A stretch of DNA of 64,000 nucleotides, from positions 1 through 64,000 of the forward strand of contig JAEKLQ010000054.1 in assembly GCA_019509785.1 (NCBI GenBank). The letters run 5' to 3'. Shown here piece by piece: positions 1 to 64,000 of the stretch (its first letter is position 1; each line of letters opens with the position of its first letter). A program made the position numbers and the translations under genes. This DNA comes from Fibrobacterota bacterium. GTDB lineage: Bacteria; Fibrobacterota; Fibrobacteria; UBA11236. A model generated the notes under the pieces. The model was given only the letters and a program-made list of their open reading frames with translations. It made no database searches and had not been told where the DNA came from.

Positions 1-2430
1 CTCCAGACCGCTTCCGAGCTATACCAGCGCATCCCCAAGGAATTCCCCACGGCGGACATCGCCCCGGTGGCCCTGTTCAACGCGGGCGTGATGCAGGAGA
101 AGCAGAAAAAGTGGCCGGATGCCATCAAGATTTACATGCTTTTCTGCGATGCCTTTTACGAATCCAAGCTGCTCCCGAAGGTGCTTTTCCGGGAAGCCAA
201 ATGCCGGGAGCAGGACGGGCAGTGGAAGACGGCGGGCGATAAATACCTGAACCTCACGCGCGCGCATCCCGAAAGCCCCGAGGCCGAACCCGCGTTGTAC
301 AACGCCGGCTTCGCCTATCTCAACGGAAACGCGCAGGATTCGGCGGCGCGCGCCTTCGAGGCGTATGCCCTGAAGTATCCGCAAAAGGAAGAAGCCCCGA
401 ACCTGCTGTTCCGCGCCGTGGAACTCTACGGGGAAATGCGGAACTGGGAAAAGGTGGCGGAGTTGCAATCCCAGTTCACCCGCCGTTACGCGAACGACAA
501 GGGCCGCATGATCCAGGCGCTGTGCATGGGAGGCATGGCGGCTTTCAACCGCAGCCGTCCGGACGAAGCCACCAAGCTGATGACGCAAGCGCTACGCGAA
601 TTCGCCAGCCTCAAAACCGCCGATCCCACGCCGCGTTTCTACGCCGCCCAGGCCCAGCACACCCTCGGCGAAATCGCCTCCCGCCGCATGCGCGATCTGC
701 CCATCCGGCCGGGGGCCTACGATGCGGACGTGAAAGCCAAGACGGTCCTGCTGAAGGCCGCCGTGGACGAGTACCTGAAGGTGCTCGACTTCCGCATCGT
801 GGATTGGGCCCTGCGGGCCGCCTACTCGTTGGGCCAAAGCTTCGAGGACTTCGGCACCCAGGTATACGAGGCGCCCCGCAAGCCGGCGCGCGGTCCCGGC
901 GAACAACTCGATCGGGAGGACGATGCCCTTTCGTCGCTTTCGGCTTCCTACGCCCGGGCCCAGCAGCAATACCTGCAAGTGCTTTCCATCGGGCGGAAGC
1001 AAGAGGTCAACAACAAGTGGGTGGGGGAGGCCAACGCGCGCCTGACGGGCATGGCCACGCGCTATATGGGCTGCCAGATCAAGGCCATGGCCCAGGTGCC
1101 GCAGTTATTGCGCGTGGATGCCGGCACTCCCGAGAAAGCCATCGCCGGCAAGCTGCAGCAAATCGCCCGTATCACGCCTTACCATGAACAAGGCCTCAAG
1201 TATTTCATGTCCTTCTTCGACATCGCGCAAGAGTACGAACTCGATCCTAAGCTGGTCGATTCCCTGGGCGGAGCCATCCTCAAGAGCACGCATGCCCTCG
1301 GCGGCCACTACGTGGACGCGGCCGACTTGGCCCGCTCATCGCCGTTCCCGGCCGGCTTCCAACCCATGGAGCGCTTTTTCTATCAGGTCAAGCTGGTGCA
1401 GGAAGGCATCCCCAAGCTGGAAGCGAAGGCCATGGAGTATTTCCAGCAAGGCCTGGATTTCGCGGCCAAGTACAACCTGAAGCGGGATCCGCTCTACGAT
1501 AGCTTGGGTATAGCCCTGGGCCGGGCCCAGTTCGTGCAGGCCAAATGCCTGGATCTGCTCGCGGTGGAAGCCCTCGTCCATCCCCCCATCCCGACCGGGG
1601 CCGGTCCCGAGCAGCGCAAGACTTACCAGGAAAAGCTCGAGAATGTTGGGTATCAGTTGCAGGACCAGGCCGCGGAAAAGTACCGGGCCTTGGTCGCCAA
1701 GGTCGTCGCCGGGACGGTCCCGGCGGAATGGGGCGAACTGGCCTTCGCGCGTCTCTACCAGATCGAGCCCGATAAATGGACGCGCAGTTCCGATCAGGAC
1801 ACCATCATGGACTTCTATTCGGGGAAGGAATGGATGGCGCTGCCGGCATTGCCCGCGCAGGGCTGGCCCGCCGCGGATAATCCCGAGTGGAAGAAGGTCC
1901 GCAAAGGCATCATGCCCAAAGCCGATTACCCGGAGGAAGTCAAAACCTTCCCCCGCTTCCTATGGTGCGGCGACAAGGGCCAAGGCCCCAAGATCGATAC
2001 CGTGCTCGCGACCTATATCCCCTGGAAACAGGTCTTCGCGCAAACCGCCATCGACCTTCCCAACCAGATCCAAGGGTTGGATCTCGAAGTCGTGGCCCGC
2101 CCCGAATGGGCGGTTCTGTTGGATAACGATACGGTACTCACGCATAAGGCCATCGCGGGCCCGTGGAACAAGGGGACCGCGAAGGACGTGTGGCCGGCGG
2201 TTTCCAAGAAGCTCCCGACCGGGCGGCATTACCTGCGCATCGCGGCGAAGAACGATAAACCCAACGAAGGTTTCGGCGTGTGGTTGCGGTTGCGCGTGCG
2301 CTACAAGCTGCCGGGAACCGGGGCCATGTTTCCTTGGAATCAAGCCACTCCCAGCCCCCAGTACCTGAAATCCCTCCTCGAACGCGATCTGCGTATCCCT
2401 AATTTCACCAACCGTCCGGCGGGCCTATGA
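1..2430 (+). CDS. TPR-rich tetratricopeptide protein, 5' end outside window
   Basis: The frame is open from base 1 with no stop, so the true start lies upstream; 809 residues are visible. The N-terminal third is a run of helical repeats with TPR character (for example YNAGFAYLNG followed by ARAFEAYALKYPQ, and FNRSRPDEATKLMTQAL). The C-terminal ~150 residues look like a beta domain (VLLDNDTVLTHKAI, HYLRIAAKN, VWLRLRVRY). TPR arrays of this kind are usually protein-interaction scaffolds in envelope or motility complexes; that role is inferred. The next gene starts 28 bp downstream behind its own ribosome site, so the two are probably co-transcribed. The specific family is not recognised. Confidence 0.8.
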   Translation, partial: LQTASELYQRIPKEFPTADIAPVALFNAGVMQEKQKKWPDAIKIYMLFCDAFYESKLLPKVLFREAKCREQDGQWKTAGDKYLNLTRAHPESPEAEPALYNAGFAYLNGNAQDSAARAFEAYALKYPQKEEAPNLLFRAVELYGEMRNWEKVAELQSQFTRRYANDKGRMIQALCMGGMAAFNRSRPDEATKLMTQALREFASLKTADPTPRFYAAQAQHTLGEIASRRMRDLPIRPGAYDADVKAKTVLLKAAVDEYLKVLDFRIVDWALRAAYSLGQSFEDFGTQVYEAPRKPARGPGEQLDREDDALSSLSASYARAQQQYLQVLSIGRKQEVNNKWVGEANARLTGMATRYMGCQIKAMAQVPQLLRVDAGTPEKAIAGKLQQIARITPYHEQGLKYFMSFFDIAQEYELDPKLVDSLGGAILKSTHALGGHYVDAADLARSSPFPAGFQPMERFFYQVKLVQEGIPKLEAKAMEYFQQGLDFAAKYNLKRDPLYDSLGIALGRAQFVQAKCLDLLAVEALVHPPIPTGAGPEQRKTYQEKLENVGYQLQDQAAEKYRALVAKVVAGTVPAEWGELAFARLYQIEPDKWTRSSDQDTIMDFYSGKEWMALPALPAQGWPAADNPEWKKVRKGIMPKADYPEEVKTFPRFLWCGDKGQGPKIDTVLATYIPWKQVFAQTAIDLPNQIQGLDLEVVARPEWAVLLDNDTVLTHKAIAGPWNKGTAKDVWPAVSKKLPTGRHYLRIAAKNDKPNEGFGVWLRLRVRYKLPGTGAMFPWNQATPSPQYLKSLLERDLRIPNFTNRPAGL

Positions 2431-2458
2431 AACCCTCCCAATTGCGGAGGCCATGCCC

Positions 2459-2890
2459 ATGAAGTTCTGGCTCAAGTTCCAGCGGAATAGGCCGATAACC
2501 CGCATGGGTATGCTTCCGTCCGCGCCGATAATCCGCCTATGCGCCCTGGCGTTGCTCTGTTGGGGCTGGATCCCTGCCGAAGCCGGCAAGAAGAATCCCA
2601 AAGCCATTCCCTTGGTTACGGTGGAGCCCAAGAAAGACCAAACCCTGGTGGCACCCCAGAATCCGGCGACTCCGGCCGCGGGAAAACCGGGGTCCACCTT
2701 CGCCGAGCTTAGCTTCAATCGGACCCTTGTCATCGAAGGCAAGGTGGAAAAGCCTCAGGTGAGCTTCACCTTGCTGAAAGAGCCCCCGCCCGAAAAGGAG
2801 ATCCGATTCGAAGCCAGTTTTCTGGAGAATATCCTGAAACTGGACCGCGAAAACACCTTCGTCCCCGGCGAAACCTACGGCCACGAATAA
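2459..2890 (+). CDS. Small exported protein, unknown function
   Basis: 143 residues if started at ATG 2459, which has a GGAGG site 8 bp upstream; ATG 2453 is in the same frame but only 2 bp from the site. A basic N-terminus and hydrophobic stretch (IIRLCALALLCWGW) ending IPAEAG look like a signal peptide. The mature part is rich in Lys, Pro and Glu and contains a short strand-like block (LVIEGKVEKPQVSFTLLKE) followed by ETYGHE at the end. It follows the TPR gene closely and probably works with it in the envelope. No family is assigned. Confidence 0.7.
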   Translation: MKFWLKFQRNRPITRMGMLPSAPIIRLCALALLCWGWIPAEAGKKNPKAIPLVTVEPKKDQTLVAPQNPATPAAGKPGSTFAELSFNRTLVIEGKVEKPQVSFTLLKEPPPEKEIRFEASFLENILKLDRENTFVPGETYGHE

Positions 2891-2947
2891 AGATTCCTTC
2901 GGTCACGAATAAATAACCTTCGCCTTTCGCCTGCCCACGCGCACAAC

Positions 2948-2958
2948 CTATATTCTGG
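2948..2958 (+). promoter_or_regulatory. Candidate promoter -10/-7 box (CTATATTCTGG)
   Basis: The 11-mer CTATATTCTGG lies 27 bp before ATG 2986 and recurs exactly at 8365-8375. It fits the TAnnTT core of FCB-group promoters. There is no mapped transcription start, so this is a pattern call. Confidence 0.35.
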
Positions 2959-2985
2959 CGCATCCCCCGAATGGAAGGAGCGCCC

Positions 2986-3560
2986 ATGGCTTCCCGCTTC
3001 GAACCCCGCCGCTTGGCCGCCACGCTTTCCGTGTTCTTGGTTTCGATAACGCCTGCGATCCCGGGCCCGGAAACTCCCGCCGCCTCCAAGATCGCCGCGC
3101 CTACCCAGGCCCGCGTCTTCGCCGATCGGATCGCGTCGCGTTATGGCCTGGCCGATTTCCCCAAAGTGCGATCGATCCGTTTCACCTTCAACGTCAGGCA
3201 CGGCGGCAAGGAAATGGCCCGAGAGTGGACCTGGTTTCCCAAGGAAGACAGCTCTTCCCGTTGCATCTCGCCTGGGACCAAGGCCTGGATCTTAAGCTGG
3301 GGGAGGGAGGGGTCCTCACCGTTCGTTATCCCAAACAGAGCGGCTACACCACCGGCGATGCCTACGATTTGTCCGCCGATTCCGCCGGCACCATCCGCTC
3401 TTGGGTGTTCCACCGCGGCGGCGCCGATACGGCGACCATGCGCGCCGATTGGGCCAAGCCCACCGAAGTGGACGGCCTCCCCATTTCCCTGGAGCGACCG
3501 GGCGAAAAAGGCTTCAAGGTCTGGTTTACCGGCGTGAAGGTCGTGGGCATAAAGGGCTGA
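2986..3560 (+). pseudogene. Frameshifted secreted protein (broken reading frame)
   Basis: ATG 2986 has GGAAGGAG upstream and opens an exported-looking protein (hydrophobic LAATLSVFLVSITPAI, then ADRIASRYGLADFPKVRSI and EWTWFPKED). After about 3240-3262 that frame turns into low-complexity sequence, while a different frame carries the sensible continuation LFPLHLAWDQGLDLKL ... GDAYDLSADSAGTIRSWVF ... KVWFTGVKV up to the stop at 3558-3560. The 575-bp span is not a multiple of 3, so one indel (+1 or -2 type) explains it. From memory, related proteins carry extra residues between the WTW and LFPLHL blocks, so an internal deletion is also possible. A sequencing error cannot be excluded. Confidence 0.65.
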
Positions 3561-3580
3561 CCCTTGCGGCCGGCCGTGCG

Positions 3581-5218
3581 CTAGTCGAACGACAGGATCG
3601 AGCGGTCCCAACCTTCGGAAGGCTGATACCCCAATAGATTCGCGGTGGTCGCCGCCAGGTCCGACAACCCGTATCCCGACCCGTTGATCTTAAGCCCAAG
3701 CGCCTGCTTCCCGTAGAAGATGCAAGGGACGGGATTCAAGGTGTGGCTGGTCTTGGCCTTGAAATGCCCGGTCTTATCCAAGGCCGGCTTTCCCGTCTTC
3801 TTATCCATCTCCAGCATCTCGTCCGCGTTCCCGTGATCGGCCGTAATGATGGCCATCCCGTCCATGGCATCGATAACCGGCAGCAGGCGCCCCAGTTCCA
3901 GATCGACCGCTTCCACGGCCATGGTCGCCGCCCGCAGATTGCCGGTATGACCGACCATGTCGCCATTGGCGTAGTTCATGCGCGCGCAGCGGTACTTCCC
4001 GGTCTTGATCTGCTCGATCATCGCGTCCGTGATCTCCGCCGCCTTCATCCAAGGCCGCTCATCGAATGAGACCCGGTCCGACGGGATTTCGATATAGGTC
4101 TCGGTCTTGTCATCGAACTTGCCGCTACGGTTGCCGTTCCAGAAATAGGTCACGTGCCCGAACTTCTGGGTCTCCGAGATGGCCAATTGCGAAATTCCCA
4201 TGGAGGCCAATTGCTCGCCCATGGTGTTCTTGATCTCCGGCGGCGCCACCAGGTACCGCTTGGGAATATGCAAATCGCCGTCATATTCCAGCATGCCCGC
4301 ATACACTACCTTGGGCCGGCGCTTGCGATCGAAATAGGGGAAGTTGTCGTCCTCGAAGGCCCGCGAGATCTCGATGGCGCGGTCGCCCCGGAAATTGAAG
4401 AACACCACGCTATCGCCGTCCACGATGGGCCCGACGGGCTTCCCATCCTTCGCGATCACGAAGGGCGGCAAATCCTGATCGATCACCCTCCCGGCTTCGG
4501 ACCGCAGGGTATTGATGGCCTCCTCCGCCGAAGCGAAGGAGCGACCCTCGGCCAGCACGTGGCATTTCCACCCGCGCTCCACCATGCTCCAATCCGCTTC
4601 ATAGCGATCCATGGTGATCTTCATGCGCCCGCCTCCGCTCGCGATGCGCGCGTCGAAGCCGGAGTCGGAGATTTCCTTCAGGAACTTCTCGAAAGGCAGC
4701 ACGTAATCCAGGGCCGAAGTCTCGCCCACGTCCCGGCCATCCAGCAGGACGTGCACCCGCACTTGGCGCGCGCCCTCCTGCTTGGCCCGCTTGATGAGGG
4801 CGGTCAGATGGTTGATATGCGAATGCACGTTGCCGTCCGAAAAGAGGCCCAGGAAATGCAGGGTCCCACCGCGTTGGGCATTCCCCGCCACGTCCTTCCA
4901 TGCTTGCCGCTCGAACAGCTTGCCCGACGCGATGGCCTGGTTCACCAGCGATGCGCCCTGTTCATACACCGCGCCCGCCCCGATGGCATTGTGGCCCACC
5001 TCGGAATTGCCCATGTCGTCGTCGCTGGGCAGCCCCACCGCTTTCCCGTGGGCCTTCAGCAAGGTGTTCGGGTATTTGGCGAGCAGGCCGTCCAGAATGG
5101 GCTTGCGGGCCAGGGCGATGGCGTTGCCTTCCGTAGGTGGGGCGATGCCGTAACCGTCCATGACGACGATGACGAGGGGACCTTTGACGCCGGGGAACTT
5201 GGAGAAGCGCTGGAGCAT
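3581..5218 (-). CDS. gpmI: 2,3-bisphosphoglycerate-independent phosphoglycerate mutase
   Basis: Interconverts 3- and 2-phosphoglycerate in glycolysis without a bisphosphoglycerate cofactor, using two metal ions. The start at ATG 5218 gives 545 residues (family usually about 510-550) and begins just before the metal-binding VVMDGYG motif near residue 20. The catalytic serine lies in DDMGNSEVGHNAIGAG (Ser72). The second metal site is visible in ITADHGNADEM and the conserved KTSHTLNPVP near the C-terminus. The frame stays open 195 bp further upstream, but that extension is Pro/Arg-rich, enters the inverted-repeat region and lacks family similarity. A TATATTTGG box sits 28 bp upstream. It is monocistronic and ends 20 bp from the convergent pseudogene. 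Confidence 0.97.
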   Translation of the reverse strand: MLQRFSKFPGVKGPLVIVVMDGYGIAPPTEGNAIALARKPILDGLLAKYPNTLLKAHGKAVGLPSDDDMGNSEVGHNAIGAGAVYEQGASLVNQAIASGKLFERQAWKDVAGNAQRGGTLHFLGLFSDGNVHSHINHLTALIKRAKQEGARQVRVHVLLDGRDVGETSALDYVLPFEKFLKEISDSGFDARIASGGGRMKITMDRYEADWSMVERGWKCHVLAEGRSFASAEEAINTLRSEAGRVIDQDLPPFVIAKDGKPVGPIVDGDSVVFFNFRGDRAIEISRAFEDDNFPYFDRKRRPKVVYAGMLEYDGDLHIPKRYLVAPPEIKNTMGEQLASMGISQLAISETQKFGHVTYFWNGNRSGKFDDKTETYIEIPSDRVSFDERPWMKAAEITDAMIEQIKTGKYRCARMNYANGDMVGHTGNLRAATMAVEAVDLELGRLLPVIDAMDGMAIITADHGNADEMLEMDKKTGKPALDKTGHFKAKTSHTLNPVPCIFYGKQALGLKINGSGYGLSDLAATTANLLGYQPSEGWDRSILSFD

Positions 5219-5245
5219 GGGAAACCTTCGGTGAATACGTGAATC

Positions 5246-5255
5246 CCAAATATAG
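5246..5255 (-). promoter_or_regulatory. gpmI: Candidate promoter box upstream of gpmI (CTATATTTGG)
   Basis: On the minus strand CTATATTTGG lies 28 bp before the gpmI ATG. It matches TAnnTTTG, the -7 element known from Bacteroidota promoters, and resembles the boxes at 2948 and 8365. No convincing -33 element was identified. Confidence 0.35.
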
Positions 5256-5289
5256 CTCAGGGCGCGTCGGGCCTGGGGCGGGGCGTTCT

Positions 5290-5632
5290 TCCCGCGCAAT
5301 GGGCCCGGGCGGCCGCACGGGGTTGCGGTCTGCGGGCTGGGGGCTGGCTTGGAGCGCACTGGGGTTGGTCCGGGCGTCGCCGGGGCTCCGGGCCGCCTCG
5401 GATGCTCGCTCATCGGTATCGGGGTCGTTCACGGTCTGGGGAAGGGGACGCCCGCGCAACCAAGGTGTCGGTCACTCGCCGGCTGGCGCGGGCTGGCCGT
5501 ACTTCGAAAGCTGCTCCCTTCCCCAGACCGTGTGCGCTCGCAACTCGGCGTCCCGGAGCCCCGGCGACGCCCTGCCCGCCGCCCGCGCGATCCAAGCCCG
5601 ACCCCGCCCGCTCCCTGCGGCCGCGCGATCGA
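5290..5632. repeat. Large imperfect inverted repeat, two head-to-head copies of one element
   Basis: Bases 5430-5445 are the exact reverse complement of 5517-5532 (16 of 16), and 5372-5392 are the exact reverse complement of 5552-5572 (21 of 21). The spacing between matched blocks differs (37 versus 19 bases), so the arms have drifted by an indel. Weaker matches continue outward around the GCGGCCGC-containing segments near 5308-5320 and 5615-5628. The core between the arms is 71 bases (5446-5516). Translating both arms in the same relative frame also gives similar Pro/Arg-rich strings (RRPGAPATP), which confirms common origin rather than coding. Confidence 0.75.
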
Positions 5633-5889
5633 CTGGGGTATGGTTCGATAACCCCGACGGAGGACCGGCGCGCCCGCAGTGGGCGGGAGGGGTAACGCTT
5701 ATGTTACGGGTCGCGCCGCGCTTCGCCCCATTCAGGCGCGTGAGCATTCACGGATTCTTTGCTTCACCGTGCCTGCCCTCCGCTGCGCGGCAACCGATGA
5801 GGAGCGAGCCGCCTGCGGAACATCGCAACGAGGATGCGGGAGCGGTCGAAGCGGGTTTGACCCGTCGTACCGAAAGCGAATAGCCGAGC

Positions 5890-7467
5890 CTACCTCGCCC
5901 CACGCCCACGGCCAGACCCACCTCTACCAGGCTTCGCCCGCTCCACGACCCGCTTCACCGGAACCGGCGCTTCGGGCACCTCCTCCTCGGTCTGCGTGCG
6001 TTGGAAGCGTTCCTTATCGATGCGATTCAGGATCCCGTACCGATCCGGGATGAACAACACCATCACTTCGAGGTCATCGGTACCCGGGAACATATCCAGC
6101 GGGACCACCTTCGAAACCATGAAACCGGCCTTGCGCCATTGATTCACTTCTTTCGGCAGGGTATCCATGTCGCAGAAGATGTGCAGGATGCGAGCCGGGT
6201 TGCGGGCGGCCAGGGCGCGGATGACTCCGGGCTCGGTGCCTTGGCGGGGAGGGTCGAGCAGCAGGGCCTCAGGCTTGTCCGCGGTGGGTGGAGGGAGGAG
6301 GCGCTCAAGGGTTTTGGCGGAAATGCGTCCGGCCTTGAAGCGGACATGGGTATCCTTCTCGCCCGCGGCCATCTTCTGGGCCGAGGTAATGGCCGGCCCG
6401 CCCAGGTCGACTCCCGTGGCTTCGCCATAGCCTTTGCCCAGGGGCAAGGTAAAGAAGCCGAAGCCGCAGTACAGGTCCAGCAGGCGGTATTCCGGCTTGG
6501 GCTTGAGCAACTGCTCCGCTTTGCCCAGGAAATCCGGCAGGATGGAGGCGTTCACCTGGCAGAATGAGGTGGGATTGAAAACATAGGTCCTATCTCGCAC
6601 CTGCATGCGGATATCATCAGTTCCGAAAAGCTTCTTCAGCTTCCACGGTCCCTCCGGATCGCGGGCCTCGAAATAGTATTCCGACCGGGAAGGATCGAAG
6701 AAGATAAAGGCGGAGGCGACCTTGTAGACGTCCCCTTGCAAGTGTTGCCCCAGGAGTTTGGCCTTGCGCACCACGTCGGCGTTCAGCCGATGCAGGTTGA
6801 AAAAGACGGCGGGATGGCCGTAATCCCCGCGGATGATGATGTAGTTCAGCGCATTGGCCAGGCCGTGGTACGGATCGGTGTTGAGCTTCGTCAACAGGAA
6901 ATCGTAGATGGCCTTGTGCTCCGGGGGCTCCAAGCGGGATTCCGAGGCCGCCTTGGGATGCGCCGCCGCGGAAGCGTCGGTCAGGAAGGCGAGGACGAAG
7001 CCTCCGGCTTTTCGTACCACGCGGCGTTTGGTGGTGGTGCGGTAGCCGCGCGGCCGGGGCGAAGGCAGGATGCGATTGGGCTTGTCCGGCAAGCCGCGTG
7101 CGGTCCAGAACTCCTGCAAGGCGCGGTTCTTCAGATCCAACTCTTGAGCGTATTCCAATCGCGCCAGCGGCTCGGGATGCTTCGCCCCCAGGACCAGGTC
7201 CGGCGCGGCCCTCCGGGCCAATTGCATGAGCATCTCCGAGAAGCGCAATTCCCGTTTATCCGGCTCGACTACCGGGGCGTCCTTGGCCGGGTATTTCCAA
7301 ACCGAGGGGGATTTACGATCCGCGGGGAAGCTTTTTCCCTCCGTCCGGCGTTTCGGACGACCGCGACGACCGCCGCCTTGCTCGTCCCTCTCGCCCTTAT
7401 GCTTGGGTCCGGATTCGGATTGGGGGTGACGTTGGGATCCGGGAAAGGAACGGGAGGGTCTTGCCAT
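5890..7467 (-). CDS. Class I SAM-dependent RNA (uracil-C5) methyltransferase, RlmD/TrmA family
   Basis: Probably methylates C5 of a uridine in rRNA or tRNA. The 525-residue protein has a ~75-residue very basic N-terminal tail (KHKGERDEQGGGRRGRPKRR), then the RumA-like domain. Motifs include QVNASILPDFL, the SAM motif LLDLYCGFGFFTLPLG (about residue 325), the LLDPPRQG motif, and a catalytic cysteine in ILHIFCDMD where SCNP is usual. A conserved late Glu appears in DDLEVMVLF. No N-terminal Fe-S CxxxxxC cluster or TRAM domain of classic RlmD is evident, so the exact target is uncertain. The CbiX-like gene lies 72 bp upstream on the same strand. Confidence 0.85.
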   Translation of the reverse strand: MARPSRSFPGSQRHPQSESGPKHKGERDEQGGGRRGRPKRRTEGKSFPADRKSPSVWKYPAKDAPVVEPDKRELRFSEMLMQLARRAAPDLVLGAKHPEPLARLEYAQELDLKNRALQEFWTARGLPDKPNRILPSPRPRGYRTTTKRRVVRKAGGFVLAFLTDASAAAHPKAASESRLEPPEHKAIYDFLLTKLNTDPYHGLANALNYIIIRGDYGHPAVFFNLHRLNADVVRKAKLLGQHLQGDVYKVASAFIFFDPSRSEYYFEARDPEGPWKLKKLFGTDDIRMQVRDRTYVFNPTSFCQVNASILPDFLGKAEQLLKPKPEYRLLDLYCGFGFFTLPLGKGYGEATGVDLGGPAITSAQKMAAGEKDTHVRFKAGRISAKTLERLLPPPTADKPEALLLDPPRQGTEPGVIRALAARNPARILHIFCDMDTLPKEVNQWRKAGFMVSKVVPLDMFPGTDDLEVMVLFIPDRYGILNRIDKERFQRTQTEEEVPEAPVPVKRVVERAKPGRGGSGRGRGAR

Positions 7468-7539
7468 GGGGCCGTGAAGGTAGGAAAATCCGCCCCGACC
7501 TCCTGGTCGCCGACCTCCTGGTCGCCTAGCGCTGCGGAA

Positions 7540-7917
7540 CTATTCCTCCGGAGCGAAGCCGGCGGCACGGCCTACGAAGGCCGCGAAGCCGGGATGCCGC
7601 CCGGCGGCCTCCAAAAGCACGATGCGCGTCCCCGGATGGGCCGCCTCCACATGCGCCGCGAGGCGCGGGATATCCTCTTGCACATGCTTCCCCGAGAAAA
7701 AGAAGAGCGGGAGGATGCGTACTTCCGCGGCTCCGTTCGCCACGGCTTGTGCGGTGGCGGCCGGCAAATCGGGCTGCGATAAACTCAAATAGGCGGATAA
7801 GACCAGGATATCCGGGTATCGCGATTGGAGGCGCTGGACCAGGTCCTGCATTTCCTCAAACGCCCCCGGGGTCCGGCTGCCATGGCCCAGGAGAATCAAG
7901 GCCTTTCGGTATTCCAA
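7540..7917 (-). CDS. CbiX-type sirohydrochlorin chelatase-like protein (short form)
   Basis: 125 residues, the size of single-domain CbiX(S) proteins, which insert cobalt or iron into sirohydrochlorin or related tetrapyrroles. The two metal/substrate histidines are present: LILLGHGSR near the N-terminus and FFFSGKHVQEDIP in the middle. TTG 7917 is used as start because an AAGGAC site sits 6 bp upstream and the next residues match the family N-terminus. A TAGTTTTATC box lies about 35 bp upstream of the start. No cobalamin or siroheme genes are adjacent, so the physiological product is open. Confidence 0.8.
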   Translation of the reverse strand: MEYRKALILLGHGSRTPGAFEEMQDLVQRLQSRYPDILVLSAYLSLSQPDLPAATAQAVANGAAEVRILPLFFFSGKHVQEDIPRLAAHVEAAHPGTRIVLLEAAGRHPGFAAFVGRAAGFAPEE

Positions 7918-8041
7918 AGAAAAGTCCTTTATGCGAACGCGACTGGGACGATAAAACTAGCAAGACCCCCGCCCGGGCCGGAAAGTTTGCCTTTCCGCGG
8001 CGCAAAGGGATAGAATAGGTAAGTCCACCGATGGCATCCTA

Positions 8042-8353
8042 ATGGCGCAAGCAAACGTAAAAGTCATGACCTTCGAGGGGCAACCCTGCATCGAGATCCG
8101 CGGCGAGTGGGATCAGGCCGGCTTGGACGCGTTGATCAAAGCCTTCCAGAAAACCTTGCCGAAAGCGGAGGGGCATCTCTTCCTCAAACTCAGCGATTTG
8201 GATTACCTGGACAGCGCCGGCTTAGGCGTCATCATGTTCAATATGAACGAACTCGCGAAGCGCGGGGCCAAACTCGTTCTAATCCAGCCTTCCGAGGAAA
8301 TGCGCCATATCCTGCGCACGACCTCCTTGGACAAGGTGCTGGAAATCCGCTAA
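8042..8353 (+). CDS. STAS-domain protein, anti-sigma factor antagonist type
   Basis: 103 residues, one STAS domain of the SpoIIAA/RsbV kind. The diagnostic YLDSAGLGVI loop places the phosphorylatable serine at residue 58. Such proteins switch an anti-sigma/serine kinase partner; no kinase or phosphatase gene is nearby, so the partner is encoded elsewhere. ATG 8042 has only a weak ribosome site. The next gene, gcvT, starts 164 bp downstream behind its own candidate promoter, so this gene is probably a separate unit. Confidence 0.88.
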   Translation: MAQANVKVMTFEGQPCIEIRGEWDQAGLDALIKAFQKTLPKAEGHLFLKLSDLDYLDSAGLGVIMFNMNELAKRGAKLVLIQPSEEMRHILRTTSLDKVLEIR

Positions 8354-8364
8354 ACCCTTTTTGA

Positions 8365-8375
8365 CTATATTCTGG
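8365..8375 (+). promoter_or_regulatory. Candidate promoter box upstream of gcvT (CTATATTCTGG)
   Basis: Exact repeat of the CTATATTCTGG sequence at 2948-2958, here preceded by TTTTTGA. It lies 142 bp upstream of the gcvT GTG start, which would leave a long leader. Confidence 0.35.
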
Positions 8376-8517
8376 GCACTATTCCGGCGCCCCGGAGCCT
8401 TGATCGCTTGATCAAATAGGCAGCCGGATGGCGTGCCGGGCCGGGCCGGGTCGTCATGAGCCGCCCAGGCCGCAGACGAGCGATCTTCCATCAGGGCCCC
8501 AAAGTCCAAGGAGAAAC

Positions 8518-9633
8518 GTGGCTGATCCCAAGAAAACCCCGCTTTACGATATCCATGTGGCCTTGGGGGCCAAGATGGTTCCCTTCGCAGGCTTCAGCAT
8601 GCCGGTCCAATATTCCGGCATCCGCCAGGAGCACGATGCCGTACGCAAGACGGTCGGCCTGTTCGACGTTTCCCATATGGGTAACTTCTTCGTGACCGGG
8701 AAGGGATCCAAGGGTTTCCTGCAACGGGCCACGGTCAATGACGTGGATAAGCTGAAGGACATGGACGTCCAATACTCGGCTTTGTGCTATCCGAACGGAA
8801 CCGTGGTGGACGATATCCTGGTTTATCGCCTGGGTCCGGAGCGTTTCAAATTGGTCGTCAATGCCAGCAATATCGAGAAGGACTACGCGTGGCTGGAGAG
8901 CCTACGGAAGGCGGATCCGGAGGGCGCGGGAGTCGAGCTCTTGGACGCCAGCGCGGAGCTGGGGATCCTGTCCCTGCAAGGCCCGCATGCGTTGGCCGTC
9001 GCGGCTGCTGTCATGCAAAGCGATCCTGCGAAGGTGGCCACCTACAAGGCCGGTTTTGGAAAGGTGCTGGGCGCGGACATGCTTTACAGCCGCACCGGGT
9101 ATACCGGGGAGGATGGTTTCGAATTCTTCCCCGAAAACCGGCTTTTGCCCGGCCTATGGAAGGCATTATTGGAAGCGGGATCCCGCTATGATATCCTACC
9201 GATAGGGCTGGGGGCCCGGGATACCCTTCGCTTGGAGGCGGGCTATTCCCTGTATGGGCACGAACTCACCGACAAGACTAATCTCATCGAAGCCGGGCTG
9301 GGCTGGATCACCGCATTGGATAAGGGCGATTTCACGGGACGGTCGGGCCTCGCGCCCAAGGCGCAGCCGGGCGGCATGGAGCGGAAGGTGGTCGGACTGG
9401 AAATGCTCGAACTCGCCATCCCGCGCGAAGGCGTGGTGGTGCGGGCGGGCGGGAAGGATGCCGGCGTGGTGACCTCGGGCACCATGTCGCCGACCCTGGG
9501 CAAAGGCATCGCCATGGCCTACGTGTCTATGCCCTTCGCGAAAACGGGAACCGAAGTGGAAGTGATGATCCGGGACGTGGCCAAGCGCGCCAAGGTCGTT
9601 CCGAGGCATTTCTACAAGCGCGCCAAGACCTAG
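8518..9633 (+). CDS. gcvT: Glycine cleavage system T protein (aminomethyltransferase)
   Basis: Transfers the methylene group from the aminomethyl-lipoyl H protein to tetrahydrofolate, releasing ammonia. The GTG 8518 start follows AAGGAG by 4 bp and gives 371 residues, typical for GcvT, beginning ADPKKTPLYDIHVALGAKMVPFAGF as in the family. Other family blocks are VGLFDVSHMGNFFVTG, the central YTGEDGFEFF and LGARDTLRLEAGYSLYGHEL. The C-terminal GcvT domain ends in PRHFYKR. gcvH and gcvP are not in the window. ftsK starts 10 bp downstream, so the two may share a transcript. Confidence 0.95.
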   Translation: MADPKKTPLYDIHVALGAKMVPFAGFSMPVQYSGIRQEHDAVRKTVGLFDVSHMGNFFVTGKGSKGFLQRATVNDVDKLKDMDVQYSALCYPNGTVVDDILVYRLGPERFKLVVNASNIEKDYAWLESLRKADPEGAGVELLDASAELGILSLQGPHALAVAAAVMQSDPAKVATYKAGFGKVLGADMLYSRTGYTGEDGFEFFPENRLLPGLWKALLEAGSRYDILPIGLGARDTLRLEAGYSLYGHELTDKTNLIEAGLGWITALDKGDFTGRSGLAPKAQPGGMERKVVGLEMLELAIPREGVVVRAGGKDAGVVTSGTMSPTLGKGIAMAYVSMPFAKTGTEVEVMIRDVAKRAKVVPRHFYKRAKT

Positions 9634-9643
9634 AGGGGGATCC

Positions 9644-12544
9644 TTGTCGATCAAGATCGAGAAGCGGAAGGCGAAAAAGCCAGGTAGGAACGGAGCGAGC
9701 CCGTCCAAGGCGAAGGGAAAGGCCCAGCCATCCGAGGACGAGGATGAGGAGCGGGGCCATTCGCTTCTGCGCGAAGGCTGGGGCCTGCTGCTGCTTTCGA
9801 TCTCCCTGGTCACCGTCATTTCCCTCCTCTCCAACTTCGCCGAACCGGGAGGGGTCAATCTCCTCGGACCCTACCTCGGAAACTGGTGGGCGGATACCCT
9901 CAACCAATTCGCGGGAAGCCTACCGGTCATCTTCTTGGTCGCGGCCGTGGCGGTGTTCGGATTCAAACTGACCCTTTCCCGTGTCATGCTTCCCCTGCGC
10001 CTGGTGCTGGCTTTGGCATTGCTCTTCGTCGGGTCGGCGGTACTGCTTAGCATCCGCAATATCGGGCAGAGCATCCTACGGCCTTCCGATTACGTGATGA
10101 CGGGCGGATATCTGGGCAATTTCATCGTGCACAAGGCTTTCATTCCCGTCTTCGGGACCGGGCAGTTCGGGCCTTATCTGATCATCGCCATCGCTCTCCT
10201 CTTCGTCGTCATCTGGGGCTTCCGCATGAGCGTGGTGCAGGTTTCGGAAAAATCCGCCGCGTCCATCGTCTTCGTGGGAAGGCCCTTCTTCTCGGGATTA
10301 CGGCGGCTATGGGCGAAGGAGGAGGACGAATCCGGGGAAGGGGAAATCCCGGAGGCCGAAAAGGCCGCCGAGGAGATCGCGAAAGCCCGGGCCCTCGGTA
10401 AGGTCGAACGCGGGCGCATCCCGAAAATCCCCTTGCCTATCGCGGAAGCGGAGGAGCCCAAGCCCGAAGGCCGTCGCAAGCGCGGCGGCGCGGCGGAGGA
10501 GGAACGTTTCCCCACCGGGCCCGTGCCCAAAGGAGCCGTGTTTTCGGCCCACAACGTGATCGGCGGGCCGCTCGACGAGATTGATGCGGAAGAAGAAGAC
10601 CCGCTCGCCGGCCTCGATCTGAACGATCCACTGGCCGTGCGTAAGATGCGCGACCTGGATCTGGAACGCAAGCGCGTGAACGAATTGAACGAGTGGGAGC
10701 AAAAGACGCGCGATCCCGAGATCGCGGGATTGCTCCGCAAGCAGAAGGCCAAGGCCGAGGAGCGCGTGGCGCGCCTGGAGCATGAGACGGAAGCCGTTAT
10801 CGAAGCGCGGGCGGAGAACCCGGAAGCCGATGCGGACGAAAATGATTCCCTGAAGGGCAAGAAGAAAGGCCGCAAGAAAGGGAAGGACCAAGGCGAGGTC
10901 GAGTCCCTCAACAAGGTCGCGGCAGAAACCGATGAGGCGGATGCGCCCGTTCCCATCAAAAGGCAATCCGACGATAAGTACGTCCTGGCCGGCGACGAAG
11001 CGGCTGACGAGGCGGCCCACACGACCGAAGAGGGCGCCCCGGCAAAACCGCCCAAGCCCGAAGTCAAATACGATCCCTATCGCGTGCCCACCTTCGACGA
11101 GATTTTTTCCGATCCGCCCAAGCAGCCGTTGGAGTTCACGGAAGAGGAGTTGCGCGAACAGTCCAAGCTGCTGGAAGATCAGCTCATCAATTTCAAGGTC
11201 ATGGGTAAGGTGGTCCAGATCTGCCCGGGCCCGGTCATCACCCGCTACGAGGTGGAGCTCGCCCCAGGCGTGAAGGTGAGCCGCATTTCCACCCTCGCCG
11301 ACGATTTGGCCTTGGCCCTGCGCGCCAAAAGCATCCGCATCCTGGCGCCTATCCCCGGCAAATCGGTGGTGGGCATCGAGGTGCCCAACCGCAAGGCCCA
11401 GATCGTGTATATCAAGGAGATCCTCAAGGCGCCGGAGTTCGCCACGGAAGAGGATACCCTTAAGATCACCCTGGGCAAGACCATCGCCGGCGAACCTTAC
11501 GTGATGGACCTGACGCGCGCCCCGCATCTGCTCATCGCCGGCCAGACGGGTTCGGGCAAATCGGTTTGCATCAACAGCATCATGGCCTCTTTCCTGTGCT
11601 CGAAGACGCCGGACGAGTTGCGTATGATCCTGGTCGATCCCAAGGTCGTAGAGCTCAAGCCCTACGATTCCATCCCGCATCTGCTTTACCCCGTCATCAC
11701 CCAACCGGACGTGGCGGTGGCCGGGCTCAAGTGGTCCACCTACGAGATGGACCGCCGCTACGAGGTGCTGGCCCAATGCGGCGTCCGTAACATCAAGGGT
11801 TTCAATACCAAAGTCAGGGCCGGGCAATTGCCCGATACGCTGGATGCCGAGGACAAGCGCATCATGCCTTACATCGTCATCATCATCGACGAGTTGGCGG
11901 ATCTGATGATGGTCGCCGGCAAGGAAGTGGAAACCAATATCGCCCGCATCGCCCAGAAGGCGCGCGCGGTGGGGATCCACCTCATCCTCGCGACCCAGCG
12001 CCCGTCGACCAACGTCATCACCGGTACCATCAAGGCCAATCTGCCCACGCGTATCAGCTTCCAGGTGGCCAGCCAGATCGACGCGCGCACCATCATGGAC
12101 AAGATGGGGGCCGAGAAATTGCTGGGCCGCGGCGACATGCTTTTCCGGCCCATCGAGTTCCCGGAGCCGGTCCGTTTGCACGGCTGTTTCCTGGACGACG
12201 CCCAAGCCGAAAAACTGGCCTCCGCGGCCTCGGAACAGTTCGTGAACTATCCCCAAATCCAATCCTTCAACCTGGAAGATGACCCGGGGGCCCAAGCGGG
12301 CAACGACGAGCCGCGCGATGAAAAATTCCGTGAAGCCGCCGAGTTGGTGGTGCAGGTGAAGCAGGCCTCGGTTTCCCTATTGCAGCGTCGCTTGGGCATC
12401 GGCTATGCCCGTTCGGGCCGCCTGGTGGATCAGTTGGAGCGGGCGGGGATTGTGGGCAAGGAGCGGGGTTCCAAGCCCAGGGACGTGCTGATGGATCCGG
12501 ATGAATTGCAGTCTTTTTTGTCTTCGGGCCTCAACGACGATTGA
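9644..12544 (+). CDS. ftsK: DNA translocase FtsK/SpoIIIE
   Basis: Septum-anchored ATPase that pumps chromosomal DNA and supports dimer resolution at division. 966 residues from TTG 9644, preceded by AGGGGGA. Layout: basic/acidic head (1-40), four hydrophobic segments (about 45-65, 90-110, 120-142, 175-195), a long charged linker (about 220-490, rich in Glu/Lys/Ala), the motor with Walker A GQTGSGKS near 633-640 and Walker B IIIDELADLMM, and a C-terminal gamma winged helix (about 895-966, with RRLGIGYARSGRLVDQLE). The gamma domain implies recognition of KOPS-like sites. gcvT lies 10 bp upstream. Confidence 0.97.
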   Translation: MSIKIEKRKAKKPGRNGASPSKAKGKAQPSEDEDEERGHSLLREGWGLLLLSISLVTVISLLSNFAEPGGVNLLGPYLGNWWADTLNQFAGSLPVIFLVAAVAVFGFKLTLSRVMLPLRLVLALALLFVGSAVLLSIRNIGQSILRPSDYVMTGGYLGNFIVHKAFIPVFGTGQFGPYLIIAIALLFVVIWGFRMSVVQVSEKSAASIVFVGRPFFSGLRRLWAKEEDESGEGEIPEAEKAAEEIAKARALGKVERGRIPKIPLPIAEAEEPKPEGRRKRGGAAEEERFPTGPVPKGAVFSAHNVIGGPLDEIDAEEEDPLAGLDLNDPLAVRKMRDLDLERKRVNELNEWEQKTRDPEIAGLLRKQKAKAEERVARLEHETEAVIEARAENPEADADENDSLKGKKKGRKKGKDQGEVESLNKVAAETDEADAPVPIKRQSDDKYVLAGDEAADEAAHTTEEGAPAKPPKPEVKYDPYRVPTFDEIFSDPPKQPLEFTEEELREQSKLLEDQLINFKVMGKVVQICPGPVITRYEVELAPGVKVSRISTLADDLALALRAKSIRILAPIPGKSVVGIEVPNRKAQIVYIKEILKAPEFATEEDTLKITLGKTIAGEPYVMDLTRAPHLLIAGQTGSGKSVCINSIMASFLCSKTPDELRMILVDPKVVELKPYDSIPHLLYPVITQPDVAVAGLKWSTYEMDRRYEVLAQCGVRNIKGFNTKVRAGQLPDTLDAEDKRIMPYIVIIIDELADLMMVAGKEVETNIARIAQKARAVGIHLILATQRPSTNVITGTIKANLPTRISFQVASQIDARTIMDKMGAEKLLGRGDMLFRPIEFPEPVRLHGCFLDDAQAEKLASAASEQFVNYPQIQSFNLEDDPGAQAGNDEPRDEKFREAAELVVQVKQASVSLLQRRLGIGYARSGRLVDQLERAGIVGKERGSKPRDVLMDPDELQSFLSSGLNDD

Positions 12545-12631
12545 TCGGCTGGCCCTGCCGCGGGGCTTCGCGCAGGCTCAGGCTTTCCGCTTTCGATTGT
12601 ATTCGGCTTCCGGTCGCCGCGGATGCGTGGG

Positions 12632-12668
12632 CGGCCCGCTAAAGGATGGCGGCATTCCGAGCGGGCCG
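12632..12668. terminator. GC-rich hairpin downstream of ftsK
   Basis: A 9-bp perfect stem (CGGCCCGCT with AGCGGGCCG) encloses a 19-base loop about 90 bp after the ftsK stop. It lacks a T-run, so factor-independent termination is not certain. Confidence 0.35.
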
Positions 12669-12734
12669 GTAGGGATTGCGATTCCTTGGTTCTTGCGCGG
12701 TCACCCTCCGGTCCCATTCCCGTTGCGGAATATT

Positions 12735-12763
12735 TTGCTCCCGTTGATTTCGGAAATTATTTA
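12735..12763 (+). promoter_or_regulatory. Candidate sigma70-type promoter for the peroxiredoxin gene
   Basis: TTGCTC and TATTTA separated by 17 bp, ending 25 bp before ATG 12789. The same -35-like TTGCTC with a 17-bp spacer appears before the HU gene. The surrounding 60 bp is clearly more AT-rich than the average here. Confidence 0.45.
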
Positions 12764-12788
12764 ACCCGACATCTATCAGGAGGTCCCC

Positions 12789-13427
12789 ATGTCTTTACCT
12801 CTCGGATCCACAGCCCCGGATTTCACGCAGAATTCCAGCCGGGGGAAGCTTCATTTCTACGACTACATCAACGGCAAATGGGCCATTTTCTTTTCCCATC
12901 CCGCGGATTTCACGCCGGTGTGCACCACCGAGCTGGGGATGACCGCCAAGCTCCAGCCGGAATTCGCCAAACGCAACGCCGTCGTGATCGCGCTCTCCGT
13001 GGATAGCGAACAATCGCACAAGGGATGGATCCCCGACATCGAGGAAACCCAAAATTGCAAGATCGATTTCCCCATCATCGCGGACGAGGATAAGAGCGTT
13101 TCCACCCTGTACGGAATGTTCCAGCCCACGGCGAACGACAAGTTCACGGTCCGGTCGGTGTTCTTCATCGATCCCAACAAGAAGATCCGCGCCAACATCA
13201 CCTATCCCGCCTCGACGGGCCGCAATTTCCAGGAAATCCTGCGCGTGCTGGATTCCTTGCAGCTTACCGACAATTACAAGGTGGCCACTCCCGTGGATTG
13301 GAAAGACGGCCAGGACGTGGTGATCGCGCCCGCCTTGCAGGATCCGGAAGACTTGAAGAAGCGTTTCCCGAAGGGGTGGAAGGTCGTGAAACCGTACTTG
13401 CGGATGACGCCGCAGCCGAATAAGTAG
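12789..13427 (+). CDS. Peroxiredoxin, 1-Cys (Prx6) type
   Basis: Thiol peroxidase that reduces hydrogen peroxide and organic peroxides in the cytoplasm. 212 residues, as usual for the Prx6 group (about 210-220). The peroxidatic cysteine is Cys45 in HPADFTPVCTTELG. The long C-terminal arm of Prx6 proteins is present (PVDWKDGQDVVIAPAL ... FPKGWKVVKPYLR). A second cysteine (ETQNCKIDFP, about residue 90) is not at the position of a typical 2-Cys resolving residue. The start has a strong AGGAGG site 6 bp upstream and a good promoter candidate. The gene appears to be monocistronic. Confidence 0.94.
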   Translation: MSLPLGSTAPDFTQNSSRGKLHFYDYINGKWAIFFSHPADFTPVCTTELGMTAKLQPEFAKRNAVVIALSVDSEQSHKGWIPDIEETQNCKIDFPIIADEDKSVSTLYGMFQPTANDKFTVRSVFFIDPNKKIRANITYPASTGRNFQEILRVLDSLQLTDNYKVATPVDWKDGQDVVIAPALQDPEDLKKRFPKGWKVVKPYLRMTPQPNK

Positions 13428-13488
13428 CGGAGCTCTCCGCGGATAGCGAACCTTTTAATAACCAAATAAAATGGTTCTGTACCCGGCG

Positions 13489-14796
13489 CTACGTTCCCTT
13501 TCCGGGGGATGGGGCCTGGGTCCAGGAGGCGGAAACCTTCTCCAAATTGGCCTGCAGGCGATCCAGGATTTCCATGTTTTGCAGATAGATGTTATCGCCC
13601 TTCGGCCATCTCAGGCCTTGGAAGGCATAGGCGAGGATACGAATGCCCAGGCGGGCGTTCTCCCGGCTGCCATAGGCTTCCGCCAGGCCATCCGGGATCC
13701 TCCCGGGATTAATGGTGGCGATCCCGTTGGAGGCGAATATAAGCAGGGTCGGGATCCGTTCGTATTCCACGTGGCTTTTTTGCTTCCGGTTGGCCTCCTC
13801 GAATAGGGCCCGAAAGAAAACGACTTCGCCCCGTACCTTGGCGAGAACGTCGAGCCTGCCTTCTAACTTACGATTGCGCAGAGGGGCGAGAAGGGGAACT
13901 GCATCCTTTCCGAAGCAAGCGGTATCCGCAAGGCTATACGGATCATGGAAAAAACATCCCCGGATCGATTGGGACCCTTGCCGCTCCATGTCGTCCAAAA
14001 GCATGCTATAGTCCGCCAATACTTCCAGGTCCTTCCAATCCCGCGCTTCCGGAAAAAGCAGGATTATTCCTTCTTGCGTCCGTATGGCCTTCGCGAACAT
14101 CCGCCGATATCCCTTGAGGTAGTCCATGGATTCCAAGGTGGAGGCCAAGTCCATGGCTTCGTTCTTGTCCATGCCCTCGTAATAAAGTTCATGATGATTC
14201 TTGCCGACAATGACCTTCTCGCCCCGCATATCCGGCATCAGCATCAAGGCCGCGCCATAGAAGAGGGCTTCCAACATCAAGCCGGCCAAGATGAATCGGG
14301 AAGCGGCGAAGAGGCTTTCCCTGACGGCGCCGCCATCGAGGAATTCGGTGATCTGTTCCTTTTGGTAGGCGATGAAGGCCATTTCCAGGAGGAAAGGCGG
14401 GAAAAGTTTCGCATAGGCTGGAAGATCCTTCCCGAAATACCGGTAGGTCAACCAATAGAGGAAGGGATAGTAGGCGAGAATGGCGAGGGTGCCGGATATC
14501 AGGGTTCTTCGGGCCCTATCGAATTCCTGCAATTCCAGGAAGTTCCGATGCACGATGAATAAGCCGGCGATAGGTCCCCCTGCCAGAGTAGCCAGGGAAA
14601 GTTTCGCCTCGGTGAAGAGCTTGGAAAAGCCGTAACTACGTACTTGGCCATCGGGATCGGGATCATGGGCGAGAGGCATACCGGGACTTTCGCATGGGGA
14701 CGGACGCGGCGCGGCGCTGCGATCATTGCACGATAGCAATTGTTCCCGGAAAGCATCCTGGGCGGGTATCAATTCCCTATTTGCGAAGCCGTCCAA
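13489..14796 (-). CDS. Membrane-associated protein of unknown function
   Basis: 435 residues from TTG 14796; ATG 14679 would give 396 residues and remove a 39-residue head without structure. The N-terminal half has about four hydrophobic segments (LSLATLAGGPIAGLFIV, LISGTLAILAYYPFLYWL, LFPPFLLEMAFIAY, FILAGLMLEALFYGAALMLM). The C-terminal ~220 residues are soluble, with charged helices and the block RIPTLLIFASNGIATINPG. No catalytic motif or family is recognised. With the TTG start it overlaps the upstream gene by 28 bp, so the two are probably one transcript. Confidence 0.7.
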   Translation of the reverse strand: MDGFANRELIPAQDAFREQLLSCNDRSAAPRPSPCESPGMPLAHDPDPDGQVRSYGFSKLFTEAKLSLATLAGGPIAGLFIVHRNFLELQEFDRARRTLISGTLAILAYYPFLYWLTYRYFGKDLPAYAKLFPPFLLEMAFIAYQKEQITEFLDGGAVRESLFAASRFILAGLMLEALFYGAALMLMPDMRGEKVIVGKNHHELYYEGMDKNEAMDLASTLESMDYLKGYRRMFAKAIRTQEGIILLFPEARDWKDLEVLADYSMLLDDMERQGSQSIRGCFFHDPYSLADTACFGKDAVPLLAPLRNRKLEGRLDVLAKVRGEVVFFRALFEEANRKQKSHVEYERIPTLLIFASNGIATINPGRIPDGLAEAYGSRENARLGIRILAYAFQGLRWPKGDNIYLQNMEILDRLQANLEKVSASWTQAPSPGKGT

Positions 14797-15206
14797 TCAT
14801 GCGTTTCCGGGTCGGCTTGCCCGCATGCGTTCCCGGAATGCAGGCATGACCTGCAGAAAACCGTCCGGCAGAGATGCAAAGCCCCTTTGGCGCGGAAATA
14901 GGCGGCAACGGAACAAGGCGAACCGGAGGCCGGCTCGGTAGGCCATCGCAGGCTCTCGCCCGCGCGCGCGATCGTCTCCAATGCGGATTCCGCGCTCATG
15001 CCCATCTTGGTCATGGCCCGGTAGAACGACAGGCATATGGAGGGGAACCGCAAGTTGGCGGCCCGTACCTTTACCCCTTCCGCGTCGCCGGCATCGGCTT
15101 CGAATTCCCAGAGGGATTCTTCCATCACCTGCGCGAAGGCGTCGGCGGGTAACCGGGTCTTCAGAACGGTTTCGAGGGCCAGGAAAAATGGCTTAGTCGT
15201 TTGCAT
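14769..15206 (-). CDS. Unknown cysteine-rich protein, faint L-2-amino-thiazoline hydrolase-like pattern
   Basis: 145 residues from ATG 15206 (MQTTKPFFLALETVLK); the longer frame to 15257 adds an unlikely head. The core SICLSFYRAMTKMGMSAESALETI and CSVAAYFRAKGALHLC...FC recall the small family containing L-2-amino-thiazoline-4-carboxylate hydrolase-like proteins, which often end with a Cys-containing strand. Here the last ~35 residues do not match that pattern and may be altered by a frameshift. The assignment is weak. It overlaps the downstream membrane-protein gene. Confidence 0.55.
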   Translation of the reverse strand: MQTTKPFFLALETVLKTRLPADAFAQVMEESLWEFEADAGDAEGVKVRAANLRFPSICLSFYRAMTKMGMSAESALETIARAGESLRWPTEPASGSPCSVAAYFRAKGALHLCRTVFCRSCLHSGNACGQADPETHDWTASQIGN

Positions 15207-15424
15207 ACGCCAAACTCCGGATACGGGCACGAATATTGGTCGCAAAGCCCGCGCCATTCATCGAACCGGCCCGGACAACCGAAATCGGGCGCAATTGCCG
15301 GGTCGGCCCGGGAGTTGTTCCCGGACCCTTTGACACATTGGCAGCTCGATGGCGTTGCGGCATCTAAAAGCGCAAGGCGGCGAACCTATTCCTGAGCGGT
15401 GAAGTCGAGGCAAAGGCCGAGGGG

Positions 15425-16450
15425 TTACAGCAATTCCTCTTGGGATGGGCCGGGAGCAGGAGGGATCAATCCCAAATGGCGATAGGCGTTGGCGGTGGCC
15501 AGGCGGCCGCGGGGCGTGCGCTTCAGGAAACCGCATTGGATGAGGTAGGGTTCATAAACCTCCTCCAGGGTTTCCGTTTCTTCGCCGATGGACGCGCCCA
15601 AGGTGGAAAGGCCCACGGGGCCGCCTTCGAACTTATGGATAATCGTATTGAGGATGGTGCGGTCCATTTCGTCGAGGCCCAAGGGATCGATGCCCAGCAT
15701 GTCCAAGGTTTTCTGTACGATGGCCTCGGTGACGAGGACGGTGCCCTTCACCTGGGCCACGTCGCGGCAACGGCGTAGCACGCGATTGCCCACGCGCGGC
15801 GTACCGCGGCAGCGCGCGGCCAGGAGGTCGACGCCTTCCGGGGACAGTTCGACCTTGAGGATACGGGCCGAGCGGGCGAGGATTCGTTTCATCTCGGCGA
15901 CGGAATAGGTTTCCAGTCGGAAGGTCATGCCGAAGCGATCGCGCAGGGGAGAGGTCAGCATACCCGTGCGCGTGGTGGCTCCCACCAGGGTGAAGCGTTT
16001 CAAGGGCAGGTTTATGCACTTGGCCGAAGGGCCCGACTCGAGCATGATGTCGATCTTGAAATCTTCCATCGCGGGGTAGAGGAATTCCTCTATCACCCGG
16101 CTGATGCGATGGATTTCGTCGATGAAGAGGACGTCGTTCACCTCGAGATTGGTCAAGATCCCGGCCAACTCCGAAGGCTTATCCAGGGCGGGCCCCGAAG
16201 TGATCTTGAGATTCGCGCCCATTTCCTTGGCGATGATATGGGCCAAGGTGGTCTTGCCCAGGCCGGGAGGCCCGGCGAACAAAATATGGTCGATCGATTC
16301 CCTGCGGTCCCGCGCCGCCTGGAGGAACACGCCCAGGCTTTCCTTGAGCTTCTCCTGGCCGATGAAGTCGGCCAAGGTGGCCGGCCTTAGGGAGACGTCC
16401 TGTTCGGGGTCGTCGCCGAATTGCTCGGGTGCGATGATGCGTTCGGCCAT
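15425..16450 (-). CDS. ruvB: Holliday junction branch migration ATPase RuvB
   Basis: AAA+ motor that drives branch migration of Holliday junctions together with RuvA. 341 residues, normal family size. Walker A GPPGLGKTT is at 60-68, Walker B FIDEIHR at 110-115, sensor 1/arginine-finger region in GATTRTGMLTSPLRDRFG, and the winged-helix C-terminus includes GGPVGLSTLGASIGEE. It is the last gene of ruvC-ruvA-ruvB, 9 bp after ruvA. The 15207-15424 stretch beyond its stop has a GC-rich hairpin (about 15300-15328) without a T-run. Confidence 0.98.
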   Translation of the reverse strand: MAERIIAPEQFGDDPEQDVSLRPATLADFIGQEKLKESLGVFLQAARDRRESIDHILFAGPPGLGKTTLAHIIAKEMGANLKITSGPALDKPSELAGILTNLEVNDVLFIDEIHRISRVIEEFLYPAMEDFKIDIMLESGPSAKCINLPLKRFTLVGATTRTGMLTSPLRDRFGMTFRLETYSVAEMKRILARSARILKVELSPEGVDLLAARCRGTPRVGNRVLRRCRDVAQVKGTVLVTEAIVQKTLDMLGIDPLGLDEMDRTILNTIIHKFEGGPVGLSTLGASIGEETETLEEVYEPYLIQCGFLKRTPRGRLATANAYRHLGLIPPAPGPSQEELL

Positions 16451-16459
16451 GGCAACAAT

Positions 16460-17056
16460 CTACACTTCCTGCAGCGCCCGGGTGATGAGCTGGGTGGTTC
16501 CGGCCTTCTCCCCGAGCTTCTCCATGGCCTTCTGCACGGCGGCCTGGGCCGGCCCTTCCTTGACCCCCAAGGTAATCAGGGCCTGCACCGCGTCCCGGGA
16601 TGCTTCATTGTCCTTGGCGGTCGCAGGCGATCCGGTGGGAGGGCGCAAATCCATCTTGGACAAGGAGGCCCGCAAGGAGGCGACCATCACCTCGGCCGTT
16701 TTCTTGCCGATCCCTTTCAAGGCGGTAAGCGAGCTGATGTCCCCGTCGATGATCAGGCGCGCCAATTGCCAAGGAGGAAGCGCGGACAAGATCCGCAAAG
16801 CGAGGCGCGGCCCGATGCCGCTTACGCCCAGCAACTTCAGGAAAAGGGCCCGTTCCAGGTCGTCGCCGAAGCCGTACAATTCCAGCGATTCTTCCCGAAC
16901 GTGAAGATAGGTGAGGAGGTTGACGGTTTCGCCTTCGGCGGGCATGGCCTCGGCGGTGCGCAGGGAAACGTCGACTCCCATGCCCACGCCGCCCACGTCG
17001 ATGACCAGGCGGGCCGGCTGCTTCTGGGCCAAGCGCCCGCGGAGGAATTCGATCAT
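16460..17056 (-). CDS. ruvA: Holliday junction-binding protein RuvA
   Basis: Tetrameric junction-binding subunit that loads RuvB. 198 residues (family about 190-205). The N-terminal OB fold starts MIEFLRGRLAQKQPARLVIDVGGVG. Two helix-hairpin-helix motifs follow (LLGVSGIGPRLALRIL and LKGIGKKTAEVMV), then a small C-terminal domain that contacts RuvB (VQALITLGVKEGPAQAAV). It lies between ruvC (25 bp upstream) and ruvB (9 bp downstream). Confidence 0.97.
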   Translation of the reverse strand: MIEFLRGRLAQKQPARLVIDVGGVGMGVDVSLRTAEAMPAEGETVNLLTYLHVREESLELYGFGDDLERALFLKLLGVSGIGPRLALRILSALPPWQLARLIIDGDISSLTALKGIGKKTAEVMVASLRASLSKMDLRPPTGSPATAKDNEASRDAVQALITLGVKEGPAQAAVQKAMEKLGEKAGTTQLITRALQEV

Positions 17057-17081
17057 GACTGGGAAATTAGAAAGATGGGGT

Positions 17082-17555
17082 TTATCGCCGCGCCTGGATC
17101 AGATGGCAAAAGGCGATGGCCAAGGCGTCGGCGGCATCCGATGGGGTGGGGGGCGCTTTAAGTTGCAGATGGCTCTGGATCAGGGTCGCCACCCTTTCCT
17201 TGGTGGCGTTGCCTTTCCCCACGGTCGCTTTTTTTACCAGGCTCGGGGCGTATTCCGACACGGGTATGCCCAGGCTCTGGGCCGCCACCATCACCGCCCC
17301 GCGCGCATGGCCGAGGATGAGCGCCGAGCGCGCGAACTTGGCGTGGAAGATGCTTTCCAAGGCCAGATGCGCGGGCCGGTAGGTTTCCATCAAGGACCGC
17401 AGTTCGCGGTGGATTTTCTCCAGGCGGAGGGGCAGGGGAGAGCCGTCGGTATTGCGTATGACCCCGTATTCGAGGACGCGGATGCGCTCGCCGCGCTTTT
17501 CCAGGAAGGCGTAACCCGTGCGGATGGTTCCCGGATCGACCCCGAGGACGATCAT
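17082..17555 (-). CDS. ruvC: Crossover junction endodeoxyribonuclease RuvC
   Basis: Resolves Holliday junctions by paired nicking. Started at ATG 17555 (MIVLGVDPGT), because the open frame upstream is Pro/Ala-rich without family similarity; this gives 157 residues, normal for RuvC. The four catalytic acids are present: Asp7 (VDPGT), Glu67 (LALESIF), Asp140 and Asp143 (SDAADALAIAF). First of the ruvCAB group, 109 bp after yebC. Confidence 0.96.
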   Translation of the reverse strand: MIVLGVDPGTIRTGYAFLEKRGERIRVLEYGVIRNTDGSPLPLRLEKIHRELRSLMETYRPAHLALESIFHAKFARSALILGHARGAVMVAAQSLGIPVSEYAPSLVKKATVGKGNATKERVATLIQSHLQLKAPPTPSDAADALAIAFCHLIQARR

Positions 17556-17664
17556 GGAGAAGAGACCGGGAGAGGTTGCCACTGGTGGTGGTCCCGCAGC
17601 TGCTGCGCTTGGGGAGGGGCCGGCGGCGGCCCCGGGCGCATGGCCGGCGAGGCCCGCCTCGGGA

Positions 17665-18408
17665 TCAAAGATTCTCCAGCTCCTTCTGGTCGAACTCGGC
17701 ATTGGTATGCACGCCCTGCACGTCGTCCTGCTCGTCCAAGGCTTCCAGGAGGGCCAACACCTTGCGGGCGTCCTCGCCGGTGACCTTGACCATGTTCTCG
17801 GCGATCTTGGAGACTTCGGCGGTTGTGGGTTTCAGGCCCTTCTTTTCCATGGCGTCCACCAGCTTATGGAAGTGCGCGGGGTCGGCGCTGATCTCGTATT
17901 CCGCTCCCGACGCATCCAAGTCTTCGGCGCCGTGTTCGGTCACCAATTCGAATAGCGCATCTTCGCCGATGGCTTCCTTAGGAAGGGTGATGATGCCCTT
18001 GGACTTGAACATCCAGCCCACCGATCCTTCGGCGCCCACGTTGCCGCCGGCCTTGCTGAAGATATGGCGGATCTCGGCGACGGTGCGGACCTTGTTGTCC
18101 GTCATGGTATCGACCATGATGGCCGTTCCTGCGGGCCCGTATCCCTCATAGGTGTTTTCCACGTACTGCACGCCCTCGAGCTCGCCGGCGCCCTTGGCCA
18201 CCGCGGTCTCGATGTTCTTGGCGGGCATGTTGGCGGCCTTGGCCTTGAGCACCGCCGCGCGCAGGCGGGGGTTGCCTTCGATGTCGGAGCCGCCCATGCG
18301 GGCCGCAACGGTGATTTCACGGATGATGCGATTGAAGACCTTGGCGCGGGCCGAATCGATCTTCGCTTTCTTGCGTTTGGTTGTCGCCCATTTGCTATGG
18401 CCTGACAT
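17665..18408 (-). CDS. YebC/PmpR family transcriptional or translation-associated regulator
   Basis: 247 residues from ATG 18408, beginning with the family hallmark MSGHSKWATTKRKKAKIDSA, so the longer open frame to 18789 is spurious. Other blocks are GGSDIEGNPRLRAAVLKAK, EGYGPAGTAIMVDTMTDNKVRT and GGNVGAEGSVGWMF. YebC proteins were described as DNA-binding regulators and more recently some were linked to ribosome function at proline stretches; which applies here cannot be told. Location upstream of ruvC is widespread in bacteria. A TAGTTTTATC box lies 34 bp upstream, overlapping the end of the amidase gene. Confidence 0.93.
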   Translation of the reverse strand: MSGHSKWATTKRKKAKIDSARAKVFNRIIREITVAARMGGSDIEGNPRLRAAVLKAKAANMPAKNIETAVAKGAGELEGVQYVENTYEGYGPAGTAIMVDTMTDNKVRTVAEIRHIFSKAGGNVGAEGSVGWMFKSKGIITLPKEAIGEDALFELVTEHGAEDLDASGAEYEISADPAHFHKLVDAMEKKGLKPTTAEVSKIAENMVKVTGEDARKVLALLEALDEQDDVQGVHTNAEFDQKELENL

Positions 18409-18449
18409 GGGGGTCGCTCCGGTTGGGTGGAAGATGCGGAAAGATAAAA

Positions 18450-20036
18450 CTAATCCCGGCTCTTCGGCTTGGGCCTGGCTTCCTTGGCTGTCGCCGGGCC
18501 GGATCCCTGGCTTTTCCGATACTGATCGATGGCCTTTGCCAACCTGTCGGCGATTTGCCGCTGGCCCTTCTCCGAAGCCAGAACGCGGCGGTCCTGGTTG
18601 TTGGTGAGGAAGCCCATCTCGAACAGAACCGCCGGCATGTAGGCGCCCACCAGCACGTAGAACCCCGCCTGGCTGGCGCCCGTCTGGTACTTGGCGATAG
18701 CGTGCCCGTCGAAGGCGGACACCAAATCGCCGGCGAAGCTTTCGCTTTCCTTCGAATACAGGTTGAGCTGATGTTCCAACAGGATCCATTCCACCGGCGA
18801 GATCTCCGCCTTGCTCTTCCCGCCCTCGGCCCCGATGGCCTCGTTCTCGCGCCGGGCCAGGGCCTTGTCCTCTTCGCTTTCGCCTTCCCGCAGGATATAG
18901 GCGGTGAATCCGGAGACCTGTTGTTTATGCTTGGGCGCTCCCCCGATGGAGTTGCAATGCAGGCTGATGAAAAGGTCCCCGCCCTTCTCCGAGGCGAACT
19001 TGGGGCGATCAGGGAGGCTGATGAAGGTATCGCTTTCCCGGGTCATCAGGGCGCGGTAACCGAGCTTGGCCAGGGCGGTCTTCAGCTCCTTGGCGACCGC
19101 CAAGGTTATCTGCGCCTCGTTCACGCCGGCGATCATGGCGCCTTGGTCCTTGCCGCCATGGCCCGGATCGATGATGATGGTGGTGCCTTTCACGGCTTTG
19201 TCCTTCGCCTGCTCGACGCTATCGGCTTTGGGCTTACGGGCCGAAGGCTTGCGCACGGTCACCTGGTAGGCCAGGGTCTCGGAAGAATAGGCGACTTCCA
19301 CCGTGTCGATGGGTTTGGGTATGTTCAAGGTGACCTGCACGAGTTCCTTCTCCTGCACGGTGAAGATCGATTTCACCAGGCCCGAGCCTTGCGCCTTAAG
19401 CGGGAAGCGGGGCGAAACCTGGCCGCCTTGGAACTTGAGGATGAAATGCGGCGGCACCCAAAAGCTTTCCCATTCCATGGGCCCCGCCACGCGCACCGAT
19501 ACCAGGGTCCCGTTGTCGCGATCCTCGGTACCGATGTCCAGGATATTGGATCCGCCCGGCAGGGCCAAAGCCTTGGGCACGGGCTTAACCTTGGCCGGAA
19601 GGGAAACGGGCTCCTCCGGCTCGGGCGCCTCGATGGGCCAGCCTTTCTGGGCGAGCAAGCGCAGCAAGGGCGGAAGCGGGAGGTAGAGGAACTCCGGGCC
19701 GCGCCGGATCGGATAGACGAGATTGGCTACTTCGTCGCCGACGTTGATGTAGGGATTATCAAGGGTGAAATACCATTTCCGGCCGGCGGAATCGGGCAGG
19801 ACGAATTTCTGGCGATCGGGAACCCAGGAGCCTTCGCGGGCGAAAAGGTTTTCCAGGAATTGCGACGAGACGTAACGGATTCCCTCGAAGCTCGTATCCG
19901 GGAAGGTGCCCCCGGGCCAAGAGGAGACTCCGTTGCCGGGTTTTGGCTTGAGAACCACGTTGGCGGATGCCGCCGTTCCCAGCCACGAGCCTAAGGCCAT
20001 TGCCAGGCCGATGCGAACGAAAGCGGCGAACCTCAT
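18450..20036 (-). CDS. Exported N-acetylmuramoyl-L-alanine amidase (Amidase_3)
   Basis: Cleaves the amide between MurNAc and the stem peptide, typically in cell separation. 528 residues: signal peptide (1-25, AMALGSWLGTAASA), an N-terminal beta-rich region resembling AMIN-like wall-targeting domains (about 30-260), a Lys-rich linker, then the zinc amidase domain (about 284-515). Zinc ligands are His293 (DPGHGG), Glu307 (NEAQITL) and His360 (SLHCNS); the catalytic Glu is Glu473 (LFEMGFLTN). Its ATG overlaps the smpB stop by 4 bp, so the genes are translationally coupled. Its 3' end carries the candidate yebC promoter. Confidence 0.93.
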   Translation of the reverse strand: MRFAAFVRIGLAMALGSWLGTAASANVVLKPKPGNGVSSWPGGTFPDTSFEGIRYVSSQFLENLFAREGSWVPDRQKFVLPDSAGRKWYFTLDNPYINVGDEVANLVYPIRRGPEFLYLPLPPLLRLLAQKGWPIEAPEPEEPVSLPAKVKPVPKALALPGGSNILDIGTEDRDNGTLVSVRVAGPMEWESFWVPPHFILKFQGGQVSPRFPLKAQGSGLVKSIFTVQEKELVQVTLNIPKPIDTVEVAYSSETLAYQVTVRKPSARKPKADSVEQAKDKAVKGTTIIIDPGHGGKDQGAMIAGVNEAQITLAVAKELKTALAKLGYRALMTRESDTFISLPDRPKFASEKGGDLFISLHCNSIGGAPKHKQQVSGFTAYILREGESEEDKALARRENEAIGAEGGKSKAEISPVEWILLEHQLNLYSKESESFAGDLVSAFDGHAIAKYQTGASQAGFYVLVGAYMPAVLFEMGFLTNNQDRRVLASEKGQRQIADRLAKAIDQYRKSQGSGPATAKEARPKPKSRD

Positions 20037-20497
20037 CCGCGGTTCCGTTCCTTCAGCGCCCGGTCGATTTCGCGCTTGGCCTCTTGCTTGGCCTTATCCT
20101 TCCGCTTATCCGGCGCTTCCTTGCCCTTGCAGATGCCGATCTCGATCTTGAGTACGCTGCCTTTGAAATAGGCTTTGAGCGGGATGAGCGTGTGCCCCTT
20201 GAGGGAAGTGGCCTCGTCCATCTTCGCTATCTCGGGCTTGCGGGCCAATAGCTTGCGCTCCCGCCGGGGAAGATGATTGTTGATGTTGCCGTAGTTGTAT
20301 TCGTTGACATAGGCGTTCACCAGCCACACCTCGCCTTTGCGCACCTGCGCGAACGCTTCGGCCAGCTCGAGCTTACCCTCGCGGATTGATTTCACTTCGG
20401 TTCCGCGGAGCGCGATGCCGCATTCGAAGCTGTCGAGCACGTGGTAATGGTGGCGGGCAGCCCGATTATGGATTTCCGGCGCATTCGGGCGATTCAT
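20033..20497 (-). CDS. smpB: SsrA-binding protein SmpB
   Basis: Binds tmRNA and brings it to stalled ribosomes for trans-translation. 154 residues (family about 150-165). Matching blocks are IHNRAARHHYHVLDSFECGI, LRGTEVKSIREGK and NHLPRRERKLL, and the Lys/Arg-rich C-terminal tail (KRKDKAKQEAKREIDR) that occupies the mRNA channel. No ssrA gene was identified in the window. Overlaps the amidase start by 4 bp. Confidence 0.97.
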   Translation of the reverse strand: MNRPNAPEIHNRAARHHYHVLDSFECGIALRGTEVKSIREGKLELAEAFAQVRKGEVWLVNAYVNEYNYGNINNHLPRRERKLLARKPEIAKMDEATSLKGHTLIPLKAYFKGSVLKIEIGICKGKEAPDKRKDKAKQEAKREIDRALKERNRG

Positions 20498-20561
20498 GGA
20501 TTGAATCTAATAAGTCGGGATACGGCGGCGAATCATTTCCCGCCGAAGCGTCGTGACGGCC

Positions 20562-20873
20562 TTATTCGGAGGCTTTGCCGTCCTCGCCGTCCGAGTTCAA
20601 TACGTTCTTCAGTTCCTTGCTGGCTTCGAAAATCGGCTTGAGCCCCGCGTCGATGTGGACCATTTCGCCCGTTCTGGGATTGCGGGCGGTGCGGGCTTTC
20701 TTCTCTTTCACCTTGAAGCGGCCGAAGCCGCGGATCTCGATGTTCTTGCCTTGGACCAAGGACTTGGCGATGGCGTCCAGGAAGCATTCGACGATGATCT
20801 TGGTATCCACCTGGGTCAACCCGGTGCGAGCCGCGATCTCATCCACTATGTCTTTCTTGGTGACGTTCCCCAT
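20562..20873 (-). CDS. HU/IHF family nucleoid protein
   Basis: 103 residues, dimeric DNA-bending protein. The N-terminal helices (TKKDIVDEIAARTGLTQVDT), the GFGRFKVKEKKART core and the DNA-intercalating arm with RNPRTGEMVHI are all present. The C-terminus is extended by ~10 acidic residues (NSDGEDGKASE). HU versus IHF cannot be separated from sequence alone. Strong ribosome site (CAGGAG) and a good promoter upstream suggest high expression. Confidence 0.95.
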   Translation of the reverse strand: MGNVTKKDIVDEIAARTGLTQVDTKIIVECFLDAIAKSLVQGKNIEIRGFGRFKVKEKKARTARNPRTGEMVHIDAGLKPIFEASKELKNVLNSDGEDGKASE

Positions 20874-20901
20874 AGCGCTCCTGTGGTCCGTAACAGAAGG
20901 T

Positions 20902-20930
20902 ATAATAACACTTTAGGAATAAGCGAGCAA
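20902..20930 (-). promoter_or_regulatory. Candidate sigma70-type promoter of the HU gene
   Basis: On the minus strand TTGCTC, a 17-bp spacer and TATTAT, ending 28 bp before the HU ATG. The spacer length is ideal and the area is AT-rich relative to its surroundings. Confidence 0.55.
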
Positions 20931-21097
20931 GACCGTTCCCGGGAATTTTCGGCAAAGTGGCAAGGTTACGTGGGTTTTGCCGAGCGACATCGGAACCTTC
21001 ATTCCCGCGAAGGCGGATGGCGTGTAAACCCAGCCGGCACTCGCGTGGAACCGTTCCGCGCCACGGGGCGGGGCGGTTCCCTGATTCCCATTCGTCT

Positions 21098-22444
21098 TCA
21101 AGACATGCGGCGCAGTTTGGAAAGCACGATCTTGTTCAAGGGATCTAGTTCGTATGCCTTATTGAGATAGGCCCGCGCCCGCTCCCGTTGCTTCAGGTTC
21201 TCGTAAGCCAGGGAAAGTTGCACCAAGGTCGGCACATGCCGGGAATCGAGGCGTAACGCGGCTTCCAGGTGGCGGATGGCTTCCTTGTATTGGCCGTTGC
21301 CGATCAGCAAGACGCCCACGCGGTAACGGGCCTGGGCATGCTCGGGGTTCAGGTCGATCGCCTTCAGGTAGCATTCCATGGCGGCGGCCCGGAAACGTCG
21401 CACGGCTTCGGAGTTGGTTTCTTCATTGGCGTTGCCGAGCAGCAGTTCGCCCAGGTTATACCATGTATTGTAATCGGATTGGTTTCGCGCCAGCTCGAGC
21501 CGGTACGATTTCTCGGCCGCGATCATTTTGCCGAGATGGTATTGGGCCATGCCCAATTGGCCCAGGGCCTTGACGTTCTCCGGGTCCAGTTTCACGACCT
21601 TGGCGAAGGCGGTTTCCGCATCCTTGAAATCGCCTTCTAGCTGGGCCTTCCGGCCCATCAGGTAAAGCGCCGGCGCATAGTCGGGCTTGAGTTTGAGCGC
21701 CGCCGCCAGGGCGTCGCCGTAGCCTTTGGCGGCCGGTCCTGCTTCCACTTGCATGGTACCCAGCTCGACCAGCATTGCGAGATCGCCGGGATGCCGCTTC
21801 AGAGCAGCTTCCGCCGATCGCATCGCCGGCTCGACCTGTCCCATGCGGTATTGCGCTTCCACGGACTGCACCCGGGCGCGCATGTTCTCGGGTTCCAGGC
21901 CGACGAGTTGGCTCGCGAACCAGAAGGCTTCGGCATAGTTCGCCGTTCCCAGGAAAACCTTGGCGGCCAGCGCCAGCAATGTCGCTTCATGGGTAGGGAC
22001 GCGCATCACCCGTCGCAGCGGCGTTACGGCTTCTTCCAACTCGCCGGCCCCGGCGCGGAGTTCGGCCACTTGGCGCAAGGCGGCCATTTCATCCCTGGAG
22101 GGCCACATCTGCGGATCATTTTCGGCGGCGGGCGCTTCCGACATGGCGGCCTTCCCCTCGGGGGCTTCCGACACCGGCGCTTCCTTGGCTTTCGTTGCGG
22201 GAGATCCTTCGGCATTCGCCTGTGATGCCGGGACCCCCGTTAACTCGCCCTTCTCATCCGTAGCCGCAACCGCGTTCGACTTGGCCTCGGTCTTGGCGGA
22301 ATCAGCCGTGTGTTTGTCCTTGAGGCAAAAAATGGCCACCCCCGCCCCGAGCCACATGGCCGCCGAGAGGCCCAAGATGATCGGAACCAGTTTCTTGCCC
22401 GATGAACCCTTGTCGGAAATCCTTTTCCAGACTTTGTCCAGCAT
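21098..22444 (-). CDS. Membrane-anchored TPR protein
   Basis: 448 residues. One transmembrane segment (about 20-41, LVPIILGLSAAMWLGAGVAIF) follows a basic cytoplasmic start, so the bulk is probably periplasmic. A low-complexity Ala/Glu/Lys linker (about 45-110) leads into at least eight TPR units (for example YAEAFWFASQLVGLEPENMRA, VKALGQLGMAQYHLGKMIAA, YKEAIRHLEAALRLDSRHVP). Function is likely scaffolding; partner unknown. ATG 22444 has GGGAGAAG upstream. The gene stands alone, separated from rlmB by 159 bp and from the HU promoter region by about 170 bp. Confidence 0.8.
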   Translation of the reverse strand: MLDKVWKRISDKGSSGKKLVPIILGLSAAMWLGAGVAIFCLKDKHTADSAKTEAKSNAVAATDEKGELTGVPASQANAEGSPATKAKEAPVSEAPEGKAAMSEAPAAENDPQMWPSRDEMAALRQVAELRAGAGELEEAVTPLRRVMRVPTHEATLLALAAKVFLGTANYAEAFWFASQLVGLEPENMRARVQSVEAQYRMGQVEPAMRSAEAALKRHPGDLAMLVELGTMQVEAGPAAKGYGDALAAALKLKPDYAPALYLMGRKAQLEGDFKDAETAFAKVVKLDPENVKALGQLGMAQYHLGKMIAAEKSYRLELARNQSDYNTWYNLGELLLGNANEETNSEAVRRFRAAAMECYLKAIDLNPEHAQARYRVGVLLIGNGQYKEAIRHLEAALRLDSRHVPTLVQLSLAYENLKQRERARAYLNKAYELDPLNKIVLSKLRRMS

Positions 22445-22603
22445 GATGCTTCTCCCGGCGGCATCGCCGGGAAAGCGGGCCGCGCCGGGCCGCGTCCTTG
22501 CGGCCCCGAACCCATCATAGGGGGCGGCGGCCGTGGCAGCAAGTCCAGGCGGGAGGCGGGATTCGAAGGGAAGGGTGGGGGAGGACTACAGCTTCCGCTG
22601 CAG

Positions 22604-23437
22604 TTATTCTTCCGGGCCGGCCAACGTTTGGGGAGCCTGGGGATCTTGGAAGAATTTGGGGCGGGGCGAGGCCAAGCGTTGGAAATTACCTGAGCGATTC
22701 ACCTCGTAGAGAAGCAGGGACAGGGCGACGCTGGCATTATAGGAATGGGCCCCGGGGGCCATGGGCAGGCGCACCACGTAAGTACAAGCCCGGCGGATAT
22801 GCGGCGGGATGCCGCGATCCTCGCCGCCCACCACCAGGACCAGCGGGCCTTCATAGCGCCCCATATGGGCTTCCACTTCGCCGTCTTCTTCCAGGCCCAC
22901 GATGGCGTAACCTTCGTTACGCAAAGACTTGAGCTCTTTCTCGATATCGGTCACCTGGCAAATGGCGATGGATTCCAACGCGCCCGCGGCCGTCTTGGCC
23001 ACCGAAGGGGTAAGACCCGCGCCGCCCTTGTTGTGGGCCAGGATGGCGTCCGCCCCGAGAGCTACGGCCGAACGGATGCAAGCGCCCAGGTTGCGCGGAT
23101 CTTCCATGGCGGCGGGCACCACGATGAGGGGGGCGTAACCGGCGCGTTTCGCTGCCACCAGCTCCTTCTTCACCTCGGCCCAATCGTCGTACGCGCGGGT
23201 ATTGCAAAAGGCGAGCACGCCTTGGTGGACGCCGTTGAACCATTGGTCCAGGCGCGGCTTGGGCAATTGATGGATACGGATCCCATGCTCTTCGGCGCGG
23301 CGTTGCAAGTCGTGCAGCTTGGCGTTCTTGGTGCCGAGCTGGAACACGAGATGGTTCACCTTGGCGGGGGAAGCGCGGAGCAAAGCGTCGACGGCATGCA
23401 GGCCCGCGACGATGGATGAGGAATCGACTTTGGACAT
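22604..23437 (-). CDS. rlmB: SPOUT-class RNA 2'-O-methyltransferase, RlmB/TrmH family
   Basis: Probably methylates the 2'-OH of a 23S rRNA guanosine. 277 residues: N-terminal substrate-binding domain (about 8-85, IVAGLHAVDALLR) and a trefoil-knot SPOUT domain. The three SPOUT motifs are EDPRNLGACIRSA, VVGGEDRGIP and RLPMAPGAHSYNASVALSLLLYE; the last has SYN where SLN is usual. A short Pro-rich tail is not conserved. Gene lies 21 bp downstream of carA on the same strand. Assignment to RlmB rather than another TrmH paralogue is by overall likeness. Confidence 0.88.
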   Translation of the reverse strand: MSKVDSSSIVAGLHAVDALLRASPAKVNHLVFQLGTKNAKLHDLQRRAEEHGIRIHQLPKPRLDQWFNGVHQGVLAFCNTRAYDDWAEVKKELVAAKRAGYAPLIVVPAAMEDPRNLGACIRSAVALGADAILAHNKGGAGLTPSVAKTAAGALESIAICQVTDIEKELKSLRNEGYAIVGLEEDGEVEAHMGRYEGPLVLVVGGEDRGIPPHIRRACTYVVRLPMAPGAHSYNASVALSLLLYEVNRSGNFQRLASPRPKFFQDPQAPQTLAGPEE

Positions 23438-23458
23438 AGGGGAGGCCGGGAGGGCCGG

Positions 23459-24625
23459 CTAGCGGCCTGCGGCCACGGGATGAGCCGCGTGCTTCTTGAT
23501 CTCGGCGATGAACTCCTCGAACAGGTAATGGGAGTCCTTGGGGCCAGGCGATGCTTCCGGATGGTACTGCACCGAGTAGGCGGGCGAGTTCTTGAGACGC
23601 AGGCCCGCCACGGTCTTATCGTTGAGATTGATATGAGTCACTTCGACTGCGTTGGAATCGAGGCTGGCGGGATCGACCGCGTAGCCATGGTTCTGCGAGG
23701 TGATTTCCACCTTGCCGGTGCGGAGATCCTTGACGGGATGATTCGCGCCGCGATGGCCGAACTTGAGCTTGAAGGTCTTGCCGCCGACCGAGCGCGCCAA
23801 CAACTGATGTCCCAGGCAGATCCCGAACAGGGGTTTCCCCGCGGGCAAGAGCGCCTTGATGGTATCCACCGCGTAGTCCAGCACGGCGGGGTCGCCCGGG
23901 CCGTTCGACAAGAAGATCCCGTCGGGATTGCAGGCCAGGATTTCCTCGGCCTTGGCGTCGGCCGGGAAACGCAAAACCGTGGCGCCCTGGGTCTCGAGCT
24001 TGCGGAGGATATTGTACTTGGCGCCGTAATCGATGGCCGCGATGGTGAATTTCCGTTGGCGCTCGGGAGAGGGCCGGAAGCTCAAGGCGCTTTCGCGGCC
24101 ATGCCATTCCTCCCGCTTGCCGATGGTCACCTGGCGAACGAAGTCGAACTCCCCGAAAGGCCGAACCGCCTTGGCCTTCGCCAGGGCCGTCGCGACGTCC
24201 ACGTTCCCGACCATGATGACGCCGTTCTTGGCGCCGGTCTCGCGCAGGATGCGCGTCAAACGACGCGTATCGATCCCCATGATGCCGGGGATGCCGTTCT
24301 TCTTGAGGTACTCAGAGAGCGACCAGGGATGCTTATCCTTGGCTTCGTCGGCGCGCCAATTGGACGGGTATTCGCAACAGTTCTTGACCACCAATCCCGA
24401 GACCTGGATCTGCTTCGACTCCACGTCCTCGGGGTTGATGCCGTAATTGCCGATCTCCGGATAGGTCAAGGTGACGATCTGGCCGGCATAGGAAGGATCG
24501 GTGAGGATCTCCTGATAACCGGTCATGGAGGTGTTGAAGCAAACTTCCCCCGCGCCGTCCTTTTCGGCGCCGAAGGATTCCCCTTCGAAATAGTTCCCGT
24601 CTTCCAGGGCGAGAATGGCTTTCAT
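23459..24625 (-). CDS. carA: Carbamoyl-phosphate synthase small (glutamine amidotransferase) subunit
   Basis: Hydrolyses glutamine and feeds ammonia to CarB for carbamoyl phosphate, used for arginine and pyrimidines. 388 residues. The N-terminal CPSase_sm domain starts KAILALEDGNYFEGESFGA; the class I amidotransferase domain has the nucleophile Cys270 (FGICLGHQ) and the His355/Glu357 pair (YHPEASPGP). carB is not in the window. It starts 9 bp after the tatB/5-FCL gene and so appears to be part of the tat operon. Confidence 0.97.
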   Translation of the reverse strand: MKAILALEDGNYFEGESFGAEKDGAGEVCFNTSMTGYQEILTDPSYAGQIVTLTYPEIGNYGINPEDVESKQIQVSGLVVKNCCEYPSNWRADEAKDKHPWSLSEYLKKNGIPGIMGIDTRRLTRILRETGAKNGVIMVGNVDVATALAKAKAVRPFGEFDFVRQVTIGKREEWHGRESALSFRPSPERQRKFTIAAIDYGAKYNILRKLETQGATVLRFPADAKAEEILACNPDGIFLSNGPGDPAVLDYAVDTIKALLPAGKPLFGICLGHQLLARSVGGKTFKLKFGHRGANHPVKDLRTGKVEITSQNHGYAVDPASLDSNAVEVTHINLNDKTVAGLRLKNSPAYSVQYHPEASPGPKDSHYLFEEFIAEIKKHAAHPVAAGR

Positions 24626-24634
24626 GTTTTTCCT

Positions 24635-25435
24635 TCAGACCACTTCGATTCGGGGCGCCGAGAAGACCTGCGTCCGCTGGTCCGTGACCACGGCGTCCAT
24701 GGTTTGATCGTGCGCGTCCAAAGGTAGGTTTTTCTCGGTGATTTGTACGTCGTAGGCCAGCCCGGCCTTAAAGCCCCGGAAGCCGGCGAGATAGCGATCC
24801 TAGAACCCCTTCCCTTTGCCCAAGCGGCCGCCCCGGAGGTCGAAGGCGAGCCCCGGGGCCAGGATCAGATCGGGCTTGGGAGGCTCGCCGGTACGGGCGG
24901 CGGGGACGGGTTCCCGAATTCCAAACCTCCCCTCGGCCAAGTCCTTCTCCAAATCCTTCACCGGCGCGAAGGCCATGGCGGCCTCCTTGCCTTCCCCATG
25001 GACATACGGCAGCAACAGGACCTTGCCTTCCGAAAGGATGCGGCGGAGCAGGGGTTCGGTATCGATCTCGGTGAGCTCGGATGCGAAGCAAGCCACCGTC
25101 CCGGCGTTCTTATAGGTTTGCCAATCGGCGACCCGGACGGCCAATGCCTCCGCGGCGCGCGCGCGATCCGTCGCCGGCAGCAGGGCGATCCGATCCTTGG
25201 CCCAACCCCGCAACGATGCCTTGTCCATGCCGACCTTCATCTGCTTTTCGATCGCTTCGGCTTCGATGGTGATGGTTTCCAGTTGGGCGCGCACCTGGGA
25301 TTGGATTTCCAGGGCCTTGCGCTTGAACTTGCCGAACTCGCGCATGACCCGGCCCAACTCCTTGGGCTTGACCAGAACCACCGCCAGGGCCAGCACTACG
25401 CCCACTTCGCCGATGCCGAGGGAATCGAAAATCAT
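24635..25435 (-). pseudogene. TatB-like/5-formyltetrahydrofolate cyclo-ligase fusion, interrupted by in-frame TAG
   Basis: ATG 25435 overlaps the tatC stop by 4 bp. Residues 1-70 are TatB/TatA-like: short N-terminal membrane segment (GIGEVGVVLALAVVLV), the hinge proline (KPKELGRV) and a long amphipathic helix. From residue 70 (MDKASLRGWAKDRI) the frame continues without a stop into a 5-FTHF cyclo-ligase domain, which converts 5-formyl-THF to 5,10-methenyl-THF. At codon 212 (24800-24802) a TAG replaces the tyrosine expected in the GxGFYDR loop (here GKGKGF-stop-DRYLAGF). The same frame then runs 54 more codons with clear family sequence (AYDVQI, HDQTMDAVVTD) to TGA at 24635. The TatB part should still be made; the ligase would be truncated before its substrate loop is complete. 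Confidence 0.8.
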
Positions 25436-26163
25436 GCGGTCTCCTCTTCCGCCTTCTTCTGCGCCACGGCCGCGATCCCGATGGAGATCAGGTAGAGCAG
25501 GCACAAAGGCACGGCCATCAGGCATTGCGAGACGGGATCAGGCCCGGGGGTCAAGAAGGCCGCCACCACGAAGATGAGCACGATGGCATAGCGGAAGAAT
25601 CCCCACATGCCCTTGGCGGTGATGAGGCCCATGGAGGCGAGCACGTAGGAAACCACCGGGAGCTCGAAGATGAGCCCGAAGGCCAGCATGAACTGGCTCA
25701 TGAATCCCATGAATTCGTCCTGGCGCCAGTTCTGCGCGATGGCGCCGTTGGTGTAGGTGGCCAGGAAGGCCAGGCCCGCCGGCAGCACGGCGAAATAGGC
25801 GAAGGCGGCTCCCACCCCGAACATGATGACGGACGATCCGAAGGCGATGGCGAATACCTTGCGTTCCTTTTGGAAAAGGCCCGGCGCCAGGAAGCGCCAA
25901 ACGTGCCACATGGTCCAGGGGATGGAGATAATGACCCCCGAGATGAGGGACATCTTGATGCTGGTCATGAAGGTTTCCATCGGCGAGGTCGCGATGAATA
26001 TCACCTTCAGATGTTGCTTGGTAAGCGGATAGGCCAAGGCCGCCCAGAGGCGCTCCCAATAGCCGTAGCAAACGGAGGCCGCGATGCCCACGCCGATCAT
26101 GATGCGGATCAGGCGGGAGCGGAGCTCCGTGATATGATCCCAGAATGTGGTTTCGGGCGCCAA
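25432..26163 (-). CDS. tatC: Sec-independent protein translocase TatC
   Basis: Polytopic core of the twin-arginine translocase that binds signal peptides. 243 residues, six hydrophobic segments, starting TFWDHITELRSRLIRI as is typical. Conserved features include the periplasmic loop FIATSPMETFMTSIKMSL, the IPWTMWHVWRFLAPGL block and the membrane glutamate in LIFELPVVSYVL. TTG 26163 is the annotated start; no better in-frame start precedes the conserved helix, and the ribosome site is weak. Lies 51 bp after tatA and overlaps the downstream tatB fusion by 4 bp. Confidence 0.95.
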   Translation of the reverse strand: MAPETTFWDHITELRSRLIRIMIGVGIAASVCYGYWERLWAALAYPLTKQHLKVIFIATSPMETFMTSIKMSLISGVIISIPWTMWHVWRFLAPGLFQKERKVFAIAFGSSVIMFGVGAAFAYFAVLPAGLAFLATYTNGAIAQNWRQDEFMGFMSQFMLAFGLIFELPVVSYVLASMGLITAKGMWGFFRYAIVLIFVVAAFLTPGPDPVSQCLMAVPLCLLYLISIGIAAVAQKKAEEETA

Positions 26164-26214
26164 CGTTGGGGAAGCGGGGAAAGAGGGAAGGACCCGGCGG
26201 GGAGCCGGCGCCCG

Positions 26215-26421
26215 TCAGGTCTTCGGCTTGTCCTGGGTGTCCGGATTCGCGAGGGGTTTGACTTCGGCCTTGGCTTCTTCTTCGCCGGCCATGGAGGATT
26301 TGAAATCGCGGATGCCTTTGCCGAGGCCCTTGGCGATTTCTGGGATCTTCTTCCCGCCGAAAAGCAGGATGACGATCAGGAAAATGATGAGAAGTTCCAT
26401 GGGACCAAGTCGACCGAACAT
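26215..26421 (-). CDS. tatA: Sec-independent translocase TatA/TatE subunit
   Basis: Pore-forming small subunit of the Tat system. 68 residues from ATG 26421, which follows a GGAGG site (GGAGGTTACA before ATG). One membrane helix (PMELLIIFLIVILLF), the FGGKKIPEIAKGLGKGI hinge and amphipathic helix, then a charged tail. The open frame upstream to 26484 is not part of the family. First gene of tatA-tatC-tatB/5-FCL-carA. Confidence 0.95.
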   Translation of the reverse strand: MFGRLGPMELLIIFLIVILLFGGKKIPEIAKGLGKGIRDFKSSMAGEEEAKAEVKPLANPDTQDKPKT

Positions 26422-26533
26422 TGTAACCTCCGGGTGACCCGCAGAGCGGCGCCTACGGAAGTATACTAAATGCCCGCCAGGCATGTCTGCCAGGGGAATC
26501 CGGCGCCAAAATGCCGTCGGGGGATTTTGGCAA

Positions 26534-26612
26534 ATTAGCGGCGAGCAACCGCTAATGGTTTACCGAATCGCCATCGGAGTTAATCGCATGAACTCCGATG
26601 GGTCCCTTTTTT
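26534..26612. terminator. Two adjacent hairpins, probable bidirectional terminator after rnd
   Basis: Hairpin 1: ATTAGCGG with CCGCTAAT (8 bp, 26534-26556). Hairpin 2: CCATCGGAGTT with AACTCCGATGG (11 bp, 26571-26601), followed on the plus strand by GTCCC and six T (26607-26612), which reach into the rnd stop codon. For the minus-strand rnd transcript, hairpin 1 follows hairpin 2 and is trailed by TTTG. The pair separates rnd from the tat operon. Confidence 0.65.
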
Positions 26613-27864
26613 AATCCGGCTTCGCGTCCTCGGGCTTGAGCCAGGGTTCCAAAAGCAAATCCTCCTGCCATTTCATCCATTTCGCGGCGGCGATCATTTT
26701 CGGCCGGGAGGTGCAGCCGGTCAGGGCCACGGCGGTCAGGGTGGACTTGGTGGCGAGCAGGGAGGGATCCATTTGCAATTCGGCGGCGATCCTGTCCCGC
26801 ACTTCCTTCAAGCGTCCGAGCACGGCCGAACTCGGGCTGACTACGGGCTTGCGCGGCGGGCGCAGGGGTTGCGGCCACGCGGCTTCGGGCGAATCCAAGG
26901 CCTGCCGGAAGGCATCCAGGAAGCCGGCCTTGATCTCCGGATTGAGGCGCGAGGGGAGGGAGGGTACCTGCTCCGGTTCCCCCGAGGGCGGCACGGCCAT
27001 CGCGAAGCGGAGCAAGATATCCGACGGCAGGATTTTATAACTGGGCAGATCGGTTTTCTGCGCGATGAAGTCGCGATACTTCCATAGCGACTGCAGGGCC
27101 GCCAATTGCCGGGGATAAAGCTTGGAAGAGCCGTCGATCCGCCACGTGTTCTCCAGATCCACTTCCTTCGATTTGGCCGTGGCCTTCACCAGTTCGCGGC
27201 AGGTTTCCACGTGCCAATCCAAGCGCTGCTTCGCCGTTAGCTCATCGGTGAGCGCTTGATGCAGGCCCGGGAGGAAGAAGGTGTCCTGGGCGCCGTACTG
27301 GAGCATAAGCGGCGGCAACGGGCGCTGCGACCAATCCGCTTTTTGCTGATCCTTCTTCAGCGTGACGCCGAAGAAGGCATGTACCAAGGCCGCCAGACCG
27401 AAAGCGGGCTTGCCCAACAATTGCGCCGCCAACATGGTATCGAAAATCCTGTAGGGGCGGAAGCCATGCTGCTGGTAGAGCATGCGCAAATCGTAATCGG
27501 CGCCGTGAAGGACGAGGATCTTTTCCGAGAGCGCCGCGAGGAACCCGTCCAGCTTAATGTCCCCATTCAGCGGATCCACCAGATAGCAGGTCTCGCCGAC
27601 CAGGATCTGGATGAGGCAGATCTTGGCGAAATAGTGGTGCATGCTGTCGGCTTCGAGGTCGAGGTATACCGTCTCGACTCCGCGCATGGCCTTGATCAGT
27701 TTGCCTAGGCCCACGTCGGTATCGACGTATTCGATGGGAAAGCTGGGTTGGGCGAGGAGGTTGGGTTCGGTCAATGGATGCAGCGCTTTGCGGAAAGGGG
27801 AGGGCGGAAGATATATCTCGCCGACGGATAAGGGGTTATGTGATTTTCCATGATTCGGCTTCAA
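26611..27864 (-). CDS. rnd: Ribonuclease D-like 3'-5' exonuclease with HRDC domain
   Basis: DEDDy-type exonuclease acting on tRNA 3' ends or other structured RNAs. 417 residues, somewhat longer than E. coli RNase D (about 375), mostly because of an N-terminal ~40-residue extension. Catalytic acids: Asp69 and Glu71 (YLDLEAD), Asp125 (HGADYDLRM), and the Tyr190/Asp194 pair of Exo III (YGAQD). An HRDC domain follows (about 245-320, LAALQSLWKYRDFIAQK), with a second HRDC-like helical block near the C-terminus. TTG 27864 is the furthest in-frame start; a later TTG (27774) would give a protein closer to usual length. Confidence 0.9.
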   Translation of the reverse strand: MKPNHGKSHNPLSVGEIYLPPSPFRKALHPLTEPNLLAQPSFPIEYVDTDVGLGKLIKAMRGVETVYLDLEADSMHHYFAKICLIQILVGETCYLVDPLNGDIKLDGFLAALSEKILVLHGADYDLRMLYQQHGFRPYRIFDTMLAAQLLGKPAFGLAALVHAFFGVTLKKDQQKADWSQRPLPPLMLQYGAQDTFFLPGLHQALTDELTAKQRLDWHVETCRELVKATAKSKEVDLENTWRIDGSSKLYPRQLAALQSLWKYRDFIAQKTDLPSYKILPSDILLRFAMAVPPSGEPEQVPSLPSRLNPEIKAGFLDAFRQALDSPEAAWPQPLRPPRKPVVSPSSAVLGRLKEVRDRIAAELQMDPSLLATKSTLTAVALTGCTSRPKMIAAAKWMKWQEDLLLEPWLKPEDAKPD

Positions 27865-27878
27865 ACATGAAATTAGAA

Positions 27879-27893
27879 AAAAGTGCTACTTTT
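27879..27893. promoter_or_regulatory. Short palindrome between rnd and trpS
   Basis: AAAAGT-GCT-ACTTTT, a 6-bp inverted repeat around three bases, sits in the 93-bp divergent gap between rnd and trpS. It could be an operator or a small hairpin; nothing else identifies its role. Confidence 0.3.
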
Positions 27894-27957
27894 GGGTTCT
27901 CGCGAAATGGCGATGGCGCCGATGGGCGCGGATTCGCTCGGCAAACAAAGGGTACTC

Positions 27958-28959
27958 ATGGCTTTACGGGCTTTAACGGGCATCAAACCTACGGGAGAAC
28001 CCCATGTGGGCAATTGGCTGGGAGCCATCAAACCCGCCCTGGCTTTGGCTTCCACATACGAAACCTATTACTTCATCGCCGATTACCATGCGCTCAACGC
28101 CGTCTACGATCCGGAAGCCTTGCGCAAGCATACCTACTCCATCGCCGCGACCTATCTGGCCTTCGGACTTGATCCGGAGAAATCGGTCTTTTACCGTCAA
28201 AGCGAGATTCCGGAGGTCTTCGAACTGTCCTGGATCCTGGCCTGCTTCGCGGGCAAGGGGCTGATGAACCGGGCGCATTCGTACAAGGACGCGGTTGCCA
28301 AGAACGTCGACGCCCAAAAGGATCCGGATCATAACATCAACATGGGCTTGTATACCTACCCCATCCTGATGGCCGCCGATATCCTGATTTTCTCCGCCCA
28401 TGTGGTGCCCGTGGGCGCCGATCAGAAGCAACACGTGGAAATCGCCCGCGACATCGCCGAGCGCATCAACCACAATTACGAGTCGGAACTGTTCACCTTG
28501 CCCCAGCCGAAAATCGAAGAGCAGGTGAAAACCATCGTCGGGCTGGACGGACGCAAGATGAGCAAGAGCTACGGGAACACCATCCCGCTCTTCCTCGAGG
28601 AGAAGGCGCTGCAGAAGCGCATCAATCAGATCGTCACCAATAGCCAAGAGCCCACGGAGCCGAAAGATCCGGAGCAAAGCCATATCTTCGCGCTGCATCG
28701 GCTGTTGCTTTCCGATTCCGAAACCCAGGCCCTACGCGCTAAATACCAGGCCGGGGGCATGGGCTGGGGCCAGGCCAAGAAGGATTATTTCGAAGCCTTG
28801 AACGCCCAGCTCAAGGGCCCGCGCGAGGAATACCGCCGCTGGATGGCGGATCCCGCCGCCCTGCAGGCCGTGCTGGCGAAAGGCCGGGACCGGGCCCGCG
28901 CCGCGGCTTCGGTATTTTTGGATCGTATTAGATCTACCATCGGCATCGCGCCGCGCTGA
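27958..28959 (+). CDS. trpS: Tryptophanyl-tRNA synthetase
   Basis: Charges tRNA-Trp. 333 residues from ATG 27958 (AAAGGG upstream), normal for bacterial TrpRS. Class I signatures: TGIKPTGEPHVGNWLGAI in place of HIGH, and KMSKSYGN. The tryptophan pocket region is YYFIADYHAL, and the GADQKQHVE block is typical. The frame stays open to 27883, but the extra 25 residues lack similarity. No leader terminator or T-box is visible in the 93-bp upstream gap. Confidence 0.97.
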   Translation: MALRALTGIKPTGEPHVGNWLGAIKPALALASTYETYYFIADYHALNAVYDPEALRKHTYSIAATYLAFGLDPEKSVFYRQSEIPEVFELSWILACFAGKGLMNRAHSYKDAVAKNVDAQKDPDHNINMGLYTYPILMAADILIFSAHVVPVGADQKQHVEIARDIAERINHNYESELFTLPQPKIEEQVKTIVGLDGRKMSKSYGNTIPLFLEEKALQKRINQIVTNSQEPTEPKDPEQSHIFALHRLLLSDSETQALRAKYQAGGMGWGQAKKDYFEALNAQLKGPREEYRRWMADPAALQAVLAKGRDRARAAASVFLDRIRSTIGIAPR

Positions 28960-28992
28960 CGCGGCCGGTTGCCTCGAGCTTGGAGGATTCCC

Positions 28993-29607
28993 ATGAGTTT
29001 CGTGCTACCTACCGGCGCCCATGCGCCCGCATTCGATCTGCCCGGCTCCGATGGACGCCGCCATGGCTTTCCGGACATCCAGGGCCGCAACGGCGCCTTG
29101 ATATTCTTCACCTGCAACCACTGCCCGTACGTGGTCGGCAGCGAAGACCGCATGAAGGCGCTCTTCGATCGCATCCAGCCCATGGGGATTTCCATGGTGG
29201 CCGTCCATTCCAACGAAACCAAGGATCATCCTAGCGACAGCTGGGACGCCGTCCTGATCCGGATGCGGGAAAAGGGATTCCGTTGGCTGTCCCTCCACGA
29301 TGAGGAACAACTGGTGGCCAAGGCCTTCGGGGCCGAGCGCACCCCGCATTATTTCCTATTCGGCAAGGACGGGCGGCTCGCGTATTCGGGCCGGCAGGAC
29401 AACAGCCCGCGGGACGCCTCCAAGGCGGAGACCCATGAACTCGACGATGCCATCGCGGACATGCTGGCCGGACGTCCCATCGCCGTGGAACGCACCGATG
29501 CCATCGGTTGCAACATCAAATGGTGGGACAAGGAAAAGCATTGGATGCCGGGCGATGCCTGCGACTTGGATTACTTGTACCAGCGCGGGACGGCCGATAA
29601 GGCCTGA
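28993..29607 (+). CDS. Thioredoxin-like (AhpC/TSA-type) protein with CNHC motif
   Basis: 204 residues from ATG 28993, preceded by TTGGAGGA. Thioredoxin fold: APAFDLPGSDG near the N-terminus, the redox site FFTCNHCPYV (CxxC, about residues 37-40) and TPHYFLFGKDGRLAYSGR with the cis-proline. The C-terminal part (IGCNIKWWDKE) is typical of a widespread bacterial subgroup annotated as thioredoxin family/peroxiredoxin-like. No signal peptide, so probably cytoplasmic. Substrate unknown. Lies 33 bp after trpS and 32 bp before the radical SAM gene. Confidence 0.88.
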   Translation: MSFVLPTGAHAPAFDLPGSDGRRHGFPDIQGRNGALIFFTCNHCPYVVGSEDRMKALFDRIQPMGISMVAVHSNETKDHPSDSWDAVLIRMREKGFRWLSLHDEEQLVAKAFGAERTPHYFLFGKDGRLAYSGRQDNSPRDASKAETHELDDAIADMLAGRPIAVERTDAIGCNIKWWDKEKHWMPGDACDLDYLYQRGTADKA

Positions 29608-29639
29608 CAAGTCCGCCCTTGGGCGGCGGAGAGCGGAAC

Positions 29640-30722
29640 ATGCCGGAGCGCAAGCATCCTTATCGCGTCCGCATGGAAGCGAACCCGGAAAACCGGTTCG
29701 AATCCATGCGGGTGGAGTGGGAGGACGGGGTCGAACTGCCCCAGGCGCTGCGCATCCATAAGGAAATCGCCCGCAGCATCGTCTCCGAAAACGACAGCCC
29801 CGACATCCCCTTCCGCTACAGCGTGAATCCCTACCGGGGTTGCGCTCATGCCTGCGCCTACTGCTATGCCCGACCGAGCCATGAGTACCTGGGGCTCGGG
29901 GCCGGCACCGATTTCGATACGCAGATCTACGCCAAGATCAACGCGGCGGAGCTGCTTCGGAAGAAGCTGGCTTCCGGGAATTGGGAGCGGGAGCCCATAA
30001 CCTTCTCCGGCGTTACCGACTGTTATCAACCGGCCGAAAGCCAACTCAAGTTGACCCGCGCTTGCCTGGAGGTCTGCCTGGAATTCCGGCAGCCGGTCTC
30101 GCTCATCACCAAATCGACCTTGGTGCTGCGCGATTTGGATCTGCTAACCGAGCTTAGCAAGGCCGCCGGGGTGGGCGTGGTATTGTCCATCCCGTTCGCC
30201 GATGACGCCACGGCGCGCCTGGTCGAGCCCTTCGCGGCGCCGCCCTCCCTCCGATTCAAGGCATTGGAAAAAATGAGCTCAGCCGGCCTGCGCACCGGCA
30301 TCTCCCTGGGGCCCATCATTCCGGGCCTCAACGATAGCGATATCCCGGCCTTGCTGGCGCGGGCCAAGGCGGCGGGAGCCGCATTCGCTTTCTACGTCAT
30401 GCTGCGGCTTCCGGGGGCGACCCGGGAAGTGTTCCTGGAGCGCATCCGCGAGAAGCTGCCGGAGCGCGCGGGCAAAATCGAGCATCACGTACGCGAAGTG
30501 CGCGGTGGCGGGCTTTATGATACGGAATGGGGCGCGCGCATGTCGGGGACGGGGAACATGGCCGACATGGTCGACAAGCTTTTCCGCATCCACGCGCGTA
30601 AATGCGGTTTGGAGGCGGGTGAGTCGTTGGAACGCCTGAAGCTCCCCGCGGCGCCGCAGGCGCCCACGATACTTAAATCCCCCAAGGCCGGGTCCGCCCA
30701 ATTGGATCTGTTCTCCGCTTGA
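29640..30722 (+). CDS. Radical SAM protein of the SPL-like, PA0069/Rv2578c type
   Basis: 360 residues from ATG 29640. The Fe-S cluster motif is NPYRGCAHACAYCYARPSHEYLG (CxxxCxxC), in the arrangement shared with spore photoproduct lyase-like proteins. Further family features are FSGVTDCYQPAE, LITKSTLVLRDLDLL and GPIIPGLND. It carries a C-terminal tail ending QLDLFSA. The reaction of this subfamily is not established to my knowledge; DNA repair or nucleic acid modification is only suggested by relatedness to SPL. The VOC gene follows 22 bp downstream. Confidence 0.88.
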   Translation: MPERKHPYRVRMEANPENRFESMRVEWEDGVELPQALRIHKEIARSIVSENDSPDIPFRYSVNPYRGCAHACAYCYARPSHEYLGLGAGTDFDTQIYAKINAAELLRKKLASGNWEREPITFSGVTDCYQPAESQLKLTRACLEVCLEFRQPVSLITKSTLVLRDLDLLTELSKAAGVGVVLSIPFADDATARLVEPFAAPPSLRFKALEKMSSAGLRTGISLGPIIPGLNDSDIPALLARAKAAGAAFAFYVMLRLPGATREVFLERIREKLPERAGKIEHHVREVRGGGLYDTEWGARMSGTGNMADMVDKLFRIHARKCGLEAGESLERLKLPAAPQAPTILKSPKAGSAQLDLFSA

Positions 30723-30744
30723 AACCTCATCCGCCAAGGCCCCC

Positions 30745-31122
30745 ATGCTGAAGAATTCCAAGGTCATTTCCTTCATCGCCACCGCTAGGTCCCAAGACGC
30801 CAAAGCCTTCTATAAGGACGTGTTGCGGCTGCCGCTGCGCTCCGAGGACAAATTCGCCATCGTCTTCGATCTCGGCCAGGGTACCTTGCGGGTTACTCCC
30901 GTCGAGGCGCTGGTACCCGCGCCTTTCACGGTATTGGGATGGGAAGTGGACGATATCCGGAAAGAAGCCAAGGTACTGAACGAGTTCGGAGTGGTCTTCG
31001 AGAAATTCCCCGGCTTGGTACAAGACAAGGCGGGCGTATGGTCGGCTCCGGGCGGGGCCAAGGTGGCTTGGTTCAAGGATCCGGATGGCAACATCCTTTC
31101 CCTGACCCAGCCCGCCGGTTAG
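30745..31122 (+). CDS. VOC (glyoxalase/bleomycin-resistance) family protein
   Basis: 125 residues, one vicinal-oxygen-chelate unit. It starts VISFIATARSQDAKAFYKDVLRLPL, has the central VEALVPAPFTVLGWEVDDI and ends with KVAWFKDPDGNILSL, the usual last strand. A metal-binding Glu/His set is not obvious (no His at the first-strand position), so it may bind rather than turn over a ligand. Its stop overlaps the convergent methyltransferase stop by 4 bp. Confidence 0.85.
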   Translation: MLKNSKVISFIATARSQDAKAFYKDVLRLPLRSEDKFAIVFDLGQGTLRVTPVEALVPAPFTVLGWEVDDIRKEAKVLNEFGVVFEKFPGLVQDKAGVWSAPGGAKVAWFKDPDGNILSLTQPAG

Positions 31123-32063
31123 GACGGGCCGGGCGGCTTACGGAAGCAGTAAGCGCGGTATTCCCACAGGCCCTTGCGGAAGGTCAGGTACTGGTAATAG
31201 GTAGCGTAGGCGTTACCCAACTTCTCGAGGCTGGTTAGCTTCAAGCGGGCCAGCGCCCAGCGGACGGGGATGAAGAGCAGGCCGAAGCGGAAGATGGCGC
31301 GCGCATGGGGCATGACGTCGCGGGATATGTCCTCCGAATGCGCGACGGAGAACCCGGCATCCTTGGCCCAAGTCTCGATTTCGGGAGCGGTGCATAGATG
31401 GGGAACGGCCCATCCCGCCAGGAAGGCGGCATAAGACTTCGCCATGGCCCGGTTTTGAGGGGCTTGCGTCCGGAAGCCGTCCGCGATCACCAAGCGGCCT
31501 CCCGGCTTGAGAAGACCGAACATCCCGGCGATCCAGGCCCGCTTGTCCACCGCATGATCGAAGGATTCCAGCGCCCATATCGCGTCGAAGGACCCGGGCC
31601 TGAACGCGGGGGAATGGAAATCGTTGGCGGCGAAGCGCGCTTTCCCGGATCCGGAAGACGGGACGCCTTTGGCCGCGAACCCCCGGGCCAACCGGGCCTG
31701 GGCCTCCATCAAGGTAATCCCCGTGCAATCCAACCCCAGTTCCCGCGCCAGGAAGATGGAGGAGCCGCCCACTCCGCAGCCGGCATCCAGCAATCGTTCC
31801 CCGGCGTTCAGGCCCGCCAATCCGGCCAGATAGCGGACCATGTGCTCGGTCGGGTTGCCGCCGCGGGGCAAATCCCGATCGAATCCGTAGTGCATATGAT
31901 GATGCCAATCGGCCTGGTAATACTTGAGGTAGTCCTCGGTGGCGGCGGCGTAATAGCGGCGCACCCGATCTTTAAGGGCTCGTTCGTTGAGAGGTTGCTT
32001 GTCCAACCCCCGCTCCTCAACGGCGGAAGACGTCGCATCGGTCATTGCGCCTGGATCAGGCAT
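31119..32063 (-). CDS. SAM-dependent methyltransferase, tocopherol/cyclopropane-synthase-like group
   Basis: 314 residues. Motif I is RLLDAGCGVGGSSIFLA (about residue 92), with ITLMEAQARLARGFA as the ribose-binding strand and FDAIWALESFDHAVDK and LKPGGRLVIADGF as motifs II/III. Before these, HYGFDRDLPRGGNPTEHMVRYL resembles the N-terminal region of gamma-tocopherol and SAM-dependent small-molecule methyltransferases. ATG 32063 has GGAAGGG 7 bp upstream and overlaps the aminotransferase stop by 8 bp. The substrate is unknown. Confidence 0.85.
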   Translation of the reverse strand: MPDPGAMTDATSSAVEERGLDKQPLNERALKDRVRRYYAAATEDYLKYYQADWHHHMHYGFDRDLPRGGNPTEHMVRYLAGLAGLNAGERLLDAGCGVGGSSIFLARELGLDCTGITLMEAQARLARGFAAKGVPSSGSGKARFAANDFHSPAFRPGSFDAIWALESFDHAVDKRAWIAGMFGLLKPGGRLVIADGFRTQAPQNRAMAKSYAAFLAGWAVPHLCTAPEIETWAKDAGFSVAHSEDISRDVMPHARAIFRFGLLFIPVRWALARLKLTSLEKLGNAYATYYQYLTFRKGLWEYRAYCFRKPPGPS

Positions 32064-33249
32064 GCGTATGCCCTTCCGCCGCCGCGGCGATGCGCGCCAG
32101 CCCTTCCCGGAAAGCCGTCTCCGGAGTCAACAAGCTTGCGACCAGGGGCCATTCCCTTCCCAATCCGAATAATGCGCCCGGATGGGTATGCACATGGAAG
32201 CGTCGCAGCAGGTCGAGGGCGAAGGCCTCCGAGTCCAATGGGGTACCGACGTGTAGCAAAAGGTACCAGCCTGCCTGGGGATGGTTCGCGCTGTAAAGTT
32301 GGGTACGGGAACCTACCGTCCATTCCCAGGAAGCCTTGAGGTTCGACCGCAAGCGTTGGGCGATCGCGGACTGGATGGGCCGCGCGAGGGCGAGCAGATC
32401 CCTGGCCGCGGCTTGCACCGGCGTATTCACGGAGAGGAAGGAGTCGGCGATGAACTCCAGGCGCTCCAGGGCGGCGTTCACGAGTTCGCGTTTGCCCGCC
32501 GCGTGGATCCAGCCCAGCTTCATTTGCGGCAGGCCGAGCATTTTGGAGAACCCGTTCAAGGTGAAGACCAGGGGTCCTTCCGATTCCAGCGGCAGGAAAA
32601 CCGCGTCATCGGCCAGCACGTAGTCGCAGAACACTTCGTCGACGATCAGGGCCAGCCCGTATTCATCGGCCAGCGCGAGATAGGCTGCCAGGGCCCTGGC
32701 ATCCAGAACATGCCCGGTGGGATTGTTGGGATTCACCAGGATGAGGGCCTTGGTCCGGGTGGAGATCAGATTGCGCAGCCTATCGAAATCGGGTTCCCAA
32801 TAACCGCTCCGACCGGGATTGGGGGAAAGGGGATACCGCATAAGGGATATCCTCTCCAAATCGGCGAGGTCATCGAAGAGAGGGTAACTGGGCGAAGGCA
32901 CCAGCACTTCGTCGCCGGGCTCGCAGAGCAATTTGAATAGCCAGCCATATGCTTCCGAAGTGCTCGCCGTCAGGACCAAGCGGTCGGGATCGCAGGGCCG
33001 TCCCCGGCCGTGGAGGTACTTGGCCACCGCATGGCGCGCCTCCGGCATCCCCCGCGGATTAGGATGGTATTCCATAACCTCGGGCCGGGACAGGAGCGCG
33101 GGAATCCCGGGAGGATAATGGATGCCGGCTACGGTAGGATTGGAAAGGGTGAGATCAAGCAGGCCGATTCCGGCGGCCTCCAGGCCCAGTTTGGCTTCCC
33201 AATGGGGATTGAGCCCGCCCGGGTCGGCCGAGAACCTGCCTGAGAACAT
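32056..33249 (-). CDS. PLP-dependent aminotransferase, class I/II
   Basis: 397 residues, fold-type I. Features: LSNPTVAGIHYPPG, ASTSEAYGWLFKLLCEPGDEVLVPSPSYPLF, LILVNPNNPTGHV, the PLP-phosphate and Asp region LIVDEVFCDY, the Schiff-base lysine in NGFSKMLGLPQMKLGW, and the terminal region with HTHPGALFG. It resembles aspartate/alanine-type enzymes, but the amino donor cannot be told. It begins 6 bp after metF and overlaps the methyltransferase, forming a three-gene minus-strand unit. Confidence 0.88.
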   Translation of the reverse strand: MFSGRFSADPGGLNPHWEAKLGLEAAGIGLLDLTLSNPTVAGIHYPPGIPALLSRPEVMEYHPNPRGMPEARHAVAKYLHGRGRPCDPDRLVLTASTSEAYGWLFKLLCEPGDEVLVPSPSYPLFDDLADLERISLMRYPLSPNPGRSGYWEPDFDRLRNLISTRTKALILVNPNNPTGHVLDARALAAYLALADEYGLALIVDEVFCDYVLADDAVFLPLESEGPLVFTLNGFSKMLGLPQMKLGWIHAAGKRELVNAALERLEFIADSFLSVNTPVQAAARDLLALARPIQSAIAQRLRSNLKASWEWTVGSRTQLYSANHPQAGWYLLLHVGTPLDSEAFALDLLRRFHVHTHPGALFGLGREWPLVASLLTPETAFREGLARIAAAAEGHTHA

Positions 33250-33255
33250 GGCCGG

Positions 33256-34161
33256 TTAAACGCTCTTGGCGGACTTGGCCGTCGAGGCGACGGGAAAATA
33301 TCCCAGGCCGCGGAGGTTTTCGGTGATCCGCGCGGAGGAGTGGGACTGGTTGAGGGAATAGAGATGGATACCGGCGATGCCGTTACGCAGCAGATCGTCG
33401 CATTGCCGGGTCGCGAATTCCACCCCGCGCGCCTGGACGGCGGCCGCGTCTCCGGTTCCCAAATGGGATACCAGCGAGTCGGGAATCACGCAACCCGATA
33501 GCTCCCGGAAGCGCGTGATCTGCCCCAGGTTGAGAACCGGCATGATGCCGGCCACGAAAGGGAAGCGGACGCCCGCAGCCGCGCACTTATCCCGGAAGCG
33601 GTAGAAGTTTTCGTTATCGAAGAACATTTGGCTGATCGTGAATTGGGCCCCGTTGTCCTGCTTAAGCTTCAGGTAATCGATATCCGATTCCAGGCTGCCC
33701 GCTTCCACGTGCTTCTCGGGGTAGTGGGCGCAGGCGATGTTTAAGCCGAACCGGCCATTGATGAATCGGATCAGATCCGAGGCATGCGCGAAGCCGTCGG
33801 GATGGGGCTTGAAGGCGGCATCGCCTTTAGGCGGATCGCCGCGCAGGGCCAGGACGTTCCGGATGCCCGCCGTCTCTAGGGTGGCGAGGATGCCGGCCAA
33901 CTCCTCCCGGGAGTGGCCGACGCAAGTGAGATGCGCGACCGATTCGATGCCCAGTTCGTTTTGGATACGCCCGACCAGATCCACGGTCTTGGTGCGCGTG
34001 GAACCGCCTGCGCCATAGGTAACGGATATGTAGTCGGGGGCGAGCTTGGAGAGTTCGCCTAAGGTTCCGTATAAGGTGCCCCAGCCCGCGGGATTCTTGG
34101 GAGGGAAGAGTTCGTAGGAAAGCGTTGGGACGCCGGCGTGCAGTTTTTCGAGCAGGGCCAT
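33256..34161 (-). CDS. metF: 5,10-methylenetetrahydrofolate reductase
   Basis: Reduces methylene-THF to methyl-THF for methionine synthesis. 301 residues, a FAD-binding TIM barrel of normal length. Conserved blocks: TLSYELFPPKNPAGW (catalytic Glu), SVTYGAGGSTRTKTVDL, AHLTCVGHSREEL, NVLALRGDPPKGD and GAQFTISQMFFDNENFYRF. First gene of metF-aminotransferase-methyltransferase. The 162-bp gap upstream, shared with the divergent MauE/DoxX gene, shows no recognisable SAM or cobalamin riboswitch. Confidence 0.97.
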   Translation of the reverse strand: MALLEKLHAGVPTLSYELFPPKNPAGWGTLYGTLGELSKLAPDYISVTYGAGGSTRTKTVDLVGRIQNELGIESVAHLTCVGHSREELAGILATLETAGIRNVLALRGDPPKGDAAFKPHPDGFAHASDLIRFINGRFGLNIACAHYPEKHVEAGSLESDIDYLKLKQDNGAQFTISQMFFDNENFYRFRDKCAAAGVRFPFVAGIMPVLNLGQITRFRELSGCVIPDSLVSHLGTGDAAAVQARGVEFATRQCDDLLRNGIAGIHLYSLNQSHSSARITENLRGLGYFPVASTAKSAKSV

Positions 34162-34323
34162 ATGGGGTTGAATTCTAGCAATTCCGTGACGGCCGCGGCG
34201 CTTGCCTAGGCATATCCCTTCGGCTCGGAGATGCCGTTAGCACGTGTTCGATGAGGATGATACCAGAGACTCGTTCCCTCCCGAAAACGGAAATTGGATG
34301 CCTGATTTTGTACCTTCTAGCTC

Positions 34324-35037
34324 ATGAAAAAAGCGGTATTCGCGGGTGCGGTTCTCTTTTCCGGAGCCTTGGCGGCCATCAACAATCTCCTCAGCGGCCA
34401 CTCCGTCGCGTGGTTCGGTTCGCCCGAGGTGCTTCCCAAACCCGAAGGCTGGCCCACCCTGACGGTGGCCGAGGGCCTCAAGGCCGGGATCAAGGTGGCT
34501 TTACACGATTTCCGGGCGCATCAAGGCGCGATACTGGCAGGATTGGCCATCATATTAGTGGCCATGGTCTACCTGAACCGATCCCGTAAGGCGGGAGTAG
34601 GTCCCATGCTCCGGACGGTCCTGCGCTTGGGGCTCGGTAGCATGTTCTTGATAGCCGCTTACCCCAAGTTCTCCGACCCCAAAGGCTTCGCCACCTTGGT
34701 GGCGCAATACCAATTACTGCCTGCCTTCGCCGTCGATGCCTTCTCCATATGGCTGCCCGCTTTCGAGATCACGGTAGGCCTGGGGCTAATCCTCACTCTC
34801 TGGGAACAGGAATTCGCCCTCCTGATCGGCGTACTCTTGGTGATGTTCATCGTCGCTTTGGGGCAAGCGTTACTGCGCAATCTCGGCATCGCCTGCGGTT
34901 GCTTCGATATCGAGGGCGCCACGGACGCGGGGGAGTCCTGGTTCTCCCTGGTACGCGATCTGGTCCTGCTTCTACCGGTGGCCTGGATGATCCTAACGGG
35001 CGGCCGCCGCTACATCCATTGGGGCAGGAACCGCTAA
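34324..35037 (+). CDS. MauE/DoxX-like integral membrane protein
   Basis: 237 residues with about six hydrophobic segments. The C-terminal half is MauE/DoxX-like: LRLGLGSMFLIAAYPKFSDPKGF, then LPAFEITVGLGLIL and LRNLGIACGCFDIEG, the CxCFD element seen in MauE-like proteins linked to thiol or quinone redox chemistry. The N-terminal part (AGVLFSGALAAINNLLSGHSVAWFG) adds one helix. No ribosome site of note precedes ATG 34324. Partner and substrate are unknown. Confidence 0.8.
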   Translation: MKKAVFAGAVLFSGALAAINNLLSGHSVAWFGSPEVLPKPEGWPTLTVAEGLKAGIKVALHDFRAHQGAILAGLAIILVAMVYLNRSRKAGVGPMLRTVLRLGLGSMFLIAAYPKFSDPKGFATLVAQYQLLPAFAVDAFSIWLPAFEITVGLGLILTLWEQEFALLIGVLLVMFIVALGQALLRNLGIACGCFDIEGATDAGESWFSLVRDLVLLLPVAWMILTGGRRYIHWGRNR

Positions 35038-35184
35038 AGCCGGCGAACCTAGCGGGGCGGAACCCCCCGTTGCGATGCCCCCGGGCGGACGGGGAAAGCG
35101 CGCGACCGGCGGTATATTCCTACAAGGGCCCGCAGACTAGGGCGGGCGGGAATCCGGTTTATCGTTCCGCCGGGAGGATCCGAA

Positions 35185-36138
35185 CTGAGCTATTTACCGT
35201 TACGGCATGCGGCCATTGGCCTGCTTGCCTTGGCCACGTCCTCCCGTGCCTTTGACCTATTCCTATCCGCTTCCGAAGGCTATACCCATTACGATGCCAA
35301 GGATTTCAATCGCGTTCTCCTTCTCATGGAGAAGACCACCAAGGAAAAGGGATTCAATCCGTACGACGTACGCCAGTTCAACGGGCATCCCCAGAACGCC
35401 CTGGTATTGGGCGCGAAGCAAGGGCCTTGGAGCCTTGGGTTGGAAGCGGAATTCTGGGTGGAAACCTTCGGGCAAAGCGAAGTCCCCTTCGATCTGGAAG
35501 AGGCGGAACGTAATTACCGCGTGACTTGCGCGGACTTGCGCGACCCCAATTATAAGCCATCCAGTTTGTACGGTTGTATCGAGGCGCAAGAGGTCTTCGA
35601 CTTCCTTCCCATTACCTTGCAATTATCTTACTCGCGCCAGCCCTGGCGATGGCTGAGGGTGGGCGCGGGTTATGGGTTAGGCGTGCTCGCGGGTTCGGCC
35701 CATATCGAAATGACGGCCAAGTACTACGGCGCCGGCGCCGCTCCCGATGATCATATCCGTTTCGATATCTGGCCCGGCATCAACCCCGTGCAGAAGGCGT
35801 TCCTCGATCTGGAATACCTGCCGACCTTCGCCAGCTGGGTGGGACTCGACTGGCGCACCGGTTGGCGCATTTCCAACGTGCAGGGGCTGACCTTGCGGAA
35901 CCAGCAGGGAGACTCGAAAATCTTCAAAAGCGTATTCCCGGACGCCAACAACGGGGCGCACATGTACTTCGAATCCTTCACGGCCAATCCCGATGATGAT
36001 AAGATCTACGTAGGCACCGAAGAGCAGGCGAAGGCCAAGGCCCAAGCGGCGCCCAATACCCGCTTCCATCTCGTGAACGGGGATTTCACCGGCTGGTTCG
36101 TGGCCCTGAAGCTCAATTTCTATTGGAGGGACATATGA
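35185..36138 (+). CDS. Exported, probable outer-membrane beta-barrel protein; apparent CTG start
   Basis: 317 residues. CTG 35185 is chosen because a strong GGGAGGA site lies exactly 6 bp upstream (35172-35178) and the reading begins a complete signal peptide (SYLPLRHAAIGLLALATSSRA, cleaved before FDLF). ATG is absent in frame here; the next in-frame start, TTG 35230, has no site and would cut the signal peptide. Mature strands alternate aromatic and polar residues (LGLEAEFWVET, ITLQLSYSRQPWRWLRVGAGYGLG, VGLDWRTGWRIS) and the chain ends FVALKLNFYWRDI with aromatic residues, as barrel proteins do. Its stop overlaps the next start by 4 bp. Confidence 0.72.
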   Translation: MSYLPLRHAAIGLLALATSSRAFDLFLSASEGYTHYDAKDFNRVLLLMEKTTKEKGFNPYDVRQFNGHPQNALVLGAKQGPWSLGLEAEFWVETFGQSEVPFDLEEAERNYRVTCADLRDPNYKPSSLYGCIEAQEVFDFLPITLQLSYSRQPWRWLRVGAGYGLGVLAGSAHIEMTAKYYGAGAAPDDHIRFDIWPGINPVQKAFLDLEYLPTFASWVGLDWRTGWRISNVQGLTLRNQQGDSKIFKSVFPDANNGAHMYFESFTANPDDDKIYVGTEEQAKAKAQAAPNTRFHLVNGDFTGWFVALKLNFYWRDI

Positions 36139-37271
36139 CCCCGGTCCGCAACCGCAAAGATCCCATCCATGCCGTGGCGATCAAGGCCGGGGTGGCGTTG
36201 GCCCTGGCATTACTGGCCATCGCCTGCTCCAAGGTCCAGTCGGATTTCGGCAGCACCGGCGCGGTAGTCCCCAAAGACACCGTGGCCCTCTCGGCCGCTT
36301 CTCCTGCCGATACCTTACGAATGGCCACCTTGAACATGTGCGTCGGCTTTCCCGTGTCGCAACTGGTCTTCACCGACATGGCCGTGCCCGAAACCGCGTA
36401 CGCGGCCCTTACCAAGCTCTACGACCGCTATCTCCAGACGCGGGCCAAGGATCGCATGAAAGGGATGGCGCACGCTATCGACTCCCTGCATCTCGACGTC
36501 GTCGGCCTCCAGGAAGTGCTTTACTTCAAGCGCAATGGCGTGCTGATCGACGACTACCTCCAGGAATTGGTCGATTCCATCAAGGCCGATGGAGGCCCGG
36601 CCTATATCGTCTATCCGATCCCGCTCAACGATACGGTTCTCACCGGGAGCAAGGGCGACAGTTCCATCCGCATCGATTTCCATGAAGGCAACGCTCTGCT
36701 CATCAATCCCGCCTTCAATATCCTTGAGAAGGACAGCCTGCGGTATTTCAACGTCTTCCGGTTATCATCGGACAATCCCACCGAATCCATCCGCGCCCTG
36801 GGGTACGCGAAATTCCGAACCCCCAAAGGCGTCACCTGGCAGGTCTATACCACCCATCTCGAAGTCTTCGAGGACGTGAGCAGCAATCAAGCGGCGGAGC
36901 TGGTGAAATTCCAGCAAGCCGAGCAAGTAAAAGATTCCAGAGGAAAGACTGCCGTGGCGCAGGTGGTGCTGGGCGATTTCAACATCGATCCGGGAAGCGG
37001 CGCCCACCGCATCCTCACGGACGCCGGATTTTCGGATACCTACGATTCCACCGTGGAAGCCGACGGTAGTTCTTGCTGCGTGGCGTCCAGCGCGCTCTGG
37101 GATACCACGGCCGGCTGGTCCACCCGGCGCATCGATTTCATCATGGCGCGCCATTGGGTCAAGACCGTGGAACATGCTACCGCCCTGCACGGCCCTTTCA
37201 CCGCCGGGAATGGAACGCGGCTGTTAGCCACCGATCATCGCATGGTGCGGGCGGTGCTGGTGGCGCAGTGA
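36135..37271 (+). CDS. Lipoprotein of the endonuclease/exonuclease/phosphatase (EEP) fold
   Basis: 378 residues from ATG 36135, which overlaps the upstream stop (ATGA). The hydrophobic start ends in lipobox LAIAC, so Cys31 should be lipidated. The EEP active site is complete: Asn66 (TLNMC), Glu127 (VGLQEV), His241 (TTHLEV), Asp281/Asn283 (LGDFNIDPG) and Asp367/His368 (ATDHRMV). Family members include DNase I-like nucleases, sphingomyelinases and inositol phosphatases, so the substrate could be extracellular DNA or a phospholipid headgroup. It sits between a likely outer-membrane protein and a PD-(D/E)XK protein. Confidence 0.85.
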   Translation: MTPVRNRKDPIHAVAIKAGVALALALLAIACSKVQSDFGSTGAVVPKDTVALSAASPADTLRMATLNMCVGFPVSQLVFTDMAVPETAYAALTKLYDRYLQTRAKDRMKGMAHAIDSLHLDVVGLQEVLYFKRNGVLIDDYLQELVDSIKADGGPAYIVYPIPLNDTVLTGSKGDSSIRIDFHEGNALLINPAFNILEKDSLRYFNVFRLSSDNPTESIRALGYAKFRTPKGVTWQVYTTHLEVFEDVSSNQAAELVKFQQAEQVKDSRGKTAVAQVVLGDFNIDPGSGAHRILTDAGFSDTYDSTVEADGSSCCVASSALWDTTAGWSTRRIDFIMARHWVKTVEHATALHGPFTAGNGTRLLATDHRMVRAVLVAQ

Positions 37272-37702
37272 CATCCGATCCGGGGGAAGATGCGGAAGGA
37301 TTATTCGATCCCATCCGCAAGCGCCGGGTGGCCGCCACCCCGGAAGAACGGGTTCGTCAGGCGGTGATCCGTTATCTCGTGGATACGGTAGGCGTGCCGG
37401 CGAATCTCATCGGAGTGGAGTTTTCCCTGGCGAATTTGGAACCGGGCAACTTCCATCGCGTGGACGTGGTGGCCTGGCGGCCGGGGGAAGGCCAGCTTGC
37501 CCCATGGCTACTGGTGGAATGCAAAGAGCCTGGGTGTCGCATCGACGATGATGTGGCCTGGCAGGCGGCCGGATATCTGAAACGGATTCCCTGCCGCTAC
37601 GTGATGTTGACGAACGGAAAGGTTACGCGCGTGCTTGAGCGCGAGGGAGAAGGATACGTGATAACGGCTGGGCTGCCGTACTTTCCTCCATCCCATCCCT
37701 GA
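37268..37702 (+). CDS. Stand-alone PD-(D/E)XK protein similar to type I restriction HsdR N-terminus
   Basis: 144 residues from GTG 37268, which overlaps the EEP stop (GTGA). The core ERVRQAVIRYLVDTVGVPANLIGVEFSL, then HRVDVVAW (Asp66) and WLLVECKEP (Glu84, Lys86), match the nuclease domain at the head of HsdR and related small proteins. Downstream residues AWQAAGYLKRIPCRYVMLTNG are also typical. Unlike HsdR it has no helicase domains. No signal peptide, so cytoplasmic. The coupling to two exported proteins is unusual. Confidence 0.82.
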   Translation: MTSDPGEDAEGLFDPIRKRRVAATPEERVRQAVIRYLVDTVGVPANLIGVEFSLANLEPGNFHRVDVVAWRPGEGQLAPWLLVECKEPGCRIDDDVAWQAAGYLKRIPCRYVMLTNGKVTRVLEREGEGYVITAGLPYFPPSHP

Positions 37703-37727
37703 AAACCCGAGGGATGCTTTCCGATCG

Positions 37728-39638
<1,911 letters not shown>

Positions 39639-39755
39639 CGTCCTCGCCTTGCCCAGGTACCCGTTCGCCGCACCCGTTCCAGGCGCGGCGCGAAAGCGGG
39701 AAATTTACAATATGCGCCCGGGGATGGCAGGGTTTCGGGGCTGTTGCGGGGTGCG

Positions 39756-40799
39756 CTATTCCAACCCGTCGATCAACTCGCGGTGAAGCCTGTCGGCTAC
39801 TTCCCAACCGGGAAGGGCTTCGCGGGCCGGAAGGGGCTTTTGCTTCAGCCAAGCCGCCAGGCGTTCCCAACCGCGGTTCCCGCCATAGCCGATGCGGAGG
39901 ATGTTAACCGGCGATCCGTAAATACGGTTCGCGCGCAATCTCGGCTCCTTGGCATTCCGAGGGGCGAAGTCCTTTTGCATTCGCAGGACCGGATGCCAGA
40001 GCAGCTCATTCAGGGGTTCGCGCAATGCCGGCGCCTCCGGCCAGGCGTCGATAGCCCGATCCAAGGTTTCCAGTCGCCCCATGCGACGTTGGCGATAGAG
40101 TAAATCATCGCCTTTCCAGTTCCAGTCGTCTTCCGGAGGCCCGACCAGGTAAGCAGCCGGCCCGCGCATATCCGCAAGCAGTTCCAATCGGTTGAAAGCG
40201 GCGCAGCCGAAAAGCTTGGGTAGACCGAGCAGGAGCTTCCCCGGGAAAAGGCGGAAATCGGGCGCGGGGGATTCCGGCACGATCGCCAGAGGCTGAAACA
40301 AGAATAGCCGGGAGCCGGATTGCGAAGACCCGTCCTCGACCCCGTCCATCCGGCAACCCGGAAGCAGGCTACGCATCAGTTCGGGCAATCCCGCCAGCAG
40401 CCAGGCATGTGGGTCCGTCGGGGGAGTCCCGGAGATCGGAGAGGGCATGGCGCGCATCACCCAGTCCGGGTCCAAGGGCGGCCCGCCGCCCGGTCCATGG
40501 TTGATGAGCTGGAAGAGGCGATCGACGCGAACGCTCTTGCCCTCTAGGAATGCCTCCAGATCCGCGAGGACGGACCAGAAGTAGGGAACCGGGAGCTTGG
40601 CGCGGCCTTCCCACAGATAACGCAGGAAATTCTTTTGCGGCAAGGGGCCGCGGAACAAGGTGAAGGGATGGCGCGACCAGAATTCCAGTACCTCCTTGCG
40701 CGGAAGCTCGGTTAACAGTGCGGCGTGCAACGCTTTCAATAAATCGGCGCGCATCCAGGCTTGGGTCGAGAAGCGGAGATGAAGCGCGGGACTTTCCAT
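39756..40799 (-). CDS. Unknown soluble protein
   Basis: 347 residues from ATG 40799, behind a good AAGGGG site. Mixed alpha/beta composition with many Leu, Pro and Trp; no signal peptide, membrane helix or catalytic motif stands out. Recognisable stretches include FTLFRGPLPQKNFLRYLWEG, the NHGPGGGPPLDPDW loop and SPVNILRIGYGGNRGWERL. It is divergent from a small XRE regulator with inverted repeats in the shared 170-bp gap, so it may be that regulator's target. Confidence 0.7.
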   Translation of the reverse strand: MESPALHLRFSTQAWMRADLLKALHAALLTELPRKEVLEFWSRHPFTLFRGPLPQKNFLRYLWEGRAKLPVPYFWSVLADLEAFLEGKSVRVDRLFQLINHGPGGGPPLDPDWVMRAMPSPISGTPPTDPHAWLLAGLPELMRSLLPGCRMDGVEDGSSQSGSRLFLFQPLAIVPESPAPDFRLFPGKLLLGLPKLFGCAAFNRLELLADMRGPAAYLVGPPEDDWNWKGDDLLYRQRRMGRLETLDRAIDAWPEAPALREPLNELLWHPVLRMQKDFAPRNAKEPRLRANRIYGSPVNILRIGYGGNRGWERLAAWLKQKPLPAREALPGWEVADRLHRELIDGLE

Positions 40800-40851
40800 G
40801 GATCCCCTTTTGATGCGGATGGGTGCGGATAGGGACGCGAATAGCTCGGAG

Positions 40852-40892
40852 GTTTCCTACAAGAAACATGAAAATAGTTTCCCGTAGGAAAC
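40852..40892. promoter_or_regulatory. Inverted-repeat operator candidate between the unknown gene and the XRE gene
   Basis: GTTTCCTAC (40852-40860) is the perfect reverse complement of GTAGGAAAC (40884-40892), separated by 23 bases. A second imperfect pair, CATGAAAATAG (40867-40877) and CTAGTTTTCATG (40912-40923), overlaps it. Their place in the divergent gap suggests an operator, perhaps for the XRE protein. Confidence 0.5.
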
Positions 40893-40969
40893 TCGGCGAG
40901 GAGATTTTTCCCTAGTTTTCATGCCGCTCTGCACCTCGCACAAAATGTGCGCGCAGGCTCCGTCGCAGC

Positions 40970-41260
40970 ATGAACCTCGATCCCTTCCAGAGCCTAGGCC
41001 AATCGATTAAACGGCAAATCGCCGCGAAGGGCTATGCGACCGTGGAGGTCTTCGCCCATGAGCACGCCATCCCCAAAGGCACCCTGAGCAAAATCGTGAA
41101 CGGGAAGGTGGACGCAAAGGTTTCCACCTTGCTGCGCATTTCCCAGGCGCTGGAGATCAGCATCTCCGAATTCTTCCCGACGCATCCCATGCCGGAAAGC
41201 TGGGTGATGGAACGGCCGTCAGCGGCCTACCGGGCCGGGAAGAAAAAGCGCCGCGGTTAG
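40970..41260 (+). CDS. Small XRE-type helix-turn-helix regulator
   Basis: 96 residues. The Cro/CI-type HTH spans about 8-62: LGQSIKRQIAAKG, FAHEHAIPKGTLSKIVNGK as the HTH, and KVSTLLRISQALEISISEFF as the closing helices. A short basic tail (RAGKKKRRG) follows. No toxin-like partner is adjacent in the same direction; the convergent DUF2461 gene ends 10 bp away. Autoregulation through the inverted repeats upstream is a reasonable guess. Confidence 0.85.
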   Translation: MNLDPFQSLGQSIKRQIAAKGYATVEVFAHEHAIPKGTLSKIVNGKVDAKVSTLLRISQALEISISEFFPTHPMPESWVMERPSAAYRAGKKKRRG

Positions 41261-41270
41261 CGAGAGTCCG

Positions 41271-41933
41271 CTAAGGTTCCAATACGTCGTTGAGGAAGCG
41301 GTTGAAAGGGACCAGCGCCTTGAAGGCCGCCGCTGCCTCTTTGACGAACGCGGGCTTTAGCAAATCGGCATCCTTGAGGGTTTTCATCGCCAGGAAATCC
41401 TTGTGCTTCAGCAATTCGATGTGGGGATGTTCCGGGGGATATCCCTGTGGGGCCTTCTTCAAGGTTTCGCCCGACATGGATCCGAATTGCTTCTTGAAGG
41501 CGGCTGCGTTGATGACCCCGCGGAAGAATTTCCCGTCCTCGGCGATGGCTTCCCGGATCGCTTTAAGCCAAGCGGCTTCGGGACGGTAGGCCCCTCCGCC
41601 GAGAAAGCAATTCCCGGGTTCCAGATGGAGATAGTATCCGGCCTTTTGCTGGAATTTCTTTTCCGCCACCCCGATATGCGCGCCCATGTTGGTCTTGTAA
41701 GGGGACTTGTCCTTCGAGAAGCGGGCGTCGCGGAAAATACGGAAGGTGCATTTCGCGGGATCGATATGCTCGATCGATTTGTCGAAGGCGGAAATCGCGC
41801 GGATCACTTCCCCGACCAGGGTTTCGAAATCCGCCTTCGCCGCCAGATAGCGCTCCTTATGGGCCTGGAACCAATCCCGATCGTTGTGCTTCTTCAAATC
41901 GATCAGGAACGCGAAAGTGGATTTGGACAACAT
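41271..41933 (-). CDS. DUF2461 (TIGR02453) family protein
   Basis: 220 residues from ATG 41933, with GGAGG 5 bp upstream; the open frame beyond that lacks similarity. Family features: [22 protein letters not shown] near the N-terminus, [24 protein letters not shown] in the centre and [22 protein letters not shown] after it. The function of this widespread family is unknown to me. Divergent from the GDPD gene across 128 bp. Confidence 0.92.
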
Positions 41934-42061
41934 GGGGACCTCCGGCGGAAAAGGTAGTTCCGGAATGGAAGCGAAACATCCTTTCATCGGATCGGAGCGG
42001 GGCGGAAACCGGGATCGAATACGATGGCCGTAATTTACCGGCAACCCTAAAGGAGGATCCC

Positions 42062-43336
42062 ATGACGAAGATGAACACCGCGGCCGCCGCTTGCGGCGCC
42101 GCCCTCATCGCCTGCATTGCCGGCAAGCCCGGGTACGCCCACGACGAAAGGGAATGGGGCATGTCGCGCGAACGCGGACATGGCTACGAGGTGCAGGTCG
42201 GCGTGCGCCCGTACTACCTGATCAACAATATGGATGAGGGGCCTCTCAAGAAAAAGCTGCAATCTTGCGAGGACGATGAAAACCATGTCACCGGATTTTC
42301 CATCGGGCACCGTGGGGGCGGAACCCTCATGTTCCCCGAAGAGACCAAGGAATCGTACGAGGCGGGCGCGCGCATGGGAGCCGGCGTCCTGGAATGCGAC
42401 GTCACCTTCACCAAGGACCAGGAACTGGTGTGCCGGCACGATCAATGCGATCTCGCCACCACCACCAACGTCCTTACCATTCCGGCCTTGGCTTCCAAGT
42501 GCAGCGAGACCTTCAGCCCTTACGACCCGGCCACCGGCAGGCCGGCCTCGGCGAAGTGCTGTACCAGCGATTTTACCTTGGCCGAGTTCAAGTCCTTGTG
42601 CGGGAAGATGGACGGATTCAATCCCAAGGCCTCCACCCCGCAGGAGTTCCAGCAAGGAACGCCTGCCTTCCGTACCGATATGTACGCGACCTGCGGAACC
42701 GTGCTGAGCCATAAGGAAAGCATCCGCCTGATCGACAGCTTGGGCCGGAACTTCACGCCCGAGGTGAAGACTCCGGTGGTGAAGATGCCGTTCCAAGGAA
42801 CCTTCACCCAGGAAAAATTCGCCCAGAAGATGATCGACGAATATAAGGAAATGCGCATCGATCCCAAGCGGGTTTTCGCGCAATCCTTCCTGTACGACGA
42901 CATCAAGTACTTCATTCGGTATGAGCCCAAATTCGGAAAGCAGGCGGTATTCCTCGATGCCCTGGTGGACTCCGCCGACGGATACAACCGTAGCCTGGCG
43001 CGCTTGCCCTCGTTGGTGAAGGATGGCGTGCGCATCGTGGCCCCGCCGACCTGGGTGCTGGTGAAACTGGATGCCAACGGCAAAATCGTACCCTCGGAAT
43101 GGGCCATGAAGGCCAAGTCGCTGGGCTTGGACATCATCACTTGGACCTTGGAACGGTCCGGTCCCTTGGCCACCGGAGGCGGCTATTACTACCAGTCGTT
43201 GGCTCCCGCAATCAATAACGATGGCGATGAGTTCGCGATGTTGGACGTGCTGGCCCGCAAGGTGGGCATTCTCGGGGTGTTCTCGGATTGGGCGGGAACC
43301 GTGACGTACTATGCAAATTGCATGGGATTGAAATAA
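42062..43336 (+). CDS. Exported glycerophosphodiester phosphodiesterase
   Basis: Hydrolyses glycerophosphodiesters such as deacylated phospholipids to sn-glycerol 3-phosphate and an alcohol. 424 residues with a signal peptide (about 1-27, [21 protein letters not shown]). The GDPD barrel starts [23 protein letters not shown], followed by [17 protein letters not shown] with the metal-binding Glu/Asp and the second His. Several Cys pairs ([24 protein letters not shown]) sit in an insertion and may form disulfides in the periplasm. Ribosome site AAAGGAGG is near perfect. Confidence 0.92.
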
Positions 43337-43662
43337 CGGATGTCCCTGAAACGCGTCGCTTCGGGGTGGCAAGGCCCCGGAGTGCGGCGTGCGATTAGGG
43401 CGCGTGGATCGAAGCGATAAAGGCGCAACCCATCGCCATTAATATGAAAGGTAAGCGCCGGTAAGCAGCGGAATACGGCAGCGCTTCCCGCTGGAAACGC
43501 CCTGCAAGCCCGCAATGGAGGGGTTTCCAGGGCGTTGCATCTTGGAGGTGCGGAACCGGATTCGGGCAAGGCGGAGTAAAATACCAGCGAAGGATCCGGA
43601 ATATCCTACTCAGGCATGGATCCCTGCGGTTACTTTATCGGAGACTTCCGCATGGGGTTTCC
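43337..43662. other. 326-bp gap between GDPD and the secreted-protein operon
   Basis: No coding region is supported. One hairpin is clear: AACGCCCTG (43496-43504) with CAGGGCGTT (43528-43536), 9 bp around a 23-base loop, without a T-run. A competing pairing GGAAAC/GTTTCC overlaps it. The right end should hold the promoter of the 43663 operon, but no convincing elements were recognised. Confidence 0.5.
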
Positions 43663-44070
43663 ATGACCCGTTTCCTCATATGCACCCTGTTGGCCGCCAT
43701 GGCTCTCTCCGCCGAACCGCCGCCGCCTTTATTTTCTTTCGCGGCCGATTCGCTTACCGCGACGGTCACCCGTATCGGCGGGAAAGCGCCCGACCAAACG
43801 GATTCTCTTCTCCGCGCACTTCCATGCGATTCCGCGGCGGACACGGTCGCCTCCGGGCCGGTCGCCTGGTTCGAAGTGGAAGTGAATGACACAAGGGCCG
43901 GAACCGATGTCCGCTTCCCCGTGGACGAGCGTGCTTTGCGCCGTGGATTGCGAATCGTCTGCCAGGAGAAGGGAGCGCCGTCCCCCGTCCATGTCGCTAC
44001 CGTGCTCAGGGCCATGGCATCCAAGATGCGTGTGCGCATGCGCCCACCCTCGGCGGGGAGCGGTAAATGA
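43663..44070 (+). CDS. Small secreted protein, unknown
   Basis: 135 residues. Signal peptide about 1-17 (TRFLICTLLAAMALSA) with cleavage before EPPPP. The mature part is a single small domain with two cysteines (ALPCDSAAD and LRIVCQEKG) that could pair. VAWFEVEVNDTRAG and DVRFPVDERALRRGLRIV look like strands of a beta sandwich. Stop overlaps the next start (ATGA), so it is translationally coupled to the 604-residue protein. Confidence 0.7.
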   Translation: MTRFLICTLLAAMALSAEPPPPLFSFAADSLTATVTRIGGKAPDQTDSLLRALPCDSAADTVASGPVAWFEVEVNDTRAGTDVRFPVDERALRRGLRIVCQEKGAPSPVHVATVLRAMASKMRVRMRPPSAGSGK

Positions 44071-45881
44071 CGGCGGCGTACCGGAGGGACTTAGTGGTCG
44101 CCCTACTCTTCGCGGTCCTCCTGGCGGTCCCGGCTTCGGTCCGGGCTTTCTCTTATCCGGCGCTGGACACGACGTCCCATTGGACCTTGCAGGATTGGGG
44201 GGCCGATGCCGAATTGGGCTTCCACGTCCGGGGCGCCTCCAAGCGGGTATGGACCGCTCCGGGCCAGGCGGAGGAAAAGACCGTGTTCTACGACCTCGCC
44301 TGCGTCGGCGTGGAGTTTGACGGGACCCGTTACCCGTTGGGTCCTCTGCAATTCCAAGGGCAGTTCGAAGGCGATGGGTACATCGCCCGTTACGGTTTCT
44401 TCCAGGTTACCCCCGGGACCGAGATAGGCGCGATCCTGTATCTCTACGACGACGGCAAATTCCGGTTCACGGGGTTCCTATCGGGAGCGGACGTGGGATT
44501 AATCGGATCCTGGCGGATGATAGTGCGGGCCGACTACGATATGGCCGGGTCGGGGAATGATCTCGCCGAATTCGCCTGGTCGGGAGCTTCGGAGGGACGT
44601 TCCTTAAGCCCGCCGCAATACCCGGACCGGGAAGCGGCCGACGGCGAGCTGGATTTCGTTCCCGGCGGCCCGGCCTATTGGGCGGCTTCCGCGCACGAGA
44701 TCACGGTCGCATATCCCGCCATGCCGCCTGCCACGGACCATGGCGTCGAGAACGCCGGCTTCGCCCGCCTCTTCGACGGCGACCACCCCCGTTTCGGCCT
44801 GGTGCTCTGGGGGGACGCCGCCACCTCGGTGACGGCGACCTTCAAGGCCTACTCCGCGTACGACGGCAATCCGGAACCCGCTCCGGACGTTTCCGAAATC
44901 CTCCAGATCACCGATGAGACCGCCGATTACCCGCGCTACGCCGTGGCGGGGCGGGACCAGATGATTTTCCTGTCCCTGGGCGCGGCGGGCCCGTGGAACG
45001 CCTGCGAGTTGTCGGGCAAGCTTTTCCAACGCCCGGCATCCCGGCCCTTGGCGGTTACGGTGCGGCAGCACCCTCCGGAGTACATGGGGGGATGGTCATT
45101 CGATCCGGACAGTCCCCTGCGTGTTACGGGGGACGGCGCCCGCACCTTCCGTAACGCCTTGGCCGACCTGGCCGGGCCCGATGACCTGACGTTGAACCGC
45201 AGCGGCGATAACGGCATTCTCTACCTTCCCTTCGACGGCTACGCCGATCCGGGTCAAGCCGTGACCGAGGCCCAATTGCATGACCTGATGACGGCCACGC
45301 GGGATTACGGGACCGCTTCCCTGGAAAACGTACGCGATTGGCGGCTGGATCTTTTCGTGGTGGATTGGACCCTGCAAGGCGAGCCGGACGTATGGGAGGC
45401 GATGTTCGATTACGGGGACGCCGACGGCAACGGGATTTCCCGGGAAGGGGCCGCCGTATTCTGGCCGGCGCTGGACGGGCGCGGGGAGGATTGGCGCGGC
45501 CGCCAAGCGGTCTTGAGCGCGCTCCATGGCGTCGGTTTGGCCTTGAACATGCATCCATCCTGGGGCGCATGCCCCAGCGCCGGTTTCTGCTGGAACGATG
45601 CTTCGGCTTGCGGCGGGGTCCGGTGCGGCGATGCTTGTCCTTCCGGCGTTTCGGGATGCCGTTATGAGGCCTACGATTGCGCCCGGGAATGCTCGGACGG
45701 CAGCATCATGAGCCTTACGGACGTCGATCACAACACCCTCCGGTTCAATTCCTCGCCCGCCGCCGGCTCGGCGCACTCCGAACTGGACTGGTACCAGCTC
45801 GCGCCGGAGGCCTGGGCCAAGCCCGGCCGCTTCGGCATCGGGCCCGTTTCCGGCCCCATGCCCTCCTTCTACGCGGAGTAG
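44067..45881 (+). CDS. Large secreted protein with a degenerate metzincin-like motif
   Basis: 604 residues with a signal peptide (about 1-27, LVVALLFAVLLAVPASVRA). The N-terminal ~350 residues look like beta domains (YGFFQVTPGTEIGAILYLYDDGKF). A calcium-loop-like DADGNGIS lies near residue 450. At 487-499 HGVGLALNMHPSW aligns position by position with metalloprotease helices of the HELGHALNxxHSW type, except that the catalytic Glu is Gly488 and the second His is Leu491. A Met-turn-like SIMSLTDVDHNTLRF follows a Cys-rich segment, as in metzincins. If so it is an inactive relative. Second gene of a three-gene operon. Confidence 0.7.
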   Translation: MTAAYRRDLVVALLFAVLLAVPASVRAFSYPALDTTSHWTLQDWGADAELGFHVRGASKRVWTAPGQAEEKTVFYDLACVGVEFDGTRYPLGPLQFQGQFEGDGYIARYGFFQVTPGTEIGAILYLYDDGKFRFTGFLSGADVGLIGSWRMIVRADYDMAGSGNDLAEFAWSGASEGRSLSPPQYPDREAADGELDFVPGGPAYWAASAHEITVAYPAMPPATDHGVENAGFARLFDGDHPRFGLVLWGDAATSVTATFKAYSAYDGNPEPAPDVSEILQITDETADYPRYAVAGRDQMIFLSLGAAGPWNACELSGKLFQRPASRPLAVTVRQHPPEYMGGWSFDPDSPLRVTGDGARTFRNALADLAGPDDLTLNRSGDNGILYLPFDGYADPGQAVTEAQLHDLMTATRDYGTASLENVRDWRLDLFVVDWTLQGEPDVWEAMFDYGDADGNGISREGAAVFWPALDGRGEDWRGRQAVLSALHGVGLALNMHPSWGACPSAGFCWNDASACGGVRCGDACPSGVSGCRYEAYDCARECSDGSIMSLTDVDHNTLRFNSSPAAGSAHSELDWYQLAPEAWAKPGRFGIGPVSGPMPSFYAE

Positions 45882-45887
45882 GCGCCC

Positions 45888-46817
45888 ATGCCCTTCGCTT
45901 TCGGCCCCCGGGCGGTTTTCTGCCTGACCCTGGCTTGCATGGCGGTACGTGCCGCCGCGGGCTATCCCTTCGCCTTGCATCCGGAACACGCGCGTTACCT
46001 CCTGGGCGAACCCGTCTATTTGCGCATGGACGGCGCGCATGGCCGCCCGCCCACGCTGGAAGAGGGAACGACCATTTTGGTCATCCGCGCTCCGGACGGC
46101 GGCGAACACCTCTACCGTCCGCCGCTCCGTTTCCGGTCGCGTCCCGGCGCCGACGGGCCGGGCGCGGTTCCGGGCCTGCGCTATGCCCGCCTGATCGCCG
46201 AGGGTGGGGGATGGGTTTTCCCGCGGCCCGGGCGATACGTGCTTCGCCTACGCGCTCCCGCGGAAGCCGGGGCTAGGGGAGAGCGCGCCGCGGCTCCAGG
46301 GTTCTCGAAGGAAGCGGAGGCGTTGTCCGATACGGTTTCCGTGGAAATCGCCGCGCCTTCCGCTCCGGAGGACAAGCGCGCTTTTGAAATCCTGTCCCGG
46401 GCCCCGGGGGAATATGCTTTGGCGGTCTATCTCGAAGGCGGCGACCAGTTACGCTCGGGCATGGACGTGATCCGCGAACTGGCCGCTTTACCCAATCGGA
46501 ATGCGAACCAGAACGCGAACGGATACGAGCGCGTGGCCGCCTTCGTGCTCTGCTCGGATTGGGGACAGGATTTCCGAGCCCGCTCCGGGGGCGAGGGGCG
46601 CCCCATGGATCTGGGCAAGGCCTTGGCCTTCGCGCATTGGGATAAAGGCGGAGGCGTTTATCTGCCTTTGCGTACGGCTTTCCGGATGCGCGCCGCCATC
46701 GCCCTACGGTCCGCACGCGACCCTACGGATCCGGATTTGGCCTCCGCGCGTGCGCGTTTGAGCGCTTTTGAGGATTCCCTGACCGCCGATGAGCGGTCCA
46801 TCCTCGCTTCCTTCTAG
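45888..46817 (+). CDS. Secreted protein, unknown
   Basis: 309 residues, signal peptide about 1-24 (RAVFCLTLACMAVRAAA). The start of the mature part, HPEHARYLLGEPVYLRM, and the later GWVFPRPGRYVLRLRAP suggest an immunoglobulin-like beta sandwich of the kind found beside secreted peptidases. The C-terminal third is helical and charged (DLASARARLSAFEDSLTADERSIL). It lies 6 bp after the metzincin-like gene; the operon ends at the terminator at 46924. No family is assigned. Confidence 0.7.
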   Translation: MPFAFGPRAVFCLTLACMAVRAAAGYPFALHPEHARYLLGEPVYLRMDGAHGRPPTLEEGTTILVIRAPDGGEHLYRPPLRFRSRPGADGPGAVPGLRYARLIAEGGGWVFPRPGRYVLRLRAPAEAGARGERAAAPGFSKEAEALSDTVSVEIAAPSAPEDKRAFEILSRAPGEYALAVYLEGGDQLRSGMDVIRELAALPNRNANQNANGYERVAAFVLCSDWGQDFRARSGGEGRPMDLGKALAFAHWDKGGGVYLPLRTAFRMRAAIALRSARDPTDPDLASARARLSAFEDSLTADERSILASF

Positions 46818-46923
46818 TCCTTTTCCGCTTACCAGATACTTCCCGGAATGGATTTCCAAGATTGGGATAGGTCTCGAAAATGCCATTAAACATTGGACTT
46901 TCAGGCATTTATCCCGCTTAAAT

Positions 46924-46949
46924 CCGCTTACTTTAGGTAAGCGGTTTTT
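46924..46949 (+). terminator. Rho-independent terminator of the secreted-protein operon
   Basis: CCGCTTAC and GTAAGCGG form a perfect 8-bp stem with a 5-base loop (TTTAG), directly followed by five T on the plus strand. It lies 106 bp after the 45888-46817 gene and before the TIGR02147 gene. Confidence 0.85.
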
Positions 46950-47006
46950 GGAAATACTCGTTGTAGCCCGGGGACCGGAATAATACAGTTGCGACAGGTC
47001 GATGCC

Positions 47007-47834
47007 ATGACGGAAATCTACGCCTACACCGATTACCGAACCTTCCTGAAAGACCTCATGGAAGAGCGGAAGAAGGAAAGCCCGGTCTTTTCGCATCGCG
47101 CCGTGCTGGCCAAAATGGGAATCAGTTCCACGGGATTCCTGGCCAACGTGATTTCCGGCCGGAAGAACCTGACTCCGGGCCAGGCCCAGAAGTTGGCCGC
47201 GGTGCTGAAGCTGCGCGCGGCCGAGGCGCGCTACTTCGAATGCCTGGTGCTTTTCACCCAGGCGCGGTCCCTCGAGGAGAAGAACGCCCAGCTCAAGCGC
47301 CTGGTGGCCAACCAACGCGTGGAGACGCGGGCCCTCACGCGTAAGCAACTCAATCTCTTCTCGCGCTGGCATTACGTGGTCCTGCGCGAGATGCTGTACT
47401 TCCATCGCATCAAGGACGATTACCGCAAGGCCGCGCGCATGCTGATGCCGCCCATTCCCTCCGAGGAGGCCGAGCGCGCGATCGGCGAGTTGGAAGCCTT
47501 GGAGCTCATCGAACGGGATAAGGACGGGATATTTCGGCAGAAGGATGCGGCGGTCACGACCGGGAACGAGATCCGCTCCTTGCAGGTCGCCAATTTCCAG
47601 ATGGACATGATCGATCTGGCCAAGGCGGCCCTCGACCATATGCCGACAACCGAACGGGACATCTCATGCATGACCTTGACCCTGTCGATGGAAAGCTTCG
47701 ATCAGGTCAAGTCCGAAATCCAAGCCTTCCGCAAGCGCCTTTCCGCCATCGCCGTGGCGGATGCCAAATCGGATCAGGTATTCCAGTGCAACGTCCAGTT
47801 CTTCCCCGTAACCCGCAAGGAGGGGACGGTATGA
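47007..47834 (+). CDS. TIGR02147 family regulator-like protein
   Basis: 275 residues from ATG 47007. The opening IYAYTDYRTFLKDLMEERKK and the following HTH-like segment SHRAVLAKMGISSTGFLANVISGRKNL are the hallmark of TIGR02147, a family described from Fibrobacter succinogenes and found in other bacteria. The middle has FSRWHYVVLREMLYF and a winged-helix-like ELEALELIERDKDGIFRQ; the C-terminal domain (TLSMESFDQVKSEIQAFRKRL) is shared with the family. A DNA-binding role is inferred. Its stop overlaps the lipoprotein start (ATGA). Confidence 0.92.
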   Translation: MTEIYAYTDYRTFLKDLMEERKKESPVFSHRAVLAKMGISSTGFLANVISGRKNLTPGQAQKLAAVLKLRAAEARYFECLVLFTQARSLEEKNAQLKRLVANQRVETRALTRKQLNLFSRWHYVVLREMLYFHRIKDDYRKAARMLMPPIPSEEAERAIGELEALELIERDKDGIFRQKDAAVTTGNEIRSLQVANFQMDMIDLAKAALDHMPTTERDISCMTLTLSMESFDQVKSEIQAFRKRLSAIAVADAKSDQVFQCNVQFFPVTRKEGTV

Positions 47835-50239
47835 CCGCGTTGAATCCAAGGCGCGGGATCCGGTGCGCGGTTCCGGCGGCCGGCGCGTGGCGATGGGTGA
47901 AGTTCCTGCTGATCGCGCTGGCGGCAATCCTGTTCGGCTGCCTCCCCGGGGGCGACCGCGTGGCGGGGAGTTCCACCGAAGCGGGTAATGCCGGTGGCAA
48001 GTTGTCCTTGGCCAACGGCGGTCCGGCTGCCGACGTGGAAGTGGCCCTGGTTGCGCGCGGCTTCCGGTCCGATACGGCGGTGTCGACGGGGCCCGGGAAT
48101 CTGCCCGGCGCATACTACCGTACCCGCACCGGTCCGGATGGGCGCTATGCCTTCGGCCAGGTGATACCTGGCGATTATCGGGTAATGGCCATCGCGGGCG
48201 GTGTGGGAGCGACGATCGATTCGGTGGCGGTTCGGGGGGGCGATACGGCCTTCGCTGATCGCGTCCTCAAGCCCTTGGGCGGGATCCGGGGCATCGCCAA
48301 GTTGATCGGCGGGATCGCTCCGACCCATATTTGGGTTGGATGCCGGGCCACCCTTAAACCCGTTCGGCTTGCCGACTCCTCGGGGCATTTCGGCGTGGAT
48401 TCCCTGCCGGAAGGCGAATACGACCTGGAACCGTTCTGCACCGCTTGCCGGCAACCCTCGAAGAGGTTCCGGATACGGGTGGGTGCGGGCCGGGATACGC
48501 TTATGGCCGATACCCTTAAACTTTACCCCGATTATTTCCAATCCTTTCCGGCCGCCGATTCCTTCACGGTACGCCCGGCCGACCTGCCTTTCGTGATCGG
48601 GGGGAAAACCCATAGGGGCGATGAAGATTCCGTTACGCCGATCGCGGCGAAATGGACCTGGGATGGAACGCCCGTCGCGGGCAAGGACGAGCCGGCCGTT
48701 GGGGTCGGCGGGATCGGAGGGACGCAAATCCAGGTGGATTCATCCTTCTTTACGGGCCGTACGGTGGGCGAGCTGCGCCTGGAACTACGCTATCGCGATA
48801 CCACGGTCGTCCGTCAATGGCGCATCTCCTTCGATGCGGAGCCATGGATCTGGGCCATGCGGCTGGTGCGAGCGGGAGCGGTCACCAAGTTGACGGCCGG
48901 GGATCATCCCGTTTGGCGCATCAGCATCCTGGATACCTTGACGCCGAAGGCGGAAGACGTCGCGTTCTGGGGCCTCGCACTTTCGGATACGGGCCGCGCT
49001 CCTTACGGCGATGTGGAACTGGTGGTGGAATCGAAGGACCAGACGCTTCTGGAAAACGCGGCGCCGGGCCAGCTCACCTTCGTACTGGTTCCGGACGCGC
49101 GCCATGGGGGACGGGTCTTCCGGCCGCGCATCGACGAACGACTGATCGATTTCGCCAACATCCGCTGGCTGGATCGCGGCCGGTTGGGTTTCGCCGGCGA
49201 CCTGGAGCCGCATATGCTGCCCGGCGTCCTGCAAGTTGATCGTCTCCGGGAAGGCGGCACGTCGCAACGATATTCCATAGACCGTAACGGGAAGGTTACG
49301 GAAACGATGAAGTTACCTAGCCTGGAGGGAACATCCGGGGTACCGGATCCCGATTCCCTGCTGCTTTATTACCGCCGCGCTCCCGCGGGATCGGCCTTCG
49401 TCTGGAACGCTCCCCTTAGGGCCTCCGAAAAGGCCTGGGCGGTGGATGCGCAGGGCCGGGCCTGGGCCATGGATTTGCCCGCGGCCGCCTTGGCCGAGTT
49501 GAAAGCGCTATTGGCGCCTATGGCCGGGGATCCGCCCGCCTTGCCCGATGACGATTCCCTTCCGGCCGACCGCCCATTGGCCTATGCCTGGTCCGGCGGC
49601 CGCGGACGCGTGGCGGATGCGGAAACCGATACCCTGATGGGAGCCATCGCATCCTGGTTTGCGAAGGCGCCGCTTTCCGATACCCCCGCATTCGGGCTGC
49701 CGGATTCGCTCCCCTTCCGCTACCTGGCCTTCCATGCCGACTCCACGGGTTTCCATTACACCGGGGATACCTTGATCTTGGAACGCGATTCCGCGGATAC
49801 GACGCGATTCCGGGAATACCTGTCGACCGGATCCCCCGGCCGGGCGGCCGATTCTTCGGTCCTGGCATATTCACTCCGCATCATTGGCGACAGTCTGATC
49901 GCTTCCACGGATCAGGGTTTCAAATCCCATCTGTTCGGCAAGCTCGGAACCCGCACGGACTTGTTCGCGCTTATCGGCATGCCGTCCGTTGCGCCCGGTA
50001 CGCTACTCGGACTGCCGGTTTCCCCGGGTCAAACTCCTATACTCGTAGGCATCTGGGAGGGCGAACATGTCGTGGGGAACCGGATTCTGGCTTCGCCGGG
50101 CCTCAAGCTGGTGGGGAGTAATCCGCTTCAGCAAGGCTCCCGGGAGGCTGGTTACCTGTATACCGCTTCGGGCGGTCTGGAGAGCGAATGGGGTTTCGCG
50201 AATAATGAGGCTTCGGCCGACGGTTGGATCAAGGAATGA
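47831..50239 (+). CDS. Large lipoprotein with a carboxypeptidase-regulatory-like domain
   Basis: 802 residues from ATG 47831, preceded by AAGGAGG; the frame is open further upstream but only inside the regulator gene. Lipobox ILFGC at about 35-40 after a hydrophobic stretch. Residues ~45-120 look like a beta-sandwich regulatory domain (NGGPAADVEVALVARGF ... DGRYAFGQVIPGDYRVMAI). The rest is a long beta-rich chain with many Asp/Gly turns and repeated ADSxx-xDTL elements. The surface or periplasmic role is unknown; pairing with TIGR02147 suggests that the regulator controls it. Confidence 0.8.
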   Translation: MTALNPRRGIRCAVPAAGAWRWVKFLLIALAAILFGCLPGGDRVAGSSTEAGNAGGKLSLANGGPAADVEVALVARGFRSDTAVSTGPGNLPGAYYRTRTGPDGRYAFGQVIPGDYRVMAIAGGVGATIDSVAVRGGDTAFADRVLKPLGGIRGIAKLIGGIAPTHIWVGCRATLKPVRLADSSGHFGVDSLPEGEYDLEPFCTACRQPSKRFRIRVGAGRDTLMADTLKLYPDYFQSFPAADSFTVRPADLPFVIGGKTHRGDEDSVTPIAAKWTWDGTPVAGKDEPAVGVGGIGGTQIQVDSSFFTGRTVGELRLELRYRDTTVVRQWRISFDAEPWIWAMRLVRAGAVTKLTAGDHPVWRISILDTLTPKAEDVAFWGLALSDTGRAPYGDVELVVESKDQTLLENAAPGQLTFVLVPDARHGGRVFRPRIDERLIDFANIRWLDRGRLGFAGDLEPHMLPGVLQVDRLREGGTSQRYSIDRNGKVTETMKLPSLEGTSGVPDPDSLLLYYRRAPAGSAFVWNAPLRASEKAWAVDAQGRAWAMDLPAAALAELKALLAPMAGDPPALPDDDSLPADRPLAYAWSGGRGRVADAETDTLMGAIASWFAKAPLSDTPAFGLPDSLPFRYLAFHADSTGFHYTGDTLILERDSADTTRFREYLSTGSPGRAADSSVLAYSLRIIGDSLIASTDQGFKSHLFGKLGTRTDLFALIGMPSVAPGTLLGLPVSPGQTPILVGIWEGEHVVGNRILASPGLKLVGSNPLQQGSREAGYLYTASGGLESEWGFANNEASADGWIKE

Positions 50240-50264
50240 GATTGGAAGCCAAGGAAAGGTCGTT

Positions 50265-50720
50265 ATGAACAATTTACCCATCAACCCGGAATCCGCCGAA
50301 GGCGTTCCGGTCGCTTCTTCCGATGCGCCGGGTTGGCTCCCCGGCCCGCAAGCCCGCTCCATACTCGTGGTCGAAGACGATCCCCTGATCCGGCGGCTGT
50401 TGGTCAGCGTGCTTTCCGCCGCAGGTTACCGCATCGAATCGGTCGCCGACGGCTCCTTGGCCCTGCGCATACTGGAGGACGAATTCGAGATCGATTTGGT
50501 CCTGACCGATCTTTCCATGCCCGGCATTTGCGGGACGGCGGTGGCGGAGTACCTCGCGGAAAACCGGCCCAAGGTAAAGGTCATCTGCATGTCCGGCGAT
50601 CCCGATCCCCATGATCCGGCTTTGGCTACCCTCCTTCGTAAGCGATTGGCCGATTTCCTGCCCAAGCCTTTTACGCCCGCGCAATTGCTGCAACTGATCC
50701 GGAGGCGACTGGGGGAGTGA
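50265..50720 (+). CDS. Stand-alone receiver-domain response regulator
   Basis: 151 residues from ATG 50265 behind AAGGAAAGG. After a ~30-residue unstructured head, one receiver domain: acidic pocket Glu37-Asp38-Asp39 (VVEDDP), phosphorylated Asp82 (LTDLSMPG), switch Ser110 (ICMSGDP) and Lys134 (LPKPF). No output domain. Hydrophobic pattern is normal. No histidine kinase is in the window, so the partner is encoded elsewhere. Begins 25 bp after the lipoprotein gene and may share its transcript. Confidence 0.92.
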   Translation: MNNLPINPESAEGVPVASSDAPGWLPGPQARSILVVEDDPLIRRLLVSVLSAAGYRIESVADGSLALRILEDEFEIDLVLTDLSMPGICGTAVAEYLAENRPKVKVICMSGDPDPHDPALATLLRKRLADFLPKPFTPAQLLQLIRRRLGE

Positions 50721-50768
50721 CCCTGGATCGGCTTGCGAATCCGATATCGGTTGTGGTATCGTTCGGGC

Positions 50769-51473
50769 ATGCATGAGGCAAGCGCTGGAAAAGCCGGGCA
50801 GGGATACGGGAACCCGGTTTGGGAAGATCTATTCCGGGTCCGCACCTGGGGCCAATACCCGTCCGAAGAATCCGTCCGCTTCGTAAAGCGGGCCCAATCG
50901 TGGGGACTCTCCGGGGATACGGCCTTGGACATCGGCGCGGGCCAAGGCGCTTGCGCCTGGATGCTCCTGCGCGAAGGCTTCCGGGTCACGGCCCTGGAAG
51001 GCGCCCCTTCCGGCGCGTCCCATATCCTCAAAACCACGCGCGCCTACGGCGCCCCGGTCGATCCGGAGGTCCTGGTCGCCGACATCGTGACGCCGGCCCG
51101 TTTCCTGGCGGGACGCCGCTTCGACCTGCTCTTGGATCATTACTCGTTGTGCTCCAATCCCAAGGCGTCCATCGCCAGCGCGTTCCGCGAATACCGCGGC
51201 CTGATCAAACCGGACGGATATTTCCTGACCTGCGGTTTCGGCAAGCGGACCATCAGTTATGGTAAAGGGACGCGGGTGGGGGAGGATTGCTACTCCGACA
51301 TTCCCGAGGGATTGCCTTTGTCCGGCCGCGGCTGCTGCACCTTCTTCGACAAGGAAGGGGTTTCCGCGCTCTTGGCGGACGCCGGTTTCGCCGTCAAGCA
51401 TATCGAGGCGATCATGCAGGAAGATGGCCGGGGCGGTTTGGAGAAGATCATCGTCTACGCGCGGCCGGTATGA
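50769..51473 (+). CDS. Class I SAM-dependent methyltransferase
   Basis: 234 residues from ATG 50769. Short N-terminus with NPVWEDLFRVRTWGQYPSEESVRFV, then motif I TALDIGAGQGACAWMLL (about 55-71), the acidic end of strand 2 (VTALEGAP), and FDLLLDHYSLCSNPK and LIKPDGYFLTCGFG as later motifs. Similar proteins act on small molecules or sugar precursors. It opens the glycan-like region, but its direct neighbours are a receiver protein and an rRNA methyltransferase, so a link to glycan synthesis is only positional. Confidence 0.85.
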   Translation: MHEASAGKAGQGYGNPVWEDLFRVRTWGQYPSEESVRFVKRAQSWGLSGDTALDIGAGQGACAWMLLREGFRVTALEGAPSGASHILKTTRAYGAPVDPEVLVADIVTPARFLAGRRFDLLLDHYSLCSNPKASIASAFREYRGLIKPDGYFLTCGFGKRTISYGKGTRVGEDCYSDIPEGLPLSGRGCCTFFDKEGVSALLADAGFAVKHIEAIMQEDGRGGLEKIIVYARPV

Positions 51474-51496
51474 AGGATTACGCTCGGGCTGGCGCC

Positions 51497-51535
51497 CCCG
51501 CGCTTCTTAGCGCGCCCGCGCTTCTTAGCGCGCCC
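51497..51535. repeat. Tandem 18-bp repeat at the convergent gene ends
   Basis: CCCGCGCTTCTTAGCGCG occurs twice back to back (51497-51514 and 51515-51532) plus 3 bases. Each unit contains GCGC-TTCTTA-GCGC, able to form a small stem. The second copy covers the stop codon of the rlmI-like gene. Possibly a duplicated terminator element. Confidence 0.8.
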
Positions 51536-52706
51536 ATTTCTGCAGGATGAAGAATTTCAGGTAGCGCCCTTCCGGGAAGGACAGATGGTAGGGATGATCC
51601 TGCGGTTGCTCCCGGCTTTCCAATACCTTGACCTGGCAACGGGCATTCACGCTGCTTTGGTGCAGGATCTTGATGAAGGTGCTTTGGTCCACGTGGGACG
51701 TGCACGAGGATGAAACCAGGATGCCGCCGTCGGGCAGTTTTTCCAACGCCTTGGAATTGATGGTGGTATAGGCCTTGATCGCATTGGTCAGCTGCTTTTT
51801 ATTCTTGGCGAACGACGGCGGATCCAGGATGATGAAATCGAACTCCCCCGGTTCCAGGCCCTTCAGGAAATCGAATACGTCCTTGGCCAGGAAATCGCCC
51901 TCGTCCGCCGCGAATCCGTTCAAGGCGAAATTCCGCCGGCAATATTCCATCGCTGGCTTGGAAATGTCCACGCTCACCACGCGTTTCGCGGCCGAGGCCG
52001 CGTAGACCGAAAAGCCGCCGGTATAACTGAAGCAATTAGCCAGCTTTCGCCCTTTGCAATAGCGGACGATGGCTTGCCGGTTCTCGCGTTGATCCAGGAA
52101 GAAGCCGGTCTTCTGGCCTTCCTTGACGTGCACCAGGAACTTGAATCCCTGCTCTTCGATTTCCACCTCGGACACGTCTTCCCCGTAGAGAATGCCCACG
52201 GGCTTGTCCGTCATGCCTTCGGCCGCCCGGTTGGCCACGTCGCTTCGTTCCACGATGGCTCGTGGCGAGAACGCCTCGCGCAGGCCTTCGGTGACCAGTG
52301 GCTTCAGGTTGTCCATCCCCAAGGTATGGAACTGGGCCACCAGGACTCCGGCGTAATTGTCGACGATCAGGCCCGGGCATCCGTCGCTTTCCGCGAACAC
52401 GGCCCGGTAGGCGTTGGTGCGTTTGGGGAGCCATTCCTCCTTGCGGCGGCGGAGCAGGCGGAAGCGCTCGGCGAAGAACCGGGCGTCGATCGATTCGTCG
52501 TTCAAGGAGAGGATGCGGATGGCGATATCGGTACGACCGCTATAATAACCGACGCCGAGGAATTGCTTCTGGACCATGATCCGGACCAGGCTGCCGTCCG
52601 GGCAATCCGGTTTCCGGTCCAAGGCGCCGGAAAAGATCCAAGGATGGCCGGACAAAATGTTTTTGGTCCGTTCGGGCCGGATTTGCGCGGTATAAAGTCG
52701 ATGCAT
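51525..52706 (-). CDS. rlmI: rRNA large-subunit methyltransferase, RlmI-like
   Basis: Likely makes 5-methylcytidine in 23S rRNA. 393 residues from ATG 52706. An N-terminal PUA domain (RLYTAQIRPERTKNILSGHPWIFSGAL ... VRIMVQKQFLGVGYYSG) is followed by an EEHEE-type linker and the Rossmann methyltransferase domain with CFSYTGGFSVYAA (motif I), VVSVDISKPAMEY, and the catalytic LDPPSFAKNKK. The cysteine motif VSSSCTSHV holds the nucleophile expected of m5C enzymes. Divergent from the large fusion gene by 68 bp. Target site is by analogy. Confidence 0.92.
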   Translation of the reverse strand: MHRLYTAQIRPERTKNILSGHPWIFSGALDRKPDCPDGSLVRIMVQKQFLGVGYYSGRTDIAIRILSLNDESIDARFFAERFRLLRRRKEEWLPKRTNAYRAVFAESDGCPGLIVDNYAGVLVAQFHTLGMDNLKPLVTEGLREAFSPRAIVERSDVANRAAEGMTDKPVGILYGEDVSEVEIEEQGFKFLVHVKEGQKTGFFLDQRENRQAIVRYCKGRKLANCFSYTGGFSVYAASAAKRVVSVDISKPAMEYCRRNFALNGFAADEGDFLAKDVFDFLKGLEPGEFDFIILDPPSFAKNKKQLTNAIKAYTTINSKALEKLPDGGILVSSSCTSHVDQSTFIKILHQSSVNARCQVKVLESREQPQDHPYHLSFPEGRYLKFFILQKWAR

Positions 52707-52774
52707 AGGGGGATTGCAAGGTAGAAATCCCTCCCGGGTTGCTTGGATGGACCCGGGCATCATATCATCCCTAA

Positions 52775-55700
52775 ATGGATCCCCAAACCCCTTTTCCCGC
52801 CATCGCGGAGTGCCGGCGCATTTTCATCGGCGAAAGCGCCAATGCGGATCCCGAGCGCGAAAACGCCTTGCGAGCCTTAGGCTGGACCGTGGTCCGCGGG
52901 ATCGGCTCGTCCCTCGATCCGGCCGCCTTCGACATCATCCTCTCGGGCAATCCGGAAAGCTTTCCCAGGGAATGGGCGCGGGACGCCGGCGTCGGCCGCC
53001 TATTGGCCGCCTGCGCCGACGGCCCTTCGAGCGCTTCGGGGTTGGAACCTTTTCCGATCCTGATCAGTTCCGATCCGAAGCGAGTAGAAGCATTGCGAAG
53101 CTCCGGCAGGGCGGTCCATTGGGTAGGGGCTTCGGGCGCGGGGCTTCTCGATGAAATCCTGGTTCGGCATTGGCGGTACTTGCGCCATCGCCTGCCCGCC
53201 GTGGATTGGTCGCGCATCTCCTACGGCCATACGGGAATCGGCCGCGAAGGCATCACCGGCGGCATGACGGAAGCCTGGAAAGACCAGGCCATCCCCCTGC
53301 GGCAGCGAGCCTTGGTGCAAGGCGAGCTTCGGGACATGTACGCGGGCCGCATCCCGCGGGTGTACCGGACCATGGCCGATGCCGTCCGTCCGTACGCGGC
53401 GGAAGGAATGGAACTCCTCGAAATCGGCTGCGCCAGCGGCTACTACTCGGAGATCCTGGAATACTTGCTGCCGTATCGGCTTCGTTACCAAGGCGCCGAT
53501 TATAGCGAGGCCCTGATCGGCATGGCCCGGGACTTGTACCCGCAGACCCCCTTCCACGTGGCCGACGGCGCGGCGCTTCCGTTTCCGGATGGCCGCTTTC
53601 CGGTGGTGGTTTCCTCTTGCGTGCTGTTGCACGTGCCCAATTACCTGGAGCATATCCGGGAAACGATCCGGGTCTCCGGGCGGCTGGTCATCGCCCACCG
53701 TACCCCGGTGAGCCGCAATCGGCCCACCCAGTACTTGCGCAAGTTCGCCTATGGCGTGGAAACGGTGGAGCTGCTGTTCAATGAGAAGGAAGTCCTCGCG
53801 GCCTTCGCGGAGGGCGGCCTATCGCTGCGGGAGAGCATTGATGCGGGAAGCGATCCCGCCAAAGACGAGTACTGCTTTACCTACGTGTTCGAGAAGACGC
53901 CAGTGCAAGCGACGGCGACGGCGGCCGCGACGGGAGGCAAGGCTGTGCCCAAGGTTTATACGATTTCCCAGTTTACGCGGTTCAAGAACGGCAAACCCAA
54001 TTCCCGGGGCGGGGCGGAAAAGCATTTCCACATGCTGGCCGAGGCTTGCGCCAAGGCCGGCTTCCCGTGCGAACAATTGGAAGTCGCCGATCCGCGTTTG
54101 CCCGCGCTGTTGGAGGATCCGGAAGCGATCTTCCTGGTCGATTCCTGGATGGGGGCCTTGGTCAAGCGCAGCCCCCGCGTACTTTCCTCCTGCATCAGCG
54201 TGTGGGCGGAAACCAACCTGGTCGCTTACGGAAATCCGCCCGACGATATGGCCATGCGCCAATTGGAATACTGGGGCCGGCCGACCACCACCGTAATCGC
54301 CCAGTGCGTCCTGAGCAAAATCCACCTGGAAAAATGGTCTCGTCATTTCGGCTATCCCATCACGCCCCATCTCCACGTGGTCCCGTTGGGGGTGGATACC
54401 GATCTCTACCATCCATCCGGGCGCGAACTCCCGCATCGCCTGGAGGATGCTCTGATCATCCATGCGGCGCCGCCGGGGAACCGCAAGAAGCGGCCCGACG
54501 TCTTCGAGCGCATGCGGGGCCGCTATCGCGTCGAGTGCCTGGATGCGGACATCGGCGAGGAACCGGAGAAATACCGTCGCGGCGACATCTTCGTGCACGT
54601 CCCTTATTCGGAGGACAATTGCTACTCGGTCATCGAGGCCATGGCCACCGGAATGGTCTGCGTGTTCTCGGATTGCGTGAATCCGGACAAGGATCAGCAA
54701 GTGGTGTTCGACAAGGGGATCGGTTACCTGCGGGGCGTTCCCTTCGCCGCCTACGTGAAGAGCGATGCTTCCCAGGAAGACATCGAGAAAGCCATCGCCT
54801 TGGCCTGGGAGAACCGAACCTACCTGATGCCGCGCGTCCTGGCGGTGAAGTATTACAACCTGGCCCAATGGGAAGCAGGCTGGCTGGACGCGATCCGAGC
54901 GGTGCTGGTCCGCACCGGTGGCAAGGCTCCGGAGAACCCGGAAGCGATGAAGGAAGCTTTAGTCGCGGAGGAAGAGGAAGTCGGGGATTGGGAGCCCTGG
55001 CAGCGCGCCGAACGGCTGGCGGCCAAGCTGGGAGCCGCCGAAACGTCCGCGCCGAAGAACCGACAGGCGAAAGCGCAATTGGCCATCGCCTGGCGGAATC
55101 GCGCCGATATGGTCGCGGCCAAAGGGGGAGACGGCGTCGTCATCGAAGAGACGATGGCCGCGCTCAAGGCCATGGGCCATCGCGCCGACCTGCGCCTGGA
55201 GCCGACCCCGGACCTTTCCGCTTACGACATCGTCCACCTGAACAATATCAGCCGTTCCCAGGATACCTTGGAGCACTTGCGGCACGCCAAATCCCTGGGC
55301 AAGCCGACCGTCCTCACCTCGCTTTACGAGGATATGGATCGTTACCTGGTGCCGGCCATGAAAACGGATTTGCTTTTCCGTTATCTCACGACCAGGGGCA
55401 AGGTGGTGCCCCTGGAAGCCCTGTCGCAGCTGCGGGGATCCTTCGAACTCGACGCCCACCCCCTCTCCGATCCCTTCGCCCGCAGGCTCGGCATCGGGGA
55501 TCCGGAAAGGCAGGGTGAGATCCTCCTCGGCGTCGACCTTATCCTGACATCCGGCAGCCAGGAAAGCGAATCCATCCGCGCGAAGTTCGGGAAAACCGCG
55601 CCCATCGCCGAAATGCGCTATGGCTTCAACCGGGCCTATCGCGAAGCCGACGGCCGCCTTTTCGCCGAACGCCATGGCTTGCGGGACTTCGTCCTATGCG

Positions 55701-56188
55701 TGGGGCGCCTAGAGCCCCGCAAGAACCAATGGCAATTGATCGAAATCTTCCGGAGCCTACCCCGGCAAACCTTGGTGCTGGTAGGCGTATTCTCCGACCC
55801 GTCCATGGAGCCGCTGATCAAGGCGTACGCGCCGACCAACGTGCGCTTCTTCCCGCGCTTGCCGTTGGAAGAACTGGCTTCGGCCTACGCCGCGGCCCGC
55901 CTCCATGTGCTGCCGAGCTGGTACGAGTTGCCGGGACTGGTCAGCCTGGAAGCCGCTGCGGCCGGATCCAGGGTGGCCAGCACCGATTGGGGCACTTCCC
56001 GCGATTACCTCGGCGAATACGCCTGGTACCTGCCGCCTGACGATCCCGTAGCCATGCGGCGGGTCATCCTCGAGGCCTTGGACTCGGCCCCGAAGCCCGG
56101 CCTCAAGGACCATGTCCTGAACGGTTTCGGTTGGGACAAGACCGCCCAGGCGGCCGTGGAAGCCTACCGGCGGGTTCTTGATCGCTGA
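52775..56188 (+). CDS. Methyltransferase-glycosyltransferase-glycosyltransferase fusion
   Basis: 1137 residues in one frame. Residues ~1-175 are an unassigned head; ~180-365 a SAM methyltransferase (LLEIGCASGYYSEILEYL at about 214, VVSSCVLLHVPNYLEHI). From ~390 (KVYTISQFTRFKNGKPNS) to ~735 runs a GT4-like GT-B domain with the E-x7-E pair in PYSEDNCYSVIEAMATG, and from ~775 to the end a second GT-B domain with FVLCVGRLEPRKNQW and SWYELPGLVSLEAAAAG, again E-x7-E. Both transferases look intact. The architecture suggests stepwise addition and methylation of sugars on a repeat unit or glycoprotein. Start ATG 52775 has no strong ribosome site. Confidence 0.85.
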   Translation: MDPQTPFPAIAECRRIFIGESANADPERENALRALGWTVVRGIGSSLDPAAFDIILSGNPESFPREWARDAGVGRLLAACADGPSSASGLEPFPILISSDPKRVEALRSSGRAVHWVGASGAGLLDEILVRHWRYLRHRLPAVDWSRISYGHTGIGREGITGGMTEAWKDQAIPLRQRALVQGELRDMYAGRIPRVYRTMADAVRPYAAEGMELLEIGCASGYYSEILEYLLPYRLRYQGADYSEALIGMARDLYPQTPFHVADGAALPFPDGRFPVVVSSCVLLHVPNYLEHIRETIRVSGRLVIAHRTPVSRNRPTQYLRKFAYGVETVELLFNEKEVLAAFAEGGLSLRESIDAGSDPAKDEYCFTYVFEKTPVQATATAAATGGKAVPKVYTISQFTRFKNGKPNSRGGAEKHFHMLAEACAKAGFPCEQLEVADPRLPALLEDPEAIFLVDSWMGALVKRSPRVLSSCISVWAETNLVAYGNPPDDMAMRQLEYWGRPTTTVIAQCVLSKIHLEKWSRHFGYPITPHLHVVPLGVDTDLYHPSGRELPHRLEDALIIHAAPPGNRKKRPDVFERMRGRYRVECLDADIGEEPEKYRRGDIFVHVPYSEDNCYSVIEAMATGMVCVFSDCVNPDKDQQVVFDKGIGYLRGVPFAAYVKSDASQEDIEKAIALAWENRTYLMPRVLAVKYYNLAQWEAGWLDAIRAVLVRTGGKAPENPEAMKEALVAEEEEVGDWEPWQRAERLAAKLGAAETSAPKNRQAKAQLAIAWRNRADMVAAKGGDGVVIEETMAALKAMGHRADLRLEPTPDLSAYDIVHLNNISRSQDTLEHLRHAKSLGKPTVLTSLYEDMDRYLVPAMKTDLLFRYLTTRGKVVPLEALSQLRGSFELDAHPLSDPFARRLGIGDPERQGEILLGVDLILTSGSQESESIRAKFGKTAPIAEMRYGFNRAYREADGRLFAERHGLRDFVLCVGRLEPRKNQWQLIEIFRSLPRQTLVLVGVFSDPSMEPLIKAYAPTNVRFFPRLPLEELASAYAAARLHVLPSWYELPGLVSLEAAAAGSRVASTDWGTSRDYLGEYAWYLPPDDPVAMRRVILEALDSAPKPGLKDHVLNGFGWDKTAQAAVEAYRRVLDR

Positions 56189-56255
56189 ACGCCCGACGTG
56201 CTTTATCGCCCGAAGCCATGCTAAGATTGCGTAACCCGCGTCTCCGAGGTGAGCC

Positions 56256-56885
56256 ATGATCATGGAAGACATCGAACTGGTCCGTAAGCTCCATGCCAAA
56301 TACCAATTCCGCGCGCCGGTCGTGGATTTGGGAGGGCTGGAGTCGCCCAACGTGGCGCAATACCAGATCTCCATGCGCAAGGCCCTGGAAGTGGATGCGG
56401 GCGGCCGGAAGGTGAAGGTGCCGCATCCCGAACAACGCGATCGTTACGTGCAAATCGAACGCCCGTGGTCCTTCCTCGATCCCTTGTACCGCGCCTTGAA
56501 TCCCGAATACGGCCATCCGCCCATCGAGGAGCTGCCGCAAGGCTTCCCGGACCATTTCGGGATGGCCATCATGGTTTCCGTCTTCGAGCACGTGGAGAAT
56601 CCTTACAAGGTTTCCGACGCGGTATACCGCATCCTCAAGCCCGGCGGCTACCTATTCAACTCCGCGCCCTTCCTATTCCCCTACCATCCTTCGCCCGAGG
56701 ATAACTTCCGATATTCCCCGAAGGCGTTGGAACGCATCCATCGCGAAAGCGGATTCGAATACATCGAAGGCGGCTTCCACGCGGTATTCCGATCGTCGGA
56801 TGGGATAGGGGACACTAATGCGGAACGGTACCTGGATCCGCAGGCGATGACCTTTTCCTACGCCTTGGTGCGCAAGCCGCTTTAA
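56256..56885 (+). CDS. SAM-dependent methyltransferase, glycan-cluster type
   Basis: 209 residues, with GAGGTGAGCC before ATG 56256. The N-terminal motif I is eroded (FRAPVVDLGGLESPNVAQYQI), but the late motifs are clear: HFGMAIMVSVFEHVENPYKVSDAVYRILKPGGYLF, then NSAPFLFPYHPSPEDNFRYSPKALE. Such Methyltransf_11-like proteins sit in many O-antigen and S-layer glycan clusters. Substrate unknown. It lies 67 bp after the fusion gene, same strand. Confidence 0.82.
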   Translation: MIMEDIELVRKLHAKYQFRAPVVDLGGLESPNVAQYQISMRKALEVDAGGRKVKVPHPEQRDRYVQIERPWSFLDPLYRALNPEYGHPPIEELPQGFPDHFGMAIMVSVFEHVENPYKVSDAVYRILKPGGYLFNSAPFLFPYHPSPEDNFRYSPKALERIHRESGFEYIEGGFHAVFRSSDGIGDTNAERYLDPQAMTFSYALVRKPL

Positions 56886-56953
56886 TCGAAAACGGGTCCG
56901 CTTTCATGTTGCTGGCCGCGGTAAAAGCTCCGGCAACACGGAAGTAGGCCGGT

Positions 56954-57703
56954 TCAGCCGTTCTGCCAGGTGCTGTTCTCTTTGCCGATGTTCCGGATCA
57001 CGTCCAGAGCCACGTTGAAGCGACCCGACAGCACCGGCGAGCGGGGATTGTCGATCATCAGGTACCAATCGAAGCGGCTGCATTTGCGGTTGGGGCCGGG
57101 GTTGCCGCGTTCTTCGAAAGGGCTTTCCGGGCCGCCGCGATGGGCCTCGTAGGGGACGATCCCCGCGTTCCAACCATAAAGCATGGTCATTGGATCGATC
57201 GAATACCAATAGCTCTTGAGGGCCATGAGGTGCTGGCCCGACAAGGTGAGCTTGATCATGAAATCCCCGTCCTGGCGCGTGACGGGATGATCGCTATGAT
57301 CGTTCTTCCACCCCGAGACGAAGCAAACCTGCGGATAGCGCTGAAAGGCCTCCAGGCATTTGTCCAACCAGCCTTTGGAGTAGATCAAGTCGTCCTGGTG
57401 GTAACTTATGATGTCGCTTTTCAGGGATGCCCGTTGGTTGCGGGCCTCGCGTATGTAATAGGCATCCTTGGCCTTGATGAGGGCGATTCCCGAGTTGATG
57501 GATAACGTGATCCCGACCGATTCCTTGTGGCGCATCACGTAGTCGAACGGAAAGGCCCCGCTAACGTCCTCGCCGCCGTCCACGATCAGGTAGGTGCGCA
57601 CCCGGGACAGATCGGTGTTGGCGAAGAAGCTTTCCAGGGACTTCAAGATGATGTCCTTACGGGTAGGCGTGCGGCAGGAGACGGTGAACAGGCAATCGAT
57701 CAT
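56954..57703 (-). CDS. Glycosyltransferase, GT2-like (GT-A fold)
   Basis: 249 residues. The N-terminus LFTVSCRTPTRKDIILKSLESFF and VRTYLIVDGGEDVSG match the nucleotide-binding strand pattern of GT-A enzymes; ISYHQDDLIYSKGWLDKCL contains the metal-binding DxD-like site (QDD). The C-terminal half (WYSIDPMTMLYGWNAGIVPYEA, SRFDWYLMIDNPR) forms the acceptor side. The nucleotide-sugar donor is unknown. Minus strand, 45 bp after the dioxygenase-like gene, so probably co-transcribed with it. Confidence 0.75.
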   Translation of the reverse strand: MIDCLFTVSCRTPTRKDIILKSLESFFANTDLSRVRTYLIVDGGEDVSGAFPFDYVMRHKESVGITLSINSGIALIKAKDAYYIREARNQRASLKSDIISYHQDDLIYSKGWLDKCLEAFQRYPQVCFVSGWKNDHSDHPVTRQDGDFMIKLTLSGQHLMALKSYWYSIDPMTMLYGWNAGIVPYEAHRGGPESPFEERGNPGPNRKCSRFDWYLMIDNPRSPVLSGRFNVALDVIRNIGKENSTWQNG

Positions 57704-57748
57704 GGTTTTCCTCGCGGTCCGCTACGAACCCATTTTTGAGACTGGTTC

Positions 57749-59713
57749 TTAGGGTAGGCCATATTTCCCCAGGAATTGCGGCCGCGCGCGCGCCTTCGCC
57801 AGCAAGGGCGGGAAGGCGTCCGGCGGGATGCGGGCGTCCCGCGGCGATAGGGTCCCGAACAGGGTGTTGCTCAACTCGATCTCCAGCACCAGGCGGTCCG
57901 AAGTCGTCGGTACCTTGCCCTTATGCCATCCGCTGGTGTCCTCGACGAAGAGGGTGCCTTTGCCGCCGGTGATCTCCAGGAGATCTTCCTTCGGATAGAA
58001 GCGGGCCATGTCCTGGTCGGGGATGCGCTGATAACCCCGGGCCAGCAGTTCCCCCGGCTTACGGCCCGCGCGATGGGATCCCCTGACGAAGCAATGGGGG
58101 CCGGCTCCGGAGTCGACGTCGGTCAGGTACACGAACCATTTCAGCCATTGCACGCGCTCCAGATCGAAATGGTACATCTGGGCCGCTTCGGAACTCGCTT
58201 GCCGATCGAATACCGGGCTCCACCACATTTGCACGGCATCCAGATTGGGCTTGGCGCCGAAGTAGGCTTGCGAGATCTCGTAAAGGCCCTCATCCGCCAT
58301 CATCCGTTGGATCGCCGGGACGCGGATCAGGTCCGCCTCCTTGAAGTCGTATAGATTGCCGCGGGCCGAGCCGGTGGGGAAGGGCGCCGATTCCTGATCC
58401 TTGGTTTTATCGTCCTTGCGGTAGCATGGCGCGGTCCGCGCGTAAGCCACGAGTTCATCCACCCATGCTTCCGGCAACTTCTGCCCGAAGATGTGGATGC
58501 CATCGCGCTTAAGGTTCCTGGCCACCGCCTCCACTTCGGATCCGCCGAAATGCCCGAAGGCGCTCCGGCAACCCTCGGAAGGATAGGGAGGATTGTACAA
58601 GCGGATCAGGAAGGCCATGAAAGCGTTTGAGAAGGCGTTGGTGGCGCAGAAGAAATGGACCATCTGGCCGTATGCGGGTTCGGCGTTCCGGCCGGTGGCG
58701 GCGTAGCGTATGCCGGCCCTGGCCAAGTCCTCCATCAGCCGGGCCGCATCCGGATGCGCGAATCCCTGCACTCCCAAAATCGGGCCCATGAGGGTTCCCA
58801 GCAACCCCAAGTTGCATAGGGCGTGGCCTTCCCGCGCGATCAAGGTTTCCCGGCTTTCGGATTCCGGCGCGCCGAATCCCAGAGACGGCTTCGGCGGGGG
58901 AAGCGGGAAACGGAAGTGCGAGCATAGGGCGGCGGCTTCCAGGACGACGGCGTCGGTGGACAAGGGTTTGGCTTGCCGTGAATCCGCCAGGAAGGCATGT
59001 CCGGGATAACGCCAGAGGACGCGTAGATCGGGGCTATCGGCCAAGCGCTCTTGGGGGAGGGATTTGGGGTCGGCTACCAGTTCCTGGAAAGACTCCAGGG
59101 CCCGGGAGGAACCTTGAGGTCCGGCGTACTCCGCCGAGCTCATATCGATGAAAGCCAGGTTGAAATCCCCCGGCGGCGCCTCGCCCGCCAACAGGAACAG
59201 CAGGTGTTTCCTAAGTCCGCGGCGCAGCGCCAGGGCGTCCGCTTCGGAGGCCGGGTCGGCCAATACGTTCGCGACCGGTCCGAGCAAGGCGAGCAGGGCG
59301 GGGCTCGCCTCGGGGCCGGGCGCATGCGAAAAGCATCGGGCCAAGGCGGCCAGGGCTTCGGCGCGCTTCCCTTCGCGTAGGCAGGCAGGGGCCAAGCGCA
59401 GATCCGCTTGCTGCGCGCCCGCGTAATCGGCCATGCGCCAACGGCACTCCCGTAAACGGGCCCATGGTTCGGAGGCATCCACGGTTTCCGCGTAGCGGCC
59501 AAGGGCCCAGGACTCGAGATCGGGGCTCCCGGCATGGGCGGCTTCGGCAAGCGCCGCGTGGAAGGTCCCTCCGGCCATGAGGGCGGGCGGGATATTCTCT
59601 TCGAAGAAGCGGATGGTTTCCGGAAAGCCGCGCCGTTGGCGCGTCATGGCTGAATGCAGCTCGCGGACCAAGGCGGAAATCTCCTCCCCTTTCGGGTCGG
59701 TCGATGGGGTCAC
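57749..59713 (-). CDS. Phytanoyl-CoA dioxygenase-like Fe(II)/2-oxoglutarate enzyme with long N-terminal region
   Basis: 654 residues. The C-terminal ~240 residues are PhyH-like: RNLKRDGIHIFGQKLPE, then the HxD pair in MYHFDLERVQWLKWFVYLTD (His/Asp at about 517/519), and the distal His in EDTSGWHKGKVP (about 598), followed by the 2-oxoglutarate-binding Arg in TSDRLVLEI. The N-terminal ~400 residues are helical, with TPR-like stretches (RADYAGAQQADLRLAPAC, LREGKRAEALAALARCF), and do not match PhyH. In a glycan locus it may hydroxylate a sugar or lipid carrier group, which is inference. Confidence 0.8.
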   Translation of the reverse strand: MTPSTDPKGEEISALVRELHSAMTRQRRGFPETIRFFEENIPPALMAGGTFHAALAEAAHAGSPDLESWALGRYAETVDASEPWARLRECRWRMADYAGAQQADLRLAPACLREGKRAEALAALARCFSHAPGPEASPALLALLGPVANVLADPASEADALALRRGLRKHLLFLLAGEAPPGDFNLAFIDMSSAEYAGPQGSSRALESFQELVADPKSLPQERLADSPDLRVLWRYPGHAFLADSRQAKPLSTDAVVLEAAALCSHFRFPLPPPKPSLGFGAPESESRETLIAREGHALCNLGLLGTLMGPILGVQGFAHPDAARLMEDLARAGIRYAATGRNAEPAYGQMVHFFCATNAFSNAFMAFLIRLYNPPYPSEGCRSAFGHFGGSEVEAVARNLKRDGIHIFGQKLPEAWVDELVAYARTAPCYRKDDKTKDQESAPFPTGSARGNLYDFKEADLIRVPAIQRMMADEGLYEISQAYFGAKPNLDAVQMWWSPVFDRQASSEAAQMYHFDLERVQWLKWFVYLTDVDSGAGPHCFVRGSHRAGRKPGELLARGYQRIPDQDMARFYPKEDLLEITGGKGTLFVEDTSGWHKGKVPTTSDRLVLEIELSNTLFGTLSPRDARIPPDAFPPLLAKARARPQFLGKYGLP

Positions 59714-59815
59714 GGCATGATCCTTCCGGAAAGAGGGGCTCTCCGATTATGCCAAACCGGGTCCCGGCGGAGCAAGGCGATTGCGCGCCTCGGGCCCGAA
59801 ATCGGATACTTGGGC

Positions 59816-60826
59816 ATGGAATTCAAAAACCTGAAGGTGCTCGTCACCGGCGCCGATGGATTCATCGGATCCCATCTCACCGAAGCCCTGACGGAAGCCG
59901 GCCATAAGGTGCGGGCGCTGGCCTATTACAACTCCTTCAACGGCTGGGGCTGGCTGGATCGATTGCCCAAGGCCGCCTTGGACTCCATCGAGGTGCGCAC
60001 CGGCGACGTGCGGGACTTCCATTGCGTCAAGGACGCGATGCAGGGTTGCGATGCGGTCTTCCATCTGGCGGCGCTGATTTCCATCCCCTATTCCTACCAG
60101 GCGCCGGAAAGCTACGTCGATACCAACGTGAAAGGCACCTTGAACGTGCTGCAGGCGGCGCGCGAATTGAAGGTGAAGCGCGTGGTGCATACCTCCACCA
60201 GCGAGGTCTACGGGACGGCGCGTTACGTGCCCATCGACGAAAAGCACCCGTTGATCGGCCAATCGCCGTATTCGGCTTCGAAGATCGGGGCGGATCAGAT
60301 GGCGGTGGCCTACCATGCGTCCTTCGGCGTCCCGGTATGCATCGTCCGGCCTTTCAATACCTACGGGCCGCGGCAATCGGCGCGCGCGGTCATCCCGACC
60401 ATCATCACCCAGATCGCCGCGGGCGCCCGTCGCATCCGGCTGGGAGCCTTGGATACCACGCGGGACTTCAACTTCGTGGCCGACACGGTGGCCGGTTTCA
60501 TCGCCGCGGCCGCCGCCGATGGGGCGGTGGGCGAGACGATCAACATCGGGAGCGGTTTCGAGGTTAGCATCCGGGATACCGCGGCTTTGATCGCGCGCTT
60601 GCTGAAAAAGGAAATCGAGATCGAGAACGATGCCGAGCGCATGCGGCCCGAAGCCAGCGAGGTGTTCCGGCTGCTTGCCGACAATTCCAAGGCCAGGGAA
60701 CTGCTGGGCTGGTCACCCGCCTATGGCGGGCTGGACGGCTTCGAGCGGGGACTTACCAAGACTATCGCATGGTTCTCCCGGCCCGAAAACCTGGCCGCCT
60801 ATAAGGCCGGGATTTACAACTTATGA
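59816..60826 (+). CDS. legB: NAD-dependent 4,6-dehydratase, LegB-like
   Basis: Extended SDR that probably makes a UDP-4-keto-6-deoxy sugar, the first step toward legionaminic-type acids. 336 residues from ATG 59816. NAD motif TGADGFIGSH (11-20), the STSEVYG block (127-133) with the dehydratase-type Glu130, and the Tyr152/Lys156 pair (SPYSASKIGAD). The IRPFNTYGPRQS and RDFNFVADTVAGF blocks are typical. The frame extends upstream to 59654 but only through sequence lacking similarity. ATGA overlap with the next gene. Confidence 0.9.
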   Translation: MEFKNLKVLVTGADGFIGSHLTEALTEAGHKVRALAYYNSFNGWGWLDRLPKAALDSIEVRTGDVRDFHCVKDAMQGCDAVFHLAALISIPYSYQAPESYVDTNVKGTLNVLQAARELKVKRVVHTSTSEVYGTARYVPIDEKHPLIGQSPYSASKIGADQMAVAYHASFGVPVCIVRPFNTYGPRQSARAVIPTIITQIAAGARRIRLGALDTTRDFNFVADTVAGFIAAAAADGAVGETINIGSGFEVSIRDTAALIARLLKKEIEIENDAERMRPEASEVFRLLADNSKARELLGWSPAYGGLDGFERGLTKTIAWFSRPENLAAYKAGIYNL

Positions 60827-62025
60827 GCGTGCCGGCCCCCGGGGCCGCCGCGCCCGGAACCGCTCCGGACGCGTCCGGCATCCTCGCCGCCGTTCGCCGG
60901 GCGACGGGACGCGAGCGCATTCCCGCATTGCACGAGCCTATCTTCCGGGGACGGGAATCGGAATACCTCCAGGACTGCCTGACGACCACTTTGGTTTCCT
61001 CGGTGGGCCCGTACGTGGATCGGTTCGAGGTCATGCTGGCCGAGATCACCGGCGCGGGGCGGGCGGTGGCGACCGTAAATGGCACGGCCGCCTTGCACGT
61101 TTGCCTACTGCTGGCGGGCGTACGTCCCGGGGACGAAGTCATCATCCCGACCCTTACCTTCGTGGCCACCGCCAACGCCGTTTCTTATTGCGGAGCGGTC
61201 CCCCATTTGGCCGATGCCAACTTCGACGATATGGGGATAGACGCCGCCGCGCTACGCGCCTACTTGGCGGGAGCGACGGAAATCCATCAAGGCGAATGCC
61301 GCAATCGGGGGACGGGGCGCCGCATCCGGGCCGTGGTTCCCATGCATACCTTCGGGCATCCCTCCGATCTGGATGCGTTGGCCGCGGTGTGCGCCGATTT
61401 CCGGTTGGTCTTGATCGAAGATGCGGCCGAGGCTCTCGGTTCGCGCTATCGCGGCCGCCACGTCGGCAACCACGGATCGATGTCGTCGCTCAGCTTCAAC
61501 GGCAACAAAATCGTGACCACGGGCGGGGGCGGGGCCATTCTCACTAATGACCCCGAATTGGGACGGCAGGCCAAGCACATCACGACCACCGCCAAGCTTC
61601 CCCACCCATGGGCTTTCCGCCATGATCAGATCGGCTTCAATTACCGCATGCCCAACCTTAATGCCGCCCTGGGTTGCGCCCAACTGGAACGGCTTTCGGA
61701 ATTCCTAGCCGCCAAGCGGTCCCTCGCGAAGGCCTATCGCGATGCCTTCGCCGGCATGCCCGGGCTCCGCTTCGTCGACGGGCCGGCGGGGACGGAAAGC
61801 AATTTCTGGCTCAACGCCATTATGCTCGACGAGGAGCAGGCAGGATTGCGCGACGTGATCCTGGAGTTGGCGATGGAGCATGGCGTCGCTATGCGTCCGG
61901 CCTGGGTCCCGATGCACCAGATGCCGATCTATGCCGCATGCCCGCGCATGGTTTTGCGGACCGCGGATAGCCTCGCGCGCCGTATCCTCAACTTGCCCAG
62001 CGGGGCCGGCTTGGGAACCGACTGA
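60823..62025 (+). CDS. legC: DegT/DnrJ/EryC1 aminotransferase, LegC-like
   Basis: PLP enzyme adding an amino group to the 4-keto sugar made by the previous enzyme. 400 residues. The LegC-type start IPALHEPIFRGRESEYLQDCL is followed by TTLVSSVGPYVDRFE, ATVNGTAALHVCLLLAGV, EVIIPTLTFVATANAVSY, the IEDAAEALGSRYRG block and the PLP lysine in FNGNKIVTTGGGG. The start overlaps the legB stop by 4 bp, confirming a shared operon. The N-terminal ~20 residues are Ala/Pro-rich and not conserved. Confidence 0.92.
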   Translation: MSVPAPGAAAPGTAPDASGILAAVRRATGRERIPALHEPIFRGRESEYLQDCLTTTLVSSVGPYVDRFEVMLAEITGAGRAVATVNGTAALHVCLLLAGVRPGDEVIIPTLTFVATANAVSYCGAVPHLADANFDDMGIDAAALRAYLAGATEIHQGECRNRGTGRRIRAVVPMHTFGHPSDLDALAAVCADFRLVLIEDAAEALGSRYRGRHVGNHGSMSSLSFNGNKIVTTGGGGAILTNDPELGRQAKHITTTAKLPHPWAFRHDQIGFNYRMPNLNAALGCAQLERLSEFLAAKRSLAKAYRDAFAGMPGLRFVDGPAGTESNFWLNAIMLDEEQAGLRDVILELAMEHGVAMRPAWVPMHQMPIYAACPRMVLRTADSLARRILNLPSGAGLGTD

Positions 62026-62030
62026 GCGCC

Positions 62031-63044
62031 ATGGGTTGGTCGGTCCGCGAGGATTGGGATCCGCAAGGGGCGCCGGACATTTACTTCACGCGCGCCTATG
62101 CCGATCTTTATCGCACGTCGCATTCGCTTCCGCTTCTCTTCGAGTATGGCGAGGGGGGGAAGATTTTCCGGTTGCCCTACCTGGAGTCTTCGGTGCGGGC
62201 TTACCTTCCCGATGCCGATCCGACTTGGAAGGACATGGAAACCCCTTACGGATACGGGGGATGGTGGTCCACCAGCGCGGATTCCGCTTTCCTGGCCTCC
62301 GCCGGACGCGCCTTGGAATCGGCCTGCCGGGAACGCGGCATCATCGCCGCCTTCATCCGCTTCCATCCCTTGTTGGGGAACCATGAACCGGGGATCGGGT
62401 TCCGCGTGATCGCCGATCGCGAAACCGTGTGCATGGATTTGCAGGATACGGATCCGTGGCGGAACCAGGTTTCCCAGAAGAACCGGAACATGATCCGCAA
62501 AGCTGAAAAGGCCGGCGTAGCCTTCGAGGTCGACGAAGGCTTCGGGGAACTGGAGGCCTTCGCGGGGTTGTACGCAGCGACCATGGAGCGTCTGGAAGCG
62601 ACGGCATCGTATCGATTCGACGCGGGCTATTTCACCGGCATGGCGAAGGCGTTGCGCGGGCATGGTTTCCTGGCGCATTGCCGCCACCAAGGCGCCATCG
62701 TCGCCTCCGCCGCCATCATGCACTGGGGGCCGTATGGCCATTACCATCTTTCGGGAAGCTTACGGGAAGCGCAGAGCTTGGCCCCCAACAATCTGCTGCT
62801 CTATCGCTGCGCCCTGGAATTGCAGGCGCGCGGTTGCCGGGTGTTCCACTTGGGCGGCGGCACGACGACGGATCCCGGGGATCCCTTGCTCAAGTTCAAG
62901 CAGGCCTTTTCCCCGGGCACGCGGCGTTTCCATTTCGGAATGCGCGTATTCGACGAATCGGCCTATGCGCGGGTGCGGGAGCTTTGGGCTTTGACGCATG
63001 ACGGGAATGCGGGCGGGGCCCGCGTGCTGTTTTACAAGGAATGA
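62031..63044 (+). CDS. FemAB/GNAT-like acyltransferase in the nonulosonic acid operon
   Basis: 337 residues. The fold resembles FemAB-type and BioF2-like acetyltransferases: YFTRAYADLYRTSHSLPL, SQKNRNMIRKAEKAGVAFEV, then VASAAIMHWGPYGHYHLSGSL and LAPNNLLLYRCALELQARGCRVFHLGGGT, which are the substrate and cofactor-facing strands. Inserted between legC and neuB, it may N-acylate the sugar amino group; this is positional inference. Starts 5 bp after legC. Confidence 0.78.
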   Translation: MGWSVREDWDPQGAPDIYFTRAYADLYRTSHSLPLLFEYGEGGKIFRLPYLESSVRAYLPDADPTWKDMETPYGYGGWWSTSADSAFLASAGRALESACRERGIIAAFIRFHPLLGNHEPGIGFRVIADRETVCMDLQDTDPWRNQVSQKNRNMIRKAEKAGVAFEVDEGFGELEAFAGLYAATMERLEATASYRFDAGYFTGMAKALRGHGFLAHCRHQGAIVASAAIMHWGPYGHYHLSGSLREAQSLAPNNLLLYRCALELQARGCRVFHLGGGTTTDPGDPLLKFKQAFSPGTRRFHFGMRVFDESAYARVRELWALTHDGNAGGARVLFYKE

Positions 63045-63055
63045 GGGAGGAAGCT

Positions 63056-64000
63056 ATGACCTTTCCTGCGCGAGGGGTATTCATCATCGCCGAAGCGGGC
63101 GTGAACCACAACGGGTCCTTGGATCTCGCGCTTCGCCTGGTAGACGCGGCCGCGGAAGCCGGCGCGGATGCGGTGAAATTCCAGACTTTCAAGACCGAGA
63201 AGATCCTGACCCGGTCCGCGCCTTCGGCGGCCTATCAGGAACGGAACGTTGGCGGCGGTAAAACGCAATTCGACATGATCAAGGAGCTGGAACTCTCCTA
63301 CGCCGATTTCCGCCGCGTCCAGGACCATTGCGGCCGGCGCGGCATCCGCTTCTTATCCACCCCGGACGAAGAAGAGAGCTTGGACTTCCTGGATTCCATC
63401 GGCATGGATCTGATCAAGGTGGGCTCCGGCGAGGTGGAAAACGTTCCCTTCTTGCGGAAGGTGGGGGCCAAGCGCAAGGACGTGATCCTTTCGACCGGTA
63501 TGTCGGACCTGGGCGAGGTGGAAAGGGCTTATCATACTTTGCTTGCGGCGGGCGCGAAATCGGTGGCCTTGCTGCATTGCACCACCAATTATCCTTGTCC
63601 AATGGACGAGGTGAACCTGAAGGCCATGCTGACCTTGAAGGGCGCTTTCAAAACGCGGGTGGGATATTCGGACCATACCGACGGGATAGAAGTGTCCCTG
63701 GCCGCGGTCGCCCTCGGGGCCCGCATCCTAGAGAAGCATTTCACCCTGGACAAGTCCATGCCCGGGCCCGATCACAAGGCCAGTCTGGACCTTTCCCAAC
63801 TGAAGGAAATGGTGCGCTGCGCGCGCAACGTCGAGGGCTGCCTGGGCGACGGCGTCAAACGCCCGGCGGCAAGCGAACGGGAGATCGCCCCCGCGGTGAA
63901 GAAATCCATCGTCGCCAAGCGCGCTGTTTCCCGCGGCGAATCGTTCGGCGAGGAAAACCTGACCGTGAAGCGGGCGGGCGGAAAGGGCGTTTCGGCGGCC
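63056..64000 (+). CDS. neuB: N-acetylneuraminate/legionaminate synthase (NeuB/LegI family), 3' end outside window
   Basis: Condenses an N-acyl-hexosamine with phosphoenolpyruvate to form a nonulosonic acid. 315 codons visible from ATG 63056, behind GGGAGGA. Barrel motifs: FIIAEAGVNHNGSLDLAL, ADAVKFQTFKTEKI, FLSTPDEEESLDFL, LIKVGSGEVENVPFL, ILSTGMSDLGEVE, LHCTTNYPCP, GYSDHT and EKHFTLDKSMPGPDHKASLD. The linker to the SAF (antifreeze-like) domain has begun (SIVAKRAVSRGE) when the window ends. Which sugar it uses depends on the upstream genes and on genes beyond the edge. Confidence 0.95.
   Translation, partial: MTFPARGVFIIAEAGVNHNGSLDLALRLVDAAAEAGADAVKFQTFKTEKILTRSAPSAAYQERNVGGGKTQFDMIKELELSYADFRRVQDHCGRRGIRFLSTPDEEESLDFLDSIGMDLIKVGSGEVENVPFLRKVGAKRKDVILSTGMSDLGEVERAYHTLLAAGAKSVALLHCTTNYPCPMDEVNLKAMLTLKGAFKTRVGYSDHTDGIEVSLAAVALGARILEKHFTLDKSMPGPDHKASLDLSQLKEMVRCARNVEGCLGDGVKRPAASEREIAPAVKKSIVAKRAVSRGESFGEENLTVKRAGGKGVSAA

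Follow-up and report, generated by a model that had tools for sequence, protein, structure and literature searches.

A single in-frame TAG in a TatB::5-formyl-THF cyclo-ligase fusion gene of a Fibrobacterota draft genome

The window analysed in this study is a stretch of 64,000 nucleotides from a draft Fibrobacterota genome (G000; 5.4 Mb, 106 contigs, 96% complete), and on its minus strand lie tatA (26215..26484), tatC (25432..26163), an interrupted gene (24635..25435) and carA (23459..24625). The PF02416 match of tatA (64.5 bits on 26215-26415) is the only one in the genome, and tatC was recognized by PF00902 (219 bits). Translation, Pfam and relatives identify the interrupted gene as a fusion of TatB with 5-formyl-THF cyclo-ligase (5-FCL). 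Its ATG overlaps the tatC stop codon, and the frame from 25435 to 24635 (MIFDSLGIGE...GRLGKGKGF*DRYLAGF...IEVV*) is open except for a TAG at codon 212 (24802-24800), the product being predicted to end after residue 211 of 266. Past the TAG there are 54 further sense codons in frame (24638..24799), apparently untranslated, and then a TGA (24637-24635) that ends the full fusion 9 bp before the carA ATG at 24625.

Residues 1-70 (25226..25435) form an intact TatB-like domain, which matched TatA and TatB chains in a PDB profile search. The TIGR01410 (tatB) model matched all 11 aligned N-termini of the fusion (alignment A2), with a best E-value of 1.4e-8 that is below the curated cut-off; the window's own N-terminus scored 26.9 bits (E 5.1e-6) against an equivalog cut-off of 56.5 bits. 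The segment resembles TatB of the twin-arginine translocase in its membrane helix followed by an amphipathic helix and in adjoining tatA and tatC, and no other TatB candidate was found in the genome. It differs from TatB in this low score and in carrying an enzyme domain at its C-terminus.

The 5-FCL domain ahead of the TAG (residues 72-211, 24803..25222) covers positions 1-141 of the 186 in the Pfam 5-FTHF_cyc-lig profile with 97.4 bits, and reading through the TAG extends the match to positions 1-185 and raises it to 143.2 bits, which argues that the ligase frame crossing the stop is not due to chance. Read through, residues 72-251 score 134.6 bits with TIGR02727, and both this model and PF01812 exceed their curated cut-offs, as expected of a bacterial 5-FCL (MTHFS). 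Unlike such enzymes, the window's domain sits behind a TatB-like segment and is broken off by a TAG in place of the conserved tyrosine of the GxGxGFYDR loop, and under the standard code the product stops ahead of the tyrosine in GxGxG(F/Y)YD. The tail after the TAG is identical to the nearest relative (G005) at 41 of 53 residues. The original prediction had placed the TAG on this loop tyrosine, with 54 codons of cyclo-ligase running on to the TGA just ahead of carA, and translation, the tyrosines of relatives and the gain in Pfam score all bear this out.

5-FCL catalyses the ATP-dependent conversion of 5-formyl-THF. The AlphaFold model of the fusion (mean pLDDT 80) resembles the solved 5-FCL structures 2jcb, 1sou and human 3hy6, and in it a helix (211-218) and three strands (222-226, 248-250 and 255-257) fall at or past the stop. 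As the lost quarter holds the helix after GxGFYDR and the later strands, the truncated ligase is predicted to have no activity; TatB may remain functional. The interrupted gene is the sole PF01812 match in the genome, in which no FTCD_N enzyme that could substitute for 5-FCL was found.

Nearly all relatives examined carry a tyrosine where the window has the TAG. In the same genus, four of the five other genomes have the fusion without a stop, the G002 copy being divided between two contig ends; the fifth (G001) gave no fusion match, and since its tatC match begins at base 3 of a contig the gene next to tatC would lie off that contig. All ten relatives aligned with the window's gene (alignment A1) have tyrosine at the site, encoded by TAC in six and TAT in four, so that the TAG is indeed a single base away from either codon, as had been proposed. 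In a wider set of homologues, 143 of 144 loci could be aligned and showed 141 tyrosines, two phenylalanines and no stop. A scan with a pattern that required YD supplied 80 of these loci, which are thus biased towards tyrosine; the remaining 63, a few of them second copies from the same genome, comprise 61 tyrosines and two phenylalanines. The comparison with related genomes suggested in the original prediction thus finds the stop in G000 alone. In-frame stops were noted in some distant homologues, and six of these were checked: the stops in G103, G123, G043, G140 and G165 coincide with the domain's natural end, and the TAA in G085 precedes a separate ligase frame.

No excess decay after the TAG was detected by site counts or by dN/dS, the 54-codon tail making this a weak test. 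Of the sites at which the rest of the genus agrees, G000 has changed at 12 of the 74 that precede the TAG and at 4 of the 34 that follow it (Fisher p 0.77). Compared with G005, dN/dS is 0.272/1.385 (about 0.20) before the stop and 0.145/0.749 (about 0.19) after it. The lack of decay means that the stop either arose recently, is not real or is read through.

Could TAG be a sense codon in this lineage, through loss of release factor 1? Its gene, prfA, was not matched above cut-off in five of 17 genomes (G000, G001, G002, G004 and G010), and this loss, with reassignment of TAG, initially seemed real. It was, however, dropped once the end of a G000 contig was found inside the neighbour of prfA. 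Members of the same genus, G003 and G005, have prfA. In G005 prfA and prmC adjoin the 16S rRNA gene, and in G003 and G006 prfA is also near a contig end. Contig C78 of G000 (28,264 bases) runs out within the gene that immediately precedes prfA (match 27823-28263), and in G002 the same gene ends 254 bases from a contig end and points towards it. As the contig ends inside the gene upstream of prfA, the missing prfA of G000 looks like a gap in the assembly next to the rRNA operon, not a gene loss. The position of prfA-prmC beside an rRNA operon (loci L238, L181 and L182), which leaves release factor 1 absent from several draft genomes, can mimic loss of this factor.

TAG also serves as an ordinary terminator in this genome. 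Across 862 kb of G000, TAG closes 114 of the 441 non-overlapping open reading frames that reach 250 codons or more, TGA closes 203 and TAA 124; carA, too, has a complete domain (Pfam) and a TAG as its stop, in support of the earlier statement that the code is not reassigned. ARAGORN called no tRNA with a CUA anticodon at the loci of 43 tRNA hits, a set that is incomplete as the Trp tRNA was also uncalled. With neither a suppressor tRNA, nor loss of release factor 1, nor rarity of TAG stops seen in G000, there is next to no chance that TAG is read as sense in this lineage. A weak 63-nt hit (L168:1001-1063, G000:C84:6194-6256; 45 bits) was considered as a suppressor tRNA and rejected; it is tRNA-like but was uncalled by ARAGORN, and by eye the anticodon arm, or most of it, seems to be absent. 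The tetranucleotide CTAG, within which the TAG at 24800-24802 falls, occurs 352 times in the 862 kb (window included), compared with about 727 expected from trinucleotides.

Programmed readthrough, by which the TAG would be passed at some rate to yield both TatB alone and TatB joined to the ligase, was the third of the options originally proposed, beside a nonsense mutation and a read error. The frame past the TAG is open and constrained, which speaks for readthrough. However, the stop is kept by no relative (none in 143 loci), a CUA tRNA was not found, and the 100 nt past the TAG fold no better than shuffled sequences (z 0.06, stem-loops only); neither conservation of the stop nor a stimulatory structure downstream, by which programmed readthrough is recognized, was thus seen at this site, and we consider readthrough by design very unlikely. 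The earlier suggestion that readthrough would couple TatB to a full ligase overlooks the stop-free full fusion, which is the normal form in relatives.

The other two options both survive. On the first, which we put at nearly an even chance, the TAG is a very recent nonsense mutation in the sequenced population. In the normal state a single frame, with a membrane TatB domain followed by 5-FCL, would be translated from a tatA-tatC-tatB::5-FCL-carA array; one base change would have turned the conserved tyrosine codon into TAG, and ribosomes should halt there, leaving TatB and a ligase domain about one quarter short. The change would be very recent, for the sequence past the TAG still looks like that of a constrained gene. 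The absence of the stop from every homologue examined, the common use of TAG as a terminator, the similar rates of change on both sides of the stop and the structural elements lost beyond it are all in keeping with such a mutation. Against it, loss of the only 5-FCL found, with no FTCD_N replacement, should be costly, the partial ligase left on TatB could do harm, and the lack of decay is equally compatible with a sequencing error.

On the second, which appears quite possible at somewhat less than an even chance, the TAG stems from an error in the consensus or the assembly, or from a minority strain, and the true gene is intact as in relatives. The draft state of the assembly is consistent with this, as is a stop seen in one genome only, in a single-copy gene and with no decay past it. 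Signs of widespread error were, however, lacking among the candidates drawn from 862 kb of the 5.4 Mb genome. A screen of this portion by composition considered 5217 stops with 40 open codons on each side; 50 of them passed the scores, and in nine of these the first 20 codons held no in-frame start. The nine included the present gene and one case omitted as, by eye, two separate genes; among the seven others, tested with Pfam, no domain was found to span a stop, a result that also fits a nonsense mutation in this one gene. The gene resembles single-nonsense pseudogenes in having one in-frame stop, being otherwise intact and having stop-free relatives, and differs from them in showing no further decay, which keeps an error plausible. 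Mutated or misread, the stop comes down to a gene interrupted in an ordinary way or to an error, and it warns against building biology on one base of a draft genome.

The fusion of TatB and 5-FCL is a more interesting fact than the stop. A profile of the fusion (A1) matched 162 of the 167 Fibrobacterota genomes examined. Taking as fusions those matches that start at or before profile position 9 and contain no stop except the window's TAG, TatB and ligase lie in one frame in at least 34 of the matches listed, G000 included, and in at least nine of the 13 families examined (f1, f2, f4, f7, f9, f10, f11, f12 and f13). Where checked, the fusion homologues (L003-L012, L248-L266 and L274-L279) adjoin tatC, and five further members of family f3 have a weak match to the TatB model ahead of the ligase. 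Judged from these sequences, the fusion is old and common to much of Fibrobacterota. A literature search at the level of titles and abstract openings found no published description of it. If functional, it would tie a subunit of an export translocase to one-carbon metabolism. That the TAG is leaky in this lineage and fixes how much TatB is free and how much is tethered to the membrane as TatB-ligase, and so tunes an ancient link between the Tat translocase and folate recycling throughout the phylum, is highly improbable.

A hit in Bacteriovoracia (L143, residues 6-255) proved to consist of two separate genes, a small one and then 5-FCL, with no TatB fusion. In the genomes of genus g4 examined the ligase does not adjoin tatC, which is absent from several of them, and no TatB match was found in one g4 locus (L026) at E 0.1. 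The g4 loci (L026, L031 and others) encode a 5-FCL with a short hydrophobic N-terminus, which may be a remnant of the TatB fusion.

Follow-up and report, generated by a model that had tools for sequence, protein, structure and literature searches.

A rare gene pair for a predicted outer-membrane barrel and an EEP lipoprotein adjoins a probably unrelated core PD-(D/E)XK gene in Fibrobacterota

Introduction

Does a run of three overlapping genes in a Fibrobacterota genome encode a single three-part system, or does it bring together genes of separate function? The question arises at positions 35,185 to 37,702 of a 64,000-nucleotide stretch of DNA (contig JAEKLQ010000054.1 of assembly GCA_019509785.1; the whole stretch is referred to as the window). 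A preliminary description, made from the sequence alone, had read this locus as a coupled operon for an outer-membrane protein, an EEP lipoprotein and a PD-(D/E)XK protein, and had suggested a DNA-uptake, nutrient-scavenging or defence module. The genes discussed here are the following.

33256–34161, minus strand: methylenetetrahydrofolate reductase (MTHFR; PF02219, 295 bits), the divergent flank
34324–35037, plus strand: membrane protein of the MauE/DoxX family (PF07291, 82.8 bits), upstream of the trio
35185–36138, plus strand: ORF 1, predicted barrel gene, 317 aa, with a signal peptide and a predicted CTG start codon
36135–37271, plus strand: ORF 2, EEP lipoprotein gene, 378 aa, with a complete active site
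37268–37702, plus strand: ORF 3, HSDR_N_2 gene, 144 aa, a stand-alone PD-(D/E)XK protein
42062–43336, same strand as ORFs 1 and 2 and 5 kb downstream of them: glycerophosphodiester phosphodiesterase (GDPD; PF03009), whose product is apparently exported (apparent signal peptide)

All three ORFs are intact, and their coordinates bear out the described 4-bp overlaps at both joins, ATGA between ORF 1 and ORF 2 and GTGA between ORF 2 and ORF 3. The genes adjoining the trio encode MauE, MTHFR, an aminotransferase and an arginine decarboxylase. We consider it likely that the locus combines an accessory barrel/EEP phosphoester cassette with an unrelated housekeeping HSDR_N_2 gene in one transcript. 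Genes that overlap tightly in a single genome need not be related, and the analysis presented here distinguishes the barrel and EEP lipoprotein genes, a real and conserved pair, from a core gene.

Results

The barrel protein and the EEP lipoprotein

The ORF 1 product carries a signal peptide (AIGLLALATSSRA), and searches of Pfam, NCBIfam, PADLOC and PHROGs gave no significant match for it. ORF 1 is nevertheless a real gene, since relatives with 27–77% identity exist. Modelling with AlphaFold, based on eight relatives, gives a small beta-barrel of long antiparallel strands (mean pLDDT 82). In Foldseek the model matches outer-membrane proteins, with OmpA-type barrels as the best among solved structures (E about 1e-4, target TM-score about 0.6). 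On the basis of this model, we predict that the product is a small outer-membrane beta-barrel. The resemblance to OmpA-type barrels lies in the predicted fold; in contrast to them, the ORF 1 product shows no sequence similarity, lacks the OmpA C-terminal domain, and has longer loops and a helical insert. The barrel family is present in nine of 168 Fibrobacterota genomes and in no others of the 168. In a scan limited to two peptide patterns, the records matching the close barrel alignment were all Fibrobacterota metagenome assemblies, and they include contigs of the genus-mates G002, G003 and G005.

For the middle product, the preliminary description had reported a complete EEP active site and a lipobox, and both are confirmed. 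ORF 2 matches PF03372 at 36.4 bits, above the curated cut-off of 24.5, and contains the full catalytic set used here to define membership of the EEP superfamily (Asn, Glu, His, GDxN, Asp and Asp-His). Residues N67, E127, H241, D281, N283, D334, D367 and H368 are invariant in seven relatives. The hydrophobic N-terminal segment ends in the lipobox LLAIAC31, which marks the product, by its sequence, as a bacterial lipoprotein; C31 is likewise invariant in all seven. Because every aligned EEP protein keeps both the lipobox cysteine and the complete catalytic set, the ORF 2 product is likely to be an active, membrane-anchored enzyme.

The model of ORF 2 matches Bacteroides EEP proteins and TDP2 (Foldseek E 4e-16). 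A profile search returned 3teb, 3g6s, TDP2 and mannosyl-6-phosphatase (4c1r) as the closest solved EEP proteins, while neither a DNase I entry nor a sphingomyelinase entry passed E 0.01. With the solved members of PF03372 (3mpr and 3g6s from Bacteroides, 3teb from Leptotrichia, TDP2 and 4c1r), ORF 2 shares the fold, at the level of the model, together with the metal-site and catalytic residues. It differs from them in being less than 20% identical, in adding a lipobox signal peptide and in being genetically paired with a barrel. These profile relatives favour a phosphoesterase or phosphodiesterase acting on small or end-type substrates, although nucleic acids would also fit; membership of the EEP superfamily does not tell whether DNA, sugar phosphate or lipid is the substrate, the superfamily being too broad. 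Literature searches on EEP lipoproteins returned nothing relevant.

A different proposal for this enzyme is that it acts on lipid or glycan phosphoesters, as a sphingomyelinase-like protein or a sugar-phosphate phosphatase, and serves envelope remodelling rather than scavenging. The presence of 4c1r beside TDP2 among the closest solved relatives is consistent with such a role, as are the lack of a DNase I entry within E 0.01 and the apparently exported GDPD encoded in the same window (42062–43336). However, similarity of fold and profile does not tell substrates apart in the EEP superfamily, sphingomyelinase entries were equally missing within E 0.01, and the GDPD gene lies 5 kb away from the pair. 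We regard this proposal as unlikely, though credible.

Co-occurrence of the three genes across Fibrobacterota

We surveyed the three genes in 61 relatives first, and then in 168 Fibrobacterota genomes. Intact genes of the close EEP family occur in 8 of the 168, and the barrel gene lies immediately upstream in every one of these eight. The eight genomes represent four families in total: G000, G002, G003 and G005 belong to the window's genus, G012 and G014 to another family and G055 to a third, while G166 lies outside the class. The probability of this co-occurrence arising by chance is 7e-13, a value that does not allow for relatedness. The barrel/EEP join is a 4-bp overlap, ATGA or GTGA, in six of the eight genomes; it reads TGATG in G002, and in G055 the two genes are about 105 bp apart. 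The genes around the pair vary: G014 has an HrpA-type helicase and mnmA there, and G055 a PLP decarboxylase upstream. Since the two genes are always adjacent, with joins that mostly overlap and neighbours that differ, there is good evidence at the sequence level that the barrel and the EEP lipoprotein form a functional pair. G010 encodes a distant barrel relative with no adjoining EEP gene, so the barrel may also work alone.

The pairing could be taken further, with the barrel as a dedicated display partner that brings the EEP enzyme to the surface and the core HSDR_N_2 protein as an uncharacterised housekeeping nuclease. We consider this combination rather unlikely; if true, it would describe a two-gene surface-enzyme cassette without a named counterpart.

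The distribution of the HSDR_N_2 gene is that of a core gene. It is found in 116 of the 168 genomes of the phylum, almost always in single copy and nearly always without the pair. These correspond to 116 of about 126 genomes of the class, and most class genomes without the gene are incomplete. The expectation that the three genes would stay together across genomes thus holds for the barrel and EEP genes, adjacent in eight of eight, and fails for the HSDR_N_2 gene. All three are adjacent in only four species, each of the window's genus.

These observations bear on the three-gene module envisaged in the preliminary description, in which the EEP enzyme would cut external DNA, the barrel would admit it and the PD-(D/E)XK nuclease would process it, for uptake, scavenging or defence. 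Such a module would explain why both joins overlap by 4 bp in the window species and why the trio is adjacent in four species of one genus. Against it, the HSDR_N_2 gene mostly occurs without the other two and adjoins the pair in one genus only; outside that genus it lies on other contigs than the pair (G012, G014 and G055) or was not detected in a genome that has the pair (G166). The EEP/HSDR_N_2 overlap is itself confined to the window species and is replaced by gaps of 5–22 bp in the sister species G003, G005 and G002. In addition, a small OmpA-type barrel offers no obvious channel for DNA, and the PADLOC matches are partial and low-scoring. We found no evidence for a DNA-uptake or defence function: no full-length defence model matched, and the adjacent genes include no competence genes and no secretin. 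The three-gene module is not supported by these results and appears improbable. The trio probably consists of two unrelated units rather than a new three-part system, although its adjacency in four species could reflect a recent functional link.

Known anti-phage defence systems were considered separately and rejected, the matches being N-terminal and partial, to MTase_I and mad2 (PADLOC/NCBIfam). The PHROGs search matched no viral family of known function.

The HSDR_N_2 protein

As the preliminary description had stated, the last gene encodes an HsdR-type nuclease core without a helicase. ORF 3 (144 aa) matches PF13588 (HSDR_N_2) and nothing else, at 66 bits against a cut-off of 25, and it has the D and E-x-K site of PD-(D/E)XK proteins. 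D66, E84, K86, Q99 and a PEExxR motif are invariant in 13 aligned copies from Fibrobacteria. Stand-alone HSDR_N_2 genes also occur in Bacteroides finegoldii and Parabacteroides distasonis, beside the genes for AMP nucleosidase and holA. Their products, of about 150 aa, are 30–31% identical to ORF 3 over nearly the full length and share with it a motif of the D(P/V)IRK..VA.TPEE.VRQ type, whereas the E-x-K site reads EYK in both Bacteroidota copies and ECK in ORF 3. The genomic setting differs as well, with AMP nucleosidase and holA in Bacteroidota, MauE and MTHFR in the window's family and an aminotransferase in some other Fibrobacteria.

The possibility that ORF 3 is what remains of a type I restriction system, a broken hsdR, would fit its match to the N-terminal HSDR_N_2 domain alone, but it is ruled out, with a negligible residual probability, by full-length conservation across two phyla: 13 Fibrobacterota and two Bacteroidota proteins are of similar length, the D...ExK residues are intact and invariant, and no hsdM, hsdS or helicase gene adjoins ORF 3. 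The HSDR_N_2 protein is instead an old core protein of Fibrobacterota and Bacteroidota, and its fold family suggests a cytoplasmic DNA-processing nuclease. No described function for it was found in the searched literature.

Proposed organization of the locus

The reading that we favour, a barrel/EEP cassette next to an unrelated housekeeping gene, would involve two units. The first would be a two-gene cassette that encodes a small, OmpA-like barrel of the outer membrane together with a lipid-anchored EEP enzyme, a metal-dependent phosphoesterase or phosphodiesterase translated from the overlapping second gene, with the barrel acting as its partner or anchor. We infer the membrane side and the substrate of this enzyme: the pair would act on envelope phosphoesters, which could be nucleic acid ends, sugar phosphates or head groups, and we lean towards phosphoester hydrolysis at the envelope as its reaction. 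Phosphate or nutrient scavenging would be the purpose of the pair. The second unit would be a cytoplasmic PD-(D/E)XK protein of the Fibrobacterota/Bacteroidota kind; the overlap of its gene start with the EEP gene would have arisen in the window species. The pair and the HSDR_N_2 gene probably share one transcript.

Taken this way, the pair is rare and real but modest, and the trio is probably an ordinary arrangement and not a new system. Possibly of greater interest is the HSDR_N_2 protein, a near-universal, mostly single-copy PD-(D/E)XK protein of Fibrobacteria with a conserved active site and relatives in Bacteroidota.

Start codon, leader and promoter of the barrel gene

In the window's genus, translation of the barrel gene is predicted to start at a conserved CTG. 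The gene begins with CTG at 35185–35187, and likewise in G005 and G003; G002 has a CTG at the equivalent place, preceded two codons earlier by an ATG. The stretch from the preceding stop codon to the signal peptide contains no canonical start in the window, and the first canonical in-frame start, TTG at 35230, would remove the signal peptide. A GGAGG sequence is located 6–8 nt upstream of each barrel-gene CTG. Shine-Dalgarno use is weak overall in the window's genome, as judged from a 350-kb scan. A general use of Shine-Dalgarno sequences and CTG starts in this genome was rejected, as the same scan gave no CTG excess.

No conserved RNA structure was detected in the leader before the CTG (folding z-scores −1.0 to 0.6). 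The leader is preceded in G002, G003 and G005 by a promoter-like TATATTTG element (L054:5560–5660, L053:5650–5707 and L052:4090–4153), and in the window TATATTCC is found at about 35110, before the barrel gene. The TATATTTG element resembles TAnnTTTG, a Bacteroidetes promoter motif (PMC6847099 among others). Because it precedes the leader in these three genomes, the operon is probably transcribed from a promoter of its own, located downstream of MauE.

Gene order and history of the locus

In the sister genus (G006–G009), the HSDR_N_2 gene comes directly after MauE, and neither a barrel nor an EEP gene separates them. The same order is seen in the order-level relative G010, where HSDR_N_2 follows MauE at a distance of about 0.5 kb, again without barrel or EEP genes. 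In the window's genus, the pair is located exactly between MauE and HSDR_N_2, and the MTHFR flank with the MauE gene is kept in G001, G002, G006, G007 and G008. Since the sister genus has HSDR_N_2 directly after MauE, it is most likely that the pair came to separate these two genes in the window's genus. In G001, MauE is followed only by a short C-terminal EEP remnant up to the contig end (L059:9077–9249), which suggests the scar of a lost pair. G004 has neither MTHFR and MauE nor any of the three genes; this is probably an assembly gap, and the genome was not counted as a loss.

The gap between MauE and HSDR_N_2 in G010 (L060:735–1233) is filled with short repeats of the CAGTCGTCAGT / GATAACTGATAACT type.
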